Source: Lentisphaeria bacterium (GTDB taxonomy: Bacteria; Verrucomicrobiota; Lentisphaeria; Victivallales; Victivallaceae). Taken from it: a stretch of 64,000 bases of DNA. The notes under the pieces were generated by a model. It made no database searches. It saw only the letters and a program-made list of their open reading frames with translations, and was not told where the DNA came from. The stretch spans positions 1 through 64,000 of the forward strand of contig JAFTJQ010000004.1 in NCBI GenBank assembly GCA_017456285.1. Direction: 5' to 3'. Shown here piece by piece: positions 1 to 64,000 of the stretch (the stretch's first letter is position 1; the number at the start of each line of letters is the position of its first letter). A program made the translations under genes and the position numbers.

Positions 1-124
1 AACTAAAATTAGGCGAAGTGAAATGAGCCAAAACTAAAATTAGGCGAAGTGAAATGAGCCAAAACTAAAATTAGGCGAAGTGAAATGAGCCAAAACTAAA
101 ATTAGGCGAAGTGAAACGAGCCAA
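1..124. repeat. Tandem 31-bp minisatellite, 4 copies
   Basis: Four head-to-tail 31-bp units start at 1, 32, 63 and 94. The first three are identical; the fourth has ATG changed to ACG at its inner ATGAGCC. Each intact unit carries a purine-rich AGGCGAAG about four bases before ATG-AGC-CAA-AAC-TAA, so it could be read as a ribosome binding site plus a four-residue ORF, though this may be chance. The array may continue left of the window. The 31-bp period is not a multiple of three, so it is not a repeated protein domain. Confidence 0.95.
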
Positions 125-363
125 AACTAAATAAAAAGTTGTTGCCTTCGCTCACGGATGTGAGGAAAAATTTTGAGATGTGAAAATTTGAAAAATTTTC
201 GCATCTCTTTTGGTCAAGGTCGCTGACCTTGCGTGGGGGTGTGGGGGCGGCGTTAGTCCCCACAAAAAAACAATAACTTTGACCACCGCAGTCATGACCT
301 GTCAACGGATTTTCCATGCAGTCACACCTCAATCGGGACATTGGCAAACTGCCCCCTCCCCCG
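125..363. other. Non-coding, hairpin-rich, GC-rich segment
   Basis: No credible gene. There is a 15-bp inverted repeat with a 3-nt loop at 175-189/193-207 (one mismatch), then a small palindrome around 214-230 (AAGGTC-gct-GACCTT), then a G-rich tract at about 231-262 (GGGGGTGTGGGGGCGGCG) that stands out from the AT-rich background. It lies downstream of gmhA on the minus strand. It resembles dispersed intergenic repeat DNA, but I cannot count other copies. Confidence 0.6.
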
Positions 364-996
364 TTATTTGCCGAAAAAATGGTCTTCTACTGCCTGGCAG
401 ATTGCATGATAAATCGGCAGATGATATTCCTGCACTTTGTAGGTTTCGCAGGCAGGTGCATTGATTACCAAATCGGCAAATTCTTCGCACAAACCGTGTC
501 GCTCCCCGGTCAAAAGAATTGTTTTAATCCCCTGACTACGAGCAAGAATCATCGCTTTTCGGAGATTATCGGCATTGCCTGATGTAGAGATTGCGATCAA
601 AACATCGCCTTTACGCCCCAGAGCAAAAAGCTGCTGTGCATAACTCATACTGCCGTCAACATCATTCAAAAATGCTGAATTAAAACCGGGGTGAGAAAGT
701 AATGAAATTGCTTTAATTCCTCTTTGCAGTTTATTTGCCAAATCGCAACCGATTTCTCCAAATGGAATTAAGGATTTTTTCTGGGCATCGGTTAATTCTC
801 GTTTGAGCATAAAGCCTTTGAGGAACTCACCGCAAATGTGGTCGGCATCAGAGGCTGAACCGCCATTGCCTGCGATAAATATGGTTGAATCATTTTTCAC
901 AACTTCGATTAAGCATGCAATGGTTTGCTCGATTGAGTTTTTGCATACTTCTAATTCAGGGTAACGCTTGACTGCATTCTCAACAAATCTATTCAT
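364..996 (-). CDS. gmhA: Phosphoheptose isomerase (SIS domain)
   Basis: Converts sedoheptulose 7-phosphate to D-glycero-D-manno-heptose 7-phosphate, the first step of ADP-heptose synthesis for the lipopolysaccharide inner core, in the cytoplasm. The 210-residue product has a SIS fold with GNGGSASDADH at 43-53 and STSGNADN at 138-145, both expected to contact sugar phosphate. QEYH at 189-192 matches the C-terminal zinc/catalytic QExH of GmhA. It is somewhat longer than the E. coli enzyme (about 192), with extra residues around 64-90. No other heptose gene is nearby. A related SIS-domain isomerase acting on another sugar phosphate cannot be excluded. Confidence 0.85.
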   Translation of the reverse strand: MNRFVENAVKRYPELEVCKNSIEQTIACLIEVVKNDSTIFIAGNGGSASDADHICGEFLKGFMLKRELTDAQKKSLIPFGEIGCDLANKLQRGIKAISLLSHPGFNSAFLNDVDGSMSYAQQLFALGRKGDVLIAISTSGNADNLRKAMILARSQGIKTILLTGERHGLCEEFADLVINAPACETYKVQEYHLPIYHAICQAVEDHFFGK

Positions 997-1030
997 TTCA
1001 ACTAAAATCCTTATAATAAAAAATAAAAAA

Positions 1031-1067
1031 ATTATGATAAAACTTCCTAAAAAAATTTTACCATAAT
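1031..1067 (-). terminator. AT-rich hairpin terminator after the connector gene
   Basis: Arms 1031-1042 and 1056-1067 pair over 12 bp with one mismatch around a 13-nt loop. On the minus strand the hairpin is followed by a T-rich run (TTTTTTTATTTTTTATT). It would end transcription from the portal/connector pair and isolate gmhA. Confidence 0.65.
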
Positions 1068-1101
1068 TAATATATCTTATTTTTTTATTTTTACAAGTTT
1101 T

Positions 1102-1377
1102 TTATGTAACTTTAATTTTATAATAGGCAAGTTTGCCGTCGATACTTTCAAGTAAAGCTATTGATTTTATATCAAAAATTTGATTTTTGTAGCAAATTTG
1201 ATTATAAACATCGACTTGAATGTCACTTTGAATGATGAATTCAAGTTTACTTGCAGTATTCATGGCAACTCCGTTTTGCCGTTGAGTTTCCTCCTGCCGT
1301 ACGATTGCATCGACTGTTAAACTCTGCCCGTCAGGGTACAAAATTGTCAATTTATGGGAAAAAGCATTTTTGAACAT
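1102..1377 (-). CDS. Small phage connector / head-completion-like protein
   Basis: This 91-residue protein begins one base after the stop of the portal gene, so the two are surely co-translated. It looks all-beta: an N-terminal stretch about a gene-product-like DGQSLTVDA, then IQSDIQVDVYNQICYKNQIFDI, which resembles the closing strands of small head-tail connector (lambda gpFII / adaptor) proteins where a recently defined value is followed by a re-statement of the feature. Size and position immediately after a portal support a head-completion or connector role. The family call is inferred from context and general pattern, not from a recognised signature; hypothetical protein is the safe alternative. 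Confidence 0.45.
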   Translation of the reverse strand: MFKNAFSHKLTILYPDGQSLTVDAIVRQEETQRQNGVAMNTASKLEFIIQSDIQVDVYNQICYKNQIFDIKSIALLESIDGKLAYYKIKVT

Positions 1378-1378
1378 A

Positions 1379-2785
1379 TTACTTCTCCAGTGAGTGTTTT
1401 TGAGTTTTAATATTTTCCATTTCGGTCAAAATTTCATCTTTAGTTGCCTGCGGAATTTTTTTAAGTTTTTCGAGCAGGAAGAGTGCAGTTTTTTCAATTT
1501 CATGGTGATACTTTGCCGAATTTGACAATGAATCCAAATTAAGCAGAGCATTGATTGAACTTTCCAACTGAATTACTGAAAAATCACGGTTATAAATGAC
1601 TTCGGGAATCGGAATATTATCATCATAGAGTTTCATAATTTTCCATGCTTCAATTTCTGCTTGCTCCAACATATCAACCCGAGAAGCAAGAAATTGTCGG
1701 ACGCTGTGATAATCCCAACTTTTTGATTCTGCACTTTGAAGAATATTATTTTCGTTTTGAGCATTCATGCCGACGATATTAAAAAGTTCTTTTTTGAGCA
1801 TGATATTTTCTTCACGAATTGCCTTCGTATCAGCACCGGACGGGGAGATGTATCGACTTATGCCCTTTTCATCGCTTGCTTCACAAATTGCGGCACTTCT
1901 GGCAATGACATGGCTGAATTGTCTGTTTTCGCCGTTTCCGGTATTTACGGCACTACCTGCAAAGTTTTCGGGGATAACGAGCAAGCCGAACATCTGTTTG
2001 ACCAAATTCATCTGGGCTTCGGATTCGTTATTCAAAATTGCATCGGAAATTCTGACTACATCCTCGAAGTAGTGATTTTTGCCGATTCCGGGAGTGTCAA
2101 ATTCCGACATCATCACGGCAGGTACTCGATTTAATCCATGAGTGGTACGATTTACCAAAACCGCTTTGCCGTCAATTTTTTCAAAAACCATAATCTCGTT
2201 GCGGGTAAAAAGTTTGCGGCGTTTAATCTCCAATCGAGGGAGAAAAGGTCCATGCTCGGGCGAATCAATTTCCTCAATAAGCAACCACTCCAATCTGCCG
2301 TCATTGCCGTAAGCGTAGTCGACGGTGTTTAATGGAGATAAAACTCTGCCGTAGGGGCGAATACGCTCCAAAGTTTTGCGTTCATAATCAATTTCGCCGT
2401 CAAAGTAGGGCATTTCAATCAAAATTGTCGCCATGCCGTAAACATTCAAAACGGTTGAGAATTGACGCATTAATTCATTGACTCTTAAGCCTTTGCGGGA
2501 GAAATCCTCTGCTAAATCACTATCGACATTTCTGCGGCATGGTTCAACCGAGAGGATGTATTGAGTAATTAATTGGGCAATTTTGCGGGGATAATTAAAG
2601 TAGTACGCTCGCTTGAGGCGTTCAGCAAACTCTAAATCAATTTCAGAAACATGGCGAATCAGGGCTTTGCGGATATACTGTTCTCCTCCCTGATAAGCTG
2701 CTGAACTTCTGACCCAAATATCATAATTATCAAAGTAATTACGATGTACCCTCTGAAAAATGTAATCAAAATTGTTTGAATTCAT
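1379..2785 (-). CDS. Phage portal protein
   Basis: Portal proteins form the dodecameric ring through which DNA enters and leaves a capsid. The 468-residue product, started at the ATG at 2785 with AAAAGGA just upstream, has the portal layout: a helical N-terminus, a mixed domain with YGMATILIEMP, then a long helix rich in Ser/Asn (ISDAILNNESEAQMNL) followed by FGLLVIPENF, and a glutamine/glutamate-rich helical C-terminus (QNENNILQSAESKSWDYHS). It is closest in style to the SPP1 gp6 / DUF4055-type portals. No terminase, protease or major capsid gene lies beside it. That isolation among housekeeping genes suggests a prophage remnant or a dispersed particle module, but the reading frame is fully intact. 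Confidence 0.75.
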   Translation of the reverse strand: MNSNNFDYIFQRVHRNYFDNYDIWVRSSAAYQGGEQYIRKALIRHVSEIDLEFAERLKRAYYFNYPRKIAQLITQYILSVEPCRRNVDSDLAEDFSRKGLRVNELMRQFSTVLNVYGMATILIEMPYFDGEIDYERKTLERIRPYGRVLSPLNTVDYAYGNDGRLEWLLIEEIDSPEHGPFLPRLEIKRRKLFTRNEIMVFEKIDGKAVLVNRTTHGLNRVPAVMMSEFDTPGIGKNHYFEDVVRISDAILNNESEAQMNLVKQMFGLLVIPENFAGSAVNTGNGENRQFSHVIARSAAICEASDEKGISRYISPSGADTKAIREENIMLKKELFNIVGMNAQNENNILQSAESKSWDYHSVRQFLASRVDMLEQAEIEAWKIMKLYDDNIPIPEVIYNRDFSVIQLESSINALLNLDSLSNSAKYHHEIEKTALFLLEKLKKIPQATKDEILTEMENIKTQKHSLEK

Positions 2786-2931
2786 AATTTTTTCCTTTTT
2801 TTTGAGTTGATAAAATCTTGATTGATAAAAGGAAAAAATGTCAACCACCTGTCTTAAATGACGGCACAAATGTTACCGTTGATTTACCTTGAGAAATTTC
2901 CGAACCGATTATTTTTTTAATTAAAAACTAA

Positions 2932-3190
2932 ATAAAAAAGGAAATTTATTGTAAGATTAGGCAATATGTTCTCATTTTGCAGGGGTTCAGTTTGATTTTT
3001 GCCTATACGCTTTTTTATCCCGGAATGGATATACTCGGCAAAGCAGGTTTGGGCGGCATGTGTTATCCGCTTATGGTTGGGTCATGTATTGTCACATTTA
3101 CTTTAACAAGCGTATTCGGTCCTTAAAGAGAGATTGCAAAAAATTCAAGCATTTGCCTTTTATAAAGCTGACGATGCTGACACTGGGGCA
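2932..3190 (+). pseudogene. Remnant of a DMT-family transporter (C-terminal part)
   Basis: Frame 2932-3126 reads 64 residues with no good start and matches the C-terminal third of the intact transporter at 58937-59839: shared positions include ILQ-F-LI, then Y-GMD-L, AG-G, and YPLMV-SC. The frame stops at 3124-3126, but the next frame continues as LKERLQKIQAF, which lines up with the following LREKRTLLQIIAL of the paralogue. The N-terminal two thirds are missing. So this is a truncated and frameshifted copy, decaying beside the portal gene. Similarity was seen by eye. Confidence 0.75.
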
Positions 3191-3224
3191 GGTAATTTAA
3201 TAATTTACTGCATGCAAAACAAAT

Positions 3225-3266
3225 CCCCCCATTAAAATAATTTTTCAATGGAGGGCTTTTTTTATT
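3225..3266 (+). terminator. Rho-independent terminator, probably bidirectional
   Basis: Stem 3225-3233 with 3247-3255 (one mismatch) is followed by a run of T on the plus strand. It follows the transporter remnant, which suggests that the remnant once was an expressed gene. On the minus strand it lies just after the GlmU-like gene and is followed by ATTTGTTTT. Confidence 0.7.
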
Positions 3267-3295
3267 TAAATAATTTTTTAGCAGCAACCGTTACC

Positions 3296-4183
3296 TTATT
3301 CGTCTTTAGAAATATAGAGCTTAAAGTCGTGACTCACAATATCCCCCGGACGAGTTGAACTGCCTGCAAACATCTTCCGACCGGGATAGATCGTGGTGTG
3401 AATACCGGTGTGAACTCCCTCCCCGATAATACAACCGAATTTGCGGCGTTTAGTATCAACCAGATGTCCGCCGACCATGGTTTTGTGATTCTGTCCGTCA
3501 TGCCGCAGATTTGAACCGATAGTACCTGCCCCGAAATTGACATTACTGCAAATAATCGAATCGCCCATGTAAGTTAAGTGACCTAAACTTACTTTATCCA
3601 TCAAAAGTGAATTTTTGACCTCAACCGCCTGCCCGATATGGCAATTATTTCCGATTGAGGTATTTCCTCTGATATAACAGTTCGGCCCGATTTTGCAGTT
3701 TTCACCGATTGTTACATTGCCCTCAATATAGACCCCGGGGAGCAGGACGGAATTTTTGCCCAAATGCAAAACACCGTCGTAATTTACATTGTTTCTGATA
3801 GTTCCCTCGATTTTATCTTCTTTCAAATCTCCGACAATTTTTTCAAGCAAAAACAACAGATCATGGGCATAAAGCATTAAAAGTGAATCCTCGTCAACTT
3901 CAGCAACTTCATATTCATCAGAATCATTTTTTTGAATTGCCATCACACACTTATCCTCGCTGTCAACGACCATGATATTAGCAGATTCTTCCTGACAAAA
4001 TGCCAATAATCGGTCGGACGGATAAAAGTTACTGCTGCAAAGAATCTCTCCCTCTAAACTATCCAATCGCTCCAAAAGGTGTTCAGTAATCGTCTTATTG
4101 GCAATTTTCACCTCTCCGACCGGACACATAATCGGCTGCATTGTTTCAAGCGTGACATCTTCAATTCTGATTCCGTGTTTCAT
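3296..4183 (-). CDS. GlmU-like left-handed beta-helix protein
   Basis: This 295-residue protein has a C-terminal left-handed parallel beta-helix built of hexapeptide repeats from about residue 130 (for example VYIEGNVTIGENCKIG, NTSIGNNCHIGQAVEV), ending with GEGVHTGIHTTIYPGRK. This resembles the acetyltransferase half of GlmU and archaeal-type bifunctional sugar-1-phosphate nucleotidylyltransferases. The N-terminal 125 residues lack the LAAGxGTRM nucleotidyl-transfer signature, so it is probably not a full UDP-GlcNAc pyrophosphorylase. It lies one base after glmM, which makes glucosamine 1-phosphate, so acetylation of that product is plausible. Start ATG at 4183. It may need a separate uridylyltransferase. 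Confidence 0.7.
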   Translation of the reverse strand: MKHGIRIEDVTLETMQPIMCPVGEVKIANKTITEHLLERLDSLEGEILCSSNFYPSDRLLAFCQEESANIMVVDSEDKCVMAIQKNDSDEYEVAEVDEDSLLMLYAHDLLFLLEKIVGDLKEDKIEGTIRNNVNYDGVLHLGKNSVLLPGVYIEGNVTIGENCKIGPNCYIRGNTSIGNNCHIGQAVEVKNSLLMDKVSLGHLTYMGDSIICSNVNFGAGTIGSNLRHDGQNHKTMVGGHLVDTKRRKFGCIIGEGVHTGIHTTIYPGRKMFAGSSTRPGDIVSHDFKLYISKDE

Positions 4184-4184
4184 T

Positions 4185-5537
4185 TTACCCGAGCTCCTTT
4201 GTTACCGCGTTTGACAATTCACTTATCCAAAATTCTACATCGGAAGCTTTTTCCGCCTCGACGAGAAGCCTTATTTTGTTTTCCGTACCTGAATAGCGAA
4301 CAATTACCCTGCCGCTATTACCCAACGCTTCTTCGCATCGCTTGATCTCCGACGGAAGCAGTTTCAATTCGTGAATCGGAACTTTCTTTTTCACCGCCAA
4401 TGAACAAATTTCCTGCGGGAATACGGTCATAAACTCTGCTAATTGAGAGAGTTTCCTGCCCTTTCTATTCATCAGCTTAAGCACATGCAGTGCCGAAATA
4501 ATTCCGTCACCCGTTGTCGCATAATCCATAAAAATTATATGTCCTGACTGCTCTCCGCCGATATTTGAAGCCCCTGTTTTCATTCGTTCAATTACATAGC
4601 GGTCGCCGACATCGGTAACTTCGACTTTGATATTTTTCTCCTGCATTGCCCGATGCAAGCCCAAATTTGACATGCTTGTAACCACGATAGAGTTATTGAC
4701 TAATTTGCCACGCTCGGCATAATCAAGTGCAATCATACCGATAATTCTGTCACCATTAACAATTTCGCCATTTTCATCACAGAAAATGACTCTATCAGCA
4801 TCACCGTCAAGAGCGATTCCGACATCGGCAGAATTTTCTTTAACCAGTCGTGCAAGCTCCTCAACATGAGTTGCACCGCAGTTTTCGTTGATATTCAACC
4901 CATTCGGGGACACCGCAAATTCAATCACTTCCGCCCCTAATTCTCTAAAAATCAACGGAGCAATTGAGTACGCCGCACCATTGGCACAGTCAAGCACCAT
5001 TTTTAAGCCCTTGAGGCTCATGTTTTTGATAGAACTTTTAGCAAATTCGATATAACGCCCTCTCGCATCGTCAAGTCGATACGCTTTACCGATTCGGCTG
5101 TTATCAAAAGACTTGGTAAAAATCAGCGATTCATCAAGAATCATGCTCTCAATTTCCGCTTCAACTTCATCGGGAAGTTTGAACCCCTCTGAACTGAAAA
5201 TTTTTATTCCGTTATCGCAGGCAGGATTGTGACTTGCAGTAATCATAATTCCGCAAACACACCCCATTGAACGAGTTAAGTGAGCCACTGCAGGAGTCGG
5301 CATCGGCCCTACTGCCAAAACATCGACTCCCATGCTCAAAAGCCCGCTTGTCAAAGCCGTTTCCAGCATATACCCGGATAATCGAGTATCCTTGCCGACA
5401 ATAACTCTGGCAATTCCATTTGAATTAGATGCAAAATATCTCCCGACCGCTTTACCTACTTGCAAAGCGACATCCACGGTGATCGGGTAACTATTAGCCC
5501 GACCTCTGATTCCGTCAGTACCGAAAAGTTTTCTCAT
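4185..5537 (-). CDS. glmM: Phosphoglucosamine mutase
   Basis: Interconverts glucosamine 6-phosphate and glucosamine 1-phosphate on the way to UDP-GlcNAc for peptidoglycan and lipid A. The 450-residue product starts MRKLFGTDGIRG, the hallmark GlmM N-terminus; a start further upstream would add 20 unrelated residues, and AAGAAGGG lies before this ATG. The active phosphoserine loop reads MITASHNPACDNG near residue 100, the metal loop is DGDADR near 240, and the C-terminal phosphate-binding loop is RYSGTENKIR. Length is normal for the family. It is followed after one base by the GlmU-like gene, forming a two-gene amino-sugar unit. Confidence 0.95.
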   Translation of the reverse strand: MRKLFGTDGIRGRANSYPITVDVALQVGKAVGRYFASNSNGIARVIVGKDTRLSGYMLETALTSGLLSMGVDVLAVGPMPTPAVAHLTRSMGCVCGIMITASHNPACDNGIKIFSSEGFKLPDEVEAEIESMILDESLIFTKSFDNSRIGKAYRLDDARGRYIEFAKSSIKNMSLKGLKMVLDCANGAAYSIAPLIFRELGAEVIEFAVSPNGLNINENCGATHVEELARLVKENSADVGIALDGDADRVIFCDENGEIVNGDRIIGMIALDYAERGKLVNNSIVVTSMSNLGLHRAMQEKNIKVEVTDVGDRYVIERMKTGASNIGGEQSGHIIFMDYATTGDGIISALHVLKLMNRKGRKLSQLAEFMTVFPQEICSLAVKKKVPIHELKLLPSEIKRCEEALGNSGRVIVRYSGTENKIRLLVEAEKASDVEFWISELSNAVTKELG

Positions 5538-5728
5538 TTTTATAATATTTCCCTTCTTATAAAACATGATTAAATAGTATCTAACACAAAATACCACCTA
5601 ATGAACAATTTTTCAAGCAGCTGAAAGAATTTTTTTGCATTTTTTTTGCAATAACGTACAAAATCAAAAATAATATTTAATTTATTACGCCGTAAAAACT
5701 GATTCTCTCTAAAAATTTTTTTAATTTT

Positions 5729-8700
5729 TTATTTTTTAGATTTTACAAATTTAAAGTACAATGCAGGAATCAAATAGACTGTCATTACTGCCGCAAAGGT
5801 CAATCCGCCGACTACCCCAAGTCCGCAATTCGACCGCAATTCAGAACCGATACCTGTTCCGAATGCCATCGGAAGCATGCCGATTACTGAAGCCAAGGAA
5901 GTCATCAGAATCGGACGGAATTTATTTTTCGCCGCCTGAAGCATGGCAGAATGATTTTCCATCCCGGAATCGGTCAGAACTTTGGTTTCATCCATAATCA
6001 AAATTGCATTATTAACCACAATTCCAATCATCATAACTCCGCCGAGCAAAGCAATCATGGACATCTCTTCATTTGCCAGAAACATGGTGAAAAACATCCC
6101 CACAAACCCCAACGGCACAGTAAACATAATCAAAAACGGGTGAGTCCATGATTCCATAAGTGCCGCAATAAGCAAATAGGTCAAAACAATTGCAATCAAA
6201 AAAACTTCCGCAAATTCCGCCGCTCCCTCGTCCATCATTTCAGCCTGTCCGAAAAAGGAGAGTTTATAACCGGGGGGCAAATTATCTCCGACATTTTTAC
6301 GCAGGAAATTAACCACCTCGCCCAAAGTTTTCCCCGGTGCCGTATTGGCATAAATCCAACATGTTCGCTCCTTGTCTTCACGGATAACCGAAATCATAAC
6401 CGGGTCGGACTCCAAATTTGACAGTACATCGATATTAATCGGTTTCCCATTCAATGAACCGACTGCGATATTGCTATTAGCATCACGCCCCTCAAATTCT
6501 TCAGCTTTAACTCTGATGTCAAATGTTCGAGTTCCGACTTTATAAATTCCTGCCTCAACTCCGTCAAAAAATCCTGCCACCGATGTCCCAAGTTTACTTT
6601 CACTGATGCCCAAATTCCGCAACACAGCCCGATTAGGAACGATATTTATTCTCGGCTTCTCGGGGCGAATACTTGAATCAATATCTTTTGCCAACCCTGA
6701 TTGCTGCAATTTCTGTACCGCCAAGACCCCTTCTCGCCGCAATACTTCATAATCACTCCCTGAAATATAAGCCGTAATCTCCGCTCCTGATGAGCCGGTC
6801 GGATTAGGAATATTTACCGCATAGAGGAGATTATGTTCTTTTTTTAGCATATCACGAATCTCATCCGCCACCTCAAAAATTGATTTGCGTTCCGCTTTCG
6901 GAGTCAGAAGCAAATTTATTTCTGCGACATACACTCCCTCGGAGACCTGCCCCGGAGAAGCATTCACATACCCGACTGTCGCCGCCACATATTTAATGTC
7001 AGGACGTTTTTCAAGTTCCTGTATAATTTTCAAAGTCCTATCTCTACTTACCGACAAATCACTATTAGTCGGAAATTCGAGCTTAATTGCCAATTCACTT
7101 TTGTCATTTGTCGGGATAAAACCCATTGACAGGCTCGGAAGCGAAACAAATAACATAAAAATTGACAATCCCGTAATTCCGATAATTACCAATAAACTGT
7201 GCCGTGCCGTCCAGTTTATGCTTTTTACAAAACCATTCTCAAGCGGCAGGTAAATCCTATCCCACATTTTGAAAAATACCGTCAGAACTTTCCACTCTTT
7301 ATGTTCCTTTTTGGCAAAAAACTTCGCCGCCAGAATAGGTGTAAGCGTGAAACTCACAAAAAGTGAAGCCAAAGTTGCCACCACCATCACCCCTGCAAAC
7401 GGAGCAATCAATAACCCCACAAGCGTACTCATAAGTGCCACAGGGACAAATACCACCACGTTGGTCAAAGCACTTGCCGCAACTGCATTAACAACTTCAC
7501 TTGTACCCTTGATTGCAGCGGTGCGTGCATCGTCGCCGGAGTCAATTCTTTTAGTAACATTTTCAAGCACGACCACCGCATTAGTCACCAGCACCCCTGC
7601 CGAACACCCAAGCGATACCAAAGTCATCATATCAAAGGTGTAATCAAGTGCTTTCATGGCAATAAACGATACAATAATTGATACCGGCATGGAGATAACT
7701 GCAATCATTGTCGTTCTCAAGTCATGGAGAAAGAGAAAAAGTATCACCGCCGTAAGCACAATACCGAGCAAAATACTGCTCCATGCGTCATCAACTGAAG
7801 CATGAATAAATTCTCCTGCATCCTTGAACCAATTTAATTCCATACCGCCCGGCAAAGTTCCGTCGGAGATAATCTGCTCATATTTTTTTTGTACTGCTTC
7901 AATTACTTTTACCGCATTGGCATCAGATTTTTTAACCACCTCAATCTGCACACCGATTTTGCCGTTAAAGTAACCCTCCTGACGAATTTCTTTGGATTGT
8001 AGTTTTATGTCGGCAATGTCGCCCAAATAAATTCTTTTACCGAGGGTGTCGCTTATTTCCAAGTTTTTAAGTGCTTGAATATCCCGATATTCGGCATCGA
8101 AAGTTACTCCCATTTCAGTACCATTTTCCTTAATTCGCCCTGCAGGAATTTTCAAATTAGCACTATTAATGCGATTTATAACTTGCTCCATAGTCAAATT
8201 ACTTTCGGCAAGTTTTTGGCGATTGACAATTACGTGAAGCTGTAATTCATCTCCTCCGTGTATTCTCAACTCCCCTACTCCCTGAATACTCGAAAACTTG
8301 TCCGAAAGCACATCATCCGCATAGTCATACAATTCGTCAAGCGACTGTTCCCCCGTCAAAAACATCGTTACCACCGGTACTGCATTGACATTAATTTTGG
8401 TCAAAGTCGGCATCTCAACTCCGCTCGGAAAATCATCCATAATCGCATTAAGTTTCTCTCTTACCTCATGCACCATAATATCGGCATCAACCCCCAAATT
8501 AAACTCCAGAGTTGTTGCACAAACATTTTCCATACACAAACTGGTAGTATGCTTAAGCCCCTCAAGCGAAGCAACTGCGTCTTCTATTTTTTTTGCCACA
8601 TCAATCTCAATTTCTTCAGGCGTCGCCCCCGGATACAGAGTAGTTATCTGCACATACGGCACATCCATTTTCGGCAAAGAATCAATTCCGATTTGCCGAT

Positions 8701-8785
8701 ACATGGAGATCCCGAGAAATAGCAACATAATTATAAAAGCCGTCATAGCGACTTTTCGCTTTACTGACAATTCACTGATATTCAT
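5729..8785 (-). CDS. RND-family efflux permease (HAE1-like)
   Basis: Inner-membrane trimeric pump of the AcrB/MexB type, 1018 residues with the duplicated 6-TM architecture and two large periplasmic loops. The N-terminus (MNISELSVKRKVAMT) and the pore-domain motif QIGIDSLPKMDVPYV are typical. The TM4 motif, normally VDDA with the two proton-relay aspartates, reads VTNA at 401-402 (codons 7580-7585), and the TM10 lysine position reads VVNNAIL. So the canonical Asp/Asp/Lys relay is absent. It follows the adaptor gene by 19 bases and would be expressed with it. An outer-membrane TolC partner is not in the window. Substrate unknown. Confidence 0.9.
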   Translation of the reverse strand: MNISELSVKRKVAMTAFIIMLLFLGISMYRQIGIDSLPKMDVPYVQITTLYPGATPEEIEIDVAKKIEDAVASLEGLKHTTSLCMENVCATTLEFNLGVDADIMVHEVREKLNAIMDDFPSGVEMPTLTKINVNAVPVVTMFLTGEQSLDELYDYADDVLSDKFSSIQGVGELRIHGGDELQLHVIVNRQKLAESNLTMEQVINRINSANLKIPAGRIKENGTEMGVTFDAEYRDIQALKNLEISDTLGKRIYLGDIADIKLQSKEIRQEGYFNGKIGVQIEVVKKSDANAVKVIEAVQKKYEQIISDGTLPGGMELNWFKDAGEFIHASVDDAWSSILLGIVLTAVILFLFLHDLRTTMIAVISMPVSIIVSFIAMKALDYTFDMMTLVSLGCSAGVLVTNAVVVLENVTKRIDSGDDARTAAIKGTSEVVNAVAASALTNVVVFVPVALMSTLVGLLIAPFAGVMVVATLASLFVSFTLTPILAAKFFAKKEHKEWKVLTVFFKMWDRIYLPLENGFVKSINWTARHSLLVIIGITGLSIFMLFVSLPSLSMGFIPTNDKSELAIKLEFPTNSDLSVSRDRTLKIIQELEKRPDIKYVAATVGYVNASPGQVSEGVYVAEINLLLTPKAERKSIFEVADEIRDMLKKEHNLLYAVNIPNPTGSSGAEITAYISGSDYEVLRREGVLAVQKLQQSGLAKDIDSSIRPEKPRINIVPNRAVLRNLGISESKLGTSVAGFFDGVEAGIYKVGTRTFDIRVKAEEFEGRDANSNIAVGSLNGKPINIDVLSNLESDPVMISVIREDKERTCWIYANTAPGKTLGEVVNFLRKNVGDNLPPGYKLSFFGQAEMMDEGAAEFAEVFLIAIVLTYLLIAALMESWTHPFLIMFTVPLGFVGMFFTMFLANEEMSMIALLGGVMMIGIVVNNAILIMDETKVLTDSGMENHSAMLQAAKNKFRPILMTSLASVIGMLPMAFGTGIGSELRSNCGLGVVGGLTFAAVMTVYLIPALYFKFVKSKK

Positions 8786-8804
8786 AAGATCACCCTCAAT
8801 ATAC

Positions 8805-9962
8805 TTATTTTATTACAACTTTATCTCCGTTATTCAGGAAATACTGCCCTGTAACGACAATTTTTTCATCTCCGATTTTTTTAGCATCAAGAATTTCCGT
8901 ATATCCGTCAGTAGTGAAGCCGCTTTTTACGCCGAGTTCCTCTGCTTTACCGTCTCTGACTACAAAAATTGAACTTCTCCCTCCTGAACGCTCCAACAGG
9001 GCATTACTGATAATTCCGAATCCATCACGCTCGGCGAGGATAATTTTTATATCACACAAACTGCCGCAAATCAAATTCGGATTTTCAGGTAATTTGGCTT
9101 TAATTTCAAATGTTCTGCTTACCGGATTAATGGTCGGGGCGATATAAGTTACCCTTGATTCCGCCAATTCTCTGCCGTCGCTTGAAATTATCAACTTGGT
9201 ATCCTTATTAATCAAGTCATAGTAAACTGAACTTATTTCCGCTGAAACTTCCAAATTACCGGTATTCTCCATCATCAAAACTTTAGTTCCTGCTCCGACA
9301 TACTCCCCCTGCTCCTGAAATTTATCAGTAATCACGCCGTCAAAGGGTGCTTTGATAATTGAATCCTCCAAATTTTTGCGGGCAATTTGCAAATTAGTAC
9401 GGGCTTGTTCAACTTTAACTTTGCTGTAATCAAGAACAGTCTTCTCTTTGGCAAGCGTTGCCATTTTGCGTTTCCACTCTGCCTCACTGTCTTCAAAGGC
9501 AGTTTGAGAAATCACTTTGCTTTTCACCAATTTTTTGGCACGCTCATAATCCAAAGCCGCCTTGTGCAAATTGGTTTCTGCAATCTGAATATCCTGTTCG
9601 ACAGTCTTGCAATTCTCCACCGCCACCGCCAAACTCTGTTCAGCAACCAGCAAGTGATTTTCCAGATTTTTGCGGTCGGTCTGGAAAAGAATCTCCCCTT
9701 TCTTTACCTTGTCCCCCTCCGAAACATTTAATTGCTCAATCGTCCCCGCAACTCTGGCAGAAATCACTGCATCGTCAATCGCTTGAATATTGCCCTGCAC
9801 CAAAATACTTTTTTGAAAAGTCATTTGCTTAAGCGTCCCGACCTCAACTGTAATGGGAGCAATTTCCGTAAGCTCCTTATTATCAGCTTCTTCCGAACAA
9901 CCTAAAACTCCTGAAATCAATAACAATCCGACAATTTTTCTCATAAAATGATAATTTTTCAT
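8805..9962 (-). CDS. RND periplasmic adaptor (membrane fusion protein), lipoprotein
   Basis: A 385-residue HlyD/AcrA-type adaptor that would bridge the RND pump at 5729-8785 to an outer-membrane channel. It begins with a signal sequence ending LLISGVLGCSEE, a lipobox with Cys at about residue 22. Then come a lipoyl half-motif (VSEGDKVKKGEILFQ), a long coiled-coil hairpin at about 95-205, the second lipoyl half (IKAPFDGVITDKFQEQGEYVGAG) and beta-barrel domain. The ATG at 9962 is preceded by CGGAGAA. The gene is first in a two-gene operon, transcribed away from the LysR-type regulator at 10068. Confidence 0.92.
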   Translation of the reverse strand: MKNYHFMRKIVGLLLISGVLGCSEEADNKELTEIAPITVEVGTLKQMTFQKSILVQGNIQAIDDAVISARVAGTIEQLNVSEGDKVKKGEILFQTDRKNLENHLLVAEQSLAVAVENCKTVEQDIQIAETNLHKAALDYERAKKLVKSKVISQTAFEDSEAEWKRKMATLAKEKTVLDYSKVKVEQARTNLQIARKNLEDSIIKAPFDGVITDKFQEQGEYVGAGTKVLMMENTGNLEVSAEISSVYYDLINKDTKLIISSDGRELAESRVTYIAPTINPVSRTFEIKAKLPENPNLICGSLCDIKIILAERDGFGIISNALLERSGGRSSIFVVRDGKAEELGVKSGFTTDGYTEILDAKKIGDEKIVVTGQYFLNNGDKVVIK

Positions 9963-9988
9963 AAAATTCTCCGTTTTTTTTGATTGAA

Positions 9989-10025
9989 TTTGCTATAATA
10001 TACTTGCAAAATCAATTCCATACAA
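9989..10025 (-). promoter_or_regulatory. Efflux operon promoter with LysR-type box
   Basis: On the minus strand TTGTAT (10020-10025) and TATATT (9997-10002) are separated by 17 bases, in front of the adaptor gene. An inverted repeat TTTGC-N12-GCAAA at 9989-9993/10006-10010 overlaps the -10 element and has the interrupted-dyad shape of LysR-type operators. It lies between the pump operon and its divergent regulator, so control by that regulator is likely. Confidence 0.6.
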
Positions 10026-10067
10026 TATATTAAAAGTACAAAATTGATAACTGAAAGATTATTAAAA

Positions 10068-10955
10068 ATGATAACTATTAAACAATTACAAAATTTCCTG
10101 ATTTTAAGCAATGAACTGCACTTCGCCAAAGCCGCCGAAAAACTCGGCATGTCACAGGCGGCATTGAGCAAGGAAATTCAGAAACTGGAGCAAAAAATCG
10201 GGTGCAGTCTTTTTGACCGCTCAAATAAATGGGATATTCGCCTCACTGAAGCAGGCAAAACTTATTTGCAGCAAATTTCAGGCATTCCCGATATTCTCGA
10301 ATACGCAAAAAATCAAGCAATAAAATCGCAAAGAGGGCTGCAAGGGAATATCGCTATCGGCATTACAACTATCGCCTGTAATTACTTAAATCTGGGCAAA
10401 CTTTTCCGTACGGTAAAAACTGAATATCCTGACATCACAATGAGAATCACCGAGCAATATATGCCGCTCCAAACCATTGAACTGCTGCAAAAAGGTGAAC
10501 TTGATATTGCAATTACACCGATTAGAAATCTATTCAAACTGCCTGATAATATGAAAAGCAAAATTATTTCAAAGTTTCGGCTTTTCTATGTTTTACCAGC
10601 TAATCACCCGCTTGCCGAAGAAAAAAATTTAACAATCAATGACTTAATCAATTACAATTTTATCCTGCCGTCTCAAGAGTCATCACCTGATTTAAGTTCC
10701 CACTTTGAACTATTCTGTCTGGAGAAAACGGGAAAAAAGCCGATAGTGACCCATGAAATCGACGGATTGGAAAGCACTTATCAGCTGGTTTCCGCCAATT
10801 TGGGCATAAGCGTCATGCCTCAAGTTAATATCAATGCCACAAATTATAATATTGTTTTTGTTCCTTGTGATTTAGATATTGAGTGTTCAGTAGTGGCAAT
10901 CTGGGATGCAAACAATCACTCCCGCACCTTGCAAAATGTAATTAAACTATTTTAA
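10068..10955 (+). CDS. LysR-type transcriptional regulator
   Basis: A 295-residue regulator with an N-terminal winged helix-turn-helix (IKQLQNFLILSNELHFAKAA then MSQAALSKEIQKLE) and a C-terminal periplasmic-binding-like effector domain from about residue 90. The ATG at 10068 is preferred over an in-frame TTG at 10044, because the family normally starts a few residues before the first helix. It is divergent from the efflux operon with about 105 bases between, and an interrupted palindrome sits in that gap. It probably controls the pump in response to a small molecule; the ligand cannot be read from the sequence. Confidence 0.9.
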   Translation: MITIKQLQNFLILSNELHFAKAAEKLGMSQAALSKEIQKLEQKIGCSLFDRSNKWDIRLTEAGKTYLQQISGIPDILEYAKNQAIKSQRGLQGNIAIGITTIACNYLNLGKLFRTVKTEYPDITMRITEQYMPLQTIELLQKGELDIAITPIRNLFKLPDNMKSKIISKFRLFYVLPANHPLAEEKNLTINDLINYNFILPSQESSPDLSSHFELFCLEKTGKKPIVTHEIDGLESTYQLVSANLGISVMPQVNINATNYNIVFVPCDLDIECSVVAIWDANNHSRTLQNVIKLF

Positions 10956-11052
10956 TATTAACTTGTTGCAAGACGATGCACCATATGATTTGTTGAGGGG
11001 GGGCCGTATTTTCCGCAAGCAGGTGGGAGATTCGGGATTTTTATAGCAAAAA

Positions 11053-11727
11053 CTAATCTACGGTAATGTCCATAAGGGCTTGTCGGACTTTTTCCTGATA
11101 CTCGGCAATCCCATCCCTATCAAGTTCTGCCGGCACACTAATTGCATCACCAACCACCAAAGTCAAGGTCGAAAATGGTTTCGGAATCTGAAAATTATCC
11201 CAACTTCTGCATGACCAATAACGGCTGGCATTGATACTGAGTGGAATAATCGGAGCTTGCAGGTGTGAGGACAAGGCTATCGGCCCCTTGCTCATTGAAT
11301 ATTTCGGCCCGCCCGGCCCGTCGGGGGTAAAAACGATATTATAACCCTCTTTCAAATTATTAAATGCCTCAAAAAGTGCCTTTGATGCCCGCTTTTTCGA
11401 TGAACCTCGAATCGCCTTTACGCCCAGAAAGCCAATCAAATCCGCAACAAAATCACCATCTCCCGAAGCACTGATAACCGCCCAAGTTTTTTCAAGGCAA
11501 TGCTTCGGCAAAAGACAAGGGAAAAACATTAAACGATTATGCCAAGCAACCCCGATAACTTTGCCGTCATTTGTACCGATATAATTATTCGGATCAACAA
11601 TTTTTTTACGATAAAGCAACTTGAAGCAACCGTACAAGAGCAAATATCCTAAATATATACCGACCTTGTACAACTTACGATTTTTTCGGAATTTATCTTT
11701 TACAATTTTATGTTTTTTATAACTCAT
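11053..11727 (-). CDS. Lysophospholipid acyltransferase-like protein (DUF374)
   Basis: A 224-residue membrane-associated protein of the DUF374 family, related to the lipid A lauroyl/KDO acyltransferases and glycerol-phosphate acyltransferases. One hydrophobic segment lies near the N-terminus (VGIYLGYLLLYGCFKLLY). Conserved blocks are VIGVAWHNRLMFFP, SASGDGDFVADLIG, RGSSKKRASKAL and FTPDGPGGPKYSMSKG, the last being the DUF374 signature. The ATG at 11727 overlaps the nth stop codon as ATGA, so the two genes are translationally coupled; a GTG/other start six residues earlier is possible. It may acylate a lipid A or phospholipid precursor; the substrate is not shown here. Confidence 0.8.
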   Translation of the reverse strand: MSYKKHKIVKDKFRKNRKLYKVGIYLGYLLLYGCFKLLYRKKIVDPNNYIGTNDGKVIGVAWHNRLMFFPCLLPKHCLEKTWAVISASGDGDFVADLIGFLGVKAIRGSSKKRASKALFEAFNNLKEGYNIVFTPDGPGGPKYSMSKGPIALSSHLQAPIIPLSINASRYWSCRSWDNFQIPKPFSTLTLVVGDAISVPAELDRDGIAEYQEKVRQALMDITVD

Positions 11728-12368
11728 TTTTTCCTTTTCGCACAAATTTCATTAAGCACACAAACTTTTTCACAATCAAACTTTTTATTGGCATGACAGA
11801 CATTACGGCCGTGCCAAATAAGCAAATGCGAGAAATTACCCAGTTTCTCTGGGGCAACTCGCTTATTAATAACCAACTCAATTTTAAGCGGATCGTCAGA
11901 TTTTACAATTCCCATGCGGTTAAGCAGTCTTTTTACATGCGTATCGACTGCGAAACCCGGTTTACCGAAAGCATTCGGCAATACCGCATTGGCAGTTTTC
12001 CGCCCTACTCCGGGGAGAGAGGTCAATTCTTCCATAGTCTGCGGAACTTCGCCATTAAATTTCTCCACAATCATTTTGGCGGTTTCCACAATATTTTTTG
12101 ACTTTGCCTTGGTAAGACCGATTGATTTAATAATCTCCTCGACCTCACTTAAATCTGCTTGGCTCAAACTTGCAGCATCCGGAAATCGCCTGAATAGTTC
12201 AGGGGTGGTCATATTCACCCGCTTGTCGGTGCATTGAGCCGATAAAATAACCGCAACCAACAGCTGAAACGGCGTTTCATGTGTCAAAGGGCACTCACAA
12301 TCACCATAGAGTTTGTATAACTCATCGTAAATAATCGCAAGTTTTTTCGCCTTTGCATCATTCAGCAT
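11724..12368 (-). CDS. nth: Endonuclease III (DNA glycosylase/AP lyase)
   Basis: Removes oxidised pyrimidines and cleaves the abasic site in base excision repair. The 214-residue product has the helix-hairpin-helix LPGVGRKTANAV with its catalytic lysine, followed by the catalytic aspartate in FAVDTHVKRL. The C-terminal iron-sulfur loop has four cysteines, but the spacing is C-X7-C-X3-C-X5-C instead of the usual C-X6-C-X2-C-X5-C. Length is normal. It is 11 bases after hisH and overlaps the acyltransferase gene by four bases, so it sits inside the minus-strand run. Confidence 0.93.
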   Translation of the reverse strand: MLNDAKAKKLAIIYDELYKLYGDCECPLTHETPFQLLVAVILSAQCTDKRVNMTTPELFRRFPDAASLSQADLSEVEEIIKSIGLTKAKSKNIVETAKMIVEKFNGEVPQTMEELTSLPGVGRKTANAVLPNAFGKPGFAVDTHVKRLLNRMGIVKSDDPLKIELVINKRVAPEKLGNFSHLLIWHGRNVCHANKKFDCEKVCVLNEICAKRKK

Positions 12369-12379
12369 AAAATCACAAC

Positions 12380-12988
12380 CTATTTATCAAAAAAATTCCG
12401 CAGGAGAGTAATTCCTGCATCACTGCTTTTCTCCGGGTGGAATTGGTAACCCAAAACATTTTTTTCACCGATAATCGATGAATAGCGATTGATAAACTCC
12501 GTTTCGCCGAGCGAATTTGCTTGATTATCAACTTTGGCATAGTAAGAGTGAACGAAATAAAAGTAACTTTTATCCGCCACGTTTCTAAAAAACGGATTAT
12601 TTTTGTCCATAAATTCGACCTGATTCCAACCCATTTGCGGAACTTTCTCGCCTGCATTGCGGTCAAATTCAAGGACTTTGCCTTTGATTAAGCCCAAACC
12701 TTTAACGCCGGGGGCCTCTTCACTTGAATCAAGCAACATCTGCATTCCCATACAAATACCGAGAAGTTTTTTACCCTCCTGCACATATTGCAAAATTCCA
12801 TTTTCAAAGTTTCTGCTTCGCAGTTCCTCCATGCCGAGTCCGAAATTACCGACCCCGGGGAGAATACAATACTTAAAAAACTTCAAGTCATCGACCTTGT
12901 CAATAATTCTCCATTCACGCCCGATAAAACTTACCGCCTGCGTAACGGAAAATAAATTTCCCATATTGTAATCAATAATTGCTATCAT
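12380..12988 (-). CDS. hisH: Imidazole glycerol phosphate synthase, glutamine amidotransferase subunit
   Basis: Releases ammonia from glutamine for the HisF cyclase in histidine synthesis. The 202-residue class I amidotransferase has the oxyanion block LPGVGNFGLGM, nucleophile loop GICMGMQML with Cys, and YQFHPEKS with the catalytic His/Glu. The ATG at 12988 has GAGGGAG six bases upstream; a GTG 18 bases earlier would overlap that site. No hisF or other his gene is in the window. HisH paralogues also feed ammonia to amidotransferases in surface-sugar pathways, so the role in histidine synthesis is likely but not certain. Confidence 0.88.
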   Translation of the reverse strand: MIAIIDYNMGNLFSVTQAVSFIGREWRIIDKVDDLKFFKYCILPGVGNFGLGMEELRSRNFENGILQYVQEGKKLLGICMGMQMLLDSSEEAPGVKGLGLIKGKVLEFDRNAGEKVPQMGWNQVEFMDKNNPFFRNVADKSYFYFVHSYYAKVDNQANSLGETEFINRYSSIIGEKNVLGYQFHPEKSSDAGITLLRNFFDK

Positions 12989-13040
12989 AAACGCTCCCTC
13001 TTTCACTTACTCCAATAATTTACCACACTATTTCATAAAA

Positions 13041-13748
13041 TCAAATGACTCTTGCGATATTTTGCTCATTTTCATATTGAGAAATCAATGATTCATAGGT
13101 AACAAACCTAACTATCGACCGAATCGGATTATAAATTGAAGCACTTATAACATCATTAAACTGATTTCTCCTTGCAGATGAGGCTACAATAAAAAAGTTT
13201 GCTCTGAAATCCTGCAATTCATAGAATTTATTTAATGAATTTTTTATATCAGTAGAGTGCTCAACCTCGTAAAAAGCACAAGGCATATTCCGCTCATTAA
13301 ACCAAATCGCATCAACCGTTTTAGCTCGTCCTAAAATTTCTGGATAGGTAAAATCAGGTATTCTCTCAAAAGAAGTTAATTCAGATAATTTCCGCTCCAA
13401 AAACAACTTATTTTTATCCTGCGGTGGAACATAAGTTGAATAATTCCTCATATTGCCAATTTCCACCACGATACCTTGATAATAAGAATGAGTGAAAATA
13501 TCCTCACTTTGTGGGTTGTTTTCCCTGATTTCAAATCGGCGGAGAACCTCGTTCCTACACTCGGTCAATGCCCACAACCCCGGTTGAATACGGAAAAACT
13601 CATTATTTTCCTGCACAATTCGTCTAACCGATGCAAAAGGAGTATGAGTTCGCCAACTTGAAAAATCAATTAATTGATTCAATTCACGAAAAGTCGCATA
13701 ACCGCCATTTCGTCTCATTGCTTCAATTACAAATTCTTTTTGAGTCAT
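13041..13748 (-). CDS. HARE-HTH / nuclease-like protein
   Basis: A 235-residue protein of uncertain role. Residues 1-70 (EFVIEAMRRNGGYATFRELNQL, then SVRRIVQ and FRIQPGLWAL) look like the HARE-HTH winged helix found in restriction and chromatin proteins, where a final GLWAL strand is typical. The C-terminal part has VDAIWFNE then CAFYEVEHSTDIKNSLNKFYEL and FFIVAS, an arrangement (D, ExE, K) compatible with a PD-(D/E)XK nuclease core. No methylase or other restriction gene is adjacent; it sits between hisH and pyrC. DNA-modification sensing or a solitary restriction enzyme is possible, but this is inference. Start ATG at 13748. Confidence 0.55.
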   Translation of the reverse strand: MTQKEFVIEAMRRNGGYATFRELNQLIDFSSWRTHTPFASVRRIVQENNEFFRIQPGLWALTECRNEVLRRFEIRENNPQSEDIFTHSYYQGIVVEIGNMRNYSTYVPPQDKNKLFLERKLSELTSFERIPDFTYPEILGRAKTVDAIWFNERNMPCAFYEVEHSTDIKNSLNKFYELQDFRANFFIVASSARRNQFNDVISASIYNPIRSIVRFVTYESLISQYENEQNIARVI

Positions 13749-13768
13749 CTTTTACCAATCCGTCAATT

Positions 13769-15049
13769 TTACTTCATGATGTTATAGACGAATTTGCCGT
13801 CGACGATGGTTGCGACTGCTCTCCCTTTTACGCTCATGCCGTCAAAGGGAGTGTTGCGGGAAAGACTCTTAAACTCATTCGCTTTAATGGTAAATTTATC
13901 ATTCAAATCCAGAATCGTAATGTCTGCCGCATTGCCGTTTCTTAAATCGTAGTTCTTAAACCCAAGAACTTCCGCAGGCCCGACGGTAAACTTACTTACA
14001 AACTGGCTCAAACTCAATACTTTTGTATGGTACAACTCCTGCAAGCAAATCGGTATTGCCGTTTCAAGTCCGACAATTCCGAATGGTGCATTATTAAACT
14101 CAACCATTTTCGCCGTCGCGGTATGCGGTGCGTGGTCAGTGGCAATTACGGTAATACTATCATCTGCCAAACCTGCAATCAATGCCAGGCGGTCTTCTTC
14201 GGTGCGAAGCGGCGGATTCATTTTGTAATTAGTATCGTATTTTTTGATCCACTCATCAGTTAAGGAGATGTGGTGCGGAGTGGCTTCGCCCGTAATCGGG
14301 ATGTTTTTGCGTCTGGCACTGCGGATAAGTTCGACACTTTCTGCGGTACTGATATGCTGGAGGTGAATTTTCCAATCACACTCACGAGCGAACATAATGT
14401 CTCTGGCAACAATTAATTCCTCTGCAAGCCCCGGAACGCCGTTCATCCCCAAAAGAACTGACCACTTGCCCTCATTCATCACGCCGCCTGCAAAAAGTTT
14501 CTCCTCTTCGCAATGGTCTAAAATCGGCAGATTAAAGGACTTGGCGTACTTGACGATATTACGCATAAGTTCAGTATCCTGAACACATTTGCCGTCGTCG
14601 CTCAATGCATAAACCCCTGCACTTTTAAGTCCGCCGATCGGAGCCATCTCCTCGCCCTTATAACCTTTGGTCATACAGCCGCAAGGATAAATTTTTACCA
14701 CGCTGTCTTTCGCCGCCAACTGACGCAAAAACTCTATCGCCCCTGCATTATCTGCCGCAGGATTGGTATTCGGCATCGGTACAATTGCAGTAAAACCGCC
14801 TGCCGCCGCCGCCATTGTACCGGTTTTAACTGTCTCTGCCGCAGTATTACCGGGTTGACGCAAGTGAACGTGTAAATCGATAAAACCAGGTGCAACAACC
14901 TTGTTACTGCAATCAATTACAGTCGGATTTTTTACTTTCGCAGAATCAGCCATTTTGCCATTGGAAATTCCCAAATCCATTACCTCGTCGATATTGCGAT
15001 TAACATCGACCACATGACCGTTTTTCAAAATATAATTAACTTCACTCAT
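13769..15049 (-). CDS. pyrC: Dihydroorotase
   Basis: Cyclises N-carbamoyl-aspartate to dihydroorotate, third step of pyrimidine synthesis. The 426-residue class I enzyme carries the metal-binding GFIDLHVHLRQPG near residue 60 and the catalytic region VIATDHAPHT near 310, with GATPHHISLTD in between. The ATG at 15049 has AGAGGGA upstream; the longer frame to 15085 would overlap pyrB. It follows pyrB by 19 bases in the order pyrR-pyrB-pyrC, so PyrR regulation is likely. Confidence 0.95.
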   Translation of the reverse strand: MSEVNYILKNGHVVDVNRNIDEVMDLGISNGKMADSAKVKNPTVIDCSNKVVAPGFIDLHVHLRQPGNTAAETVKTGTMAAAAGGFTAIVPMPNTNPAADNAGAIEFLRQLAAKDSVVKIYPCGCMTKGYKGEEMAPIGGLKSAGVYALSDDGKCVQDTELMRNIVKYAKSFNLPILDHCEEEKLFAGGVMNEGKWSVLLGMNGVPGLAEELIVARDIMFARECDWKIHLQHISTAESVELIRSARRKNIPITGEATPHHISLTDEWIKKYDTNYKMNPPLRTEEDRLALIAGLADDSITVIATDHAPHTATAKMVEFNNAPFGIVGLETAIPICLQELYHTKVLSLSQFVSKFTVGPAEVLGFKNYDLRNGNAADITILDLNDKFTIKANEFKSLSRNTPFDGMSVKGRAVATIVDGKFVYNIMK

Positions 15050-15068
15050 TGTAAATTCCCTCTCTATT

Positions 15069-16010
15069 TTATAAAGCCCCTGCAATCAAAAATAATACTG
15101 CCATTCTGACTGCCAAACCATTAGTTACCTGCTCCAAAATCACTGAATTTTCGCCGTCGGCAATCGCACTTGAAATTTCTACATCTCGATTAATCGGTCC
15201 CGGGTGCATCACCATAGCTCCTTTTTTGAGATACTTCAAATTGCCCTCATTAAGTCCGTAATACTTTGAATACTCTCCCGTACTCGGAAAGTATGAAGCA
15301 TTCTGACGCTCGTGCTGGATTCGAAGCATATTAACCACATCGGCATCACGCAACCCCTCTTCAAGTGTGTGGCATACCCGGACATTCTCAAGTTCATTAA
15401 ACTCCTCAGGCACAAGAGTTGCAGGCCCGACCAAAGTTACTTTAGCACCCAATTTAGTCAATCCCCACATATTGCTTCGTGCTACACGGCTATGGAGAAT
15501 ATCACCCACAATCGCCACATTAAGCCCCTCAATACGCCCGAACTTTTCTCGAATTGTGAACATATCAAGCAATGCCTGGGTCGGGTGACTGTGCGCTCCG
15601 TCACCTGCATTAACAATACCGCACTTGCTGTGTTTGGCGATAAAATCCTGTGCCCCGGTGCAGGAATGCCGCATAACAATGATGTCTGCCTGCAAAGCCT
15701 CAATATTTTTTACCGTATCAAGCAGGCTCTCGCCTTTTTTCAAACTGCTGGAATCTGCAACCATATTGATAATATCGGCACTTAAACGCTGCTCGGCAAG
15801 TTCGAAAGACACTCTGGTTCTGGTACTTGGCTCAACAAAGAAATTGACGACAGTTTTTCCACGCAAAGCAGGAACTTTTTTAACTTTCCGCTCGGAAACT
15901 TTCTTAAACTCCTGTGCGGTATCGAGGATATGGATAATCTCTTCTTTGCTCAAGTCATAGAGACACAACAAATCTTTTTTAGTCCACTTAATATCTGCTG
16001 ACATAATCAC
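15069..16010 (-). CDS. pyrB: Aspartate carbamoyltransferase, catalytic chain
   Basis: Condenses carbamoyl phosphate with aspartate, the committed step of pyrimidine synthesis. The 313-residue product has the carbamoyl-phosphate loop VEPSTRTRVSFE, the downstream loop GDGAHSHPTQALLDM, and the C-terminal HPGPINRDVEI aspartate-binding block. The GTG at 16010 has GGAG six bases upstream; an ATG two codons later is the alternative. No regulatory chain pyrI is adjacent, in keeping with PyrR-type rather than allosteric control. It lies 12 bases after pyrR. Confidence 0.95.
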   Translation of the reverse strand: MIMSADIKWTKKDLLCLYDLSKEEIIHILDTAQEFKKVSERKVKKVPALRGKTVVNFFVEPSTRTRVSFELAEQRLSADIINMVADSSSLKKGESLLDTVKNIEALQADIIVMRHSCTGAQDFIAKHSKCGIVNAGDGAHSHPTQALLDMFTIREKFGRIEGLNVAIVGDILHSRVARSNMWGLTKLGAKVTLVGPATLVPEEFNELENVRVCHTLEEGLRDADVVNMLRIQHERQNASYFPSTGEYSKYYGLNEGNLKYLKKGAMVMHPGPINRDVEISSAIADGENSVILEQVTNGLAVRMAVLFLIAGAL

Positions 16011-16022
16011 TTCACGCTCCTA

Positions 16023-16577
16023 TTATCTTTTCCAAACAACTTTGCTGATAGCATCAACATCATCATTTTCACTAAACTCAACTCGAATTTTATAATCTTC
16101 ATCACACTCAACATCAAATCCGATGTAATCCGCTTTAATCGGATATTCGCTATTATTTCTATCCACCAAAACGGCCAAACGAATCAAATCAGGACGCCCG
16201 TAGTCGGTCAGAGCATCAAGTGCCGCACGAATAGTTCTTCCCGTTGAGAGGACATCATCAACCAAAATCACATTCGCTTCGTGCATATCAAAGGGAATTA
16301 TTGTCTCATTGATAATCGGCAAAGCACTGCGAAGCCCGAAGTCATCACGGTACATGGAAATATCCAATTTAGCCATTTCAGGCGAATAATTATACTTTTT
16401 TCGTAAAACTTCAGCGATTCTCTCTGCTAAAGGTACTCCCTGCTTAAAAAGTCCGACCAGCACGAATTCTTTTTTGTCATCGGCTTTTTTTCCGAACTCC
16501 GCCATGATCAAATCTGCAATTTTTTCAATTGCAAGCTGCATCTCCGAAGCTCCGAATAATTTTTCAGGCGTCTCCAT
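16023..16577 (-). CDS. pyrR: PyrR bifunctional regulator / uracil phosphoribosyltransferase
   Basis: PyrR binds pyr mRNA leaders in response to UMP and can also make UMP from uracil and PRPP. The 184-residue product has the PRPP-binding signature VILVDDVLSTGRTIRAA and, near the N-terminus, VLVGLFKQGVPLAER, as in PyrR. The ATG at 16577 has AGGAG ten bases upstream. It is the first gene of pyrR-pyrB-pyrC. A recognisable PyrR-binding anti-antiterminator was not found in the short leader, so attenuation is inferred from the family only. Confidence 0.88.
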   Translation of the reverse strand: METPEKLFGASEMQLAIEKIADLIMAEFGKKADDKKEFVLVGLFKQGVPLAERIAEVLRKKYNYSPEMAKLDISMYRDDFGLRSALPIINETIIPFDMHEANVILVDDVLSTGRTIRAALDALTDYGRPDLIRLAVLVDRNNSEYPIKADYIGFDVECDEDYKIRVEFSENDDVDAISKVVWKR

Positions 16578-16608
16578 AATAAATTCAATCTCCTGTCTAT
16601 ATAAAACT

Positions 16609-16643
16609 AAACTCTTCACTTAAAAAAATTAAATGAAGAGTTT
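16609..16643 (-). terminator. Hairpin between dapA and pyrR
   Basis: A perfect 10-bp inverted repeat (16609-16618/16634-16643) with a 15-nt loop lies between dapA and pyrR. On the minus strand it is followed by AGTTTTATATAG, a weak T tract. It may end dapA transcripts or act as a control point for pyrR. Confidence 0.55.
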
Positions 16644-16650
16644 TTCATAA

Positions 16651-17526
16651 TTACTTAATAATACCACACTTAATTAAAGTATTGCGTAATTTTTCACGAT
16701 TTGCAGCTCCCATCTCGCAGAGCGGGAGTCGGTAGGATTCCTCAATCAAGTCCGCCATTGCCATTGCGGCTTTGATCGGAATCGGATTTGTTTCAATAAA
16801 CTGGTCTCGGAACAATCCGTAATACTTTTTGTGAAGCGTCATTGCTTTATTTACATCACCTTGCAAAAACGAATTGACCATTTCTGACATTTCCGCAGGA
16901 ATAATATTTGATGCCACACTGATAATACCTTTCGCTCCGACTGACATCATCGGCAAAGTCAATGCATCATCACCGCTCAATACTTGAATATCACAAATAT
17001 CCAACAACTTTGAAACTCGTTCAACTGATCCTGCGGCTTCCTTAATCGCCTGAATCATCGGATTAGCTTTCGCCATACGAGCAACATTATCCTCGGCAAT
17101 CGCCACACCTGAACGACCCGGAACATTATAAAGCACAATCGGAAGTTCGGCTTTTTCCGCAACGGTCATGAAGTGACGGTACAAGCCCTCTTGTGTCGGT
17201 TTATTATAATAAGGAGTTACCTGCAATGTTGCATCTGCCCCCATTTTTTTCGCTTCAATAGTCAATTCAACTGCCTCTGCGGTGGAATTTGCTCCTGTAC
17301 CTGCGATAATCTGACAGCGTTTATTGACCTTCTCGATCACAAACTCAATCACCTTTAAGTGTTCAGCGGTACTTAAGGTCGGAGATTCACCGGTAGTACC
17401 GACGGGAACGATACCCGCAACATTTCCTGCAACTTGCATTTCCAACAATTTTCCGAGTGTTTCATAGTCAACTTGATCATTAACAAACGGTGTTACCAAT
17501 GCAGTATATACGCCTTGAAAATTCAT
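16651..17526 (-). CDS. dapA: 4-Hydroxy-tetrahydrodipicolinate synthase
   Basis: Condenses pyruvate with aspartate semialdehyde, the first dedicated step to diaminopimelate and lysine. The 291-residue TIM-barrel enzyme has GTTGESPTLS near residue 43, the catalytic tyrosine in LYNVPGRSGV near 133, and the Schiff-base lysine in IQAIKEAAG near 161. Length is standard. Together with hom and lysC elsewhere in this window it belongs to the aspartate pathway, but it is not in the same operon. Confidence 0.95.
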   Translation of the reverse strand: MNFQGVYTALVTPFVNDQVDYETLGKLLEMQVAGNVAGIVPVGTTGESPTLSTAEHLKVIEFVIEKVNKRCQIIAGTGANSTAEAVELTIEAKKMGADATLQVTPYYNKPTQEGLYRHFMTVAEKAELPIVLYNVPGRSGVAIAEDNVARMAKANPMIQAIKEAAGSVERVSKLLDICDIQVLSGDDALTLPMMSVGAKGIISVASNIIPAEMSEMVNSFLQGDVNKAMTLHKKYYGLFRDQFIETNPIPIKAAMAMADLIEESYRLPLCEMGAANREKLRNTLIKCGIIK

Positions 17527-17616
17527 TTTCTGCTCCTTATTAAAAATTTAATCTAAAACTATTCACTATAATTTACAACATCTTTGATTATTTTCAACTC
17601 AAAATAGCTGTTTTTT

Positions 17617-20010
17617 TCAAAAAATAATTTTTAACGCCTCGTCAAAGTTTTTGACAAAGTGGAAATTCAAATTGCTGCTGACTTCTTCAGGAATCTCCTC
17701 CAAGTCCTTTTTATTCTCCAAAGGCAGTATGATATCCCGCACCCCTGCCCTCAAAGCGGCAATGACTTTTTCCTTAACTCCGCCGATAATTGTAACCCGA
17801 CCGCGAAGATTTATTTCGCCTGTCATTGACAAGTGAGACTTCAATCGCTTCTTGGTCAAAAGCGAATAGAGTGCGGAAGTAATAGTAATACCTGCTGACG
17901 GGCCATCTTTGGGTGTCGCTCCGTCAGGAACATGAATATGGAAATCATTTTTCTCAAAAACTTCCGCTTCAATTCCCCAATCAGCAGCCCGACTTTTTAT
18001 GTAAGTAAATGCCGCCTCGGCACTCTCCTGCATGACCTTGCCGAGCGAACCAGTAAGTTTCAAATTGCCCTTGCCGGGCACCATAACGCTCTCGATAGTC
18101 AAAGTTGTTCCGCCGACGCTCGTCCATGCCATACCCAAAGCAGTACCGATTTCAGTACGTTTTTCGCTGCATTCGATTAAATATTTTCTGCTTCCCAACA
18201 ACTCATTAACCGTAGCGGCTTTGACGGAAATTTTGTTATTATTCTCATACCTATTTTCGACCACATTACGGGCAACTTTGCGACAAGTTCTTGAAATTAC
18301 TCTATCAAGTTCACGCACCCCTGATTCACGAGTGTAGTAGTCAATAATCTCATTAATTGCAGAAACATTGAATTTAACATTAAACTTGTCCAGCCCATTA
18401 TCCTTAAGTCCTCTGGGGACTAAATACTGCTTGGCAATCTCACGCTTTTCAAATGCAGTATAGCCCGGAAGGCGAATAATCTCCATACGGTCAAGCAACG
18501 GTGCGGGAATCGTATCAAGCGTATTGGCAGTAGCAACGAAAAATACTTTGCTTAAATCGTATTCCAACTCCAAATAGTGATCGCTGAAAGTGCTGTTCTG
18601 GGCAGAATCCAATACCTCAAGCAATGCTGAAGCAGGATCACCTCTGAAATCACGATTAATTTTGTCAATTTCATCCAGCAAAAATAAGGGATTGGATGAA
18701 CCGCATTTTTTCAAACTCTGCAAAATTCTTCCCGGCATCGCTCCGATATAAGTTCTTCTATGTCCTCTAATCTCCGCCTCGTCACGAACCCCGCCTAATG
18801 CCATGCGGATAAACTTGCGATTCAAAGCTCTGGCAATCGACTGTCCGAGAGAAGTTTTTCCAACCCCCGGCGGCCCGACCAAACACAAAATAGGAGCCTT
18901 TCGATCAGGATTAAGTTTAAGAACTGACAGGAATTCCAAAATTCGCTCTTTTACATCCTTAAGTCCGTAGTGATCCTCATCAAGCACTTTTGCCGCCTCG
19001 GCAACATCAAACCGATCTTCAGTAAATTTATCCCACGGCAACGACAAAATTGTATCAATGTAGTTATAAAGCACATGATATTCAGGCGACATCTGCGGAA
19101 GAACTTCAATTCTGGACAACTCCTTTTTCACCGTATTCAAAGCTGCTTCCGGCAATCTGATTGCCGCCATACGTTTTTCAATATCGATAATGTCGGGGTT
19201 GCGGTTATCCTCGCCGAGTTCCTTTTTAATCGCCTTAAGTTGTTCATTCAAAAAATACTCTTTCTGTGCCTTGCTCATTGCCAAATGCACATCATTCTGA
19301 ATTTTAGCACCTGTCTGCATTACCTGCATATTGCGATTGATGAAACTGCTTGCCGCATAGAGCAGCTCTTCGGCACTGACTTTGCTTAACATCATAATTT
19401 TTTCAGGATAAGCCAGCATGAGTGCTTCGGCGATAATATCCGCTACCCGTGAGGGCGAATTTACATTCAGCACTGCAATTTTGAACTCTTCAGAGACTGA
19501 AGACACCATCATCGCATAGTCCTGAAAAACCTTAATTGTTGATTTCTCAAGTGCCTCAATCAAGTCAGGTTCTTTATATTTTTTCTCATCGCATTTTTCG
19601 TAATGAACTACATTCACGCCCTCTTCATTGGTAATGCGAATCATTCTGATTCTGGAAATACCTCTCAACAACAATCTGGTAGTGCCGTCAGGGAATTTTA
19701 GTTTTTTAACAATTCTGCACAATGTTCCGATACGGCAATAGACTTTTTCTCTGATTGCAAAAGTCTCAAATTCGCCATACACATCAGGACAACTTCTTAA
19801 CTCTTCTTCGCTCGGCATCTCCGAAAAAGCCGCTACGATTCGATTGCTGTTAAGTGCTTTATCGCCGGAAATCAAGTTTACTCCGCCATGTACAACCACC
19901 GGGGCAATGCTGTATGGGTAAACCACTTGCCCGTGCAATTCCAATAATGCCGCAGTCGCAGGGGGGGCATTTTTCCCATCTTTAAGTGATATATTAATCT
20001 CTTCTGCCAT
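17617..20010 (-). CDS. lon: ATP-dependent Lon protease
   Basis: Cytoplasmic AAA+ serine protease that degrades misfolded and regulatory proteins. The 797-residue product has an N-terminal LON substrate domain (about 20-210), a coiled-coil region with KEYFLNEQLKAIKKELGE, Walker A GPPGVGKT at 379-386, Walker B FLLDEIDK near 450, and the protease domain with DGPSAG (Ser705) and GGVKEK (Lys746), the Ser-Lys dyad. Length is normal. It is followed by dapA after about 90 bases and lies 24 bases after folC. No heat-shock operator was recognised upstream. Confidence 0.97.
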   Translation of the reverse strand: MAEEINISLKDGKNAPPATAALLELHGQVVYPYSIAPVVVHGGVNLISGDKALNSNRIVAAFSEMPSEEELRSCPDVYGEFETFAIREKVYCRIGTLCRIVKKLKFPDGTTRLLLRGISRIRMIRITNEEGVNVVHYEKCDEKKYKEPDLIEALEKSTIKVFQDYAMMVSSVSEEFKIAVLNVNSPSRVADIIAEALMLAYPEKIMMLSKVSAEELLYAASSFINRNMQVMQTGAKIQNDVHLAMSKAQKEYFLNEQLKAIKKELGEDNRNPDIIDIEKRMAAIRLPEAALNTVKKELSRIEVLPQMSPEYHVLYNYIDTILSLPWDKFTEDRFDVAEAAKVLDEDHYGLKDVKERILEFLSVLKLNPDRKAPILCLVGPPGVGKTSLGQSIARALNRKFIRMALGGVRDEAEIRGHRRTYIGAMPGRILQSLKKCGSSNPLFLLDEIDKINRDFRGDPASALLEVLDSAQNSTFSDHYLELEYDLSKVFFVATANTLDTIPAPLLDRMEIIRLPGYTAFEKREIAKQYLVPRGLKDNGLDKFNVKFNVSAINEIIDYYTRESGVRELDRVISRTCRKVARNVVENRYENNNKISVKAATVNELLGSRKYLIECSEKRTEIGTALGMAWTSVGGTTLTIESVMVPGKGNLKLTGSLGKVMQESAEAAFTYIKSRAADWGIEAEVFEKNDFHIHVPDGATPKDGPSAGITITSALYSLLTKKRLKSHLSMTGEINLRGRVTIIGGVKEKVIAALRAGVRDIILPLENKKDLEEIPEEVSSNLNFHFVKNFDEALKIIF

Positions 20011-20034
20011 AATTTTTCCTATATGTAAATGTTA

Positions 20035-21318
20035 TTAAATTTGTTCCAAATCATAATTTATGTAAGTAAAATACTCGCCGACTAAATACAGTGAACCGCA
20101 AATTACAAAAATCTCTTTTGCTTTATGTGCTGCATTTGCATCAAGCAGTTTTTGAACTGTACTCCAATTTTCCAATTTTTCAAATACTTTATCTGATTTT
20201 TTCATTAAAAATTCAGATAATTCGCAATAATCGTAACTATCACGGTACTCGTAGGCTATTTTTTTGAAATAAAACCTATTTGCGACCTGACTTAAAAGTT
20301 CCAAACACTCCATCGAGTCCTTGTCCTTGAATGAACCGAAAATAAAGTTGTATTTATAATCGGGATAAGCCTCAAGCAGACACTCAATAAGCGATCTGAT
20401 TCCGTCAATATTGTGACCGCCGTCAATAATCAAATTATCTGCCAGTTTCTGACATCTTCCCTGCCACTCGACCGTACTTAATCCCGTCAACGCCCTATCT
20501 AAATCAAATTGATATTTTTGCGAGAGATACTCTAAAACATTAACTGCCAACCTCGCATTTTTCCGCTGCATTGCCCCGATTAAATTCAATTCAATTTTAT
20601 GCCCGTTAACTTCAAAAAACTGCTTGCCGTCACGGTAGAGAAACGGCAAATCATCGATAGATTCGCACTCAAAAAGTTCAGCATTCTTTTCCGCCGCCTG
20701 CTTGCGAATTACCTGTAACGGTTCTTCTGCCATTATCCCCGCAAAGCAAGGGTGTCCGCTTTTGATAATTCCCGCCTTTTCAAAGGCGATTTCCGCCAAA
20801 GTCTCCCCGAGAAACCGCTGGTGGTCAGGAGAAATATTGGTAATAATCGACAAAATACTATCAAAAATATTCGTCGAATCAAATCTCCCCCCCATACCGG
20901 TTTCCAAAACCACAAAGTCAACCTGCATGCGTGCAAAGTAATTAATCGCCAGAATGGTGGTAAATTCAAAATAAGTTACACTAATACCGTCCTGTCGCAT
21001 GCTGTCCGCAAATTTCCGCAAATAACGATATTCCAATTCCAAATCATTTTCGCTTATCGCCCGACCATTAATTCGGATTCTCTCGCGGAAATTCATCAGA
21101 TGCGGCGACGTATAGAAGCCGACATTAAACCCGACTTGACGCAAAGATTTCTGAATCATCGCCCCCGTAGAGCCTTTGCCATTAGTCCCGGCGATGTGGA
21201 TGAACTTGAGATTTCTCCCCAACTCTCCGGAGCGGCGGTACAACTCCTCGGTAACGGCTAATCCGGGTTTAATTCCATTAAGTTCCAGAGAGTTCAAATA
21301 TGTGCAACAATTTTCCAT
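20035..21318 (-). CDS. folC: Folylpolyglutamate synthase / dihydrofolate synthase
   Basis: Adds glutamates to folates (and in many bacteria forms dihydrofolate). The 427-residue Mur-ligase-fold enzyme has the ATP loop IAGTNGKGSTGAMIQ at about 42-56, followed by the omega-loop YTSPHLMNFRERI, and DGGHNIDGIRSL in the C-terminal domain. It begins 14 bases after tolB and precedes lon. The partner gene accD often seen beside folC is not present. Confidence in the family is high; whether it has both activities cannot be told. Confidence 0.92.
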   Translation of the reverse strand: MENCCTYLNSLELNGIKPGLAVTEELYRRSGELGRNLKFIHIAGTNGKGSTGAMIQKSLRQVGFNVGFYTSPHLMNFRERIRINGRAISENDLELEYRYLRKFADSMRQDGISVTYFEFTTILAINYFARMQVDFVVLETGMGGRFDSTNIFDSILSIITNISPDHQRFLGETLAEIAFEKAGIIKSGHPCFAGIMAEEPLQVIRKQAAEKNAELFECESIDDLPFLYRDGKQFFEVNGHKIELNLIGAMQRKNARLAVNVLEYLSQKYQFDLDRALTGLSTVEWQGRCQKLADNLIIDGGHNIDGIRSLIECLLEAYPDYKYNFIFGSFKDKDSMECLELLSQVANRFYFKKIAYEYRDSYDYCELSEFLMKKSDKVFEKLENWSTVQKLLDANAAHKAKEIFVICGSLYLVGEYFTYINYDLEQI

Positions 21319-21332
21319 AAGTTCTCAAATTA

Positions 21333-22517
21333 TTAATCTATTGCCACTTTTGACCAGTTCGGAGTTGAGAAATAATTTTTTGAACTGAATAATTTGCGAT
21401 ACTTCCCTGTCCAACTGTCAATCACATACAAAGTCGATGACATCGGAGAATCTGATTTACTGCAAACCAAATGGCGATTATCAGGAGCCCAAGACGGAGA
21501 TTCCCAACGACCTGTCAAATTCGGTACAAGTTCATTTCTGCCGCTATTAATATCCAAAATAGCAATTCTATATTCACCGTCAATTCGGGTGATATAAGCA
21601 ATTTTATTATCCTGCGACCAATCAGGAGTAAATGCTTCTCTGCCGACACTCGGAAGCAATTTCACTTGCGAACCTTGCAAATTCACCATATAAAGTTTCG
21701 GACGGCCTGACTTATCAGAGAGAAAGCAGATAAATCTGCCGTCAGGACTGAAGCAGGGAGATGATTCAACCGCCTTGTCGCGAGTCAAACGAATCAACTG
21801 TCTGCTTCGCATGTCACGAATATAGAGGTCAACTTGCTTGTCTTTGCTGAGAATCATAGTTAAGTATCTGCCGTCAGGCGAAACTGCAGCCCCGGTATTT
21901 AAGCCTGCGAAAGAACTTATTTTACGAGTTTTGCGAGGGTAAATCAGAGTTTCAAAAATGCTGATATTATTTTTGCCGTAACTACTGTAAACAATTGATC
22001 TGCCGCTCGGAGCGAAAGCAGGTTCAACCGCCAAACCGCTGAATCGAGTAATCTGTTCAAAATTTTTGCCGTCAATATCACTCATAGCAATATTGCGTTG
22101 CTTCATACTTTTGCCCACTGAAAAAACAATTTTTGAACGGCACAGAACGGGAATTTTAAAAACCTTTTTCAAAATATCATCGACTAAAACTTTTGCACAC
22201 ATATTCACATCGCCGTTGCCATTGACTCTGCCGCTTGCTTTGATTTGTCCGCCGCTAATTAGTCGATAGTTCAATCCGTACTCATTACCGCTCAAATCAA
22301 GCAGGAAATCACCGCCGCTATTAGTTACATCGAACCAGTTTGCCACTTTCAGCATGCGGGCAACTTCACTTTTCAAACTCTCTGACACCGAAGCAGATGC
22401 GATTCTCAAAGTTGGATTGGCACGACTGCCCTTTTTAATCACAATCGCCTCTGCGTAAAGTGAATTAACCGAAACAAACAGCACAAAAACAGCCAAAAAT
22501 GCAATCAATTTTTTCAT
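21333..22517 (-). CDS. tolB: TolB-like periplasmic beta-propeller protein
   Basis: TolB joins the Tol-Pal system that links outer membrane, peptidoglycan and inner membrane during constriction. The 394-residue protein has a signal peptide (LIAFLAVFVLFVSVNSLYAEA), a short N-terminal domain, and a six-bladed propeller with repeated SPDGRYL / FSPDGRFICFLS / APDNRHLVC motifs from about residue 140. Length is near that of E. coli TolB (430). No tolA, tolQ, tolR or pal is nearby, so the call rests on architecture; another periplasmic WD40-like propeller protein is possible. Confidence 0.75.
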   Translation of the reverse strand: MKKLIAFLAVFVLFVSVNSLYAEAIVIKKGSRANPTLRIASASVSESLKSEVARMLKVANWFDVTNSGGDFLLDLSGNEYGLNYRLISGGQIKASGRVNGNGDVNMCAKVLVDDILKKVFKIPVLCRSKIVFSVGKSMKQRNIAMSDIDGKNFEQITRFSGLAVEPAFAPSGRSIVYSSYGKNNISIFETLIYPRKTRKISSFAGLNTGAAVSPDGRYLTMILSKDKQVDLYIRDMRSRQLIRLTRDKAVESSPCFSPDGRFICFLSDKSGRPKLYMVNLQGSQVKLLPSVGREAFTPDWSQDNKIAYITRIDGEYRIAILDINSGRNELVPNLTGRWESPSWAPDNRHLVCSKSDSPMSSTLYVIDSWTGKYRKLFSSKNYFSTPNWSKVAID

Positions 22518-22582
22518 AAATTATTCTTTCCTATTCCATCAAAAATTATAAAAATACCATTGAGAAAATACTCCTTGGAGTT

Positions 22583-22610
22583 AATATACTACTATGAAGA
22601 AATTTTTCAA
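22583..22610 (-). promoter_or_regulatory. Promoter of tolB
   Basis: On the minus strand TTGAAA (22605-22610) and TATATT (22583-22588) are separated by 16 bases, about 66 bases before the tolB start. The same hexamer pattern with a 16-base spacer recurs at other genes in this window. Confidence 0.6.
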
Positions 22611-22663
22611 GAATTTTTTAAGAAAAAAAGCATAAAATCAGCAACATATTAATGTAATTTTGC

Positions 22664-22757
22664 TTGAACGATTGCTTGCCTCTGATAATCCGGATAATTA
22701 AAAGAAAAATATCTTTCAAGTGCTTCAGGTGGTGAGGACTCTTTGAAGCGGTTTTTT
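22664..22757 (+). ncRNA. Possible small RNA ending in a terminator
   Basis: In the 425-base gap before the MFS gene, GATAAT (22693-22698) with upstream TTGCTT/TTGAAC could act as a promoter, and a hairpin based on GCTTCA (about 22721) and TGAAGC (about 22746) is followed by GGTTTTTTT. No gene lies upstream on this strand to be terminated, and a stronger promoter for the MFS gene lies downstream. A short transcript is therefore possible. No known riboswitch core was recognised. Confidence 0.3.
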
Positions 22758-22868
22758 TATTAAAAAATCCCAAAGTTGCGTTTGATTTAATTTTTGTTGT
22801 TACAGATTTTTGCTATAACGTTTCAATAAATGCACAAATTTTTTTTGATTTTTTACACACATTATTTA

Positions 22869-22896
22869 TTGACATTCCTAAAATACCTGCTATATT
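22869..22896 (+). promoter_or_regulatory. Promoter of the MFS transporter gene
   Basis: TTGACA (22869-22874) and TATATT (22891-22896) are separated by 16 bases; the start codon follows 46 bases later. This is a strong consensus sigma70-type promoter. The rest of the gap from 22518 holds only AT-rich DNA and the hairpin noted separately. Confidence 0.75.
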
Positions 22897-22942
22897 AACA
22901 GTAAAATTTCACACAAAAAATAGAGAAAGGATTACCTACACA

Positions 22943-24208
22943 ATGAAAATTTTTAGTTTCTTAACCAAAGATCCGCAGGAACAAAAAAATATCGCTATTG
23001 CCGGGTCCGGTGATATTTGCCGTCATGTTTACGCTCAATTACAAGGAGGTCCATTACTTCAAGCATTCCGTGTCGAACTCGGATTTTCGCATACTCAAAT
23101 CGGTTTTGTCGGCACTCCCGGCTGGTTTATCAACTTTGTAATGACCTTTTTTGCATCATTTTTTGCCGATAAAATTTCCAGAAGATCTTTGGCGGTCTGT
23201 TTAATGATTTTAGCAACTTTGCTCACACCTGTTACCGAATTAATAATCTCGCTCGGTCCTGCGGTGCTTCGTGAAACTACAGTTGCATTCTATATTCAAA
23301 TGATTGTAAGTATGTTCACAGCACCATTTGCAGCTCTATATGCGGTTTTGGTGGCGACATTGTATATTCGAGCTATCCACAACAACATCCGCGGTCGCTA
23401 TATTGCGATGGTAGGCATGGCAAGCGGAATTATCGGTTTCGGATTAGGCTTGCTTGCACCGATTGCCTTGAAGCACTTATCATTTCCCTACGGTTATGCC
23501 TGCTGGTCATGTGCAATTATTGTTTTCCAAACTACTTGCGGTTTATTGATGCTCAAAGTTACTGAGCTTCCCGACTTGGCAGAGGCTAAACTGCCGCCCA
23601 AAATTTCTCCATTTAAAAACTTTGCAAACGTGGTAAAACTTCGTGAATTTCAAGTTCTGATGCCGGCAAATATTCTTCGCGGTTTCGGGGACGGTGCAGG
23701 CGGTTTTATCGTGGCAGTGGCAATGAAGCAAGGATTGGATACTACTGCAGTCGGCTGGACAACCGCAATTCTGCCGGTCGCTTCATTCTGTGCAACCGGT
23801 ATCATCGGCGTATGCTCCGACAAATTCGGTGCAGGTAAACTTCTGCCGATTATTAATACCTTGCTGGTTATCGGTCTTATCGGGTCACTTTTCTGTATGA
23901 AACAAAGTTTGCTCTCAAGTACAACATTCTTTGTAACTTGCTACTTCCTCTGGTACATGATGCAGCAAATGGAAGCAAATGCAATTCCGCTCGTTCACTA
24001 TGATGTAGTACCTACTGAAGTAATCGGAGCATTTACCGGAGTTCGATTATTCTGCTTGAATGTAACCATGGGGTTATCAGGAATGGCGGTCGGATTTGCT
24101 TTAGACCATACCAAAGCAATTATCGTTTTCGGTGTCTGCGGTGCATTCAAAATCATTGCAGGATTGCTTTACTACGCAAGTGTAGTCGTTTTGAAACACA
24201 ACAAATAA
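22943..24208 (+). CDS. Major facilitator superfamily transporter
   Basis: A 421-residue inner-membrane transporter with about 12 hydrophobic segments and the two-lobe MFS layout; a central loop runs at about 200-235 (LPDLAEAKLPPKISP). The loop 2-3 region reads FADKISRRSL, a recognisable version of the MFS motif. The N-terminus has an unusual short soluble leader (FSFLTKDPQEQKN) before GSGDICRHVYAQLQGG. The gene stands alone, with its own promoter and terminator. The substrate cannot be told; nearby genes give no hint. Confidence 0.8.
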   Translation: MKIFSFLTKDPQEQKNIAIAGSGDICRHVYAQLQGGPLLQAFRVELGFSHTQIGFVGTPGWFINFVMTFFASFFADKISRRSLAVCLMILATLLTPVTELIISLGPAVLRETTVAFYIQMIVSMFTAPFAALYAVLVATLYIRAIHNNIRGRYIAMVGMASGIIGFGLGLLAPIALKHLSFPYGYACWSCAIIVFQTTCGLLMLKVTELPDLAEAKLPPKISPFKNFANVVKLREFQVLMPANILRGFGDGAGGFIVAVAMKQGLDTTAVGWTTAILPVASFCATGIIGVCSDKFGAGKLLPIINTLLVIGLIGSLFCMKQSLLSSTTFFVTCYFLWYMMQQMEANAIPLVHYDVVPTEVIGAFTGVRLFCLNVTMGLSGMAVGFALDHTKAIIVFGVCGAFKIIAGLLYYASVVVLKHNK

Positions 24209-24226
24209 AAGCGATTAAATAAAAAA

Positions 24227-24264
24227 GGGAGTTGATTTTTCCGAATCAACTCCCATTTGTTTTT
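24227..24264. terminator. Bidirectional terminator
   Basis: A perfect 11-bp stem (24227-24237/24244-24254) with a 6-nt loop is followed on the plus strand by ATTTGTTTTTT and preceded by A-rich sequence. It ends the MFS gene and can also serve the convergent Sel1-repeat gene. Confidence 0.85.
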
Positions 24265-24277
24265 TACTGAATTTTAT

Positions 24278-25384
24278 CTATTTTTTTTCAGATTTCTGCT
24301 GCTTTAATTTTTCTATAATTTTCAACGCTGTCGGGTGACCATGATCCGCCGCCATTTGTAAATATTTGTGACTTTCCTGATAATCTACTTCACAGCCGAA
24401 ACCATCAACTAAATTTCTAAAAGTAACATACATCGCATCCACAAAACCGCCATCCGCCGCTTGCTTTGCTAAATTAAATGCCAACTCCTCGTTTTTCTCT
24501 ACCAATTCTCCCGTTGCATAAAAACATGCTAAATTAAATAATGCCGGAGGAACACCTGCGTCAGCGGCAAGTTTATAATAATCAAATGCTTTTTGCAAAT
24601 CTTCGGCAACGCCTAAACCTTGATCATAACACAATCCAAGCATATAAGCGGCATTAGCATCTCCCATTTCATGTGCTTTTTGAAACATTTGAAATGCCTT
24701 TTTTTCATCCTTAATATCATCCAAATAGATCAAGCCCAAATCATAAGTCGCCTCGCTTATTCCATTAGAACTTGCAATTTCCAATAATTCAATCGCCTTT
24801 GACATATCTTTTTTAACAACTATGCCGTAACGATAAAACTGTGCCATTTCGTTGTATCCATCAGGGATATTAGCCGCAACAGCCTTTTTTGCATGCTCAA
24901 AAGCTAATTTCTCATTTTTTTCACATCCTAAACCTGAAAGATACATTTTTAGTAACATAATATTAGCAGAAGCATCACCTTTTTCTTCCGCTAATTTAAA
25001 TGCATTGAACGCCTCTTTATATTCCTTTTTAAAGTATTTCACCAGTCCATATCTGACCATAGCAAGGAGGTTACCCTTATCAGCGGCAATTTTTACATAT
25101 TTTTCTGCTTCATTCAAATCATCTTTATACTGAAAACATATATCCGACCACATCAAGCAAGCATCAATATTGCCATTCTCCGCCGCCCAAATTATATATT
25201 TCTCAAAAAGTTCTTGATTCTGTTCCTCTTCTGCATAATAGCAAGCAAGCTCAAACTGTGCCTGACTATCTCCTCTGTCTGCCCTGCGGATTAAAGATTT
25301 AACATCTTTCGACTCCGCAAATAAATTTCCCACACTCAATAAAATTCCTGACACCAACACCGCTAAAAATTTAACTTTTCCCAT
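24278..25384 (-). CDS. Secreted Sel1-repeat (TPR-like) protein
   Basis: A 368-residue protein with a signal peptide (VKFLAVLVSGILLSVGNLFAES) and about nine Sel1-like repeats of 36 residues, seen as recurring AxxxGxxxAxxxLGxxYxxGxG patterns (for example AYMLGLCYDQGLGV, EATYDLGLIYLDD). Sel1 proteins form superhelical scaffolds for protein-protein contacts, often in the periplasm or at the envelope. The gene has its own promoter region with an A/T-rich -10. Partner and role are unknown. The mutual arrangement with the convergent MFS gene gives no functional hint. Confidence 0.85.
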   Translation of the reverse strand: MGKVKFLAVLVSGILLSVGNLFAESKDVKSLIRRADRGDSQAQFELACYYAEEEQNQELFEKYIIWAAENGNIDACLMWSDICFQYKDDLNEAEKYVKIAADKGNLLAMVRYGLVKYFKKEYKEAFNAFKLAEEKGDASANIMLLKMYLSGLGCEKNEKLAFEHAKKAVAANIPDGYNEMAQFYRYGIVVKKDMSKAIELLEIASSNGISEATYDLGLIYLDDIKDEKKAFQMFQKAHEMGDANAAYMLGLCYDQGLGVAEDLQKAFDYYKLAADAGVPPALFNLACFYATGELVEKNEELAFNLAKQAADGGFVDAMYVTFRNLVDGFGCEVDYQESHKYLQMAADHGHPTALKIIEKLKQQKSEKK

Positions 25385-25426
25385 TGCAATGACCTTTCTT
25401 TATTTTTTTGCAATATTATACTTTGC

Positions 25427-25447
25427 GGTAAATCACCATGACTTACC
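25427..25447 (-). promoter_or_regulatory. Dyad upstream of the Sel1 gene
   Basis: A 9-bp dyad with one mismatch and 3-nt loop (GGTAAATCA-CCA-TGACTTACC) lies a few bases upstream of a TATAAT-like -10 on the minus strand, where the -35 element would be. It may be an operator or the end of the murC transcript; there is no T run on the minus side. Confidence 0.4.
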
Positions 25448-25485
25448 GTCCATTTTTTATTTCTATGTAATTAATTTATGAATTT

Positions 25486-26877
25486 CTATAACTGAGCAGC
25501 GAAAACAGGCAAACTATTATCTCTTGCCCCCATAATCATAATGACATCGCCTGATTGAGCATTGGCATGCAAAAATTCTGCTGTGTCTTCACGGCTGTCT
25601 AAATACAAATATTTATCCGCAAAGGAACTTTTTGATTTATAGCACTTAATAACATCGATACTGTGTGGAGTAAAACTGCTTGTTCCCCCTGCATAAAAGG
25701 CTTCAAGCATGATAAAAAGCTCTTTCTCGCCATCTAATTCACGCTCCAACAACTCAAATAACGGCTCCTCCATAAATCCTAAAGGTCCATACCCGTGCGG
25801 CTGAAATACCAAAAAAATTCTGCCGTTACAAATCTCCCTTGCTCCCTTTAAGCAAGAGATGATTTTTTCGGGATTATGGGCGTAATCATCATAGATTTTT
25901 ACCCCGTTTTGAGTAGTTTTGATATAATCAAATCGGCGTGAAACACCATGAAATTTCTCAATCGCTTCGACAATTTTTTCGCCTGCAAAGCCCAAATGGG
26001 TTAATAACGCAAAAACCGCCAAAGAATTAACGGCATTATGAAAACCGGGGATCGGCAATTTCAGTTTATATTCGCCATTGATAGTAATTTCTATGTCGCC
26101 ATTTTTGCGTTCATAACTATTTACGGCAAATAGATTATTTTTTGCTTCGGACAACTTCTCGCTGAATTTAATTATCGGAATCGAAGTTGTAAGTTTTTCC
26201 CGAATAAGTTCATAAACTTCCTCGGAAACAACTGCCGCTTTTTTTACCCGATTGATGAAAGTTGCAAAAACTTCCGCCAACTCTTCCTTGCTGTAATGGT
26301 CTGTTCCGATATTGAGCAAAATCGCATAATCAGGCGAATAATTAACTAAACTTTTATCGCTCTCATCTGCCTCAAAAACAAAAAATTTATCCCCCTCACC
26401 ATGAAAATTACCTGCCTCCGTATCGGATACGAAACGCTTGATTATCGCACCATTAAGCGAATTTACTTCACCTGTGAGGTTGTAAATTGTCTCACTCAGA
26501 AGTCCGCAGACACTGCTTTTGCCGCAACTGCCTGAAACGGCAATGCTATTACTGAACGAACTCTCGTTAATGATTTTCTGCAACGCCTCTGACCGATGAA
26601 TTTTCTGACAATTTTTCGGCATCGCCAGGAAATCAGGATTATCTGATTCAATCGCACTCGAATAAACCAAGTAATCAATTTCTCTATCAATGCTGTATGA
26701 TCCATCCTGCGGATAAATAATTATGCCTTTATTTCTCAAAGGCGCAAGAATTTTCTGATTTTCAACTCGGTTGCTTCCACGGTCGCTTCCCGACACCTCG
26801 TACCCCAAACTCTGATACATCGAAGCAAGTCCGCTCATGCCAATTCCCCCTACCCCGACAAAATGTATTGTTTTCAT
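25486..26877 (-). CDS. murC: UDP-N-acetylmuramate-alanine ligase family (MurC)
   Basis: Adds L-alanine to UDP-MurNAc in peptidoglycan precursor synthesis. The 463-residue product opens MKTIHFVGVGGIGMSGLASM, the MurC/Mpl Rossmann start, has the ATP loop VSGSCGKSSVCGLL near residue 115 and the Mg/substrate block YDDYAHNPEKI. The ATP loop reads SGSCGKSS rather than the usual TGTHGKTT, a noticeable deviation. The ATG at 26877 lies two bases after the ftsI stop. It ends the mraZ operon; other mur genes of the cluster are not here. Mpl, the recycling ligase, is an alternative. Confidence 0.85.
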   Translation of the reverse strand: MKTIHFVGVGGIGMSGLASMYQSLGYEVSGSDRGSNRVENQKILAPLRNKGIIIYPQDGSYSIDREIDYLVYSSAIESDNPDFLAMPKNCQKIHRSEALQKIINESSFSNSIAVSGSCGKSSVCGLLSETIYNLTGEVNSLNGAIIKRFVSDTEAGNFHGEGDKFFVFEADESDKSLVNYSPDYAILLNIGTDHYSKEELAEVFATFINRVKKAAVVSEEVYELIREKLTTSIPIIKFSEKLSEAKNNLFAVNSYERKNGDIEITINGEYKLKLPIPGFHNAVNSLAVFALLTHLGFAGEKIVEAIEKFHGVSRRFDYIKTTQNGVKIYDDYAHNPEKIISCLKGAREICNGRIFLVFQPHGYGPLGFMEEPLFELLERELDGEKELFIMLEAFYAGGTSSFTPHSIDVIKCYKSKSSFADKYLYLDSREDTAEFLHANAQSGDVIMIMGARDNSLPVFAAQL

Positions 26878-26879
26878 AA

Positions 26880-28727
26880 TTATTTCTCCTCTTCGTCGTA
26901 TTTGTATCGAGTTACTGCTTCCGGGTCGATATTGAGATATTTTAAACTTTTTTCGCATATCCTGCTGAAAGTCGGCCCCGCCACCGAACCACCGTAATAA
27001 CTTCGTCCATTCGGCTCATCCACACTCAAAAGCAGAACAAACTCCGGCTCTTCCGCAGGTGCAAAACCGACAAATGATGCAAAATATTTAGTGGTATAAG
27101 CCCCATTTATTTTCTTTCTGGCAGTACCGGTTTTGCCGGCAATATTAAATCCCTCTACTCGTGCCTTGCTTGCCGTTCCGCCTTTGCGGGTAACCTGTGA
27201 AAGCATATATTTCATCGTTTCAGCGGTTGACTCATTCTCAAAAACTTTTACCCCTTTCTCGTAAGGCATTTCAGTTATTTCACCTGTTTCCGGGTCTTCG
27301 ATTCGGTCAATTAACCTTAACGGCAACAGAGTTCCGCCATTTGCCAAAGCTCCGTAAGCACGAACCATTTGAATCGGAGTAACTGCCACACCGTAACCGA
27401 TAGGGACACGAGTTACAAGTAATTTATCTCGCTTGTAAGCACTCATCCCATGAAAAATTCCTTTTGATTCAGGCTGCAAAATAAAATTACTTTTCTTCCC
27501 GAAACCGAATTTTTCCAAATTATCATGCACCGCCTGATCTCCGAGCATCAAAGCAATTTTCGCGGTGCCGATATTACTTGACTGTTTCAAAACCTCGGTC
27601 ACTGAAACAATCGGAATCTTGTGAGAGTCTTTCATCGGGCGCCGCAAATAAACCCAATAACCGTCTTCGCAGTCAATCAAAGTATCAGGAGTAACAATCC
27701 CTCGGTCAATCGCATGTGCCACCGTAAATGGTTTAATAATTGACCCCGGTTCATAGACGTCGGTCAAAAATCGCATGTTACTGCTTTTAGCATTCAAACT
27801 TGAGCGGTCATTAGGGTTAAATGTCGGTCGCTGGGCGATTGCCAAAACATTTCCGTTATGGGGGTTAATCATAATTGCATAAACGGCTTTCGGCTTGTAT
27901 TCCTCCATCAAGCGGTCAAGTTCCTGTTCGACAAATGATTGCAGCGGTTCATTGATAGTCAAATAGATATTTTTCCCGTCTTTTACCTCGGTGTAATCAT
28001 CAATTTTGCCATAACTCAACTTGCGTCCGTCTCTGCCTGCCTCATAATAATTTTTGCTTACCGTCGGAGAAATTTCTTTATTCATTGCCAGTTCGATACC
28101 TGACACTCCGAATTCCTCATCGCCCCGATAGCCCGTTAAGCCCAAAACCGATGAAAGCAAAGAGTTTTTCACATAATAACGCTTGTAGGTGCTTTGAAAA
28201 ATAACGCCACGATTTGCCTTGTATTTCCGCAAATCATTCAATAATGTTTGTCCCTCCTCAAGTGACACATTACGGGCAATCATAACATATTTAGACGGCT
28301 GCATTTTTGCTTTGCCGTTTTCATCATAGACGATTTGGTGATTTTTGTCATAGACGGGTCGAAGCGGAGATAATTTATCAAAAATTTCCTTGTAAGGCTT
28401 CTTGGTAAATTGACTTAAAACATAAGCAACACGGACACGCAAGTTGCCTTTTTTGTCCTTTTGATAGATGTAATCAGGGTCGACTGAAACATTAAAACAC
28501 GGCACATTGCTGACCAATAAAGTGCCATTATCAGAATAAATTTTGCCACGCTGTCCTGAACTCTCGACTTTTTTGACATATCTTTTTCGGGCTTTTTCCA
28601 GATATTCTTTGTGATGATGAACCTGCAGAAAATACATGCCGACGGCGATATAAATTGCCATTGGCACAAAAACTGCATAGATGATAATTCTCATCCGAAT
28701 TTTAATTTTGTCATTACTGCTTAACAT
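26880..28727 (-). CDS. ftsI: Penicillin-binding protein 3 / FtsI (septal transpeptidase)
   Basis: Class B penicillin-binding protein that crosslinks septal peptidoglycan. The 615-residue protein has one N-terminal membrane anchor (IIIYAVFVPMAIYIAVGMYF), a pedestal domain with RGKIYSDNGTLL, and the transpeptidase motifs EPGSIIKPF (SxxK), SSN and AGKTGTARK (KTG). It lies 18 bases after the FtsL-like gene in the order mraZ-rsmH-ftsL-ftsI-murC. Length and order fit FtsI. No PASTA domains are present. Confidence 0.93.
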   Translation of the reverse strand: MLSSNDKIKIRMRIIIYAVFVPMAIYIAVGMYFLQVHHHKEYLEKARKRYVKKVESSGQRGKIYSDNGTLLVSNVPCFNVSVDPDYIYQKDKKGNLRVRVAYVLSQFTKKPYKEIFDKLSPLRPVYDKNHQIVYDENGKAKMQPSKYVMIARNVSLEEGQTLLNDLRKYKANRGVIFQSTYKRYYVKNSLLSSVLGLTGYRGDEEFGVSGIELAMNKEISPTVSKNYYEAGRDGRKLSYGKIDDYTEVKDGKNIYLTINEPLQSFVEQELDRLMEEYKPKAVYAIMINPHNGNVLAIAQRPTFNPNDRSSLNAKSSNMRFLTDVYEPGSIIKPFTVAHAIDRGIVTPDTLIDCEDGYWVYLRRPMKDSHKIPIVSVTEVLKQSSNIGTAKIALMLGDQAVHDNLEKFGFGKKSNFILQPESKGIFHGMSAYKRDKLLVTRVPIGYGVAVTPIQMVRAYGALANGGTLLPLRLIDRIEDPETGEITEMPYEKGVKVFENESTAETMKYMLSQVTRKGGTASKARVEGFNIAGKTGTARKKINGAYTTKYFASFVGFAPAEEPEFVLLLSVDEPNGRSYYGGSVAGPTFSRICEKSLKYLNIDPEAVTRYKYDEEEK

Positions 28728-28745
28728 TACCCCGGCTCAAAAAAA

Positions 28746-29222
28746 TTACTTCAAAGCAACTTCCTTGCCGGCAGTTGTTTGAATTCCTTGTGATTTTTGG
28801 CTGATTTTTTTAGAATTACTCTGCAAATAAAGACGCTCATTGCCCCTGGTTTGCAAAGTAATTTCATATCTCTGTCGATGCTTCGGCAAATGCAAATCCA
28901 AGCCGAATCTGGCAATTTGTTTATTGATATTTTCCGCAGATTTCAAGGTTTCAATTTTTGCCTGATGATTTTCAATTTCCTTATTTAAATTGGTAATTTC
29001 ACGCTCAAGCTTAATATTTTCAGTCGCAGTTTTTTGAATGCTTGAACTGATGTAAGCGTAACTGCCGATCACGCTGACTGCAACAATAATAACAATCAGT
29101 AACTTGCTGAAATCAATAAAAACACTCTGCCATTCTGCTCCTTTAGCCCTTGAGGACATTGCAGCAGAACGTTTACGTCCATTCTCTCTTCCGATTTTAG
29201 TTGTTTTTACTTTAATATTCAT
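28746..29222 (-). CDS. ftsL: FtsL-like division protein
   Basis: A 158-residue bitopic protein: a basic N-terminus, one transmembrane helix (LLIVIIVAVSVIGSYAYI) near residue 45, then a coiled coil (IKLEREITNLNKEIENHQAKIETLK). FtsL acts with FtsB and FtsQ to activate the FtsI/FtsW synthase. Sequence is poorly conserved in this family, so the call rests on topology and on its place between rsmH and ftsI. The C-terminal 55 residues after the coiled coil are longer than in E. coli. Confidence 0.7.
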   Translation of the reverse strand: MNIKVKTTKIGRENGRKRSAAMSSRAKGAEWQSVFIDFSKLLIVIIVAVSVIGSYAYISSSIQKTATENIKLEREITNLNKEIENHQAKIETLKSAENINKQIARFGLDLHLPKHRQRYEITLQTRGNERLYLQSNSKKISQKSQGIQTTAGKEVALK

Positions 29223-29227
29223 TGTTA

Positions 29228-30187
29228 TTATAACTTTCTTGCAATTCGCAGTTTAGCACAACTGCTTCGTTTATTTTCTTCAAGCTCATCTTTTTGAGCC
29301 GTGATAACCCCTTTAGTTAAAATTTCCAATTCCGGCTTGTGGTTGCACACGCACACGGGAAAGGACGGCGGACAAATACAACCGCAGCTTAATTCCTTCA
29401 TAAAGTGCTTCGCAATTCTATCCTCAAGCGAGTGAAAACTTATCACTTCCAAAATACCGCCTTTTGCCAACAAGCCGAATGATTGCTGCAAAGCCCTCTC
29501 AAGTTCGCCAAGTTCATCATTTACTGCAATTCTGATTGCTTGAAACGGCAAAGTCGGTGCAGGAAGCGATTTCGCTCTTCCCTTACCGCCTAAAGCCTCA
29601 TCACACACCGCAACAAAATCCGCAGTAGTCTGCAACGGCTTAATCTCTCTTCGGCGGATAATAAAATCAGCCAGTTTCGCCGCTTGAGGAATCTCTCCGT
29701 ATTTTCTAAATATATCAATTAACTCTTCTTTTGAATAGTTATTCAAAATTCTGCTTGCAGTCAATGGCGATTTGCGATCCATTCGCATATCCAATGGCCC
29801 GTCCATTCGCCATGAAAAACCTCTTTTGGCATCGTCAAGTTGCGGACTGGAAACCCCGATGTCGAGCAAAATTCCGTCAACTTCATCCCAACCGAGTTCA
29901 GTTGCAAATTCACGCATATTTGAAAAAGTTCCGTGAAAAAAGTGAACTCTGTCACTAAACTCTTTCAAGTTTATCGCTGCCCGTTCAAGTGCTTGCGTAT
30001 CTCGGTCAATCCCCAGAACTTCCGCACCGCTATTGGCCTCCAAAAGCAATTTAGTATGTCCGCCATTACCGAGAGTGCCGTCAATTATTCGCACTTTTCG
30101 GTCAGCGAAATTCATAAACTCAACAACTTCCCGATACAATACCGGTTTATGCTCCAAAAATTCCGTCATTCTCAAATCCGCCGACAC
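29228..30187 (-). CDS. rsmH: 16S rRNA (cytosine-1402-N4) methyltransferase
   Basis: Methylates the N4 of C1402 in 16S rRNA using S-adenosylmethionine. The 319-residue product (MraW) has HKPVLYREVVEF near the start, the AdoMet motif DGTLGNGGHT, LLDIGVSSPQLDD and the late VISFHSLEDRI block, all diagnostic. The frame may start with GTG at 30187, directly after the mraZ stop, or ATG at 30169; the second gives the more typical N-terminus. It is the second gene of the dcw cluster. Confidence 0.95.
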   Translation of the reverse strand: MSADLRMTEFLEHKPVLYREVVEFMNFADRKVRIIDGTLGNGGHTKLLLEANSGAEVLGIDRDTQALERAAINLKEFSDRVHFFHGTFSNMREFATELGWDEVDGILLDIGVSSPQLDDAKRGFSWRMDGPLDMRMDRKSPLTASRILNNYSKEELIDIFRKYGEIPQAAKLADFIIRRREIKPLQTTADFVAVCDEALGGKGRAKSLPAPTLPFQAIRIAVNDELGELERALQQSFGLLAKGGILEVISFHSLEDRIAKHFMKELSCGCICPPSFPVCVCNHKPELEILTKGVITAQKDELEENKRSSCAKLRIARKL

Positions 30188-30655
30188 CTAAATATTCAAA
30201 TCAGCCAAATTATCGCTGATTTTCTGCAATTCATCCAAGTAGGTATCATCTCCCTCATCAGGCATATTATTCCAAGTATCAACAGAACACAATTTAATGT
30301 GGGTTATTGCTCCGATGACCTTCAATGTAGTTGTAACATTGATTGACTGAAGCATTGCCTTATCAATTTTGATGCGTCCCTGCTTGTCGCAATGACAATC
30401 TCTGGCTTTAGCACCGATTCTGGCAAGTGCCGCCTGCAATTCTTTATTGGCAAGCGAGAGTTTACCTGCTTTAATCAAAAATTCTCTAAAAGTCGCAAAA
30501 GGGAAAAGCAATAAATCATTGGCACGTCCCGGCAACAGAATCAATCTGGTATCCTGCTGCTGACGCCATTCGCTGGGAATTGTCAATCTTCCCTGTGAAT
30601 CAAGATTGTGTTCGTACTCTCCGAAAAAGAATACTTCATTTGTCAAATCTGCCAT
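30188..30655 (-). CDS. mraZ: Transcriptional regulator MraZ
   Basis: MraZ is a ring-forming DNA-binding protein with two SpoVT/AbrB-like domains that represses its own dcw operon. The 155-residue product has both swapped-hairpin cores: LDSQGRLTIPSEWR near 20 and CDKQGRIKIDKAM near 98. ATG 30655 is preferred to the upstream in-frame codon at 30661. It is the first gene of the cluster, and a row of four 10-bp repeats overlaps its promoter (30701-30736), which matches the known MraZ way of binding. Confidence 0.93.
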   Translation of the reverse strand: MADLTNEVFFFGEYEHNLDSQGRLTIPSEWRQQQDTRLILLPGRANDLLLFPFATFREFLIKAGKLSLANKELQAALARIGAKARDCHCDKQGRIKIDKAMLQSINVTTTLKVIGAITHIKLCSVDTWNNMPDEGDDTYLDELQKISDNLADLNI

Positions 30656-30700
30656 TTTCAATAATCTCTAAACTTGTTGCAACTTTTTGTTAGATTTTAT

Positions 30701-30764
30701 CACCTAAACGCCCCTATTCTCCCCTATCTGCACCTATTATACACCATAAAACCCCTTTTGGCAA
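30701..30764 (-). promoter_or_regulatory. mraZ promoter with four MraZ boxes
   Basis: On the minus strand TTGCCA (30759-30764) and TATAAT (30736-30741) are 17 bases apart. Immediately downstream are four direct repeats TAGGKG-N4 at exactly 10-bp spacing (plus-strand CACCTA/CCCCTA at 30701, 30711, 30721, 30731). MraZ binds several short G-rich repeats one helical turn apart in front of mraZ, so this is very probably its autoregulatory operator. Confidence 0.85.
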
Positions 30765-30856
30765 GTCTAAAAGTGAAAAAAATTCAATTTTTTTTGATTT
30801 TTTTTGAAAAAACGGCATTTTTTGATAAAAAACGGCAAAAAAAAGGCAAAAAAAAA

Positions 30857-30883
30857 TCTGTATTGACAAAAAATCAATACAGA
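30857..30883 (-). terminator. Terminator of the small secreted protein gene
   Basis: A perfect 10-bp stem (30857-30866/30874-30883) with a 7-nt loop is followed on the minus strand by a T run of ten. It ends the gene at 30910-31221. The A/T-homopolymer DNA at 30775-30860 holds nothing else. Confidence 0.85.
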
Positions 30884-30909
30884 ATAAATATTTTTTAATT
30901 TAGAAAGTT

Positions 30910-31221
30910 CTAATCACTTGATAATGTGGCAGTTGGAACAAAATCCGCAGCAACAATTCGCGGTCTTTGAGGTGAATCAATTTTTAACTGCAAAATCCAT
31001 ACCTCTCCCGTCATCGCATCGATTTTGAAAATCGCATCGGCAATAGTTCGATCTCCGGTCATTTCGCTTTGAACCAATACACTGCCGGCCAAAAGAGCAT
31101 AGCGATTCTGCATGGTAAAATTCTGCGATGTGCCGTCATCTGCCTGCAATATCAATGTGCCGAAAAGCATACTGCTTAAACAGATGAAAAGCAGTAACAA
31201 AAAAAAGATTATTTTATTCAT
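30910..31221 (-). CDS. Small secreted or membrane-anchored protein, unknown
   Basis: A 103-residue protein with a strongly hydrophobic N-terminus (IIFFLLLLFICLSSMLFGTLI), either a signal peptide or a membrane anchor. The rest holds a short beta-rich stretch with KIDAMTGEVWILQL, where TGEVW recalls a propeller or PQQ-like strand, but the protein is too short for a propeller. It is monocistronic with its own terminator, divergent from the phage-like cassette at 31390. No family recognised; similar small proteins with FKIDxxTGxVWxL strands occur in Gram-negative exported proteins. Confidence 0.6.
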   Translation of the reverse strand: MNKIIFFLLLLFICLSSMLFGTLILQADDGTSQNFTMQNRYALLAGSVLVQSEMTGDRTIADAIFKIDAMTGEVWILQLKIDSPQRPRIVAADFVPTATLSSD

Positions 31222-31389
31222 GTCTTGCCTCCTCTCTTTTTTAAGACAATTTACACTACAATCAACTTATTTTTTTTGCAAATATTTTCTGAAAAAAAGC
31301 GGTTTTTTATCAAAAATTATCTTTACTGCTTTTAATTTATGAGTTGACATTTTTTACCTCTCTAAAAAAAGCAGAAAGGATTACAATTT

Positions 31390-32043
31390 ATGGTTAATTA
31401 TCGAAAAATCACTCTCCGAATTAATAGTGCTGACGGACAATTAATTGACGAATTTTATGAGCGGATAATTCGAGAAGAGTCGTTGCCCCGTTTATTGGTG
31501 GCAGATACAGTTTTAGCAGAATTTCATTTTTTAGAAGAGAATAATGACGGCGATTGGGTGCCGAAAGTTTTCCCCGAGGGAACTACTTACAGAATTATCG
31601 GCGATATTGATGATGACAATGCAACTGACGTGATTTTACAGGCGGAATCAAATGCTCAATACAGTGATTTATCGCAGGGAGTAATGAGTTTTATCATAAA
31701 CAGCAATACCCAAAAATTTGCCGATGCCCTTAACGGCAGAAAAAGCATCAAAGGAACTTTCGTAATTTACGGAATTAACTCCGATAATTTAAGCGAATAT
31801 TTCGTGCTGGCAAAAAACTTTTTCCTTGCCGAAAATCGCCCGTATGATATTGATAATATCCCCGATGAGGATTGTTTAAAAACTTTGACTCGTGAGGAGT
31901 TGCAATTACTGCTTGCCGACAAAGTTACTAAACTGGAATTAACTGAAGTTCAGCAAAAAAATAATGCGGAAATCGAATCGCTGAAAACGACTCTCGGAAC
32001 TCTCGCAATCGAACTTGATAATATCACAACGGAGGTGATGTAA
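31390..32043 (+). CDS. Phage baseplate/tail-associated protein (BppU-like)
   Basis: A 217-residue protein, first gene of the phage-like cassette. The N-terminal part is beta-rich (KITLRINSADGQLIDEFYERII and LVADTVLAEFHFL), as in the upper baseplate or tail-fibre anchoring proteins of gut phages. The C-terminal 45 residues are a coiled coil (LQLLLADKVTKLELTEVQQ, then EIESLKTTLGTL), suited to trimer formation. It ends one base before the tail-fibre-like gene. The start at 31390 has AGAAAGGA upstream. The function is inferred from its structure and neighbours. Confidence 0.55.
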   Translation: MVNYRKITLRINSADGQLIDEFYERIIREESLPRLLVADTVLAEFHFLEENNDGDWVPKVFPEGTTYRIIGDIDDDNATDVILQAESNAQYSDLSQGVMSFIINSNTQKFADALNGRKSIKGTFVIYGINSDNLSEYFVLAKNFFLAENRPYDIDNIPDEDCLKTLTREELQLLLADKVTKLELTEVQQKNNAEIESLKTTLGTLAIELDNITTEVM

Positions 32044-32044
32044 T

Positions 32045-33037
32045 ATGGCAACGATTGTGGAAAGAGTACAAAATTTAATTAGCGGAATCGCGGCGGTCAA
32101 AGCAGCTTTCAAAACAGCTCTTACTGATAAAGGAGTAACTGTAGCTGATGAGTTGAAACTTAAAGATTATCCACCGCTTATTAATGATATTCAAGTCGAA
32201 TCAGGCGAGGAAATTATTGCCGAACTCAATATTGTCGTTACCGAAGAAGAACCGACAAATCCTGTTGAAGGGCTGATCTGGATTTACGAGTCCGGTGCTC
32301 CCGATACTTTGGAGCCTGATATCGGAGGAAATGAGGGTGATAATAGTGATAGCGGTGGCGATAGTGGTTCTGATAATACTTCAAAAGCTATGTATCGTGT
32401 ATCAAACGCAGGAAGCACTGAAGCAAATGGAGATTACTTTGATACAGGCGAAACAAGGACTCTTCAAAATTTAGGGACTTTTCCGATTTACAAAAACTCT
32501 AATGATATTTATCTATATTTTTCAAACTGGTGCAGTTATTCAGCCGCTCCGGGTTGGGTTTTAGCTCCTAAGATTAACGGAATTTTGCAGGACGATGGTT
32601 CAGGGCTGCTGTATTGTACTTTTTCGGGGTCGGATTACGAAAGTTACATGACCGCAATGTTAAGCAAGTGGAGTACACTTGACGGCGTTTCACCGACACC
32701 AGTTTGTAGAAAATTGGATGAAAACGGAAACGAGATTATCCCGGCTGATTACACCGTAAGCGGTGCAGGAACAGCAGAGGTTAATGGTGATTACTATGCA
32801 ACAGGTAATTACATAAGCGGAACTTCCGGCGCAATTTATAAGCACAAAACAAACGAAGTTTATTTATTCGGTGATGGTTCAAACTGTAACCTTGCTTTTG
32901 AGCCAATAAGAGGGTCTGCATACTATTACACCTGCGAAACTTACTCTTACGATATTCAAACAGGCGATTGGGCAAATGCAATTTATCCCTCAACAGGAAG
33001 CGGTTCAACCCCATACCCGACTGTAACGAAAAATTAA
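32045..33037 (+). CDS. Phage tail-fibre-like protein with repeated SGAG domain
   Basis: A 330-residue protein. Residues 1-50 (IVERVQNLISGIAAVKAAFKT, then GVTVADELKLKDYPPLINDIQ) look like the N-terminal helix and GVTV stretch of phage tail-fibre proteins. Then comes an acidic Gly/Ser/Asp linker (about 95-118), then two copies of a domain starting YRVSNAGSTEANGDYFDTG and YTVSGAGTAEVNGDYYATG. The next gene carries a third, variant copy. Such modules are likely to bind surface sugars or host receptors; that is inference. It follows the coiled-coil gene by one base. Confidence 0.6.
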   Translation: MATIVERVQNLISGIAAVKAAFKTALTDKGVTVADELKLKDYPPLINDIQVESGEEIIAELNIVVTEEEPTNPVEGLIWIYESGAPDTLEPDIGGNEGDNSDSGGDSGSDNTSKAMYRVSNAGSTEANGDYFDTGETRTLQNLGTFPIYKNSNDIYLYFSNWCSYSAAPGWVLAPKINGILQDDGSGLLYCTFSGSDYESYMTAMLSKWSTLDGVSPTPVCRKLDENGNEIIPADYTVSGAGTAEVNGDYYATGNYISGTSGAIYKHKTNEVYLFGDGSNCNLAFEPIRGSAYYYTCETYSYDIQTGDWANAIYPSTGSGSTPYPTVTKN

Positions 33038-33053
33038 ATTGCAGGAGGAAAAA

Positions 33054-33539
33054 ATGATTAAAATTTATAAAAACGGCGAATTTGTTCCACTTGAGGGCAA
33101 AACATTGTATGGTCACACTTTCAAAAATACCGACCGAATTTATGCTAATAATAAATGGTATATATGCTCCGACCTTATTTTCGACAAATCACTTTACGCT
33201 TCCTCGATCACCATCAGCGGAGCGACTCCGGCATTTCTGAATGGGACTTACCCTCTTGTAAATCCCGACCAAGTGAATCCTTGTTACCAAATGGATATAA
33301 CAGGGCAGTACGAAGAATTTTCGCAATACGATCGTATTGAATGCGAACTATTTTATGATGAGAACAGAGGATTTTGGAGAATCATCTTGGGAGGTACATT
33401 AGCTGACACTGATGATTGGATTAGCCTGTATCGTCGATATTATTATACCTCTTTCGATTTTTTAACCAATGAAAATCCGATTTGGTACTGTGATATTTTG
33501 GGGGAATCGTTAGATTTTACCGTAACTAAAAACTATTAA
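33054..33539 (+). CDS. Tail-associated protein with SGAG-type domain
   Basis: A 161-residue protein, started at the ATG at 33054 with AGGAGG upstream. After a short N-terminal part (IKIYKNGEFVPLEGK) containing a tail-tip-like turn, the rest is a domain starting ITISGATPAFLNGTYPLVN and ending FTVTKNY, which parallels the two domains of the preceding 330-residue protein (whose last residues are PTVTKN). So the two genes share a module. It is probably a receptor-binding or tail-tip protein of the cassette; no named family is recognised. Confidence 0.5.
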   Translation: MIKIYKNGEFVPLEGKTLYGHTFKNTDRIYANNKWYICSDLIFDKSLYASSITISGATPAFLNGTYPLVNPDQVNPCYQMDITGQYEEFSQYDRIECELFYDENRGFWRIILGGTLADTDDWISLYRRYYYTSFDFLTNENPIWYCDILGESLDFTVTKNY

Positions 33540-33550
33540 GGATAAAATAT

Positions 33551-33889
33551 ATGGAAACAAAAGAAAAATTATTGCGGCAATATCTGGTAAAATTTGCCGA
33601 GGATCAGCAAGCAGAATGGCTTAAAGCTCTTGAATTTACAATCGACTTCAAAGATTTCAACGACTTCTGCTTTGCGATGTTTGTCGGGCGAAAAGTTATT
33701 TTGAATAGCAATTATGAAGCAGACGAACTTTTTTCAAGTTTAGTCCATGAACTTTGGCACCTTCGACAAAAAGAAAAATCCGTCATCCGCTATTACCTGT
33801 TCAAAATGTTTTGGTTCAGACACAAAATTGAAGATTCTGCCGAAGAATGGGAAGCAATCGCCGAGGACTGGATATACTTTAACCGATAA
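33551..33889 (+). CDS. Small zincin-like protein with HExxH motif
   Basis: A 112-residue protein with LVHELWHLRQ at about 63-72, an HExxH zinc-protease motif, followed about 30 residues later by EEWEAIAED, where a third glutamate ligand could sit. There is no signal peptide. Small HExxH proteins occur in phage late regions, and this one lies between tail-fibre-like and membrane-associated genes. Whether it cleaves peptidoglycan-linked protein, processes tail proteins or has another substrate is unknown. Start ATG at 33551 after AAGGATAAAATAT. Confidence 0.5.
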   Translation: METKEKLLRQYLVKFAEDQQAEWLKALEFTIDFKDFNDFCFAMFVGRKVILNSNYEADELFSSLVHELWHLRQKEKSVIRYYLFKMFWFRHKIEDSAEEWEAIAEDWIYFNR

Positions 33890-33897
33890 GGAGAAAA

Positions 33898-34287
33898 ATG
33901 TACACCATTGAAGAAATAAAAATTATTTGTGAAGTTGTCAAAAGACGGAAGTATTGGCTGCCAAAATATTTTAACACCCGATCTTATGAGGAAATTCAAA
34001 AATATTGTAATGGAATCGGAGCAGAGTTTTTTCCTGCATTTTTAAGAAAATGGCTGACCAAACTGTTTTTTGTCTTTGAATTAAGTGCTTGCGTGCATGA
34101 TATTGAATACGCTATCGGCGGCAGTTATTGGACTTTTTCAATCGCCAATATCCGCTTCGCAGTTAATGGGGTTAAATCAGCATTGAGAATGCGGAGTTTC
34201 AAGTTTGCGTGCTACGCTGTGCTATTCAGTATCTTGTGCCAACTTTTCGGGTATAAAGCCTTTAATAAAAAGGAGTGTGAAACATGA
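33898..34287 (+). CDS. Small protein with HDxxY motif, possible membrane-active factor
   Basis: A 129-residue protein with LSACVHDIEYAIGG at about 60-73: a CxxHDxxYxxGG pattern that resembles the active-site helix of phospholipase A2-like proteins. The C-terminal part is hydrophobic (FACYAVLFSILCQLFG), so it may contact the membrane. It starts 8 bases after the HExxH gene (AAGGAG upstream) and overlaps the next gene as ATGA. A lysis or DNA-entry role is possible. It is based on one short motif and is tentative. Confidence 0.45.
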   Translation: MYTIEEIKIICEVVKRRKYWLPKYFNTRSYEEIQKYCNGIGAEFFPAFLRKWLTKLFFVFELSACVHDIEYAIGGSYWTFSIANIRFAVNGVKSALRMRSFKFACYAVLFSILCQLFGYKAFNKKECET

Positions 34288-34511
34288 CCGAAAACGAAAA
34301 AAAAGAGATTGCCGAATTAGTGGTATCAATCATGCAGGAACACCATTGCCCGAATGGAATCAGCGAAAACACCGCAAGAGAGTTAATAAGTTTCGCTGAA
34401 ACGTGGAAAACCTGCCGCAAAGTTATGTTGGTAGGGGTAATATCAACCATTGTCGGCGGCGTATTAGTTGCCTTGTGGCATGGAATAGTAACAATAATCA
34501 AGAAAGGATAA
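34284..34511 (+). CDS. Small holin-like membrane protein
   Basis: A 75-residue protein with a charged N-terminal half (NEKKEIAELVVSIMQEHHC) and one transmembrane segment near the C-terminus (VMLVGVISTIVGGVLVALWHGIV) with a positive tail. This topology is usual in phage-associated small membrane proteins downstream of tail genes. It overlaps the preceding gene by four bases and sits just before a lipoprotein gene, reminiscent of holin/spanin order, though no endolysin is recognised here. Confidence 0.45.
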   Translation: MTENEKKEIAELVVSIMQEHHCPNGISENTARELISFAETWKTCRKVMLVGVISTIVGGVLVALWHGIVTIIKKG

Positions 34512-34517
34512 GAAATT

Positions 34518-34784
34518 ATGAAAAAAATTATTTTCACAATCGTTGGTGCAGCAAGTTTAATCTTCGTTGCAGGATGCGGACATAATATCAATGTCCAAGG
34601 CTTCGGAATTGTTTGCCCTTATGGGGCTATTGGTTATGGCACATTTAGTTGTGTAAAGGATAATGTATCAGTAGAAACCACCGAAAACACCACCAAAGAG
34701 GGCGTAAAAACCACCAATAAGTTTGTAGTCGGCAAACAGACTACAGGTTACGATGTCGAAATGGCAAAAAATAAAAATAATTAA
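34518..34784 (+). CDS. Small lipoprotein
   Basis: An 88-residue protein with a signal sequence ending SLIFVAGCGHN: a lipobox with Cys near residue 20. The mature part is Thr/Lys-rich and has no known motif. It ends the cassette before a strong bidirectional terminator. An outer-membrane spanin-type role next to a small membrane protein is possible by order alone. Confidence 0.6.
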   Translation: MKKIIFTIVGAASLIFVAGCGHNINVQGFGIVCPYGAIGYGTFSCVKDNVSVETTENTTKEGVKTTNKFVVGKQTTGYDVEMAKNKNN

Positions 34785-34794
34785 CCATAAAAAA

Positions 34795-34833
34795 AAGACA
34801 TGTTAAAAAATCTTAAAAAATCTAACATGTCTT
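34795..34833. terminator. Bidirectional terminator of the phage-like cassette
   Basis: A perfect 11-bp stem (34795-34805/34823-34833) with a 17-nt loop has a T-rich tail on both strands. It ends the seven-gene plus-strand cassette and the convergent 39-residue gene. Confidence 0.9.
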
Positions 34834-34854
34834 ATTTTTTAGTTTTTATCAAAA

Positions 34855-34974
34855 TCAGCAATGGGCAATAAGGTTATCAATAGTATCAAAAACTTGATCA
34901 GTTTTGGGTTCAATAATAGTCTGAACTTTTCCGGTCTCGTCTATATATGTACTTCCGTGCTTTGGTTCTAACAT
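34855..34974 (-). CDS. 39-residue unknown protein
   Basis: A short frame from ATG 34974 to TGA at 34855-34857 reads a 39-residue acidic protein starting MLEPKHGSTYIDETG and ending LIAHC. A GGAGGA stands seven bases before the start, and the shared bidirectional terminator follows directly. It has no signal or membrane segment. The ribosome site and terminator make it a likely real gene convergent with the cassette. Its function is unknown. Confidence 0.6.
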   Translation of the reverse strand: MLEPKHGSTYIDETGKVQTIIEPKTDQVFDTIDNLIAHC

Positions 34975-35018
34975 TTTTCCTCCATTCTTGTAAAATATTT
35001 GCAACTAATTTTTTCTCA

Positions 35019-35639
35019 TCAACTCTCAATCGTATTTTTGTTTTGACGGCGATTGATTAATGAATACAATAGACAACTGAAAACTGCCCCCATACCGTCA
35101 CACAAAATATCTTTTTGAGCATCCCATTGATCACCCTGACTGCCTAAAAAATCATTACCCGCTTCAGGTGCGGCAACTTCAGCATAAAGCCACTCAACTA
35201 TCTCAAAAACTCCCGCAACCCCGAAAATCGCCGCAATCACCAGAAAAATCGCCAGCCCCCTGCCCCGAATAAGTTGATTTTTTTCGTAATATTCAATTGC
35301 AGGATAGGCAAAAAAACCGACCATGAAATGGCACATGCGGTCAAAATTATTCCGCTCAAAATTAAATAATTCAGTAACAAATTCAAACGGTACTCTCGCA
35401 AAACTGTAATGTCCGCCGATTGTATGGCAAAATAGATAAATCGCTATCAAACTATATGCAACATTTGAAAATTTAATATTCTTCAAATAAAAAATTACCA
35501 AAACCGTCACAATCGTCAATGAGAAAAAGTTTTCCGTACACCAGATTAAACGGTTATAGGGCTTCACTGCAAGCACAATAAATTCCAGCAGATAGATAAT
35601 CAAAAGAATTAACGGAAATTGATTTTTAATATTTTTCAT
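35019..35639 (-). CDS. YjdF-like membrane protein (DUF2238)
   Basis: A 206-residue membrane protein with five or six hydrophobic segments (FPLILLIIYLLEFIVLAV, IVTVLVIFYL, AIFLVIAAIFGVAGVFEIVEW). Conserved blocks include CHTIGGHYSFARVPF, NNFDRMCHFMVGF and GSQGDQWDAQKDILCDG, which identify the DUF2238 family. Function unknown in the family. The ATG at 35639 is four bases after the trmH-family stop, preceded by GGAAAAAG; the longer frame would overlap that gene. Confidence 0.85.
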   Translation of the reverse strand: MKNIKNQFPLILLIIYLLEFIVLAVKPYNRLIWCTENFFSLTIVTVLVIFYLKNIKFSNVAYSLIAIYLFCHTIGGHYSFARVPFEFVTELFNFERNNFDRMCHFMVGFFAYPAIEYYEKNQLIRGRGLAIFLVIAAIFGVAGVFEIVEWLYAEVAAPEAGNDFLGSQGDQWDAQKDILCDGMGAVFSCLLYSLINRRQNKNTIES

Positions 35640-35643
35640 ACTA

Positions 35644-36111
35644 TCACTTTTTCCTGCTTTTTGCCTCAACGGCATAGAGAACTGCGGCAACGCTATTGCC
35701 GACATTTATTGAACACTTTTTCCCGAACATCGGCAAACTTACCACCCCGTCGCACAACTTGATTGCTTCCGCTTCAATCCCAAGTGCTTCATTACCGAAA
35801 ACCAGCGCCAAAGGAAATTCATAATCTCTCGCCCATGCCTCAGTATCTTCAAAGCCGCTTTCAACCGCCAGAATTTGAGCATAATTTTCTTCCCGAAGCA
35901 TTCGAATAGCCTCAACCGAACTTACTGCATGCCGAAATTTCACGGTATCACAACAGCCCATAGCGGTTTTTTTCAACTTTTCATGCGGCGGCAGCGGAGT
36001 ATAAGAGCAACCGATTATCTCGGCATCGAGGGCTTCGGCGATTCGGAAAATATTACCCACATTATGTGCACTTCTAAGTCTATCTAAAACAATTGTAATT
36101 TTTCTATCCAT
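35644..36111 (-). CDS. TrmH/SpoU-family RNA methyltransferase
   Basis: A 155-residue SPOUT-fold enzyme that 2'-O-methylates tRNA or rRNA ribose. Motif 1 is LDRLRSAHNVGNIFRIAEAL, motif 2 is LALVFGNEALGIEAEA and motif 3 is VSLPMFGKKCSINVGNS, where the serine-asparagine pair matches SLNVSxA. It lacks the N-terminal L30e-like domain of the RlmB type. ATG 36111 is chosen over the in-frame codon at 36117. It is followed by the YjdF gene. The substrate nucleotide cannot be told. Confidence 0.88.
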   Translation of the reverse strand: MDRKITIVLDRLRSAHNVGNIFRIAEALDAEIIGCSYTPLPPHEKLKKTAMGCCDTVKFRHAVSSVEAIRMLREENYAQILAVESGFEDTEAWARDYEFPLALVFGNEALGIEAEAIKLCDGVVSLPMFGKKCSINVGNSVAAVLYAVEAKSRKK

Positions 36112-36302
36112 AATCAATTTTTTCCAATTTTTATCGCTATTTTATTAATATAATACATTATTTTGCGATTTTTTCAATTTTTTTTCAAAAAAATATTCGA
36201 ATTTTTCATAAAAAGTGTTATATTGTATATGACGTATTGTGTAGTAAAAAAAATGAATGATTATTATTAAGTTTATATATAAAAAATTTTGAGGACAGAA
36301 AA

Positions 36303-39300
36303 ATGTTTAAAGATGTTAGCAACAACGTAAATTTCGCAAAACAGGAAGAAGAAATTCTTAACTTCTGGTTAAGTAATGACATTTTCAAAAAATCTCTTGA
36401 AAATCGCAAAGGCTGCGATGAGTATGTTTTTTATGACGGCCCCCCGTTTGCAACAGGGTTGCCGCACTACGGGCACTTGCTTGCAGGGACAATCAAAGAC
36501 GTCGTGCCGCGTTATCAGACCATGAGAGGCAAATACGTCAATCGTACTTTCGGCTGGGACTGCCACGGTTTACCGGTTGAGAATGAAATGGAAAAAGAAC
36601 TTGCACTTAAAAGCAAGAAAGATATTGAGAATTACGGTATCGACAACTTCAATGAAGCCTGCCGTTCAATCGTGCTTCGCTACACCAATGAGTGGGAAAA
36701 AGTCGTTAACCGCATGGGCAGATGGGTTGATTTCCGAAATGGTTACAGAACTATGGATATCAACTACATGGAATCAATTTGGTGGGTATTTAAGTCCTTG
36801 TGGGACAAGGGCTTAATCTATGAGGGCTACAAAATTCTCCCCTACTGTCCCCGCTGTGCAACTCCGCTCTCTAACTTTGAAGCAAATCAGGGTTATATGG
36901 AAGTTACCGACCCGGCTATTACCATTCGCTTCAAAGCTCTCGGAGCTAAAAATACCTACTTCCTCGCTTGGACAACCACTCCCTGGACTCTGCCCTCAAA
37001 CTTGGCTTTGACCGTCGGGCCCGAAATTGATTACGTTGAACTTGCCGAGGAGAATGGCGAGCATTACATCATGGCAAAAGCTCGTGCCAATGCCTACTAC
37101 TCTGAACTCCCGAAAATCGTTTGGGAGGGCAAAGGAAAGGAACTCGTCGGCAGAGAATATGAGCCCCTTTTTAATTACTTCAAAGACAACCGTGCCAACG
37201 GTGCTTTCCGCATTATCGAAGCGGACTTCGTAAGCACCGAGGACGGTACCGGTATCGTACACACCGCCCCCGGATTCGGTGAAGATGACGCCGCCGCCTG
37301 CAAAAAATACGGCATTACTGAAGTTTGCCCGATTGATGAGCAGTGCTGCTTTACTGCCGAAGTTCCTGATTATCAGGGCCGTTATGTAAAAGAGGTCGAT
37401 AAAGACATCATTCAACGTTTGAAAAACGAGGGCAAACTCGTTCATCGTGCCACAATCAAACACAATTATCCGCACTGCTGGCGTGATGATGTACCGTTGA
37501 TTTACCGTGCGGTTTCAACTTGGTTCGTTGACATTGACAAGGTAAAAGCAAAAATGATTAATGCAAATAAGGAGATTAACTGGACTCCTGACCATATCAA
37601 AGAAGGACGCTTCGGCAAATGGCTTGAGAATGCTCGTGATTGGGCAATCAGCCGTAACCGCTACTGGGGAACTCCTTTGCCGATTTGGAGAAATGAAGAG
37701 GGTGAAGTTATTTGCGTGGGAAGCGTCGAGGAATTGAGCCGCTTAACCGGTGAAAAAATTACCGATTTGCACAAACACTATGTCGATAAACTTACTATCC
37801 CCTCACCGACAGGCAAATCTCCGTTGAAACGCATTCCCGAAGTGCTTGACTGCTGGTTTGAATCAGGTTCAATGCCTTACGCTCAACAGCACTATCCTTT
37901 TGAGAATAAAGAGCACTTTGAGAAAAACTTCCCTGCAAACTTCATTGCCGAGGGCTTGGATCAAACTCGCGGCTGGTTCTATACTTTGGTCGTTTTAGCC
38001 GCCGCACTTTTTGACAAACCGCCGTATCAGAATGTGGTTGTAAATGGTTTGGTACTTGCAGAGGACGGTCAGAAAATGTCTAAACGCAAGAAAAACTACC
38101 CCGACCCGATGTTTGTGGTAAATACTTACGGAGCAGATGCTCTGCGACTTTTCATGTTAAGTTCGCAGGTCGTCCGTGCCGAAGACTTAAAATTCTCTGA
38201 AGCCGGGGTCAAAGAAGTTCTCCGCGGCATTATGATTCCCTTGTGGAATGCTTACAGTTTCTTTGTAACTTATGCAAATGTCGATAATTTCGTGCCGACT
38301 GATGACAAAATGCCGAGCAATGTCAATAACGTTCTCGACAAATGGATTTTGAGTTCACTCTCTCAAATGGTTGAGGAAATCAGAACTGAACTCGACCGCT
38401 ACAACTTGCAGAAAGCGGCAAACCGTTTCGCTAAATTCATTGATGATTTGACTAACTGGTACATCCGCAGAAGCCGCCGCCGTTTCTGGAAAAGCCAGAA
38501 CGATAATGACAAAATGGAAGCATACGCAACTCTCTATTACTGCTTGGTAACTTTTACCAAAACTGCGGCACCCTTTATCCCGTATGTGACAGAGGCAATT
38601 TACCGCAACTTGCGTACAGAAGCAATGCCGGAGAGTGTACACTTGTGCGATTATCCGACTCCCGATGACTGCCGTGATGTCTATCTGGAAAAACAGATGG
38701 AACTCACCATGCAGGCAGTTTCTCTCGGTCGCTTCCTCCGTACCCAGAATAACCTCAAAGTTCGCCAGCCGCTCGCTCGTGCAATTTTGGTTGCCCCCAA
38801 TAATGAAGCAACAAAAATGCTCCGTGAAACTGCTTGGATTGTAGCAGAAGAACTTAACGTAAAAGCAGTTGAATTCTGTCAGGATGAGACCGATTTGGTC
38901 AGCCGCTCTGCTAAAGCAAACTTCAAAACTTTGGGCAAGAAACTCGGCAAAAATATGAAAGAAGGCGCTGCAATGATTATGAACTTCAGCGATGCAGAAA
39001 TTTCAGCAATCTTAAGCGGCAAAGAAGTTACTCTCAACTTCGCAGACGGTTCGTCATGCAGTATCGCCGAAGAAGACCTTTTAATTCAGCGTGAACAAAA
39101 ACCCGGTATGACCGTTGCAACCGAGAATGGTATTACTATCGCTCTTGATACTCAACTCAATGAGGAATTAATTGCCGAAGGATTCGCCCGTGAGTTCGTA
39201 AGCAAACTCCAGAACTTACGCAAAGAATCCCAGTTGGAAGTTTCCGATAGAATAACAATTCAAGTCGCTGTCGATAAAGCACAGAATAAGTCATACTTGG

Positions 39301-39428
39301 AAAAATTTGAAGATTATATCAAAGCAGAAACTTTGACAACTCAAATTAATTTCGTCGCAGCACTTGCAGACGGAGAAGTTTTTGATGTCAATGGCGAGAA
39401 TGTAACTGTGAAACTCAACAAAAACTAA
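36303..39428 (+). CDS. ileS: Isoleucyl-tRNA synthetase, eukaryote-like type 2
   Basis: Charges tRNA-Ile with isoleucine. The 1041-residue class I enzyme has YDGPPFATGLPHYGHLLAG, with PHYGH at 54-58 as the HIGH motif, an editing domain (TWTTPWTLPSN), and KMSKRKKNYPDP near 591. FGWDCHGLPVE and the KMSKR form, in place of KMSKS, are marks of the eukaryote-like IleS2 clade, as opposed to the E. coli type. No C-terminal zinc-finger is seen. It opens a dense plus-strand run; apbE follows 7 bases later. No T-box leader was found upstream. Confidence 0.97.
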   Translation: MFKDVSNNVNFAKQEEEILNFWLSNDIFKKSLENRKGCDEYVFYDGPPFATGLPHYGHLLAGTIKDVVPRYQTMRGKYVNRTFGWDCHGLPVENEMEKELALKSKKDIENYGIDNFNEACRSIVLRYTNEWEKVVNRMGRWVDFRNGYRTMDINYMESIWWVFKSLWDKGLIYEGYKILPYCPRCATPLSNFEANQGYMEVTDPAITIRFKALGAKNTYFLAWTTTPWTLPSNLALTVGPEIDYVELAEENGEHYIMAKARANAYYSELPKIVWEGKGKELVGREYEPLFNYFKDNRANGAFRIIEADFVSTEDGTGIVHTAPGFGEDDAAACKKYGITEVCPIDEQCCFTAEVPDYQGRYVKEVDKDIIQRLKNEGKLVHRATIKHNYPHCWRDDVPLIYRAVSTWFVDIDKVKAKMINANKEINWTPDHIKEGRFGKWLENARDWAISRNRYWGTPLPIWRNEEGEVICVGSVEELSRLTGEKITDLHKHYVDKLTIPSPTGKSPLKRIPEVLDCWFESGSMPYAQQHYPFENKEHFEKNFPANFIAEGLDQTRGWFYTLVVLAAALFDKPPYQNVVVNGLVLAEDGQKMSKRKKNYPDPMFVVNTYGADALRLFMLSSQVVRAEDLKFSEAGVKEVLRGIMIPLWNAYSFFVTYANVDNFVPTDDKMPSNVNNVLDKWILSSLSQMVEEIRTELDRYNLQKAANRFAKFIDDLTNWYIRRSRRRFWKSQNDNDKMEAYATLYYCLVTFTKTAAPFIPYVTEAIYRNLRTEAMPESVHLCDYPTPDDCRDVYLEKQMELTMQAVSLGRFLRTQNNLKVRQPLARAILVAPNNEATKMLRETAWIVAEELNVKAVEFCQDETDLVSRSAKANFKTLGKKLGKNMKEGAAMIMNFSDAEISAILSGKEVTLNFADGSSCSIAEEDLLIQREQKPGMTVATENGITIALDTQLNEELIAEGFAREFVSKLQNLRKESQLEVSDRITIQVAVDKAQNKSYLEKFEDYIKAETLTTQINFVAALADGEVFDVNGENVTVKLNKN

Positions 39429-39435
39429 AAGTAAT

Positions 39436-40599
39436 ATGGAAAAGAAAATTCAAAATTGTCAAACCTGTGACGGTGATTGCGAGAACTGTTACCCTGAGGA
39501 CTTTCAAAAAGTCCTCAGTAAAAAACAGAGTTTTCTGATTTTGCTTGTTATTGCCATTATCGGCACCGTTATCGGATATTTGCAATCAAAGCAAGAACCG
39601 AAAACGGCAATGACCAAGGAAGAAACTAAACTTGTTTCAGAAAGCACCGCAGAGTCATTGCACCAGCAATTCTTTATCATGGGAACGATTTTTGACTGCA
39701 CCTTTTTTGATAAAGATGTTGCCAAAAGAGAGAATGCCCGCAATGCTGTATTAGCTGAACTCAAACGGATAGAGACTCTCTGCAATATTTTTGATAATAA
39801 GAGTGAAATTTATCAACTCAATTCTCAAGCTCATGTGAAGCCATTTAAGTGCAGCAATGAACTTTGGGAAATTCTGCAAAAATCACGCTGGGCATACGAA
39901 ATAAGCGATGGCAATTTTGATATAAGTGCTAAAGTTCTAATGGATTTGTGGGGTTTTTACCGCAAGCAGGATAAAGTTCCGAGCGACAAAGAAATTGCCG
40001 ATGCCTTGAAATTCGTCGGATTGGAAAAAGTCGTTTTTGATGATCAGGCAAAAACTGTCTTTTTTAGCGAAAAAGGTTTCGCATTTGATTTGGGCGGTAT
40101 CGCCAAAGGAATCGCAGTTGACAAGGCAATGAAAAGTGCAGAGAAGTTTAATTTGGACGGAATTTTGATTAACCTCGGCGGCAATATCAGCTGTTACGGC
40201 AAAACTCCCCCCTATGACAATTACTCTGTCGCCATCAGAAATCCACTCAAAAAAGACGATTTTGCTAAAGTTATCACTCTCTCAAATGAATCAGTGGCAA
40301 CCAGCGGAAATTATGAGCGTTTCGTCAAAATCGGCGACAAAACTTATTCGCATATTATGAATGTCAAAAACGGCAGACCCGTTGAAAATGTTTTGAGCGT
40401 AACCGTAGTTACAAAATCTGCAGGTGATGCCGATATTTTCTCAACAGCGACTTTTATCGGCGGAGAAGAATATGCAAAAAAACTCGTCTCGCTCTATCCT
40501 GATTTAAGAATTTATGCTTTCACTCTCGATAAAGAGAAAAATGTTGTTTATAAAGAGTTTAATAATGAAACTATCAAAAATAAAGAGGTACAAAAATGA
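39436..40599 (+). CDS. apbE: FAD:protein FMN transferase (ApbE) with N-terminal Cys cluster
   Basis: Covalently attaches FMN to threonine of Rnf/Nqr-type and related flavoproteins in the periplasm. The 387-residue protein has a short cytoplasmic N-terminus with C8, C11, C15 and C18 (CQTCDGDCENC), a transmembrane segment (SFLILLVIAIIGTVIGYLQ), then the ApbE domain with FFIMGTIFDCTFF, FAFDLGGIAKGIAVDKA, ILINLGGNISCYG, and SVATSGNYERF followed by YSHIMNVKNGRP. The N-terminal Cys cluster is not usual in ApbE. It overlaps lpxA by four bases. Confidence 0.93.
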   Translation: MEKKIQNCQTCDGDCENCYPEDFQKVLSKKQSFLILLVIAIIGTVIGYLQSKQEPKTAMTKEETKLVSESTAESLHQQFFIMGTIFDCTFFDKDVAKRENARNAVLAELKRIETLCNIFDNKSEIYQLNSQAHVKPFKCSNELWEILQKSRWAYEISDGNFDISAKVLMDLWGFYRKQDKVPSDKEIADALKFVGLEKVVFDDQAKTVFFSEKGFAFDLGGIAKGIAVDKAMKSAEKFNLDGILINLGGNISCYGKTPPYDNYSVAIRNPLKKDDFAKVITLSNESVATSGNYERFVKIGDKTYSHIMNVKNGRPVENVLSVTVVTKSAGDADIFSTATFIGGEEYAKKLVSLYPDLRIYAFTLDKEKNVVYKEFNNETIKNKEVQK

Positions 40600-41390
40600 T
40601 CCATCCAACAAGTGTTATCGCTGAAGGGGCTGTCATCGCTGATGACGTCGAAATCGGGCCGTTGTGTTATGTCGGACCGCACGTCAAAATCGGTAAAGGC
40701 TGCAAACTTATCTCTCACTGCAACATCGATGGCTACACAACTATCGGTGAAAACAATGTATTTCACCCATTTTCTGCTATCGGTCAAGCAGCTCAAGACC
40801 ACAGCGTAAAAGATTCCGACATCAGTTATGTCGAAATCGGCAACGATAATATTTTCCGTGAAAGCACAACCATTCACTCTGCCACCGGTAACGGCAATAT
40901 TACCAAAATCGGCAATCACTGCATGTTCATGGCAGGTTCACACGTTGCCCACAATGGTATTATCGGTAACAATGTGATTTTTGTAAATGCTGCGGTATTG
41001 GGCGGTTACGGTGAAGTTCACGACAATGCGATTATTTCAGGATTGTCAGCAATTCATCAATTCTGTCGTGTCGGCAAATTTGCAATGATTTCAGGCGGTT
41101 CGGCATTTTCTAAAGATGTGCCTCCGTTTATGATGGCAGAGGGCAGAAACGGCGGAGTAAAAATGATTAACCTCGTCGGTTTGAAACGCAACGGCTTCAC
41201 CAATGAACAAATTCACAACATCAAAGAAATGTTCAGAATTTACTATCGCAGCATGCTTGCTCCCTCAAATGCGTTGAAAAAAATCGAGGAAGAACTCCCC
41301 CATACAGAAGAAGTTATGGAGTTTATCAACTTCTGCAAAACATCTAAAAAAGGTGTAATCGCTGCCAAAGTTGACGGACACAGAGCGTAA
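40596..41390 (+). CDS. lpxA: UDP-N-acetylglucosamine acyltransferase
   Basis: Transfers a 3-hydroxyacyl chain to UDP-GlcNAc, the first step of lipid A synthesis. The 264-residue protein is a left-handed beta-helix (repeats such as GPLCYVGPHVKIGKGC) with the catalytic His in AGSHVAHNGIIGNN and a C-terminal helical domain starting NLVGLKRNGF. Length and motifs match LpxA, supporting a Gram-negative envelope. It overlaps apbE by ATGA. lpxB, lpxC and lpxD are not in the window. Confidence 0.95.
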   Translation: MIHPTSVIAEGAVIADDVEIGPLCYVGPHVKIGKGCKLISHCNIDGYTTIGENNVFHPFSAIGQAAQDHSVKDSDISYVEIGNDNIFRESTTIHSATGNGNITKIGNHCMFMAGSHVAHNGIIGNNVIFVNAAVLGGYGEVHDNAIISGLSAIHQFCRVGKFAMISGGSAFSKDVPPFMMAEGRNGGVKMINLVGLKRNGFTNEQIHNIKEMFRIYYRSMLAPSNALKKIEEELPHTEEVMEFINFCKTSKKGVIAAKVDGHRA

Positions 41391-41447
41391 TAGTCAATTA
41401 AAAATACAACAATTTAATAAAATATTTAACCATAAAAGGAAAATACA

Positions 41448-43097
41448 ATGTTAAAATTAGAAAAAAATCCCGCTTTCTCAAAGCGTAAAGGTCCCGTCGT
41501 TTTAGCAATTTTGGACGGAGTCGGCTTCGGAAAATATGCGGACGGCGATGCCGTCCTCAATGCTTACACCCCCGAACTTGACAACTTGATGAAAACTTGC
41601 CCCTTCACACAACTCAAAGCTCACGGTACTGCCGTCGGCATGCCCTCTGATGCGGATATGGGCAATAGTGAAGTAGGTCACAATGCTATCGGTTGCGGAC
41701 GAGTTTTCTCTCAAGGGGCGAAACTTGTTGACGATGCAGTCACTTCTAAAAAACTTTTCGAGGGCGAAACTTGGAAAAAATTGGTAAAAAATGCAATTGA
41801 CAACAACTCAACTTTGCACTTTTTAGGACTCTTCTCTGACGGTAACGTCCATAGCAACATCAATCACCTCAAAGCAATGGTTGCAGAAGCAAAAAATGCC
41901 GGAGTAAAAAAGGTTCGTATTCATGCACTTTTGGACGGTCGTGACGTCCCTGAAACTTCTGCTTTGGACTATGTTGTTCCTTTTGAAGAATTTTTAGCAT
42001 CTTTGAATGATGCAAACTTCGATGCTAAAATCGCTTCAGGCGGCGGTCGCATGGTTATTACCATGGATAGATACGGTGCTAACTGGGATATGGTTCGTCA
42101 GGGCTGGGAAATTCACGTTCACGGCAACGGCGAAATGTTCACAAGTGCTGAAGAAGCAATCAAAACTTTGCGTGAGCGTACTGGTGCAATCGATCAAGAT
42201 CTTCCTGCTTTCGTTATCAGCGAAGACGGCGTAAACCCGGTCGGCAAAATGAATGACAATGATTCAGTTATCTACTTCAACTTCCGTGGTGACCGAGCTT
42301 TGGAAATCACTGCCGCTTTTGAGAATGACGATCTCCCCTACTTCGATCGCGGAGTAAGACCTGCGGTGATGTATGCAGGTATGATGGAGTATGACGGCGA
42401 CTTGCATCAGCCGAAACTTTTCCTCGTTAATCCGCCGGAAATCGACCGCACCGTCGGCGAATATTTGTGCAGTGCAAATATGAAACAATTGGCAATCAGC
42501 GAAACCCAGAAATTCGGACACGTTACCTATTTCTTCAATGGAAATAAATCAGGCAAGTTCAATGATACTCTCGAAGATTACGTTGAAATCAAATCCGACA
42601 TCGTTCCTTTCGAACAGCGTCCGTGGATGAAAGCGGCGGAAATTACCGATGAGGTTGTAAGTGCAATTGCAAGCGGCAAATATGATATGATTCGCCTCAA
42701 TCTCGCTAATGGTGATATGGTCGGACATACCGGTGATTATCAGGCGGTTTTGGTTGCTATGGGTGCAGTTGATATTTGCGTCAAACGCATTCGTGAAGCA
42801 GTCGAAAAAGCAGGTGGTATCCTCGTTATCAGTGCTGACCACGGCAATGCGGATGATATGCTTGAACATGACAAAAAAGGTAATCTCGTAGTTGACGGCG
42901 ATGGTCAGGCAGCTCGTAAAACCAGTCACTCACTTAACAAAGTTCCCTGCATTATTTTTGATGCAGATTATCAGAATGATTATGAACTCACACTCAATGA
43001 AAATTTGGGAATCAGTTCACTTGGTGCAACTTGCATTGAACTTCTCGGCTTCAAAGCTCCGGAAGGCTATGACAAAAGCATTATCAATCTGAAATAA
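41448..43097 (+). CDS. gpmI: 2,3-bisphosphoglycerate-independent phosphoglycerate mutase
   Basis: Interconverts 3- and 2-phosphoglycerate in glycolysis using two manganese ions. The 549-residue enzyme opens the phosphatase domain with VVLAILDGVGFG, has the catalytic serine in DADMGNSEVGHNAIG, and the metal block ISADHGNADDM. The transferase insertion lies between. The sequence TSHSLNKVPCIIF near the C-terminus is typical. It lies between lpxA and the hydrolase/acyltransferase gene, separated from the latter by 16 bases. Confidence 0.96.
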   Translation: MLKLEKNPAFSKRKGPVVLAILDGVGFGKYADGDAVLNAYTPELDNLMKTCPFTQLKAHGTAVGMPSDADMGNSEVGHNAIGCGRVFSQGAKLVDDAVTSKKLFEGETWKKLVKNAIDNNSTLHFLGLFSDGNVHSNINHLKAMVAEAKNAGVKKVRIHALLDGRDVPETSALDYVVPFEEFLASLNDANFDAKIASGGGRMVITMDRYGANWDMVRQGWEIHVHGNGEMFTSAEEAIKTLRERTGAIDQDLPAFVISEDGVNPVGKMNDNDSVIYFNFRGDRALEITAAFENDDLPYFDRGVRPAVMYAGMMEYDGDLHQPKLFLVNPPEIDRTVGEYLCSANMKQLAISETQKFGHVTYFFNGNKSGKFNDTLEDYVEIKSDIVPFEQRPWMKAAEITDEVVSAIASGKYDMIRLNLANGDMVGHTGDYQAVLVAMGAVDICVKRIREAVEKAGGILVISADHGNADDMLEHDKKGNLVVDGDGQAARKTSHSLNKVPCIIFDADYQNDYELTLNENLGISSLGATCIELLGFKAPEGYDKSIINLK

Positions 43098-43113
43098 GCG
43101 GCTTTTACCCATA

Positions 43114-45654
43114 ATGGAGTATGAAGTGAGGCAAGTTGATTCAACTTTAGAAATTACCCTGCCGGGGGAATCTGAAAAACTGAAAATTGCATATTTTGAC
43201 AGCAAAATCGGTTCACAGATTCTTTTAGTGGTACCGGGATTTGCTTCATGCTCTGCTGCTTGGGAGTATTTTTGTAATTTTATTCCACCCGAATATCGCA
43301 TTATTCGGGTGGAATTTGATTTCAAAAACGAGAAATTTCGCCTCAATCAGGCGGAAATTTTTCTGCAAGTTATAAAGGGACTCGAACTAAAAAAATTCTC
43401 AATTGTTGCACATTCAAACGGGTGTGCGGAGAGTTTAAAAATTGCGGAGCAACTCCCGAATAACATCAATATCGAACACCTGATTTTTATTAATCCTCTA
43501 ATCGGTTTTTCGGGCGACGGAGATTTTTGCCGCACTTTGGCAAATTACAATGAAAATAATCCGCTGGTCAGATTCGCCAGCGAAGATATTTGTGCCTATA
43601 TTATGCTGAAGGAATTATTCTCAAGTGAGAAATCCATTTCCGCCGATTTTACAAAAATTTATGCCGACTGTTTACAACAGGACGGAGCAAAGGAGTTTCT
43701 GATTAGAGAAGCAAAAAAAATTACAAATTTCAACCACAAAAACTTATCAAAAATTATCGAAAAAATCAATATCCCGTGTCTGATTATTTCCGGGAATAAC
43801 GACAAAATTACTTCGCCGGACAATGGCAGAAAACTGCAAAAACAAATCGAAAATTCTGAACTTAAAATTATCAATAGTTGCGGTCACTTGTCGATTTTGG
43901 AGGCACCGGAGAAAACTGCAAAAAACATTCACAAATTTGTAAGTAAATCAATCGCTGTTGCAGATAATCAATGCGAAAAACAGAAATCAGAAAAACATGA
44001 GAATGATAACTTTGACAATATCTCCAAACAGCAACTTCACATGCGGAATTTAATTGAAAATTGGTCATTCGGATCAATGGTTATTTTGCTTTTCCTAAAA
44101 TTCATCCAACTGCTCAAAAAATGCGGTCTGAAAGCCAGTGATAACGGCTGGCGAAAAGCAACGGGAATTTTCTTACAAAATGAGGAATCGAAGTTCACTC
44201 TCGGTTCATTTAATTTAAAGTATTACCTTGACCCCAACAACATCCCCCCGACCATAGATGATGCTAAAACACTTTTTATCAGCAGAATGCGTGACTATCT
44301 ACAGCACAAAAGCAACTTGCATTGGGCGATTGAACCGACACTTTTTCACTTGAAAAGAAAAAAACTTAATGTTACCGATATTATCGAAACAACCTTTGAT
44401 GAAAATGGCGAATTAATTAAACTTACTCCGCATTTTGATAGTGCCAGAGCAAGTTTTGACAGTTTATCGCCAACTGATATGGAGATGTTTTTCACCCACT
44501 TCATCTACTACTACAACAAACTAAAAAGGAAAAAGGTCAATAGCATTGCCCGCAAAATGACCTCTCACCTCAAACGCTGGTACTTACGCCGACGTGCGTT
44601 AAGTTTCAATGCCAAACTTGACTTAAAGGAGTTAATTGAACGGGTACTTACGGCAACATTTATCACCTTTGAAATACTTCCGGATCGGAACAATCCGAAA
44701 TTTATGCGGAAAAAATTCGCCGCTCCGAATGTGAAAAAATATCGCCACCCCGGCTGGGGGTTGCTTAATATGATCGTCCGATTCACCCCCGATCTGCAAA
44801 GTGCAGATTTATGGGTGCAATACCATCATGTCCCGGTTGACGGCATGCCGATGCAGGAGCTGCTGGAGGAGTTAAAAAAACGTTGGGGGTACACCGAAGA
44901 ATTGGTCTATCCGAACTTAACAAACCACGACAGTTCTCCTGAAATTTATTACAGCGGCGGCAAAATTTTTCGAGCCAGAATGTTTGTTGATTTCTCTAAA
45001 TTGCTGAATTTCAGGAAATTTTTAAATGAAAACTATCGACAAGCAATGAATGGTGAAGCCAGTATTGCTAGTTTAATTATCTGGGGTCTTGCCCAATCCG
45101 AGAGTTTCCGCAATGCCAAAGTTCTGTTTCCGATTGACATTGAGCAAGGGGTTCGCTTCGCAGATGAGCGAGAATTGAGTGTGCTTTTAATTCGCCCCGC
45201 TAAATATTTTGACACCAACGATAAATTTGCAGGCTTTCTGCGTTATCAAAGGGAATTTAATCGCCGCCTGACAGACACGAGATTGGGCAACAGCGAGAGT
45301 TATGAGATGCTGGAACTTTACTCCAGAGTGCATCCGATATTTTATTATTTGGCAAGGGATTTTTTCAAAGAATCCGTTTCAGAATATCTGGGCAACATGG
45401 GCTTATCGATGATGAAAAATGCCGAGATGTTCATCTCGCCGATTTCCGATTTGCAGAAAAACGGATTTCTGGCATTCGGCAATATGAATGTGCCGACAGC
45501 TGACGGCAAAAAAGCAGGTGCTGTAAGCATTTGCGGTTCTCGTCAGGAGATAAAATCCTACATCGCCGCCATAAGTTATTTAGCGGAAAATTTTGAAAAG
45601 TTTTTTGATATTGACATACAACTTAATAAATCAGGAGAGATAAAAAATGATTAA
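43114..45654 (+). CDS. Alpha/beta-hydrolase fused to HHxxxDG acyltransferase-like domain
   Basis: An 846-residue two-domain protein that I cannot place in a named family. Residues 1-280 are an alpha/beta-hydrolase: VVPGFASCSAAWEYF, nucleophile Ser101 in VAHSNGCAES, Asp230 in SGNNDKIT and His258 in SCGHLS, so the triad is complete. A charged linker (about 281-312) and a hydrophobic helix (MVILLFLKFIQLL) follow. Residues 340-830 look like a condensation/chloramphenicol-acetyltransferase fold: QYHHVPVDGMPM carries HHxxxDG at 571-577, and AFGNMNVP near 787 stands where a DFGWG-like motif is expected. It may make or transfer an acyl group on a lipid or sugar; the substrate is unknown. It overlaps the cupin gene by 8 bases and shares the run with lpxA and ftsA-ftsZ. 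Confidence 0.7.
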   Translation: MEYEVRQVDSTLEITLPGESEKLKIAYFDSKIGSQILLVVPGFASCSAAWEYFCNFIPPEYRIIRVEFDFKNEKFRLNQAEIFLQVIKGLELKKFSIVAHSNGCAESLKIAEQLPNNINIEHLIFINPLIGFSGDGDFCRTLANYNENNPLVRFASEDICAYIMLKELFSSEKSISADFTKIYADCLQQDGAKEFLIREAKKITNFNHKNLSKIIEKINIPCLIISGNNDKITSPDNGRKLQKQIENSELKIINSCGHLSILEAPEKTAKNIHKFVSKSIAVADNQCEKQKSEKHENDNFDNISKQQLHMRNLIENWSFGSMVILLFLKFIQLLKKCGLKASDNGWRKATGIFLQNEESKFTLGSFNLKYYLDPNNIPPTIDDAKTLFISRMRDYLQHKSNLHWAIEPTLFHLKRKKLNVTDIIETTFDENGELIKLTPHFDSARASFDSLSPTDMEMFFTHFIYYYNKLKRKKVNSIARKMTSHLKRWYLRRRALSFNAKLDLKELIERVLTATFITFEILPDRNNPKFMRKKFAAPNVKKYRHPGWGLLNMIVRFTPDLQSADLWVQYHHVPVDGMPMQELLEELKKRWGYTEELVYPNLTNHDSSPEIYYSGGKIFRARMFVDFSKLLNFRKFLNENYRQAMNGEASIASLIIWGLAQSESFRNAKVLFPIDIEQGVRFADERELSVLLIRPAKYFDTNDKFAGFLRYQREFNRRLTDTRLGNSESYEMLELYSRVHPIFYYLARDFFKESVSEYLGNMGLSMMKNAEMFISPISDLQKNGFLAFGNMNVPTADGKKAGAVSICGSRQEIKSYIAAISYLAENFEKFFDIDIQLNKSGEIKND

Positions 45655-45994
45655 ACGAGACCAGTCCTACAAATTTGAAATCCGTGAGAATATGCGTGGC
45701 GGTAATGGCAATGTAAAAATTGAACACCTTTTTGACTATCAAAATGACTTAAAATCATCTCCGAGATTGCTTGCTAAATTAACTTTGGAGCCGGGGGTAT
45801 CAATCGGATTCCATGAGCATTTCGGTGAAGAAGAAGTTTTCCATATAATCAAAGGAACTGCCGAATTTTTTGACGGCAAAGATACCTGCATCCTCAAAAG
45901 CGGAGACTCTGCTCTGACTTCAAATGCCGGACACTCTCTGGCAAATATCGGGGATGATATTCTCGAAGTTATGGCAGTTATTTTGAAATTCTAA
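45647..45994 (+). CDS. Small cupin protein
   Basis: A 115-residue single-domain cupin. The first metal motif reads GFHEHFGEEEVFHIIKG (G, H, H, E and G at the expected spacing) and the second region is GDSALTSNAGHSLANIGDD, with the third His ligand. The Asp/Glu and His set would bind one metal ion. It overlaps the hydrolase/acyltransferase gene by 8 bases, so it is translationally coupled and probably helps in the same pathway. Cupins of this size are sensors, isomerases or oxygenases; nothing here decides. Confidence 0.85.
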   Translation: MIKRDQSYKFEIRENMRGGNGNVKIEHLFDYQNDLKSSPRLLAKLTLEPGVSIGFHEHFGEEEVFHIIKGTAEFFDGKDTCILKSGDSALTSNAGHSLANIGDDILEVMAVILKF

Positions 45995-46026
45995 CTTGGC
46001 AAGACGTTTTTTTAGTGAGGTAAATA

Positions 46027-47289
46027 ATGGCAAAAATCCGAGAAAATTTTGTCGGAACTTTGGACATCGGCTCAAATAAATGCTGTGTGCTTTTCGGCTT
46101 GTCACGCTCCAACGACGAACTGGAGATTATCGGTTTCGGCGAAGCAAAATCCGACGGATCGGTATTAAAAGGTGACATCCTCGATATGGAATTATTGATG
46201 AATCAGCTCACATTGGCTCTCAATGATGCAGAGCAAATGGCAAATATTTCAATTAATGAAAGTTCTATAACTACCGTAAATATCAGCGGTACTACCATGA
46301 GTTTCATTCCGAGTGTCGGTTCAGTAACTATCAAAAATGCTGACCAGCGAATTACGGAAGATGATTACAATGAAGCTCTGGAAAATGCGGAACGTTTTAA
46401 TATGCCTGAAAATAAAAGCCACTTAGGCACATTTGAGTCGTACTCAGTTATTAATAATTCAAAAAAAACCGCCGCCCCGATCGGGCAATCAGCAAATAAA
46501 CTTGATGTACATACGCTTTTGCAATTCGTCGGCGTAAATGAATTAAAAAACACTAAACACCTGATGGCAGATTTGGGCATTGAAGAAAACAATGTGGATT
46601 ATATTTTCAGCGGAATCTGCGGTTTGTACGGCTGTTTGTCTGAAAGCGAACGAAAAAACGGTTCAATTTTTATCGATTTAGGTGCAGGAACTACCGAATT
46701 TGTGGTTGTCAATAATTATATAATTACTGCCGCAGGGGTATTACCACTGGGCATGGATCATGTAATTAACGACCTCTCGCTCGGCTTGAAGTTACCGATG
46801 TCGATCTGCCGCAATTTGGTTGAAAGCGGTCAATTGGAGCAACTTCTGAAAAGCAATGAAACATTCTGGGAGTATGAAATTAACCGAACAAAATATCGAA
46901 TTCCGAGCCACACAATTGAATTAATTGTCAATGCCAGATTGCAGGAAATTTTTGAGTTAATGAAAATTCAAATTTACCGCAACAATGCCCACTGCGATAT
47001 TGAGGCAGGCGGTATTTTAATCGGCGGCGGTGCATTACTCAGCCGCAACCATGAAATTTTCCGCAACACCTTTGACTGCAATTGCCGAACCGGACGGGCG
47101 ATCGGGATGACCGGGAATATCGGGAACTTGTCAACTCCGCAATACGGCACAACTTACGGATTATTAAAAATGGCACATGCCTACAGCATGCGGAGTAAAC
47201 TGCCGAATAAAAACCACAATCCCGTAACTATTGCTGTAGATAAATTCATTCAAATGTTCTCAAAAGTAAAGGATTCTGTAAAATTATGA
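46027..47289 (+). CDS. ftsA: Cell division protein FtsA
   Basis: Actin-like ATPase that tethers FtsZ to the membrane and recruits later division proteins. The 420-residue product starts with a phosphate loop GTLDIGSNKCCVLFG, has the second loop IDLGAGTTEFVVV near residue 212 and the adenosine-binding GGILIGGGALLS near 325. The last residues (DKFIQMFSKVKDSVKL) can form the membrane-binding amphipathic helix. The SHS2-like subdomain 1C is present (about 85-160) but divergent. It overlaps ftsZ by four bases. Another actin-like protein is unlikely. Confidence 0.88.
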   Translation: MAKIRENFVGTLDIGSNKCCVLFGLSRSNDELEIIGFGEAKSDGSVLKGDILDMELLMNQLTLALNDAEQMANISINESSITTVNISGTTMSFIPSVGSVTIKNADQRITEDDYNEALENAERFNMPENKSHLGTFESYSVINNSKKTAAPIGQSANKLDVHTLLQFVGVNELKNTKHLMADLGIEENNVDYIFSGICGLYGCLSESERKNGSIFIDLGAGTTEFVVVNNYIITAAGVLPLGMDHVINDLSLGLKLPMSICRNLVESGQLEQLLKSNETFWEYEINRTKYRIPSHTIELIVNARLQEIFELMKIQIYRNNAHCDIEAGGILIGGGALLSRNHEIFRNTFDCNCRTGRAIGMTGNIGNLSTPQYGTTYGLLKMAHAYSMRSKLPNKNHNPVTIAVDKFIQMFSKVKDSVKL

Positions 47290-48449
47290 GCGATAAAAAA
47301 ATCGGTATTGTCGGTATCGGAAAAGCCGGAATTAATATTGTCAGCACCCTGCATAATTTGAGGCAGGCACAGCACTTCACGCTGATGGCAATTGATACAG
47401 ATAAGGAATCATTGCAGCAATCTCCGATTACCGAAACAAATAAGTTGCTTTTAGGTAATGATTGGCGTCAGGGCAATGGCTGCGGCGGAGATATGACCGC
47501 AGGAGGTCGAGTTTTCAGTCATGAGCGAAGCAAATTAAATCAATTTTTGGGCGGGTATGATCTACTGTTTTTTGCAGGCGGTCTCGGTCGTGGGACGGCT
47601 TCAGGCGGAGTTTCAATTATCGCAAGCGAACTATCTAAAATGAAAATTCCTGCAATTTTTGTCCTTACCTTGCCGTTTGTAATGGAGGGGCCCGCTAAAA
47701 ATCGGGCGGCTGAAAATATTTTGAAATCTGAAATCCACGAAAGAAACAATGTAATTATCACAATTCCTAATGATCTGCTTTTCTCTAAATTGGATTCCAA
47801 TTGCACCCTCAATGAAGCATTTGAACTATCAAATATCGAGGTGGCAAAATCACTGCTGGCTTTAGCACTTTGCTTTTCGGGTGGCAATCTTTTAGCGGCG
47901 AACTATGCTGATTTATTGGAAATTGTAGCCCAAAAGAAACATTTTGCCGCTATCGGGATCGGTACTGCGTCTGCGAAAGACGGCGAAAACCGATTCAATC
48001 GGGCGTTAGAGAAAATGCTTATGTCGCCCTTGCTCGGCGGTTTGGATAAATTACAAGAAGCCGATGCCCTTATTGTATCACTTATCGGCGGAAACTCCCT
48101 CGGTGCGGCAGATACCAAATATTTGCTTGAGAAAGTTAATTCCTTCGTCGGAGAAAATACTAATTTAGCGGTTAATTTCAGTACCAATGAGGATTTCGGA
48201 GAATCAATTATGCTCTCTGTAATTGCAATCAAATTCGACAAGTCAGCAATGGAGGATAAAATTTTCACCCAACAAATCCCCACTACTCCGTCATCTAAAA
48301 AACGCAGAAACGATAAAGATAATGGGCAGGCAAGTTTGGACTTAGTTTTCAATGAACGTGGAATTTTTGAAAAAACCAATATAAATTACCACGAGGGTGT
48401 CGACTTGGATATTCCGGCTTACCAACGCAAAAATATCAACCTGAAATAA
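47286..48449 (+). CDS. ftsZ: Divergent tubulin-like division protein FtsZ
   Basis: FtsZ polymerises with GTP to form the division ring. The 387-residue product aligns with FtsZ along its length: N-terminal VGIGKAGINIV, ITIPNDLLFSK, GTASAKDGENRFNRALEKML, and the C-terminal peptide DLDIPAYQRK that binds FtsA. But the GTP signature GGGTGTG reads GRGTASG at 101-107, and in the T7 loop AxNYAD (204-209) the residues matching Asn207 and Asp209 of E. coli are Ala and Asn; only the last Asp is kept. GTP hydrolysis may be weak or differently organised. A second, canonical FtsZ elsewhere cannot be excluded. Confidence 0.88.
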   Translation: MSDKKIGIVGIGKAGINIVSTLHNLRQAQHFTLMAIDTDKESLQQSPITETNKLLLGNDWRQGNGCGGDMTAGGRVFSHERSKLNQFLGGYDLLFFAGGLGRGTASGGVSIIASELSKMKIPAIFVLTLPFVMEGPAKNRAAENILKSEIHERNNVIITIPNDLLFSKLDSNCTLNEAFELSNIEVAKSLLALALCFSGGNLLAANYADLLEIVAQKKHFAAIGIGTASAKDGENRFNRALEKMLMSPLLGGLDKLQEADALIVSLIGGNSLGAADTKYLLEKVNSFVGENTNLAVNFSTNEDFGESIMLSVIAIKFDKSAMEDKIFTQQIPTTPSSKKRRNDKDNGQASLDLVFNERGIFEKTNINYHEGVDLDIPAYQRKNINLK

Positions 48450-48464
48450 AATAGGCGAAGCAAA

Positions 48465-48881
48465 ATGAAAAGTTATCGAAAAGAGTTATATTTTAATACC
48501 AACAGCCGTCGGGCTTTTATCAACATAACACCTGAACTCAATGAGGCAATTCAGGCGTCGGGGATTCGTGAGGGTTTACTTCTCTGCAATGCCATGCACA
48601 TTACCGCCAGCGTTTTTATCAACGACGATGAATCAGGGTTGCACCATGACTTTGAAGTATGGCTTGAGAAACTCGCTCCGGAAAAACCCTACAGCCAATA
48701 CAACCACAACGGCTACGAAGATAATGCCGACGCCCATTTGAAACGGCAAATCATGGGGCGTGAAGTCACAGTAGCAATCACTAACGGCAGACTTGACCTC
48801 GGTCCATGGGAGCAAGTTTTTTACGGTGAGTTTGATGGGAAACGCAACAAAAGGGTTTTAATTAAAATCATCGGCGAATAA
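48465..48881 (+). CDS. YjbQ-family protein (UPF0047)
   Basis: A 138-residue protein of the YjbQ/UPF0047 family, which forms trimeric bundles and has a weak thiamine phosphate synthase activity in E. coli. Blocks [39 protein letters not shown] and [13 protein letters not shown] match the family; the conserved His and Asp residues are present. It ends the long plus-strand run before a terminator. The ATG at 48465 is preceded by AGGCGAAG, very like the core of the 31-bp repeat at window start. Confidence 0.9.
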
Positions 48882-48904
48882 TTAATTTTTTATAGCATAA
48901 AAAT

Positions 48905-48942
48905 GGGTGCTGTTACATTTTGAAACAGCACCCCTTATTTTT
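48905..48942. terminator. Bidirectional terminator
   Basis: A perfect 10-bp stem (48905-48914/48924-48933) with a 9-nt loop is followed by CTTATTTTTTT on the plus strand and by ATTTTTA on the minus strand. It ends the ileS-to-yjbQ run and the convergent flavin reductase-like gene. Confidence 0.9.
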
Positions 48943-48954
48943 TTAAGCAACAAA

Positions 48955-49518
48955 TTACTTGACAAGTGATTTACCGACAGCAAAAGCCTTGCCGACAACT
49001 TCACCGAGTTTTATATAGTTGAGATTTACGGGATCGAAGCAAATCGGTTGTAACTTCGCAGGATCAATTTTGCCGTTTTCATCCAAAACGGAGTCGTCAA
49101 CGCTGATATTGATAATCTCTCCAACCGCACAACCGCAACTATTGTCATAACTAATTAAGCGACACTCCAAGGTCATCGGCAATTCCTTGAAAATCGGGGC
49201 ATTGACAAATTCCGATTTTTCAGGAGTTAAATTTGCCTTTTTGAGTTTTTCAGGCTCATCTTTAGCAGAAACAATCCCGACATAATCACACTCTGCCACC
49301 TTGTCAAAAGTACCGATACTTACGGTAAATTCTCCTGTTTTCTGCAAATTCTCAGCAGTTTTGTGCGATGGGTCAATACACACTCCGATTTGATTGGTAT
49401 CATGAATACCGCCCCAAGCAGCATTCATGGCATCTGCATTACCATTCTCATCATAAGTACCGACAATTAAAACCGGCATCGGATAGAGCCAACTTTTCAC
49501 TCCGAAATTTTTTCTCAT
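48955..49518 (-). CDS. Flavin reductase-like FMN-binding protein
   Basis: A 187-residue FMN-binding split-barrel protein. The N-terminus MRKNFGVKSWLYPMPVLIVGTYDENGN is the usual opening of this family, followed by NAAWGGIHDTNQIGVC and TGEFTVSIG, then CDYVGIVSAKDEPEKLKK. Members reduce free flavins with NAD(P)H or act as redox or stress proteins in anaerobes. The ATG at 49518 has GGAGATTTAACT upstream; the longer frame to 49686 is not supported. It stands alone. Confidence 0.88.
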   Translation of the reverse strand: MRKNFGVKSWLYPMPVLIVGTYDENGNADAMNAAWGGIHDTNQIGVCIDPSHKTAENLQKTGEFTVSIGTFDKVAECDYVGIVSAKDEPEKLKKANLTPEKSEFVNAPIFKELPMTLECRLISYDNSCGCAVGEIINISVDDSVLDENGKIDPAKLQPICFDPVNLNYIKLGEVVGKAFAVGKSLVK

Positions 49519-49611
49519 AGTTAAATCTCCTTTGTTTAAGTTCTGAAATAATATAAATTCAAAAAACAAAAAAGCAACCGCGATAGAAAAATTTTTATAA
49601 AAAATAAAATT

Positions 49612-49637
49612 GGATGCATGGATGCGTCCATACATCC
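49612..49637. promoter_or_regulatory. 26-bp interrupted palindrome upstream of the pseudopilin gene
   Basis: GGATG-C-ATGGA-TGCG-TCCAT-A-CATCC: outer and inner arms of 5 bp pair perfectly around a 4-nt centre. It lies 43 bases before the pseudopilin -35 and about 95 bases upstream of the flavin reductase start. It looks like an operator, or a small repeat (TACATCCATACATC follows). Confidence 0.55.
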
Positions 49638-49679
49638 ATACATCTGTATTATTTTTTTCAAAAATTTTCCCATAAACTA

Positions 49680-49707
49680 TTGACAATTTAAAATCTTGTG
49701 CTATACT
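49680..49707 (+). promoter_or_regulatory. Promoter of the pseudopilin gene
   Basis: TTGACA (49680-49685) and TATACT (49702-49707) with a 16-base spacer lie 98 bases before the start codon, giving a long leader. This is a near-consensus promoter, so the gene may be highly expressed. Confidence 0.8.
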
Positions 49708-49804
49708 ATTAGTAACTTCACCTTGATTGAAGTAATAACTATCACTTCAAGTCTTGTGAAAAATAACAAAAACAATAAAAAAAAGAATAAATGAAAGGAA
49801 AATT

Positions 49805-50515
49805 ATGAAAAATTTATTCAAATTCACCCTCATTGAGTTGTTGGTTGTCATTGCAATTATTGCAATCTTGGCTGGAATGTTGCTTCCTGCCCTCAACAAA
49901 GCTCGTGAAAAAGCCCGTTCAATTTCTTGTACCAACAACCAGAAACAGTGCTTGCTCGCTGTCAATATCTATTGCCAGGATTATAATGGTACAATGATTC
50001 TTCGTTCAAGAGATCTTGCCCCCAAAAACTGCACTTGGTTCAATCGCTTGAAACAGGCTGGTTATATGGAAAACTTGTTAAGTGCTCGTTGTCCTTCTTT
50101 GCCTGCCAGAGATATTAAAACAGATGATACTAACACAGAACGTCAGAATATTTTTGGTATGCCGAGAGTTGTTAGCATATGGGCTCCGTATTTGGGCACA
50201 AGTGCATTCACATTCCCGGCTGGCGAAAGCGATGACTGCGGTATGATTAATATTTACAATCTGAAAAATGCTAAAATGATTATGGCTGACTCTCGCTCTG
50301 ACAGCGGCACTCAATGCTGGGAATGGCGCTTAAGTAATCTTAATTGTGCAACATTTCAGCATGGCGAAAGAAATAATATTGGCTGGTCAGATGGTCACGT
50401 TGAATCAATGGATGCTAAAGCTGTAAGAGCGGCTTTGGATGATGATGACTACAATGAGAATTTCCAATATTATGTAGCCGGCAAAACTGATTTGCAGACA
50501 TTGGCTGCTAATTAA
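49805..50515 (+). CDS. Type II secretion pseudopilin-like protein (H-X9-DG type)
   Basis: A 236-residue protein with a type IV prepilin N-terminus: short basic leader, then [19 protein letters not shown] with the conserved Glu5. The [17 protein letters not shown] stretch and the C-terminal [18 protein letters not shown] (the H-X9-DG motif) identify the large pseudopilin-like family expanded in Lentisphaerota and Planctomycetes, often encoded in many copies. It is matured by prepilin peptidase and exposed or secreted through a type II/IV-like system. It stands alone with a strong promoter and terminator. Its substrate or role is unknown. Confidence 0.9.
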
Positions 50516-50540
50516 TTTTGAAATAGCATAATATTTTTAA

Positions 50541-50578
50541 GAGCATGAGATTTTTTGAAATTTCATGCTCTTTTTTTC
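50541..50578 (+). terminator. Terminator of the pseudopilin gene
   Basis: Stem 50541-50548/50563-50570 (GAGCATGA with TCATGCTC) is followed by eight T residues, 26 bases after the stop codon. Confidence 0.9.
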
Positions 50579-50760
50579 TGGATTCTTCGCTTCGCTCTGA
50601 ATGACGTTGTAAGTTTATACCATGGTGGCAGAATGAAAACTCGTCATGCAGAGCGTGATGACTATCATGCGAAGCATCCAGCATATTTTTTGTGGAGCAA
50701 AGCTCCACACCTTATTCTCATGCAAATACACACGATTTTTTCTGGATTCTTCGGCAAATA
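50579..50760. repeat. MITE/REP-like element with inverted ends
   Basis: TGGATTCTTCGC at 50579-50590 with GCTCTGAATGACG (50594-50606) is repeated in inverted order at 50642-50680 (CGTCATGCAGAGC then GCGAAGCATCCA) around a 14-base insert. A perfect hairpin TGTGGAGC-aaa-GCTCCACA lies at 50691-50709, and TCTGGATTCTTCG recurs at 50741-50753. No gene is present. It looks like a palindromic mobile or REP-type repeat. The rest of the gap to 50902 holds only the hom promoter. Confidence 0.7.
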
Positions 50761-50826
50761 AAATATTAGTTTGTCTCTACCTCATCATATATCTAATTTT
50801 TATTACTAAAATTTATCAATGAGAAT

Positions 50827-50854
50827 TTGACAAAGCGAATTTATGCTGTATATT
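50827..50854 (+). promoter_or_regulatory. Promoter of hom
   Basis: TTGACA (50827-50832) and TATATT (50849-50854) with a 16-base spacer lie 48 bases before the GTG start. No leader peptide or attenuator was seen. Confidence 0.75.
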
Positions 50855-50902
50855 ATTATGATATTTTATTTTTTGTAAATTTTTAATAGTGAGGTAACTC
50901 AA

Positions 50903-52198
50903 GTGAAAGAAATTAAAGTTGGTATTATCGGATTCGGTACTGTCGGTGCCGGCGTAGCCGAAAATTTGGTGAATAATCATGACGTTATCTCCGGCAGAAC
51001 CGGGATTAATGTTAAATTGCACAAAGTTGCAGACTTGGACATTACAACTGACCGCGGAGTAAAAATTCCCGACGGCGTTTTAACTACTGATACAAATTCA
51101 CTTATCAATGAATGTGATATTGTCGTTGAATTAATCGGCGGTACAACTATTGCTAAAAAATTCATTTTGCAGGCACTTGAAGCAAAAAAACATGTCGTTA
51201 CTGCCAATAAAGCACTTCTGGCAATTCACGGCAAAGAAATTTTTGAATGTGCGGCGAAAAATAATGTCGATGTCTTTTACGAAGCAAGCGTAGCAGGCGG
51301 TATTCCGATTATCAAGTCACTTCGTGAGGGTTTAGTCGGTAACAAAATCAACCGCATTTACGGTATTATGAACGGCACCTGCAACTATATCCTTACCCGC
51401 ATGGAGCGTGAGGGAGTGGACTTCGAACCGGTTTTGAAAGATGCCCAGAAACTCGGTTACGCCGAAGCTGAACCGTCATTGGATATTGACGGATTTGATA
51501 CTGCACATAAAACAGCAATTTTGAGTGCACTTGCTTTCGGCGAATGGTTCGGCATGGAGCCATTGCATGTTTCAGGCATCCGTGACATCAGCCTTTTTGA
51601 CTTGAAGTGTGCAGATGAACTCGGTTATAGAATTAAGTTGCTTGCAATTATCAAAAACACTGACGGCAATGTTGAGTTGCGAGTTCACCCGACTTTAGTT
51701 CCGAAAACAGCGATGATTGCCAATATCCACGAGGTTTTCAATGGCGTTATGGTTGACGGCGATACTGTCGGCGAAACACTTTTCTACGGTCGTGGAGCAG
51801 GCAGAAAAGCGACTGCGAGTGCAGTTGTTTCAGACATCGTCGATGTTGCACGCAACATTGCTTCAAATTCAATTGGTCGCGTCAAATGCTTTACCGAGAG
51901 CAAACTTTTTAATCGGCTTGTGCCGATGGATGAGATCAAATCTCGTTACTACTTGCGTTTAACTGTCGAGGACACCCCCGGTGTTATGGCTCAAATCACT
52001 GCAATCCTCGCAGAGAACAACATCAATATTTCAAGTTTGATTCAGCATGAAAATAACGATTGCAATAAAAAATCTGTCTCAGTTATTCTTTTTACCAGCA
52101 TAGCCCAGGAAAAAGCTGTCCAAAAAGCTGTAACTGCTATCGAAAATCTCTCATCATCGCTGGACAAAGTAAAACTTTTGCGTATTGAAGATATTTAA
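50903..52198 (+). CDS. hom: Homoserine dehydrogenase
   Basis: Reduces aspartate semialdehyde to homoserine for threonine and methionine. The 431-residue product has the NAD(P) loop VGIIGFGTVGAGVAENL, the catalytic region TANKALLAIHGKEIF and IMNGTCNYILTRMEREG, and YAEAEPSLDIDGFDTAHK, with a C-terminal ACT domain (LTVEDTPGVMAQITAILAE) for threonine feedback. The start is GTG 50903 with GAGGTAA upstream. It is followed by lysC after 23 bases. Confidence 0.95.
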   Translation: MKEIKVGIIGFGTVGAGVAENLVNNHDVISGRTGINVKLHKVADLDITTDRGVKIPDGVLTTDTNSLINECDIVVELIGGTTIAKKFILQALEAKKHVVTANKALLAIHGKEIFECAAKNNVDVFYEASVAGGIPIIKSLREGLVGNKINRIYGIMNGTCNYILTRMEREGVDFEPVLKDAQKLGYAEAEPSLDIDGFDTAHKTAILSALAFGEWFGMEPLHVSGIRDISLFDLKCADELGYRIKLLAIIKNTDGNVELRVHPTLVPKTAMIANIHEVFNGVMVDGDTVGETLFYGRGAGRKATASAVVSDIVDVARNIASNSIGRVKCFTESKLFNRLVPMDEIKSRYYLRLTVEDTPGVMAQITAILAENNINISSLIQHENNDCNKKSVSVILFTSIAQEKAVQKAVTAIENLSSSLDKVKLLRIEDI

Positions 52199-52221
52199 TA
52201 ACTTATTTAGGAGTGTGTCAA

Positions 52222-53628
52222 ATGGGTAACCATACAGTTGAAAAAATCGGAGGAACTTCCATGACTCGCTTCGGCGAACTTATGGACAATATCCTTTTAA
52301 GTGAAAGTCAGAAGAAAAAAGGTATCTATAATCGTATCTTTATCGTCAGTGCTTACGGCGGTATCACCAATTTGCTTCTTGAGGACAAAAAAACCGGTGA
52401 ACCCGGAGTTTACGGCAAATTTGCCGAGGGTAATAGTGCTTGGATTACCAAACTCGAAGAGACCCGCTGCAAAATGATTGAACTCAACCACTCCTTTAAG
52501 TCACTCGGACTTGATACCGATGTTGCTGATAATTTCGTCAATGAGCGTATTCAGGGGATCAAAGAGTGCTTGCTTCACTTGATGGAATTACGCAGTTTCG
52601 GTCACTTCAAACCTGCTGATTATCTCCCTGCGAGCCGTGAATTTTTAAGTGCCGTCGGCGAAGCCCACAGTGCTTTTAACTCGGTTGAAATTCTCAAAAA
52701 ACACGGAGTTAATGCAGTTTTTGTTGATTTAAGCGGTTGGCAGGATCACGAGAGCCACTCAATTGAGCAGATGATTGAGAAACACCTTGCGAAAATTGAT
52801 TTTTCAAATACCATGCCGATTGTTACAGGTTACGTCAAGTGTGCCGAGGGAATTATGAAACGCTATGATCGCGGTTACAGCGAAATTACTTTCAGCAAGG
52901 TTGCCAAAGTTACCGATGCCAAAGAGGGTATCATCCACAAGGAATTTCACCTCTCAACCGGCGACCCGAAACTTATGGGCGTTAATAATGTCAAAATCAT
53001 CGGACAGACTAACTTCGATGTCGCTGACCAGCTCGCCGATATGGCAATGGAGGCAATCCACCCCAAAGCATCTAAAGAAATGGAACTTAAAAACATTCCG
53101 ATTAGAGTAAAAAATGCTTTTGATCCGGAACACCCGGGAACTTTGATCAGCACTAATTTTGTCTCTCCGAATCCCAAAGTCGATATGATTTGCGGTCGCA
53201 ATGACATTGTTGCTATTGAAGTTCACGACCCGGAAATGGTCGGAGCGGCAGGTTATGACTTCCGCTTAATGTCAGCTTTTAACGATAATCAAATTAGCTA
53301 CATTGCTAAAAACACCAATGCTAATACCATTACCCACTACGTTTCTGACAAGTCTAAAAATCTCCCGACCTGCCTGAAACTTATGGAGAAAGAGTTCCCC
53401 GGTGCATCAATCAGACTTCACCGTGTGGCAATCATCGCCGTAATCGGTACTAATATGAAGATTCCGGGATTCCTCTCTCGTGCGGCAAAGGCATTGGCTG
53501 ATGCGGACATCAATATTCTCGCACTTGACCAGTGTATGCGTCAGGTAAATATGCAGTTTATCATCGAGAGAGCCGACTTTGAAAAAGCTCAAATCGCTTT
53601 GCACAAAGAATTGGTTGAAAAGGAATAA
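52222..53628 (+). CDS. lysC: Aspartate kinase
   Basis: Phosphorylates aspartate to open the aspartate family pathway. The 468-residue product opens EKIGGTSMTRF, a variant of the KFGGTS loop, has YDRGYSEITFSKVAK, where GYSEITF replaces the usual GGSDYSA-type loop, and two C-terminal ACT regions (IVAIEVHDPEMV and VAIIAVIGTNMKIPG). ATG 52222 has AGGAG upstream; the GTG nine bases earlier is not used. The catalytic loops are divergent, which recalls a less common aspartokinase subgroup. It is cotranscribed with hom. Confidence 0.85.
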   Translation: MGNHTVEKIGGTSMTRFGELMDNILLSESQKKKGIYNRIFIVSAYGGITNLLLEDKKTGEPGVYGKFAEGNSAWITKLEETRCKMIELNHSFKSLGLDTDVADNFVNERIQGIKECLLHLMELRSFGHFKPADYLPASREFLSAVGEAHSAFNSVEILKKHGVNAVFVDLSGWQDHESHSIEQMIEKHLAKIDFSNTMPIVTGYVKCAEGIMKRYDRGYSEITFSKVAKVTDAKEGIIHKEFHLSTGDPKLMGVNNVKIIGQTNFDVADQLADMAMEAIHPKASKEMELKNIPIRVKNAFDPEHPGTLISTNFVSPNPKVDMICGRNDIVAIEVHDPEMVGAAGYDFRLMSAFNDNQISYIAKNTNANTITHYVSDKSKNLPTCLKLMEKEFPGASIRLHRVAIIAVIGTNMKIPGFLSRAAKALADADINILALDQCMRQVNMQFIIERADFEKAQIALHKELVEKE

Positions 53629-53634
53629 TTTAAC

Positions 53635-54753
53635 TTGAATAAGTTTGATTTCCAAAAATACCTTAAAAAAAATCCGTCAGATTTAATTGAAAAAATCAAT
53701 TCATCATCTGATGGATTTTTTCATTTGGGCGTAGTCATTCCGATTCTCGGCGAATCTGAATTTATTTGGCAGACATTGGAGAAACTGAATGAAGCACAGA
53801 GAAATTTTGCCGAAAAAGTTTTGGTGCTTTTGGTTTTTAACCACAATGCTAAAACACCGCAAAATTATATCGACGACAATTTGAAGTTGCTTGATAAGTT
53901 ACGGCACAGCCCATTCCCCTACCCTGAATTAAATCTGTCAATTATCGACGTTCAGAAACCTCTGCGTTACGCTGTCGGAGAAGCAAGAAAAATCGGCATG
54001 GATTCAATAATCAAAGAAATTTCTCCCGATTATTCAATGGCTAAAAATTCCATAATTATCAGCTTGGACGGCGATACAATAGTCGAGAATGATTACTTTA
54101 ACAAAATTTCAAAATTTTTCAAGGAAAATCCCAAAACCGATGCCGCCGCTTTTGAGGTCGTCCACCAAAAAAGCAACGATGAAAAAATCGAAAAAGCAAT
54201 TCGCCATTACGAAGAATATCTGGAAAAATACTATCTTGCCTTGCAGGAAGCCGATTCTCCATTTGCCTACAAAAGTGTCGGTTCAGCTTTTGCGGTAAGA
54301 GTATCAAGTTATATCCGTTCCGGCGGCATGCGGAAAGAGCGGGCGGGCGAAGACTTTTATTTCCTCGAAGCAGTTGCCAAAATCGGGCGGATCGATTTCA
54401 CACGAATAATCACCGTCCACCCATCACCGAGAATTTCCAAAAGAGTTGCATTCGGAACCGGAATTGCGGTGGAAGAAATTATTAACGGCAAAAACTACCC
54501 GCACTTCGGCAACAAGGCAATTCGGGAGTTAAAAAAACTGCTTGCTTCAGCAACGAATGAAAATTTAACTTCCGTTGAGTTATTCCTTAAACTTCAAACA
54601 GCAGAAACAAAAGAGTTTTTAATCACCCATAATTTCCCGATTTTGTGGGGTAAAGTCTTAAAAAATTATCCGACGGAAAAACTATCCAACCAATTTAAAT
54701 ACTATTACTTCGACGCCTTAAAAACCCTCCAGTTTCTTAAAATCTGGCAATAA
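53635..54753 (+). CDS. Glycosyltransferase family 2-like protein
   Basis: A 372-residue GT-A type enzyme. HLGVVIPILGESEFIW is the nucleotide-sugar binding start, IISLDGDTIVENDYF holds a DxD metal motif, and AGEDFYFLEAVAKIG resembles the ED acceptor motif. There is no membrane segment, so it should act in the cytoplasm. The start is a TTG at 53635 (AAGGA upstream), directly after lysC; translational coupling is possible. The sugar and acceptor are unknown. The position after hom-lysC may be fortuitous. Confidence 0.75.
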   Translation: MNKFDFQKYLKKNPSDLIEKINSSSDGFFHLGVVIPILGESEFIWQTLEKLNEAQRNFAEKVLVLLVFNHNAKTPQNYIDDNLKLLDKLRHSPFPYPELNLSIIDVQKPLRYAVGEARKIGMDSIIKEISPDYSMAKNSIIISLDGDTIVENDYFNKISKFFKENPKTDAAAFEVVHQKSNDEKIEKAIRHYEEYLEKYYLALQEADSPFAYKSVGSAFAVRVSSYIRSGGMRKERAGEDFYFLEAVAKIGRIDFTRIITVHPSPRISKRVAFGTGIAVEEIINGKNYPHFGNKAIRELKKLLASATNENLTSVELFLKLQTAETKEFLITHNFPILWGKVLKNYPTEKLSNQFKYYYFDALKTLQFLKIWQ

Positions 54754-54780
54754 AATAAAAAAGAACAACACCTGCCGTAA

Positions 54781-54870
54781 TTTATAATTCCCCTGTCCTC
54801 CATAGCCTTTGGCGAAGGAGGATAATTCTTAATTCTGAATTTTTAATTTTTAATATTTTGCCTCCATGCC
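54781..54870. repeat. Intergenic repeat-like sequence
   Basis: CCTCC-N14-GGAGG with inner CCTTTGGCGAAGG (about 54797-54821) forms a small hairpin, followed by AT-rich ATTCTTAATTCTGAATTTTTAATTTT. This type of sequence is common as dispersed intergenic repeat in many genomes. The rest of the gap to 55014 holds the argG promoter. Confidence 0.4.
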
Positions 54871-54934
54871 GCCCTATTTTATAGAATATTTATGAATTTT
54901 TTATGATATACGGTCAAAAAAGTTAATTTTTTAT

Positions 54935-54962
54935 TTGAAAAAGTCAAAATTTATGATACATT
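54935..54962 (+). promoter_or_regulatory. Promoter of argG
   Basis: TTGAAA (54935-54940) and TACATT (54957-54962) with a 16-base spacer lie 52 bases before the argG start. No arginine-repressor box was recognised. Confidence 0.6.
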
Positions 54963-55014
54963 ATTTAAGTTGTTAATTTTATAATGTTTAACTTTACATA
55001 AAGGATTCAAAAAA

Positions 55015-56217
55015 ATGAAAGTTGTTGTTGCTTATTCAGGCGGTTTGGATACTTCCGTAATCGTCAAGTGGGTAAAAGAAACCTACAATGCAGAAGTTAT
55101 CTGCTACTGTGCAGATGTCGGTCAGCAGGAAGAACTCGCTGGCTTGGAAGAAAAAGCCATTGCCACCGGTGCCAGCAAGTGCATCATTGACGACCTTAAT
55201 GAAGAATTTGCTCGTGATTTTATCTTCCCGATGCTGCAGGGCGAAGCCATTTACGAAGCTAATTACCTGCTCGGAACCTCTATCGCTCGTCCTTTGATTG
55301 CTAAACGCTTGGTCGAAGTCGCTAAAGCCGAGGGTGCTGATGCAATTTGCCACGGTGCTACCGGTAAAGGAAATGACCAGATCCGTTTCGAACTCAATGC
55401 AAATGCGATTGACCCCTCAATCAAAGTTATCGCCGCATGGCGTGATCCGAATTGGAAATTCACCGGACGCCTCGACATGATGGAATATGCCAAAGCAAAC
55501 AACATCCCCGTAAGTGTTTCAGCTAAAAAGCCTTACAGTATGGATAGAAACCTGCTTCACATCTCTTTTGAGGGCGGTATTTTGGAAGATCCCTGGAATG
55601 AACTTCCTGAAGACATCAGCGTTATGACTGAGCCTTTGAGCAAAGCCGCCGATGCTCCGGAAGATGTAATCATCACCTTTGAAAAGGGTATTCCCGTAGC
55701 AGTTAACGGCGAAAAACTCTCTCCCGCTAACTTGATGAGAAAACTCAATGAAATGGGCAAAAAACACGCTGTCGGTCGTGTTGACATCGTTGAAAACCGT
55801 TTCGTCGGTATGAAGTCTCGCGGTGTTTATGAAACTCCGGCAGGCACAATTTTGCAGGCAGCTCACAGAGGCTTGGAGGAAATCACACTTGACCGTGAAG
55901 TTATGCACTTGCGTGACAGTTTGATTCCCCGCTATGCGGATATGATTTACAATGGTTTCTGGTACGCACCGGAGCGTGAAATGCTCCAGGTTATGATTAC
56001 TGAAAGCCAGAAATTTGTTACCGGTGATGTCCGAGTAAAACTTTTCAAAGGAGCTTGCCATGTAACCGGACGCCGTTCAGAATACAGCTTGTACGATGAT
56101 GCGATTGCTTCATTTGAAGACGGTGATTCATACGATCACAAAGATGCAACCGGCTTTATCCGCTTGAATGCACTTCGCTTGAGAGTTCTGGCAAGAAGCA
56201 AGCAAAAGCGTTATTAA
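55015..56217 (+). CDS. argG: Argininosuccinate synthase
   Basis: Condenses citrulline and aspartate in arginine synthesis. The 400-residue enzyme has the ATP pyrophosphatase loop [29 protein letters not shown], and [21 protein letters not shown], all diagnostic. Length is normal. It stands alone, with promoter and terminator; other arg genes are elsewhere. Confidence 0.97.
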
Positions 56218-56237
56218 TCTATTATAGATATTTTTTA

Positions 56238-56272
56238 GGGATTGCGGCAAAAATTGCAGCAATCCCTTTTTT
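56238..56272 (+). terminator. Terminator of argG
   Basis: Stem GGGATTGC/GCAATCCC (56238-56245/56259-56266) is followed by six T residues, 20 bases after the argG stop. Confidence 0.9.
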
Positions 56273-56436
56273 CCCTACATAGAGAATTATTATTTTTCGT
56301 AAAATCCGTTTTTATTGCATTTTTACGAAAAAATTTAACTTTTACGCTTGATTTTTGCAAAATTTGCTATAAGTTATGTAAGGAGAGGGGCGAGGTTGCT
56401 CCCGACAAAAAAAATAATAAAATGAAAGGATATAAA

Positions 56437-56922
56437 ATGAAAAAATTTTTAGTTGCTGTTATTGCGGTTTTTGCTGCAGTAAGTTTCGTAAAAGCAGATG
56501 AATCATTTGCCTGCGGTTTCTGGTTTGATGCACCTGCAAACATCGCTAAAACCAATGTTGAGGGCTTGGCACTTGGTATTCCGGTAATTGCCAGCGGCGA
56601 TATGGAAGGTGCTTCATTGGCAATCTGCGGAAATGATCAGGACAAGGTAACCGGGTTCCAGTTTGCTTGGCTCGGCTATAACTATGCTAAATCTTTAGAG
56701 GGAGTCCAGCTTGCCTTTATCAACGTCCAGGACGGCCAGCATGGGGACTTTGCGTTCCAGTGGGGCTTCTATAATCAGGCGAAAGAAAATGGCGTACAGA
56801 TTGGTTTTTTGAATAATGGACAAAATAATGCGACCTTCCAGCTTGGTCTGGTAAATATTAATAAGGGCGGTTTACTTCCGGTAATGGTTTTTGTAAACTT
56901 CGGCAAAGACCTTTTTGATTAA
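56437..56922 (+). CDS. Secreted surface-repeat protein (LA_2272-like)
   Basis: A 161-residue exported protein: signal peptide FLVAVIAVFAAVSFVKA, then repeats of about 23 residues seen as VEGLALGIPVIA, LEGVQLAFINVQDG, FAFQWGFYNQAKENGVQIGFLNNG and FQLGLVNINKGG. The GxQxGFxN pattern matches the LA_2272/LA_2273 surface-repeat family of beta-rich envelope proteins. The ATG at 56437 has AAAGGA six bases upstream; earlier in-frame starts would add an unlikely N-terminus. Function unknown; a membrane or cell-surface location is likely. Confidence 0.7.
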   Translation: MKKFLVAVIAVFAAVSFVKADESFACGFWFDAPANIAKTNVEGLALGIPVIASGDMEGASLAICGNDQDKVTGFQFAWLGYNYAKSLEGVQLAFINVQDGQHGDFAFQWGFYNQAKENGVQIGFLNNGQNNATFQLGLVNINKGGLLPVMVFVNFGKDLFD

Positions 56923-56940
56923 TCTTGCAATAAAAAACAC

Positions 56941-56974
56941 AAGCGGTACCGTTTTTAACGGCACCGCTTTTTTC
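56941..56974 (+). terminator. Terminator of the surface-repeat gene
   Basis: A 13-bp stem with one mismatch (56941-56953/56957-56969) and 3-nt loop is followed by a T run. Confidence 0.9.
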
Positions 56975-57536
56975 ATCCCCAAAATCCAAAAAACACTTCA
57001 CAAAATCCTATAAATATTTATAATCAAATCTCAAACTATTTTCCAATCTTGTAAATGCGTGATTACCAACCATTCACACGGAGACACGAGGATCAGAAAG
57101 TTTGGATTCAGAGAAAAATCTTTGGGGATTTATTTTTTCTTCTCTTGAAAAGCGAAAAATCAGCCAATTTTGAGCATAAACGCGGTGTCCCCGGGAAAGG
57201 CAAAACGGAGAATTTTGGCTGCTTTATGGCGTTCCCCTGTTCTCTCAATTCTCCAAACAGAGAATTGAAAACGAAAAAAGCCAGTAGGTTTGACTGGCGT
57301 AGATTATCAAAAAATATGCCGATTGGCACGCTTCATATCGGGAGCGAAGCGGACGATGCTTCATATTGTGGAACGATAGTAAAACAATGCTTCATCTGAA
57401 AAGGCGGTATTATGAAGCACACCTTGCGGTGCATGAAGCAATCCTATGGATTATGAAGCGGTGCTTGTCGCACCATGAAGCGAAAGCCTTTTCAGGCTTC
57501 ATGTTTTTTTTGCCTTTGGAAAAAAGGCAAAAAAAA
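56975..57536. repeat. Hairpin mosaic with ATGAAGC/GCTTCAT heptamers
   Basis: From about 57246 this stretch is a series of consecutive non-identical palindromes: 57246-57267, 57280-57298, 57317-57328, 57440-57452, 57460-57474 and 57484-57499, among others. GCTTCAT stands at 57330, 57358, 57389 and 57497, and its complement ATGAAGC at 57412, 57433, 57453 and 57475, separating most hairpins at 20-31 base steps. A further hairpin (TTGCCTT...AAGGCAA) leads to tRNA-Phe. No coding region is seen in 56975-57536; the long frames here are not genes. It is neither a CRISPR nor an ordinary terminator. Confidence 0.75.
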
Positions 57537-57612
57537 TGGTGGCCGGACCCGGGATCGAACCGGGGACACAAGGATTTTCAGTCCTTTGCTCTACCGACTG
57601 AGCTATCCCGCC
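57537..57612 (-). tRNA. tRNA-Phe (anticodon GAA)
   Basis: Cloverleaf fits: D arm GCTC/GAGC, anticodon arm AAGGA-CTGAAAA-TCCTT with GAA, T arm CCCGG-TTCGATC-CCGGG, and a genomically encoded CCA end (57537-57539). The acceptor stem GGCGGGA/TCCGGCC pairs except position 4 (G opposite G69). It is transcribed on the minus strand. The 3' side runs into the hairpin mosaic. Confidence 0.93.
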
Positions 57613-57735
57613 ACATTTCTTTATGTCCTTTAATATAGACCACTTTTGGCAAATTGCAAGTTTTTTTTATAATTTTTTTAACTTTTTTCTGAATATTTAT
57701 CGCTTTTTATCGCATGCACTCGTTTTTTATAAATC

Positions 57736-58908
57736 TTAAAAGTTCAAAAATCTCTTCCGAAGTCGCTCAAGTGCCGGCTCTAAAAGAGCTTTCGGCATGC
57801 CGATTGCCAGACGAAAATGATGCTGCAATCCGTGATAATCATTAATTTTATAGGTGTCATAATAGTGACCCGGATCAGCAGAAATTCCCGCCTCTTGCAA
57901 AACTTTGCCCAGCTCTGCCGTATTCAGATTCAACTTTCGGCAATCTACCCAAAGCAAAAACGATGCCTCCGGACGGCGGAAACTTATCGGTAAATCAGCA
58001 AAATACTCCTCTGCCAAGTCAATATTACTGCTCAAATACTCCAGCATTTCATCTAAATAATTTTCTCCGTACTTATACGCCGCAGTCTGGGCAATCAAAG
58101 AAAACAACGGCGGTCGTCCACACTCATGTCCGAACTCATAAAGTTTGGCTCTGACCCTTTCCCGAAGTTCTGCATCGGCGATTACTGCCGAACCGATATG
58201 GCATCCACCCAAATTAAAAGTTTTAGATGGTGAAAAAACTGTTACTACCCTCTCTGCCATATCAGGCAATGAAGCAAGCATGATATGTTTACTGCCGCGA
58301 TAAATTAAATCCCGATGAATCTCATCCGAGATGACCATAACATTATATTTTTTCACCAATTCGGCTAATTTAGTTAATTCATCCATTCGCCAGACCCTGC
58401 CTGTCGGATTATGAGGCGAACACATCATCAGGACTTTCGCCCCATCGGAAAAATGTCGCTCCAAATCAGCAAAATCAAATGTATAATCCCCTGCTTCATC
58501 AAGTTTCATATAACTTTCGCATGCGATTCGTCCCTGCATTGAAGCACTTTTGATTGAGGGTGTATGCAATGGCAGAACTACCACTACCTTGTCCCCCGCT
58601 TCGGTCAATGAATACATACTGCATCGCATGGTATTAAGCACTCCGCAAGTAGGGAGCAACTCTTCACGTTTTATGGCGAAATTATGTCTTTTCTGCACCC
58701 AACTCATGACTGCTTCATAATCTTCATCGGTCATCATGGTATAGCCGTAATTTCCAATTTTCGCCCTTTTTGCTATTGCTTCCGTCACCTCCGGGGGAGG
58801 CAGAAATTCCATATCGGCGATAGTCATCGGCAAAATATTTTCATCCACCCCCAGATACTTACAAGTTCCCATTCCTCTGCGATTAACCAACTTATCAAAA
58901 TCGTACAT
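57736..58908 (-). CDS. PatB/MalY-type PLP-dependent C-S lyase
   Basis: A 390-residue class I aminotransferase-fold enzyme. Near the N-terminus NILPMTIADMEFLPPPEV is typical of MalY/PatB, SPHNPTGRVW holds the substrate/PLP region, and FSPSKTFNLGG carries the PLP lysine. Such enzymes cleave cystathionine or cysteine conjugates to homocysteine or H2S, pyruvate and ammonia; MalY also interacts with regulators. It is last in the esterase-GH2-DMT-PatB run, 28 bases after the DMT gene. The substrate is not shown. Confidence 0.9.
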   Translation of the reverse strand: MYDFDKLVNRRGMGTCKYLGVDENILPMTIADMEFLPPPEVTEAIAKRAKIGNYGYTMMTDEDYEAVMSWVQKRHNFAIKREELLPTCGVLNTMRCSMYSLTEAGDKVVVVLPLHTPSIKSASMQGRIACESYMKLDEAGDYTFDFADLERHFSDGAKVLMMCSPHNPTGRVWRMDELTKLAELVKKYNVMVISDEIHRDLIYRGSKHIMLASLPDMAERVVTVFSPSKTFNLGGCHIGSAVIADAELRERVRAKLYEFGHECGRPPLFSLIAQTAAYKYGENYLDEMLEYLSSNIDLAEEYFADLPISFRRPEASFLLWVDCRKLNLNTAELGKVLQEAGISADPGHYYDTYKINDYHGLQHHFRLAIGMPKALLEPALERLRKRFLNF

Positions 58909-58936
58909 TTTTCACCTCAATATTTTAATTCTGAAT

Positions 58937-59839
58937 TTAATTACACAACGCCACTACTCCGAGCATACAAAGAATCAACGCAATAATTTGCAGTAAAGTT
59001 CTTTTTTCACGCAAAATCAATAAAGCTATTACCTCAAAGCAGATCAAACACGAGCAAACCATTAGCGGATAAGCAATCGCACCTGCCCCTGCCCGAGATA
59101 AACTATCCATGCCCCGATACAGCAGCAAAAGCGAGCAAATCAACTCAAAAAGCTGCAAAATACAAGCGTACTTCCAAACTTCAAAACTTTTTGCACTATT
59201 TTTTAATTCACCCCAAAAATTCCCAAAATTTTTGACATTACCCACTACCGCTCCAATCATCAGTCCCAATGACCAGAACGCCGTCCGAAACGCACTTGAA
59301 ACTTGATTCATTTCGCTGAAATAAGACGGCAAATTACTTAAACTCTGACTGATACCCGTAACTAAAAAAGCACTGAATACCAATAACTTCCACTTGCCCT
59401 TGCCTGTTTCATTTTTGGTTAGACCGAAAAGGATGAGCGACACAATCACACTTGCAAATCCAAGCATCATCGCCCAACTTAAATGAACACCGAAAAATAC
59501 AATCCCCATAAAAAACGGCCAGACAAATCCTGCTTGAGTGATGCTCCAAACAATACCATTAGGCCCTCTCTGCATCGCCTTTGACATAAGCGTTAATTGG
59601 AAATAATTTGCCAATCCGCAGAGTGTCAACACGGCAAAACAACTCAAAACTCCTCGTGCCGAAGGCAACTTGCTGACAGTCAAAATGCCACAACTCAAAC
59701 TAAATAAAAATGCAATTAATGCCCCCAAAAGCAATAAACTTGAAACATTAATATTTTTCTTGGGGGCTTTGCCCATGACATAGCCGCATAATGTCCAACT
59801 GCACCCGACAAGCACCATTGCGATAATTCCGAAAGTCAT
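58937..59839 (-). CDS. DMT-family transporter (EamA-like)
   Basis: A 300-residue inner-membrane protein with about ten hydrophobic segments. It opens with IIAMVLVGCSWTLCGYVMG and has the internal two-fold repeat of the drug/metabolite transporter family. The C-terminal part AGAGAIAYPLMVCSC is matched by the pseudogene at 2932-3190, so this organism has or had at least two copies. Its gene is 15 bases after the GH2 gene and 28 bases before the PatB-like gene, so it probably moves a sugar or metabolite of this pathway. Confidence 0.8.
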   Translation of the reverse strand: MTFGIIAMVLVGCSWTLCGYVMGKAPKKNINVSSLLLLGALIAFLFSLSCGILTVSKLPSARGVLSCFAVLTLCGLANYFQLTLMSKAMQRGPNGIVWSITQAGFVWPFFMGIVFFGVHLSWAMMLGFASVIVSLILFGLTKNETGKGKWKLLVFSAFLVTGISQSLSNLPSYFSEMNQVSSAFRTAFWSLGLMIGAVVGNVKNFGNFWGELKNSAKSFEVWKYACILQLFELICSLLLLYRGMDSLSRAGAGAIAYPLMVCSCLICFEVIALLILREKRTLLQIIALILCMLGVVALCN

Positions 59840-59854
59840 AATCTGCTTCTTTCT

Positions 59855-62668
59855 TTAATCATCAATCGGGCGGCCGCCGGCGTCAATTTTTTTGCCGAGT
59901 TTTTTTGCAGTTCCGTCAGCGACAGCAACTCTTTGCAACAAGTCGATACGATCCCACTCTGGAGCATCGGCATAACTGCCGCTATCTAAATATTGCAGAA
60001 TCGAGTAAAGCAGATACTCTGATGCCGCATTATTTTTATTCAAATTAAATCCGCAGATAATCAAACGGCCTTTCCCGACTTTGTATTCGGCAAGCAATGA
60101 CTTGTGTCTAATCATTTTGAATGACGGAATCAATTCAAATAACGGCTTAAATTCCGGCATGTTTTCATCTGTAACCAATGATTTTGAGTTAGTCATGAGT
60201 TCATAAAACTGCCAATCTGCAAAGTTTTCATGCGGAAATTTCTCCCAAACAGGATGCTGATTAACAAATCCTCCTGAATGTCCCAAACTTCTGCCTGAAG
60301 TATGCGGTCTGAAAGTCTCTGCCAAAGTTTCACCGGGGAAGTTATTTAATAACAAAACTCCCCCGCCCTGCTCCATAAAAGCGAGTTCATCAGCACTTAA
60401 TCTATCAACCATTTTTGCAGAATTTGCAACTGCTTCAACTTGCGGAAAGAACCACAAATTCCAACAATTTTTTACTGTAATTTTTTCTGTGACTACTTCG
60501 GCACTTAAGATTGCCTTTTTCCCAGCCGTCAAGTTCGGAACTGTAAACTCAATTTGAGTCAATTTACTGATTTGCCCATTTGCGATTTCAGCGATTTCAA
60601 TAGTTTTTTCCGCCTCAACTTTACCGTCAATTGCTAACTGCCACTTAACCTGACAATTTTTCAAACTCTCTTTCCCGTAATGCGACAAACTCAAACTTGC
60701 TGAAAACGCCTCATTTGCCCGGTAGTTACGGAATTTCCCCATACTGCACAACAACACCGAATCATTATTATAACGCAGTATATCGGCAGTAGTTTCACCG
60801 TACTTCTCCTCATAAAACTCATTAAATAATCCGCACGGATAACCGATTGTGTGCCAATGGGTATCAATTCCGCCTAAATAATCGTATCCTGTAATACTCG
60901 GACAACTGCGGAGATTTTCAATTAATTGCTTACGAAGTGCGGAGATAAAAAGGGTATTATACTCGTAATATTTTTTCCAATTCTGATACACCCCGTGTCT
61001 CTGCATATTCTTTCTCGCAGCAACAAAAAGGTCGGTTCCGATATAGGTATCCTCATAACGCTTTTCCAAATCAAAATCCAAATATCCGCCCAAAATTCCG
61101 ATTTCATGGCTCAAACACGGTTTGCCTTTGTAAGCACTTAAAAGTTCTTCCATTTTCTCCGTCCCCGGAAAATCATCATGCTCGTAGCTGAAGTATGAAC
61201 AGCACAAGCCCCCGTAAACATCTGAAAATTCAGAAACTTTTGCCAACTTCTCCGCATCATGCGGATATGGATACATTTCGATATTTGCTCCATCCTGAAG
61301 TTGATACTCAATGCCTCTGATTGCCTCTTGAGGGTTAAAAAGCATACCGGGAGCAAGAGTTTTCATCATATTAACAACTTTCTGCAAGCGGATAATCGCC
61401 TCTTCTCCGATAATTTTTTCATTGCCCTCGCACAAAATTACCGCACAACTGTGACGGCGAATCATGCGAATAATTGCTTCAGCTTCCTCAAATGAATAGA
61501 CCGACGGGAATTCAGTTTGCACCAAAAATCCCAACTCATCACAAGCATCATAAAATGGTTCAGGCGGACACCAAGTGTGACAGCGGATAAAATTAAATCC
61601 TGCTTTTTTCAGCACGCCTAAATCTTTAAGGTACTTATCCTTATCAAAATGCGGATTGGTAGTTTCGGGGAAGTAGCAATGCTCGGTTACACCACGCAAA
61701 AATGTCGGCACATCATTCAGGAGCAATTGCGGATTGCGAGCAGTAAAAGTCCTTGCACCGTATTTAATTACTTCACGGTCAAGCAGATTATTTTTTGCAT
61801 CATACAAAGTTGCTTCAAAGTCATAAAGTTTCGGATTTTCATCACTCCACAATTCAGGAAGTTTAACATCACATTCAAAATCAAAAACATCTCTTTGGTC
61901 GCAGATAACTTCACCCGAATCGAGTATATTTCCGCCATCACGAACTTGATACTCCAGACGCTTTCTCTCGCCCCCTGCAAGTTCAAAATGCCAGTGAAGT
62001 TTACGATTTTCAAATGATACAAACCAATCCCGAAAAGCAGATTTTTGAGTTACATGAATTTTAACTCCGCCGCCAATCCCTCCACGCTCCGATTGATACC
62101 CCTGTGCCGCCAAGCCACGGTGCTGTCCCGGACGACATCCGGTCGGAATACCGTCATGGGATTTATCAAGTCGGTGATATGCACCGCCGTCATCATGGCG
62201 GTTGCAAACAATTATGATAAGTTCATTAACGCCCTTTTTAAGGAGTTTGGTTATCTCATAAGTTGATCCGACTGAATACCCTGTCGTATTACCCGCATAT
62301 TTGCCGTTGCAATAAACTGCACAGCCCCACATTGCAGGCCCGATTTGCAAAAAAGCCCGTTCATCCGATGCTAAATCAAGTTCAATCTCCTTGCGGTAAT
62401 ATCCGCTTCCGACCATAAATGAACTTGCCGCATGCGGAGTAAGCGACTTTCCCATTGGGAAATGAGGTTTTCGATAATCAGGATTAAATCTGGCAGTAAG
62501 TCCGAAAAAATCCTCTTCGTCAAAAAGTTCGTAATGGTCATCCCAATAACCGGGGATTACCATTTTTCCCGAATACTCTTTCAATGCCGGCAAATCACTT
62601 TTGCCGACTTCAAACTTTTGCGGATTATAGTAAAAATCCCAAACATCATTCAAAATAATATCACGCAT
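59855..62668 (-). CDS. Glycoside hydrolase family 2 protein
   Basis: A 937-residue enzyme with sugar-binding and immunoglobulin-like domains followed by a TIM-barrel. The acid/base region reads VILCEGNEKIIGE in place of the usual GNE context and the nucleophile region CLSHEIGILGG supplies the second Glu. RCHTWCPPEPFYDACDELGFLVQ is the conserved beta-galactosidase-like block. No signal peptide was seen at MRDIILNDVWDFYYN, so it may be cytoplasmic and act on imported sugars, in contrast to exported esterases. A galactosidase, glucuronidase or mannosidase is possible; the motif reading does not decide which. Confidence 0.85.
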   Translation of the reverse strand: MRDIILNDVWDFYYNPQKFEVGKSDLPALKEYSGKMVIPGYWDDHYELFDEEDFFGLTARFNPDYRKPHFPMGKSLTPHAASSFMVGSGYYRKEIELDLASDERAFLQIGPAMWGCAVYCNGKYAGNTTGYSVGSTYEITKLLKKGVNELIIIVCNRHDDGGAYHRLDKSHDGIPTGCRPGQHRGLAAQGYQSERGGIGGGVKIHVTQKSAFRDWFVSFENRKLHWHFELAGGERKRLEYQVRDGGNILDSGEVICDQRDVFDFECDVKLPELWSDENPKLYDFEATLYDAKNNLLDREVIKYGARTFTARNPQLLLNDVPTFLRGVTEHCYFPETTNPHFDKDKYLKDLGVLKKAGFNFIRCHTWCPPEPFYDACDELGFLVQTEFPSVYSFEEAEAIIRMIRRHSCAVILCEGNEKIIGEEAIIRLQKVVNMMKTLAPGMLFNPQEAIRGIEYQLQDGANIEMYPYPHDAEKLAKVSEFSDVYGGLCCSYFSYEHDDFPGTEKMEELLSAYKGKPCLSHEIGILGGYLDFDLEKRYEDTYIGTDLFVAARKNMQRHGVYQNWKKYYEYNTLFISALRKQLIENLRSCPSITGYDYLGGIDTHWHTIGYPCGLFNEFYEEKYGETTADILRYNNDSVLLCSMGKFRNYRANEAFSASLSLSHYGKESLKNCQVKWQLAIDGKVEAEKTIEIAEIANGQISKLTQIEFTVPNLTAGKKAILSAEVVTEKITVKNCWNLWFFPQVEAVANSAKMVDRLSADELAFMEQGGGVLLLNNFPGETLAETFRPHTSGRSLGHSGGFVNQHPVWEKFPHENFADWQFYELMTNSKSLVTDENMPEFKPLFELIPSFKMIRHKSLLAEYKVGKGRLIICGFNLNKNNAASEYLLYSILQYLDSGSYADAPEWDRIDLLQRVAVADGTAKKLGKKIDAGGRPIDD

Positions 62669-62689
62669 TTTTCTCTCCTGATAAATTAA

Positions 62690-64000
62690 TTAAATAAATA
62701 TCGGCAAATTATCCGATTGATTTCCCTCATTTTCGACGTCCAAAATATCATTGACATCGACAAATCTGCAACAAAATCCCCAGGCATTACCTGCTTTGCC
62801 ACTTAAACCCATTGTAAACTCATGCTCTCCTGCTTCAAGTGAAATGTCTTTCATAAACTCATCAGGAATCACGGGATTGGCAACATTTTTTTGCGACAAA
62901 AGTTCTTTGCCGTCACAGAAAAGCCGAAAATCGGAGTCACTGCCGAATAAAATACGGCAATTAACTGCTTTTTTGCACAAACACCGCCATTTGACGAATC
63001 GGACATAATCACCCTGCTCCAAAACACGCTCAAATTCCAGATAAGTTTTCGGACTTTTTACTTTGCTGAATTGCAATGAAGCAAGTTTATTTTCATCAAC
63101 ATACAATGCCTCAAAATTATCCTCGCCCATCACCGCTTCTGAAACTTCTACTTCAGCAAGAAGCGGAGTGCTTCTGTAAACATCATGGGAAAACAGTGGC
63201 CCGAATGCAGGCAATGGGCGATTCAAATTGTCATAAACATTGCCGATCGCATTGCAGCCGAAAGCATAAGCAACTTTGCACCCCAAAGTGGAAGAAGATG
63301 TCAAAATAATTTTGTCGCCCTCAAGTTTGCATTTAAAGGGGGGGACGCTTATTTTATTGTCACTTCCTGCTTCATGCAAAGAAAAAGTTGCAGCAAGCGA
63401 CCCTCCGCTATGGAGAGACCCTACTACATTTTTTACCTGAATAATTGTCAAATACTCATGGTATTTCTTATTTTCAACATACTCAATTTTGCCGATTTCG
63501 AGCGGGGGATTTTCATTTTCGATTCCACGGATAAAACAAGCCGCATCCGCCATTCTCCGACCTAAAATCGCCTGGGCGTTTCCGCTTAAATGGATAGAAT
63601 CATCCAACTCCAAATCAACTGTCGACACCATGATACAATTACCAATCAAATTGCCGATTAATCTCTGCTTCTCCCGAATTTTGCTCCACCGATTATCCAA
63701 AGCAAAATCATACGCCGTCGCCGTCCTTGCAAGCTGTGCCAAAACTATCGGGAGTTTTTCGTCGCCGAAATCACGACGCATCGCTCTAAATAACTCCAAA
63801 GTCCTTTGAGTATATAATTCAACATTTTCATCCGGCGAAGAATCACTGCACCCCTGATACCACAAAACTCCGGCAATTTTTGACCCATTCATAATAAATC
63901 GGTCATACATCGCCCCGTAGAGAGAATTTTCGCCTTGCTCTTTCAGTTCGGGATTCCAGAGTTTCATATTCGTTCCGCCGTGGGCTGAAGCAATCAAGCC
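62690..64000 (-). CDS. Sialate O-acetylesterase-like SGNH hydrolase (5' part missing)
   Basis: The gene runs off the window end; at least 435 residues are seen, lacking the N-terminal part. LIASAHGGTN matches the region after the catalytic Ser block, GVLWYQGCSDSSP is a conserved family block, and DDSIHLSGNAQ carries the DxxH of the SGNH triad. After it comes a beta-rich C-terminal domain (about 270-430). Members remove O-acetyl groups from sialic acids or from plant polysaccharides. It precedes the GH2 gene by 21 bases and opens the operon at least in this window. Confidence 0.85.
   Translation of the reverse strand, partial: GLIASAHGGTNMKLWNPELKEQGENSLYGAMYDRFIMNGSKIAGVLWYQGCSDSSPDENVELYTQRTLELFRAMRRDFGDEKLPIVLAQLARTATAYDFALDNRWSKIREKQRLIGNLIGNCIMVSTVDLELDDSIHLSGNAQAILGRRMADAACFIRGIENENPPLEIGKIEYVENKKYHEYLTIIQVKNVVGSLHSGGSLAATFSLHEAGSDNKISVPPFKCKLEGDKIILTSSSTLGCKVAYAFGCNAIGNVYDNLNRPLPAFGPLFSHDVYRSTPLLAEVEVSEAVMGEDNFEALYVDENKLASLQFSKVKSPKTYLEFERVLEQGDYVRFVKWRCLCKKAVNCRILFGSDSDFRLFCDGKELLSQKNVANPVIPDEFMKDISLEAGEHEFTMGLSGKAGNAWGFCCRFVDVNDILDVENEGNQSDNLPIFI

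Follow-up and report, generated by a model that had tools for sequence, protein, structure and literature searches.

We found that a gene at positions 43,114–45,654 of the window (forward strand, as are all features below; the window is the whole 64,000-nucleotide stretch of DNA analysed) encodes an alpha/beta-hydrolase fused to a CoA-acyltransferase-like domain, as read from the open reading frame, Pfam, alignment and a structure model. The predicted fold supports membership of the C-terminal half in the HxxxDG (CAT/BAHD/carnitine acyltransferase) superfamily, within an unnamed family. This C half would define an acyltransferase family that has no Pfam or NCBIfam model and is tied by co-inheritance to a bacterial LCAT-family lipoprotein. 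The chances seem to us evenly balanced that the two genes serve a split acylation of envelope lipids, the fusion acting as a cytosolic, membrane-associated lipid acyltransferase and the LCAT protein as an extracytoplasmic transacylase. As far as we found, they form an undescribed two-gene pair: no paper on them turned up in a literature search whose coverage largely excluded subscription journals.

Architecture of the fusion protein

The 846-residue reading frame is real, and Ser101, Asp230, His258 and the HHVPVDG motif lie where the preliminary description had placed them. Its N-terminal assignment also holds: the hydrolase domain (residues 9–283; 43,138–43,962) matches Pfam Abhydrolase_1 (PF00561) with 39.5 bits against a cut-off of 25.8 (E 6.5e-10), and profile, fold and a Ser-Asp-His triad agree. 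The predicted nucleophile Ser101, in the sequence AHSNGC (43,414–43,416), is a serine in 30 of 32 aligned fusions, and the other triad residues, Asp230 (43,801–43,803) and His258 (43,885–43,887), are invariant in all 32. The nearest solved proteins to the N-half family profile are the monoacylglycerol lipase ABHD6 (E 2.3e-34) and the phospholipase A PlaF (E 8.2e-33), both membrane lipases, and Foldseek with the full-chain model ranked ABHD6 first as well (E 2.5e-15). In contrast to these two enzymes, the hydrolase half is part of a fusion, and some relatives have lost the serine. The window's copy is also shortened: in the alignment, a loop that follows the central strands and is retained by most relatives is partly missing from it. 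An NCBIfam match of this half to the O-acyltransferase OlsI was set aside, as it scored 39 bits, far below the cut-off of 385.

A charged linker (residues about 284–305; 43,963–44,028), modelled with pLDDT below 50 and highly variable in length and sequence, leads into the acyltransferase domain (residues 306–846; 44,029–45,651). Near the start of that domain is a hydrophobic, amphipathic helix, WSFGSMVILLFLKFIQLLKK (residues 317–336; 44,062–44,121; moment 0.38), so that linker and helix are both present as had been proposed. The helix is the site of the most hydrophobic 18-mer in the fusion protein, and stand-alone homologues of the C half start at the equivalent helix, which forms their N-terminus. 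It likely serves as the membrane contact of the fusion.

The C half of the window's protein has no match in Pfam, NCBIfam or PHROGs, and nothing meaningful was found among PDB sequences with either the single sequence or a 39-row profile. The 39 members gave no match at E up to 1 to the Pfam models for WS/DGAT, BAHD, Carn_acyltransf and CAT; two of them gave weak matches to Condensation (PF00668; best E 0.002). Because the full-chain fold search returned the hydrolase half only, the C half was modelled alone (AF2, 45 aligned sequences), with a mean pLDDT of 89.8 and a pTM of 0.89. The best 50 PDB matches listed by Foldseek for this model are all HxxxDG acyltransferases (E 3e-10 to 8e-8; best E 3.3e-10 at a TM-score of about 0.5), led by carnitine palmitoyltransferase 2, carnitine octanoyltransferase, BAHD enzymes and carnitine/choline acetyltransferases, with condensation-type domains (C/E/Cy) of nonribosomal peptide synthetases (NRPS) coming after them and TRI3 also in the list. 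TM-scores against the solved relatives are 0.3–0.5, with large rmsd and about 8–13 percent identity; on the model, the lobes may be differently arranged than in those relatives, or else they are poorly aligned. The modest scores and large rmsd thus place the C half in the superfamily and not in any one subfamily.

The active-site motif agrees with this placement. HHVPVDG (residues 571–577; 44,824–44,844) lies where a strand ends, ahead of a helix (strand 259–266 and helix 273–286 of the C-half model), as it does elsewhere in the superfamily. In all complete homologues the second His, the Asp and the Gly are never lost, and the first His may be H, N, S or Q; among the 32 aligned fusions, D230, H258, H572, D576 and G577 are invariant and H571 is kept in 30. 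An invariant H572 beside a variable H571 fits a role of the second His as the base. Judged from the alignment, conservation of the triad and the motif is confirmed to exceed chance across the 32 fusions. Predicted fold and invariant residues together bear out the earlier reading of this half as an HHxxxDG-superfamily acyltransferase.

Compared with known enzymes, the C half shares a predicted fold and the HxxxDG motif with CPT2, CrAT, ChAT and BAHD proteins, but adds a predicted N-terminal membrane helix and a long N-lobe, and has no Pfam-level match to them. With WS/DGAT it shares the HHxxxDG superfamily but again no Pfam match, and WS/DGAT is not among the best 50 fold matches listed. The nearest design is that of the phytyl ester synthases PES1 and PES2, plant enzymes of the ELT family that combine an esterase/lipase with a DGAT2/LPLAT-like acyltransferase in one protein (PMC12048435). 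They likewise join a hydrolase and an acyltransferase in one chain; the C half of the fusion, however, has the HxxxDG fold and no DGAT2/LPLAT-type Pfam match. That no named family has the order hydrolase followed by HHxxxDG domain holds for the libraries searched.

Distribution, gene context and loss of the hydrolase half

The C half occurs in 38 of 289 sampled genomes of the phylum, every one of them in the window's order, and a more sensitive profile applied to 388 sampled phylum genomes found it in 54, again solely in that order. Among 137 genomes of the order, 68 carry it. The named carriers belong to Victivallales/Lentisphaerota and include Victivallis vadensis DSM 14823 and strain zth2; carriers come from many habitats, gut and sediment among them. 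The domain order, hydrolase followed by acyltransferase, is conserved across most of Victivallales, which supports the preliminary description on this point. The viral contigs and plasmids searched hold no relatives of the fusion. A 6-kb contig titled Desulfomonile (L054) carries the C half and is the sole match outside Lentisphaerota by title; a further gene family on it also occurs at a Victivallales locus, and the contig is probably a mis-binned Lentisphaerota one.

In the window the fusion is preceded by lpxA and gpmI (40,596–43,097; lpxA above its curated cut-off, the gpmI product read from sequence) and followed by a cupin gene (45,647–45,994; Cupin_2, E 5.6e-11) and by ftsA and a divergent ftsZ (46,027–48,449; ftsA passes its cut-off, and ftsZ falls far short of its own but can be recognised). 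All the named neighbours are therefore present, and the fusion and cupin genes do overlap by 8 bases, the cupin ATG lying at 45,647 and the fusion stop ending at 45,654. The preliminary description had taken the lpxA and ftsA-ftsZ surroundings as a clue to function and asked whether the gene order is conserved in Lentisphaerota. We found the order lpxA-gpmI-fusion-cupin-ftsA-ftsZ elsewhere only within the same genus (L032, genome G327). A third genome of that genus, G326, has the string ileS-apbE-lpxA-gpmI-cupin-ftsA-ftsZ, in which cupin directly follows gpmI (L149), and in the neighbourhoods read from all other families the lpxA/cupin/fts context is absent around the fusion. In two further genera checked, gpmI adjoins lpxA and the fusion is located elsewhere. 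Co-occurrence with lpxA was rejected as evidence, because every one of the 137 genomes of the order has the gene, so that it carries no information, whereas the fusion is present in about half. The context thus fails as a functional clue, and the lpxA-cupin-ftsA-ftsZ setting of the fusion is incidental. The cupin probably lies outside the fusion system too, because it stands between gpmI and ftsA in the fusion-less G326.

Several features of these loci deserve mention in their own right. The fusion-less site with the whole gene string (L149:5929-13942) can be used for a comparison of insertion with loss. The window's FtsZ (47,286–48,449), the sole FtsZ found in the genome, scores 144.9 bits against a TIGR00065 cut-off of 295.2 and has an altered tubulin signature, AGGLGRGTASGG. 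The genome also has two full-length lpxA-like genes, at 40,599–41,357 of the window and at G000:C11:25780-26535, each scoring over the TIGR01852 cut-off; a second copy is also seen in several other genomes of the order.

The two halves of the fusion appear to evolve differently. Identity to the window's protein is about 24–35 percent for the N half against 36–55 percent for the C half, so that by sequence the N half diverges much faster. The nucleophile Ser is replaced by Gly in g19, g20 and g166 and by Phe in G135, and the hydrolase half is missing altogether in g15, g24, g33, G055 and G350. On a tree of 60 C halves, its absence corresponds to about five separate changes. Loci of the hydrolase-less members, fetched wide, contain no hydrolase of the same family within roughly 8 kb on either side; unlinked halves, which would have spoken against the fusion as a unit, were not seen, and the hydrolase half was lost and not moved. 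Comparison of these lineages suggests that this half is optional and dispensable, not essential. The series lets a fused enzyme be seen losing one half stepwise, apparently the nucleophile first and then the domain.

The LCAT-family partner gene

When neighbours were clustered across loci, one family recurred next to the fusion: a lipobox-bearing protein of about 500 residues that Pfam assigns to the LCAT family (PF02450). This family includes the makers of cholesterol esters in blood as well as eukaryotic PDAT. Some members of the partner family score just under the Pfam cut-off; the copy in the window's genome, which is unlinked to the fusion (G000:C65, locus L079), clears the cut-off of 21 bits with 38. 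The putative triad Ser236-Asp440-His479 (HSMGG, GDG and HMG motifs) and a DWR motif show no variation across the 25 aligned sequences, and the lipobox Cys is present in 24 of them. The partner thus shares the family HMM match and a Ser-Asp-His triad with LCAT, PDAT and lysosomal phospholipase A2, but differs from these in being bacterial, lipobox-bearing and about 500 residues long.

The LCAT gene is present in 64 of the 68 genomes with the C half and in 2 of the 69 without it. Over the 137 genomes, 64 have both genes, 4 the C half only, 2 the LCAT gene only and 67 neither (Fisher p 1.8e-31, a value that overstates the association because the genomes are related and not independent). The C half without a detectable LCAT gene occurs in G002, G040 and G067 (as a fusion) and in G325 (as a fragment only); the converse occurs in G296 and G322, both less than 80 percent complete. 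Within the mixed genera g1, g15, g20 and g166 the two genes are jointly present or absent with zero exceptions, and g2 has two exceptions. Squalene-cyclase-like genes, a similarly patchy control, occur in 28 of 68 genomes with the C half against 12 of 69 without.

In 34 genomes the two genes are neighbours that share a strand, with either one coming first; across the 33 adjacent pairs measured, the matches lie a median of 63 bases apart. In 30 genomes, the window's own included, they are unlinked. Where the hydrolase half is not active, the LCAT gene is adjacent in 27 of 30 genomes; where it is intact, in 7 of 32, a striking difference but one drawn from few clades. The LCAT-family lipoprotein gene is a better-supported partner of the fusion than the lpxA/cupin/fts context. 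In the window's genome the LCAT gene is preceded, at a distance of 48 bases, by a fabF-like gene for a beta-ketoacyl synthase (L079:604-1872), and such a gene also adjoins LCAT at another locus of this genus (L118). Two conserved upstream genes, of families F1 and F2, mark a second kind of LCAT locus (L089, L091, L093, L110 and L114).

Possible roles of the pair

We infer the acyl chemistry, lipid substrate, order of steps and compartments of the fusion/LCAT pathway as follows. The fusion would be cytosolic and membrane-bound, as suggested by the hydrophobic helix at 317–336 and by N-termini that show no signal peptide when read by eye, and the lipobox Cys would place the LCAT protein on the extracytoplasmic side. 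The C half, with His572 as the expected general base, would use an acyl thioester (CoA or ACP) as donor and attach its acyl chain to a lipid or glycolipid acceptor, at a hydroxyl or an amino group. An active hydrolase half would probably have an accessory role, trimming the acceptor or a wrong product in deacylation/reacylation remodelling or proofreading. The acylated lipid would then cross the membrane, and outside it the LCAT-family lipoprotein (L079 in the window's genome) would move acyl chains between lipids without CoA. As for an exporter in such a pathway, the MMPL family is found in each of the 137 genomes and is hence uninformative. A hopanoid or sterol acceptor was dropped: a squalene cyclase above cut-off occurs in none of the 137 genomes, and the weak matches in 40 are only loosely associated with the C half.

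Split envelope-lipid acylation has to be weighed against other readings of the same proteins. The C half might make wax esters or triacylglycerol for storage, with the hydrolase mobilising them and the LCAT protein acting like PDAT with a phospholipid donor; the HHxxxDG superfamily includes WS/DGAT, the hydrolase half is close to ABHD6 and the LCAT family includes PDAT. This we consider unlikely, since 0 of 39 C-half members match the WS/DGAT models at E up to 1, and the lipoprotein signal would put the LCAT partner outside the compartment where storage droplets form. That the best fold matches are carnitine palmitoyl- and octanoyltransferases would instead suit a catabolic shuttle, with the C half passing acyl groups from CoA to a small carrier or back while hydrolases feed it from host or dietary lipids; an outer lipase-like lipoprotein and a cytosolic lipase-like domain would fit lipid uptake. 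However, 0 of 39 members match Carn_acyltransf by sequence, members come from many habitats and the hydrolase half is dispensable, which leaves the shuttle a distinctly unlikely reading.

The preliminary description suggested that the hydrolase could release or edit the acyl donor of the second half in a lipid- or envelope-related pathway, taken here as one linked to lipid A or to division and marked by lpxA and ftsA-ftsZ. The fusion of two domains in one protein, the triad intact in most members (the window's included) and the lpxA and fts genes beside the fusion in the window and in G327 speak for it. An obligatory role as supplier or editor is weakened, because several lineages keep the acyltransferase with a Ser-less or absent hydrolase, and the loci fetched wide show no neighbouring substitute of the same family within about 8 kb; moreover, G326 keeps the string of neighbours although it lacks the fusion, the context is missing in all other families and lpxA is universal. 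We rate this reading as improbable. Least credible is a condensation enzyme, stand-alone and NRPS C-like, making a peptide or secondary metabolite with the hydrolase as thioesterase: it draws on the weak Condensation matches (2 of 39 members, best E 0.002) and on the NRPS C domains among the fold matches, but no adenylation or carrier-protein genes were noted in the neighbourhoods read and a linked LCAT lipoprotein does not fit.

Split envelope-lipid acylation is favoured for its likeness to a mycobacterial system. PapA proteins belong to the HxxxDG superfamily. In Mycobacterium tuberculosis, PapA3 and Chp2 divide the work across the membrane: synthesis of diacyltrehalose takes place on its cytosolic side, and a CoA-independent transesterification by Chp2 follows outside (PMC4183827). 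There, and with PapA/Chp1, in the assembly of acyltrehaloses and sulfolipids, an HxxxDG enzyme is likewise paired with a transacylase of alpha/beta-hydrolase fold. The likeness comes without a demonstrated sequence relation. In our case, a genetic link between the two genes was found and the inside/outside topology was deduced from N-termini; the second gene codes for an LCAT-family lipoprotein and not for a cutinase-like protein such as Chp; the acyltransferase is itself fused to a hydrolase domain; and no dedicated MmpL was found.

More tentatively, and with some doubt, we suggest that the new HxxxDG family, most often fused to a domain of membrane-lipase type, and the LCAT-type outer lipoprotein form an undescribed two-compartment pathway of Victivallales that makes an acylated envelope lipid. 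Such a pathway would be a bacterial counterpart of LCAT/PDAT chemistry and a convergent parallel to PapA/Chp, and deletion of either gene would leave one lipid product missing; V. vadensis DSM 14823 and Lentisphaerota strain zth2 are cultivable members. Hydrolase halves with Gly in place of the nucleophile Ser are found at L071, L074, L062, L121 and L122. Asp and His are kept, as read by eye, in L062, L071 and L074, so that the Ser-to-Gly domain may keep a binding role.
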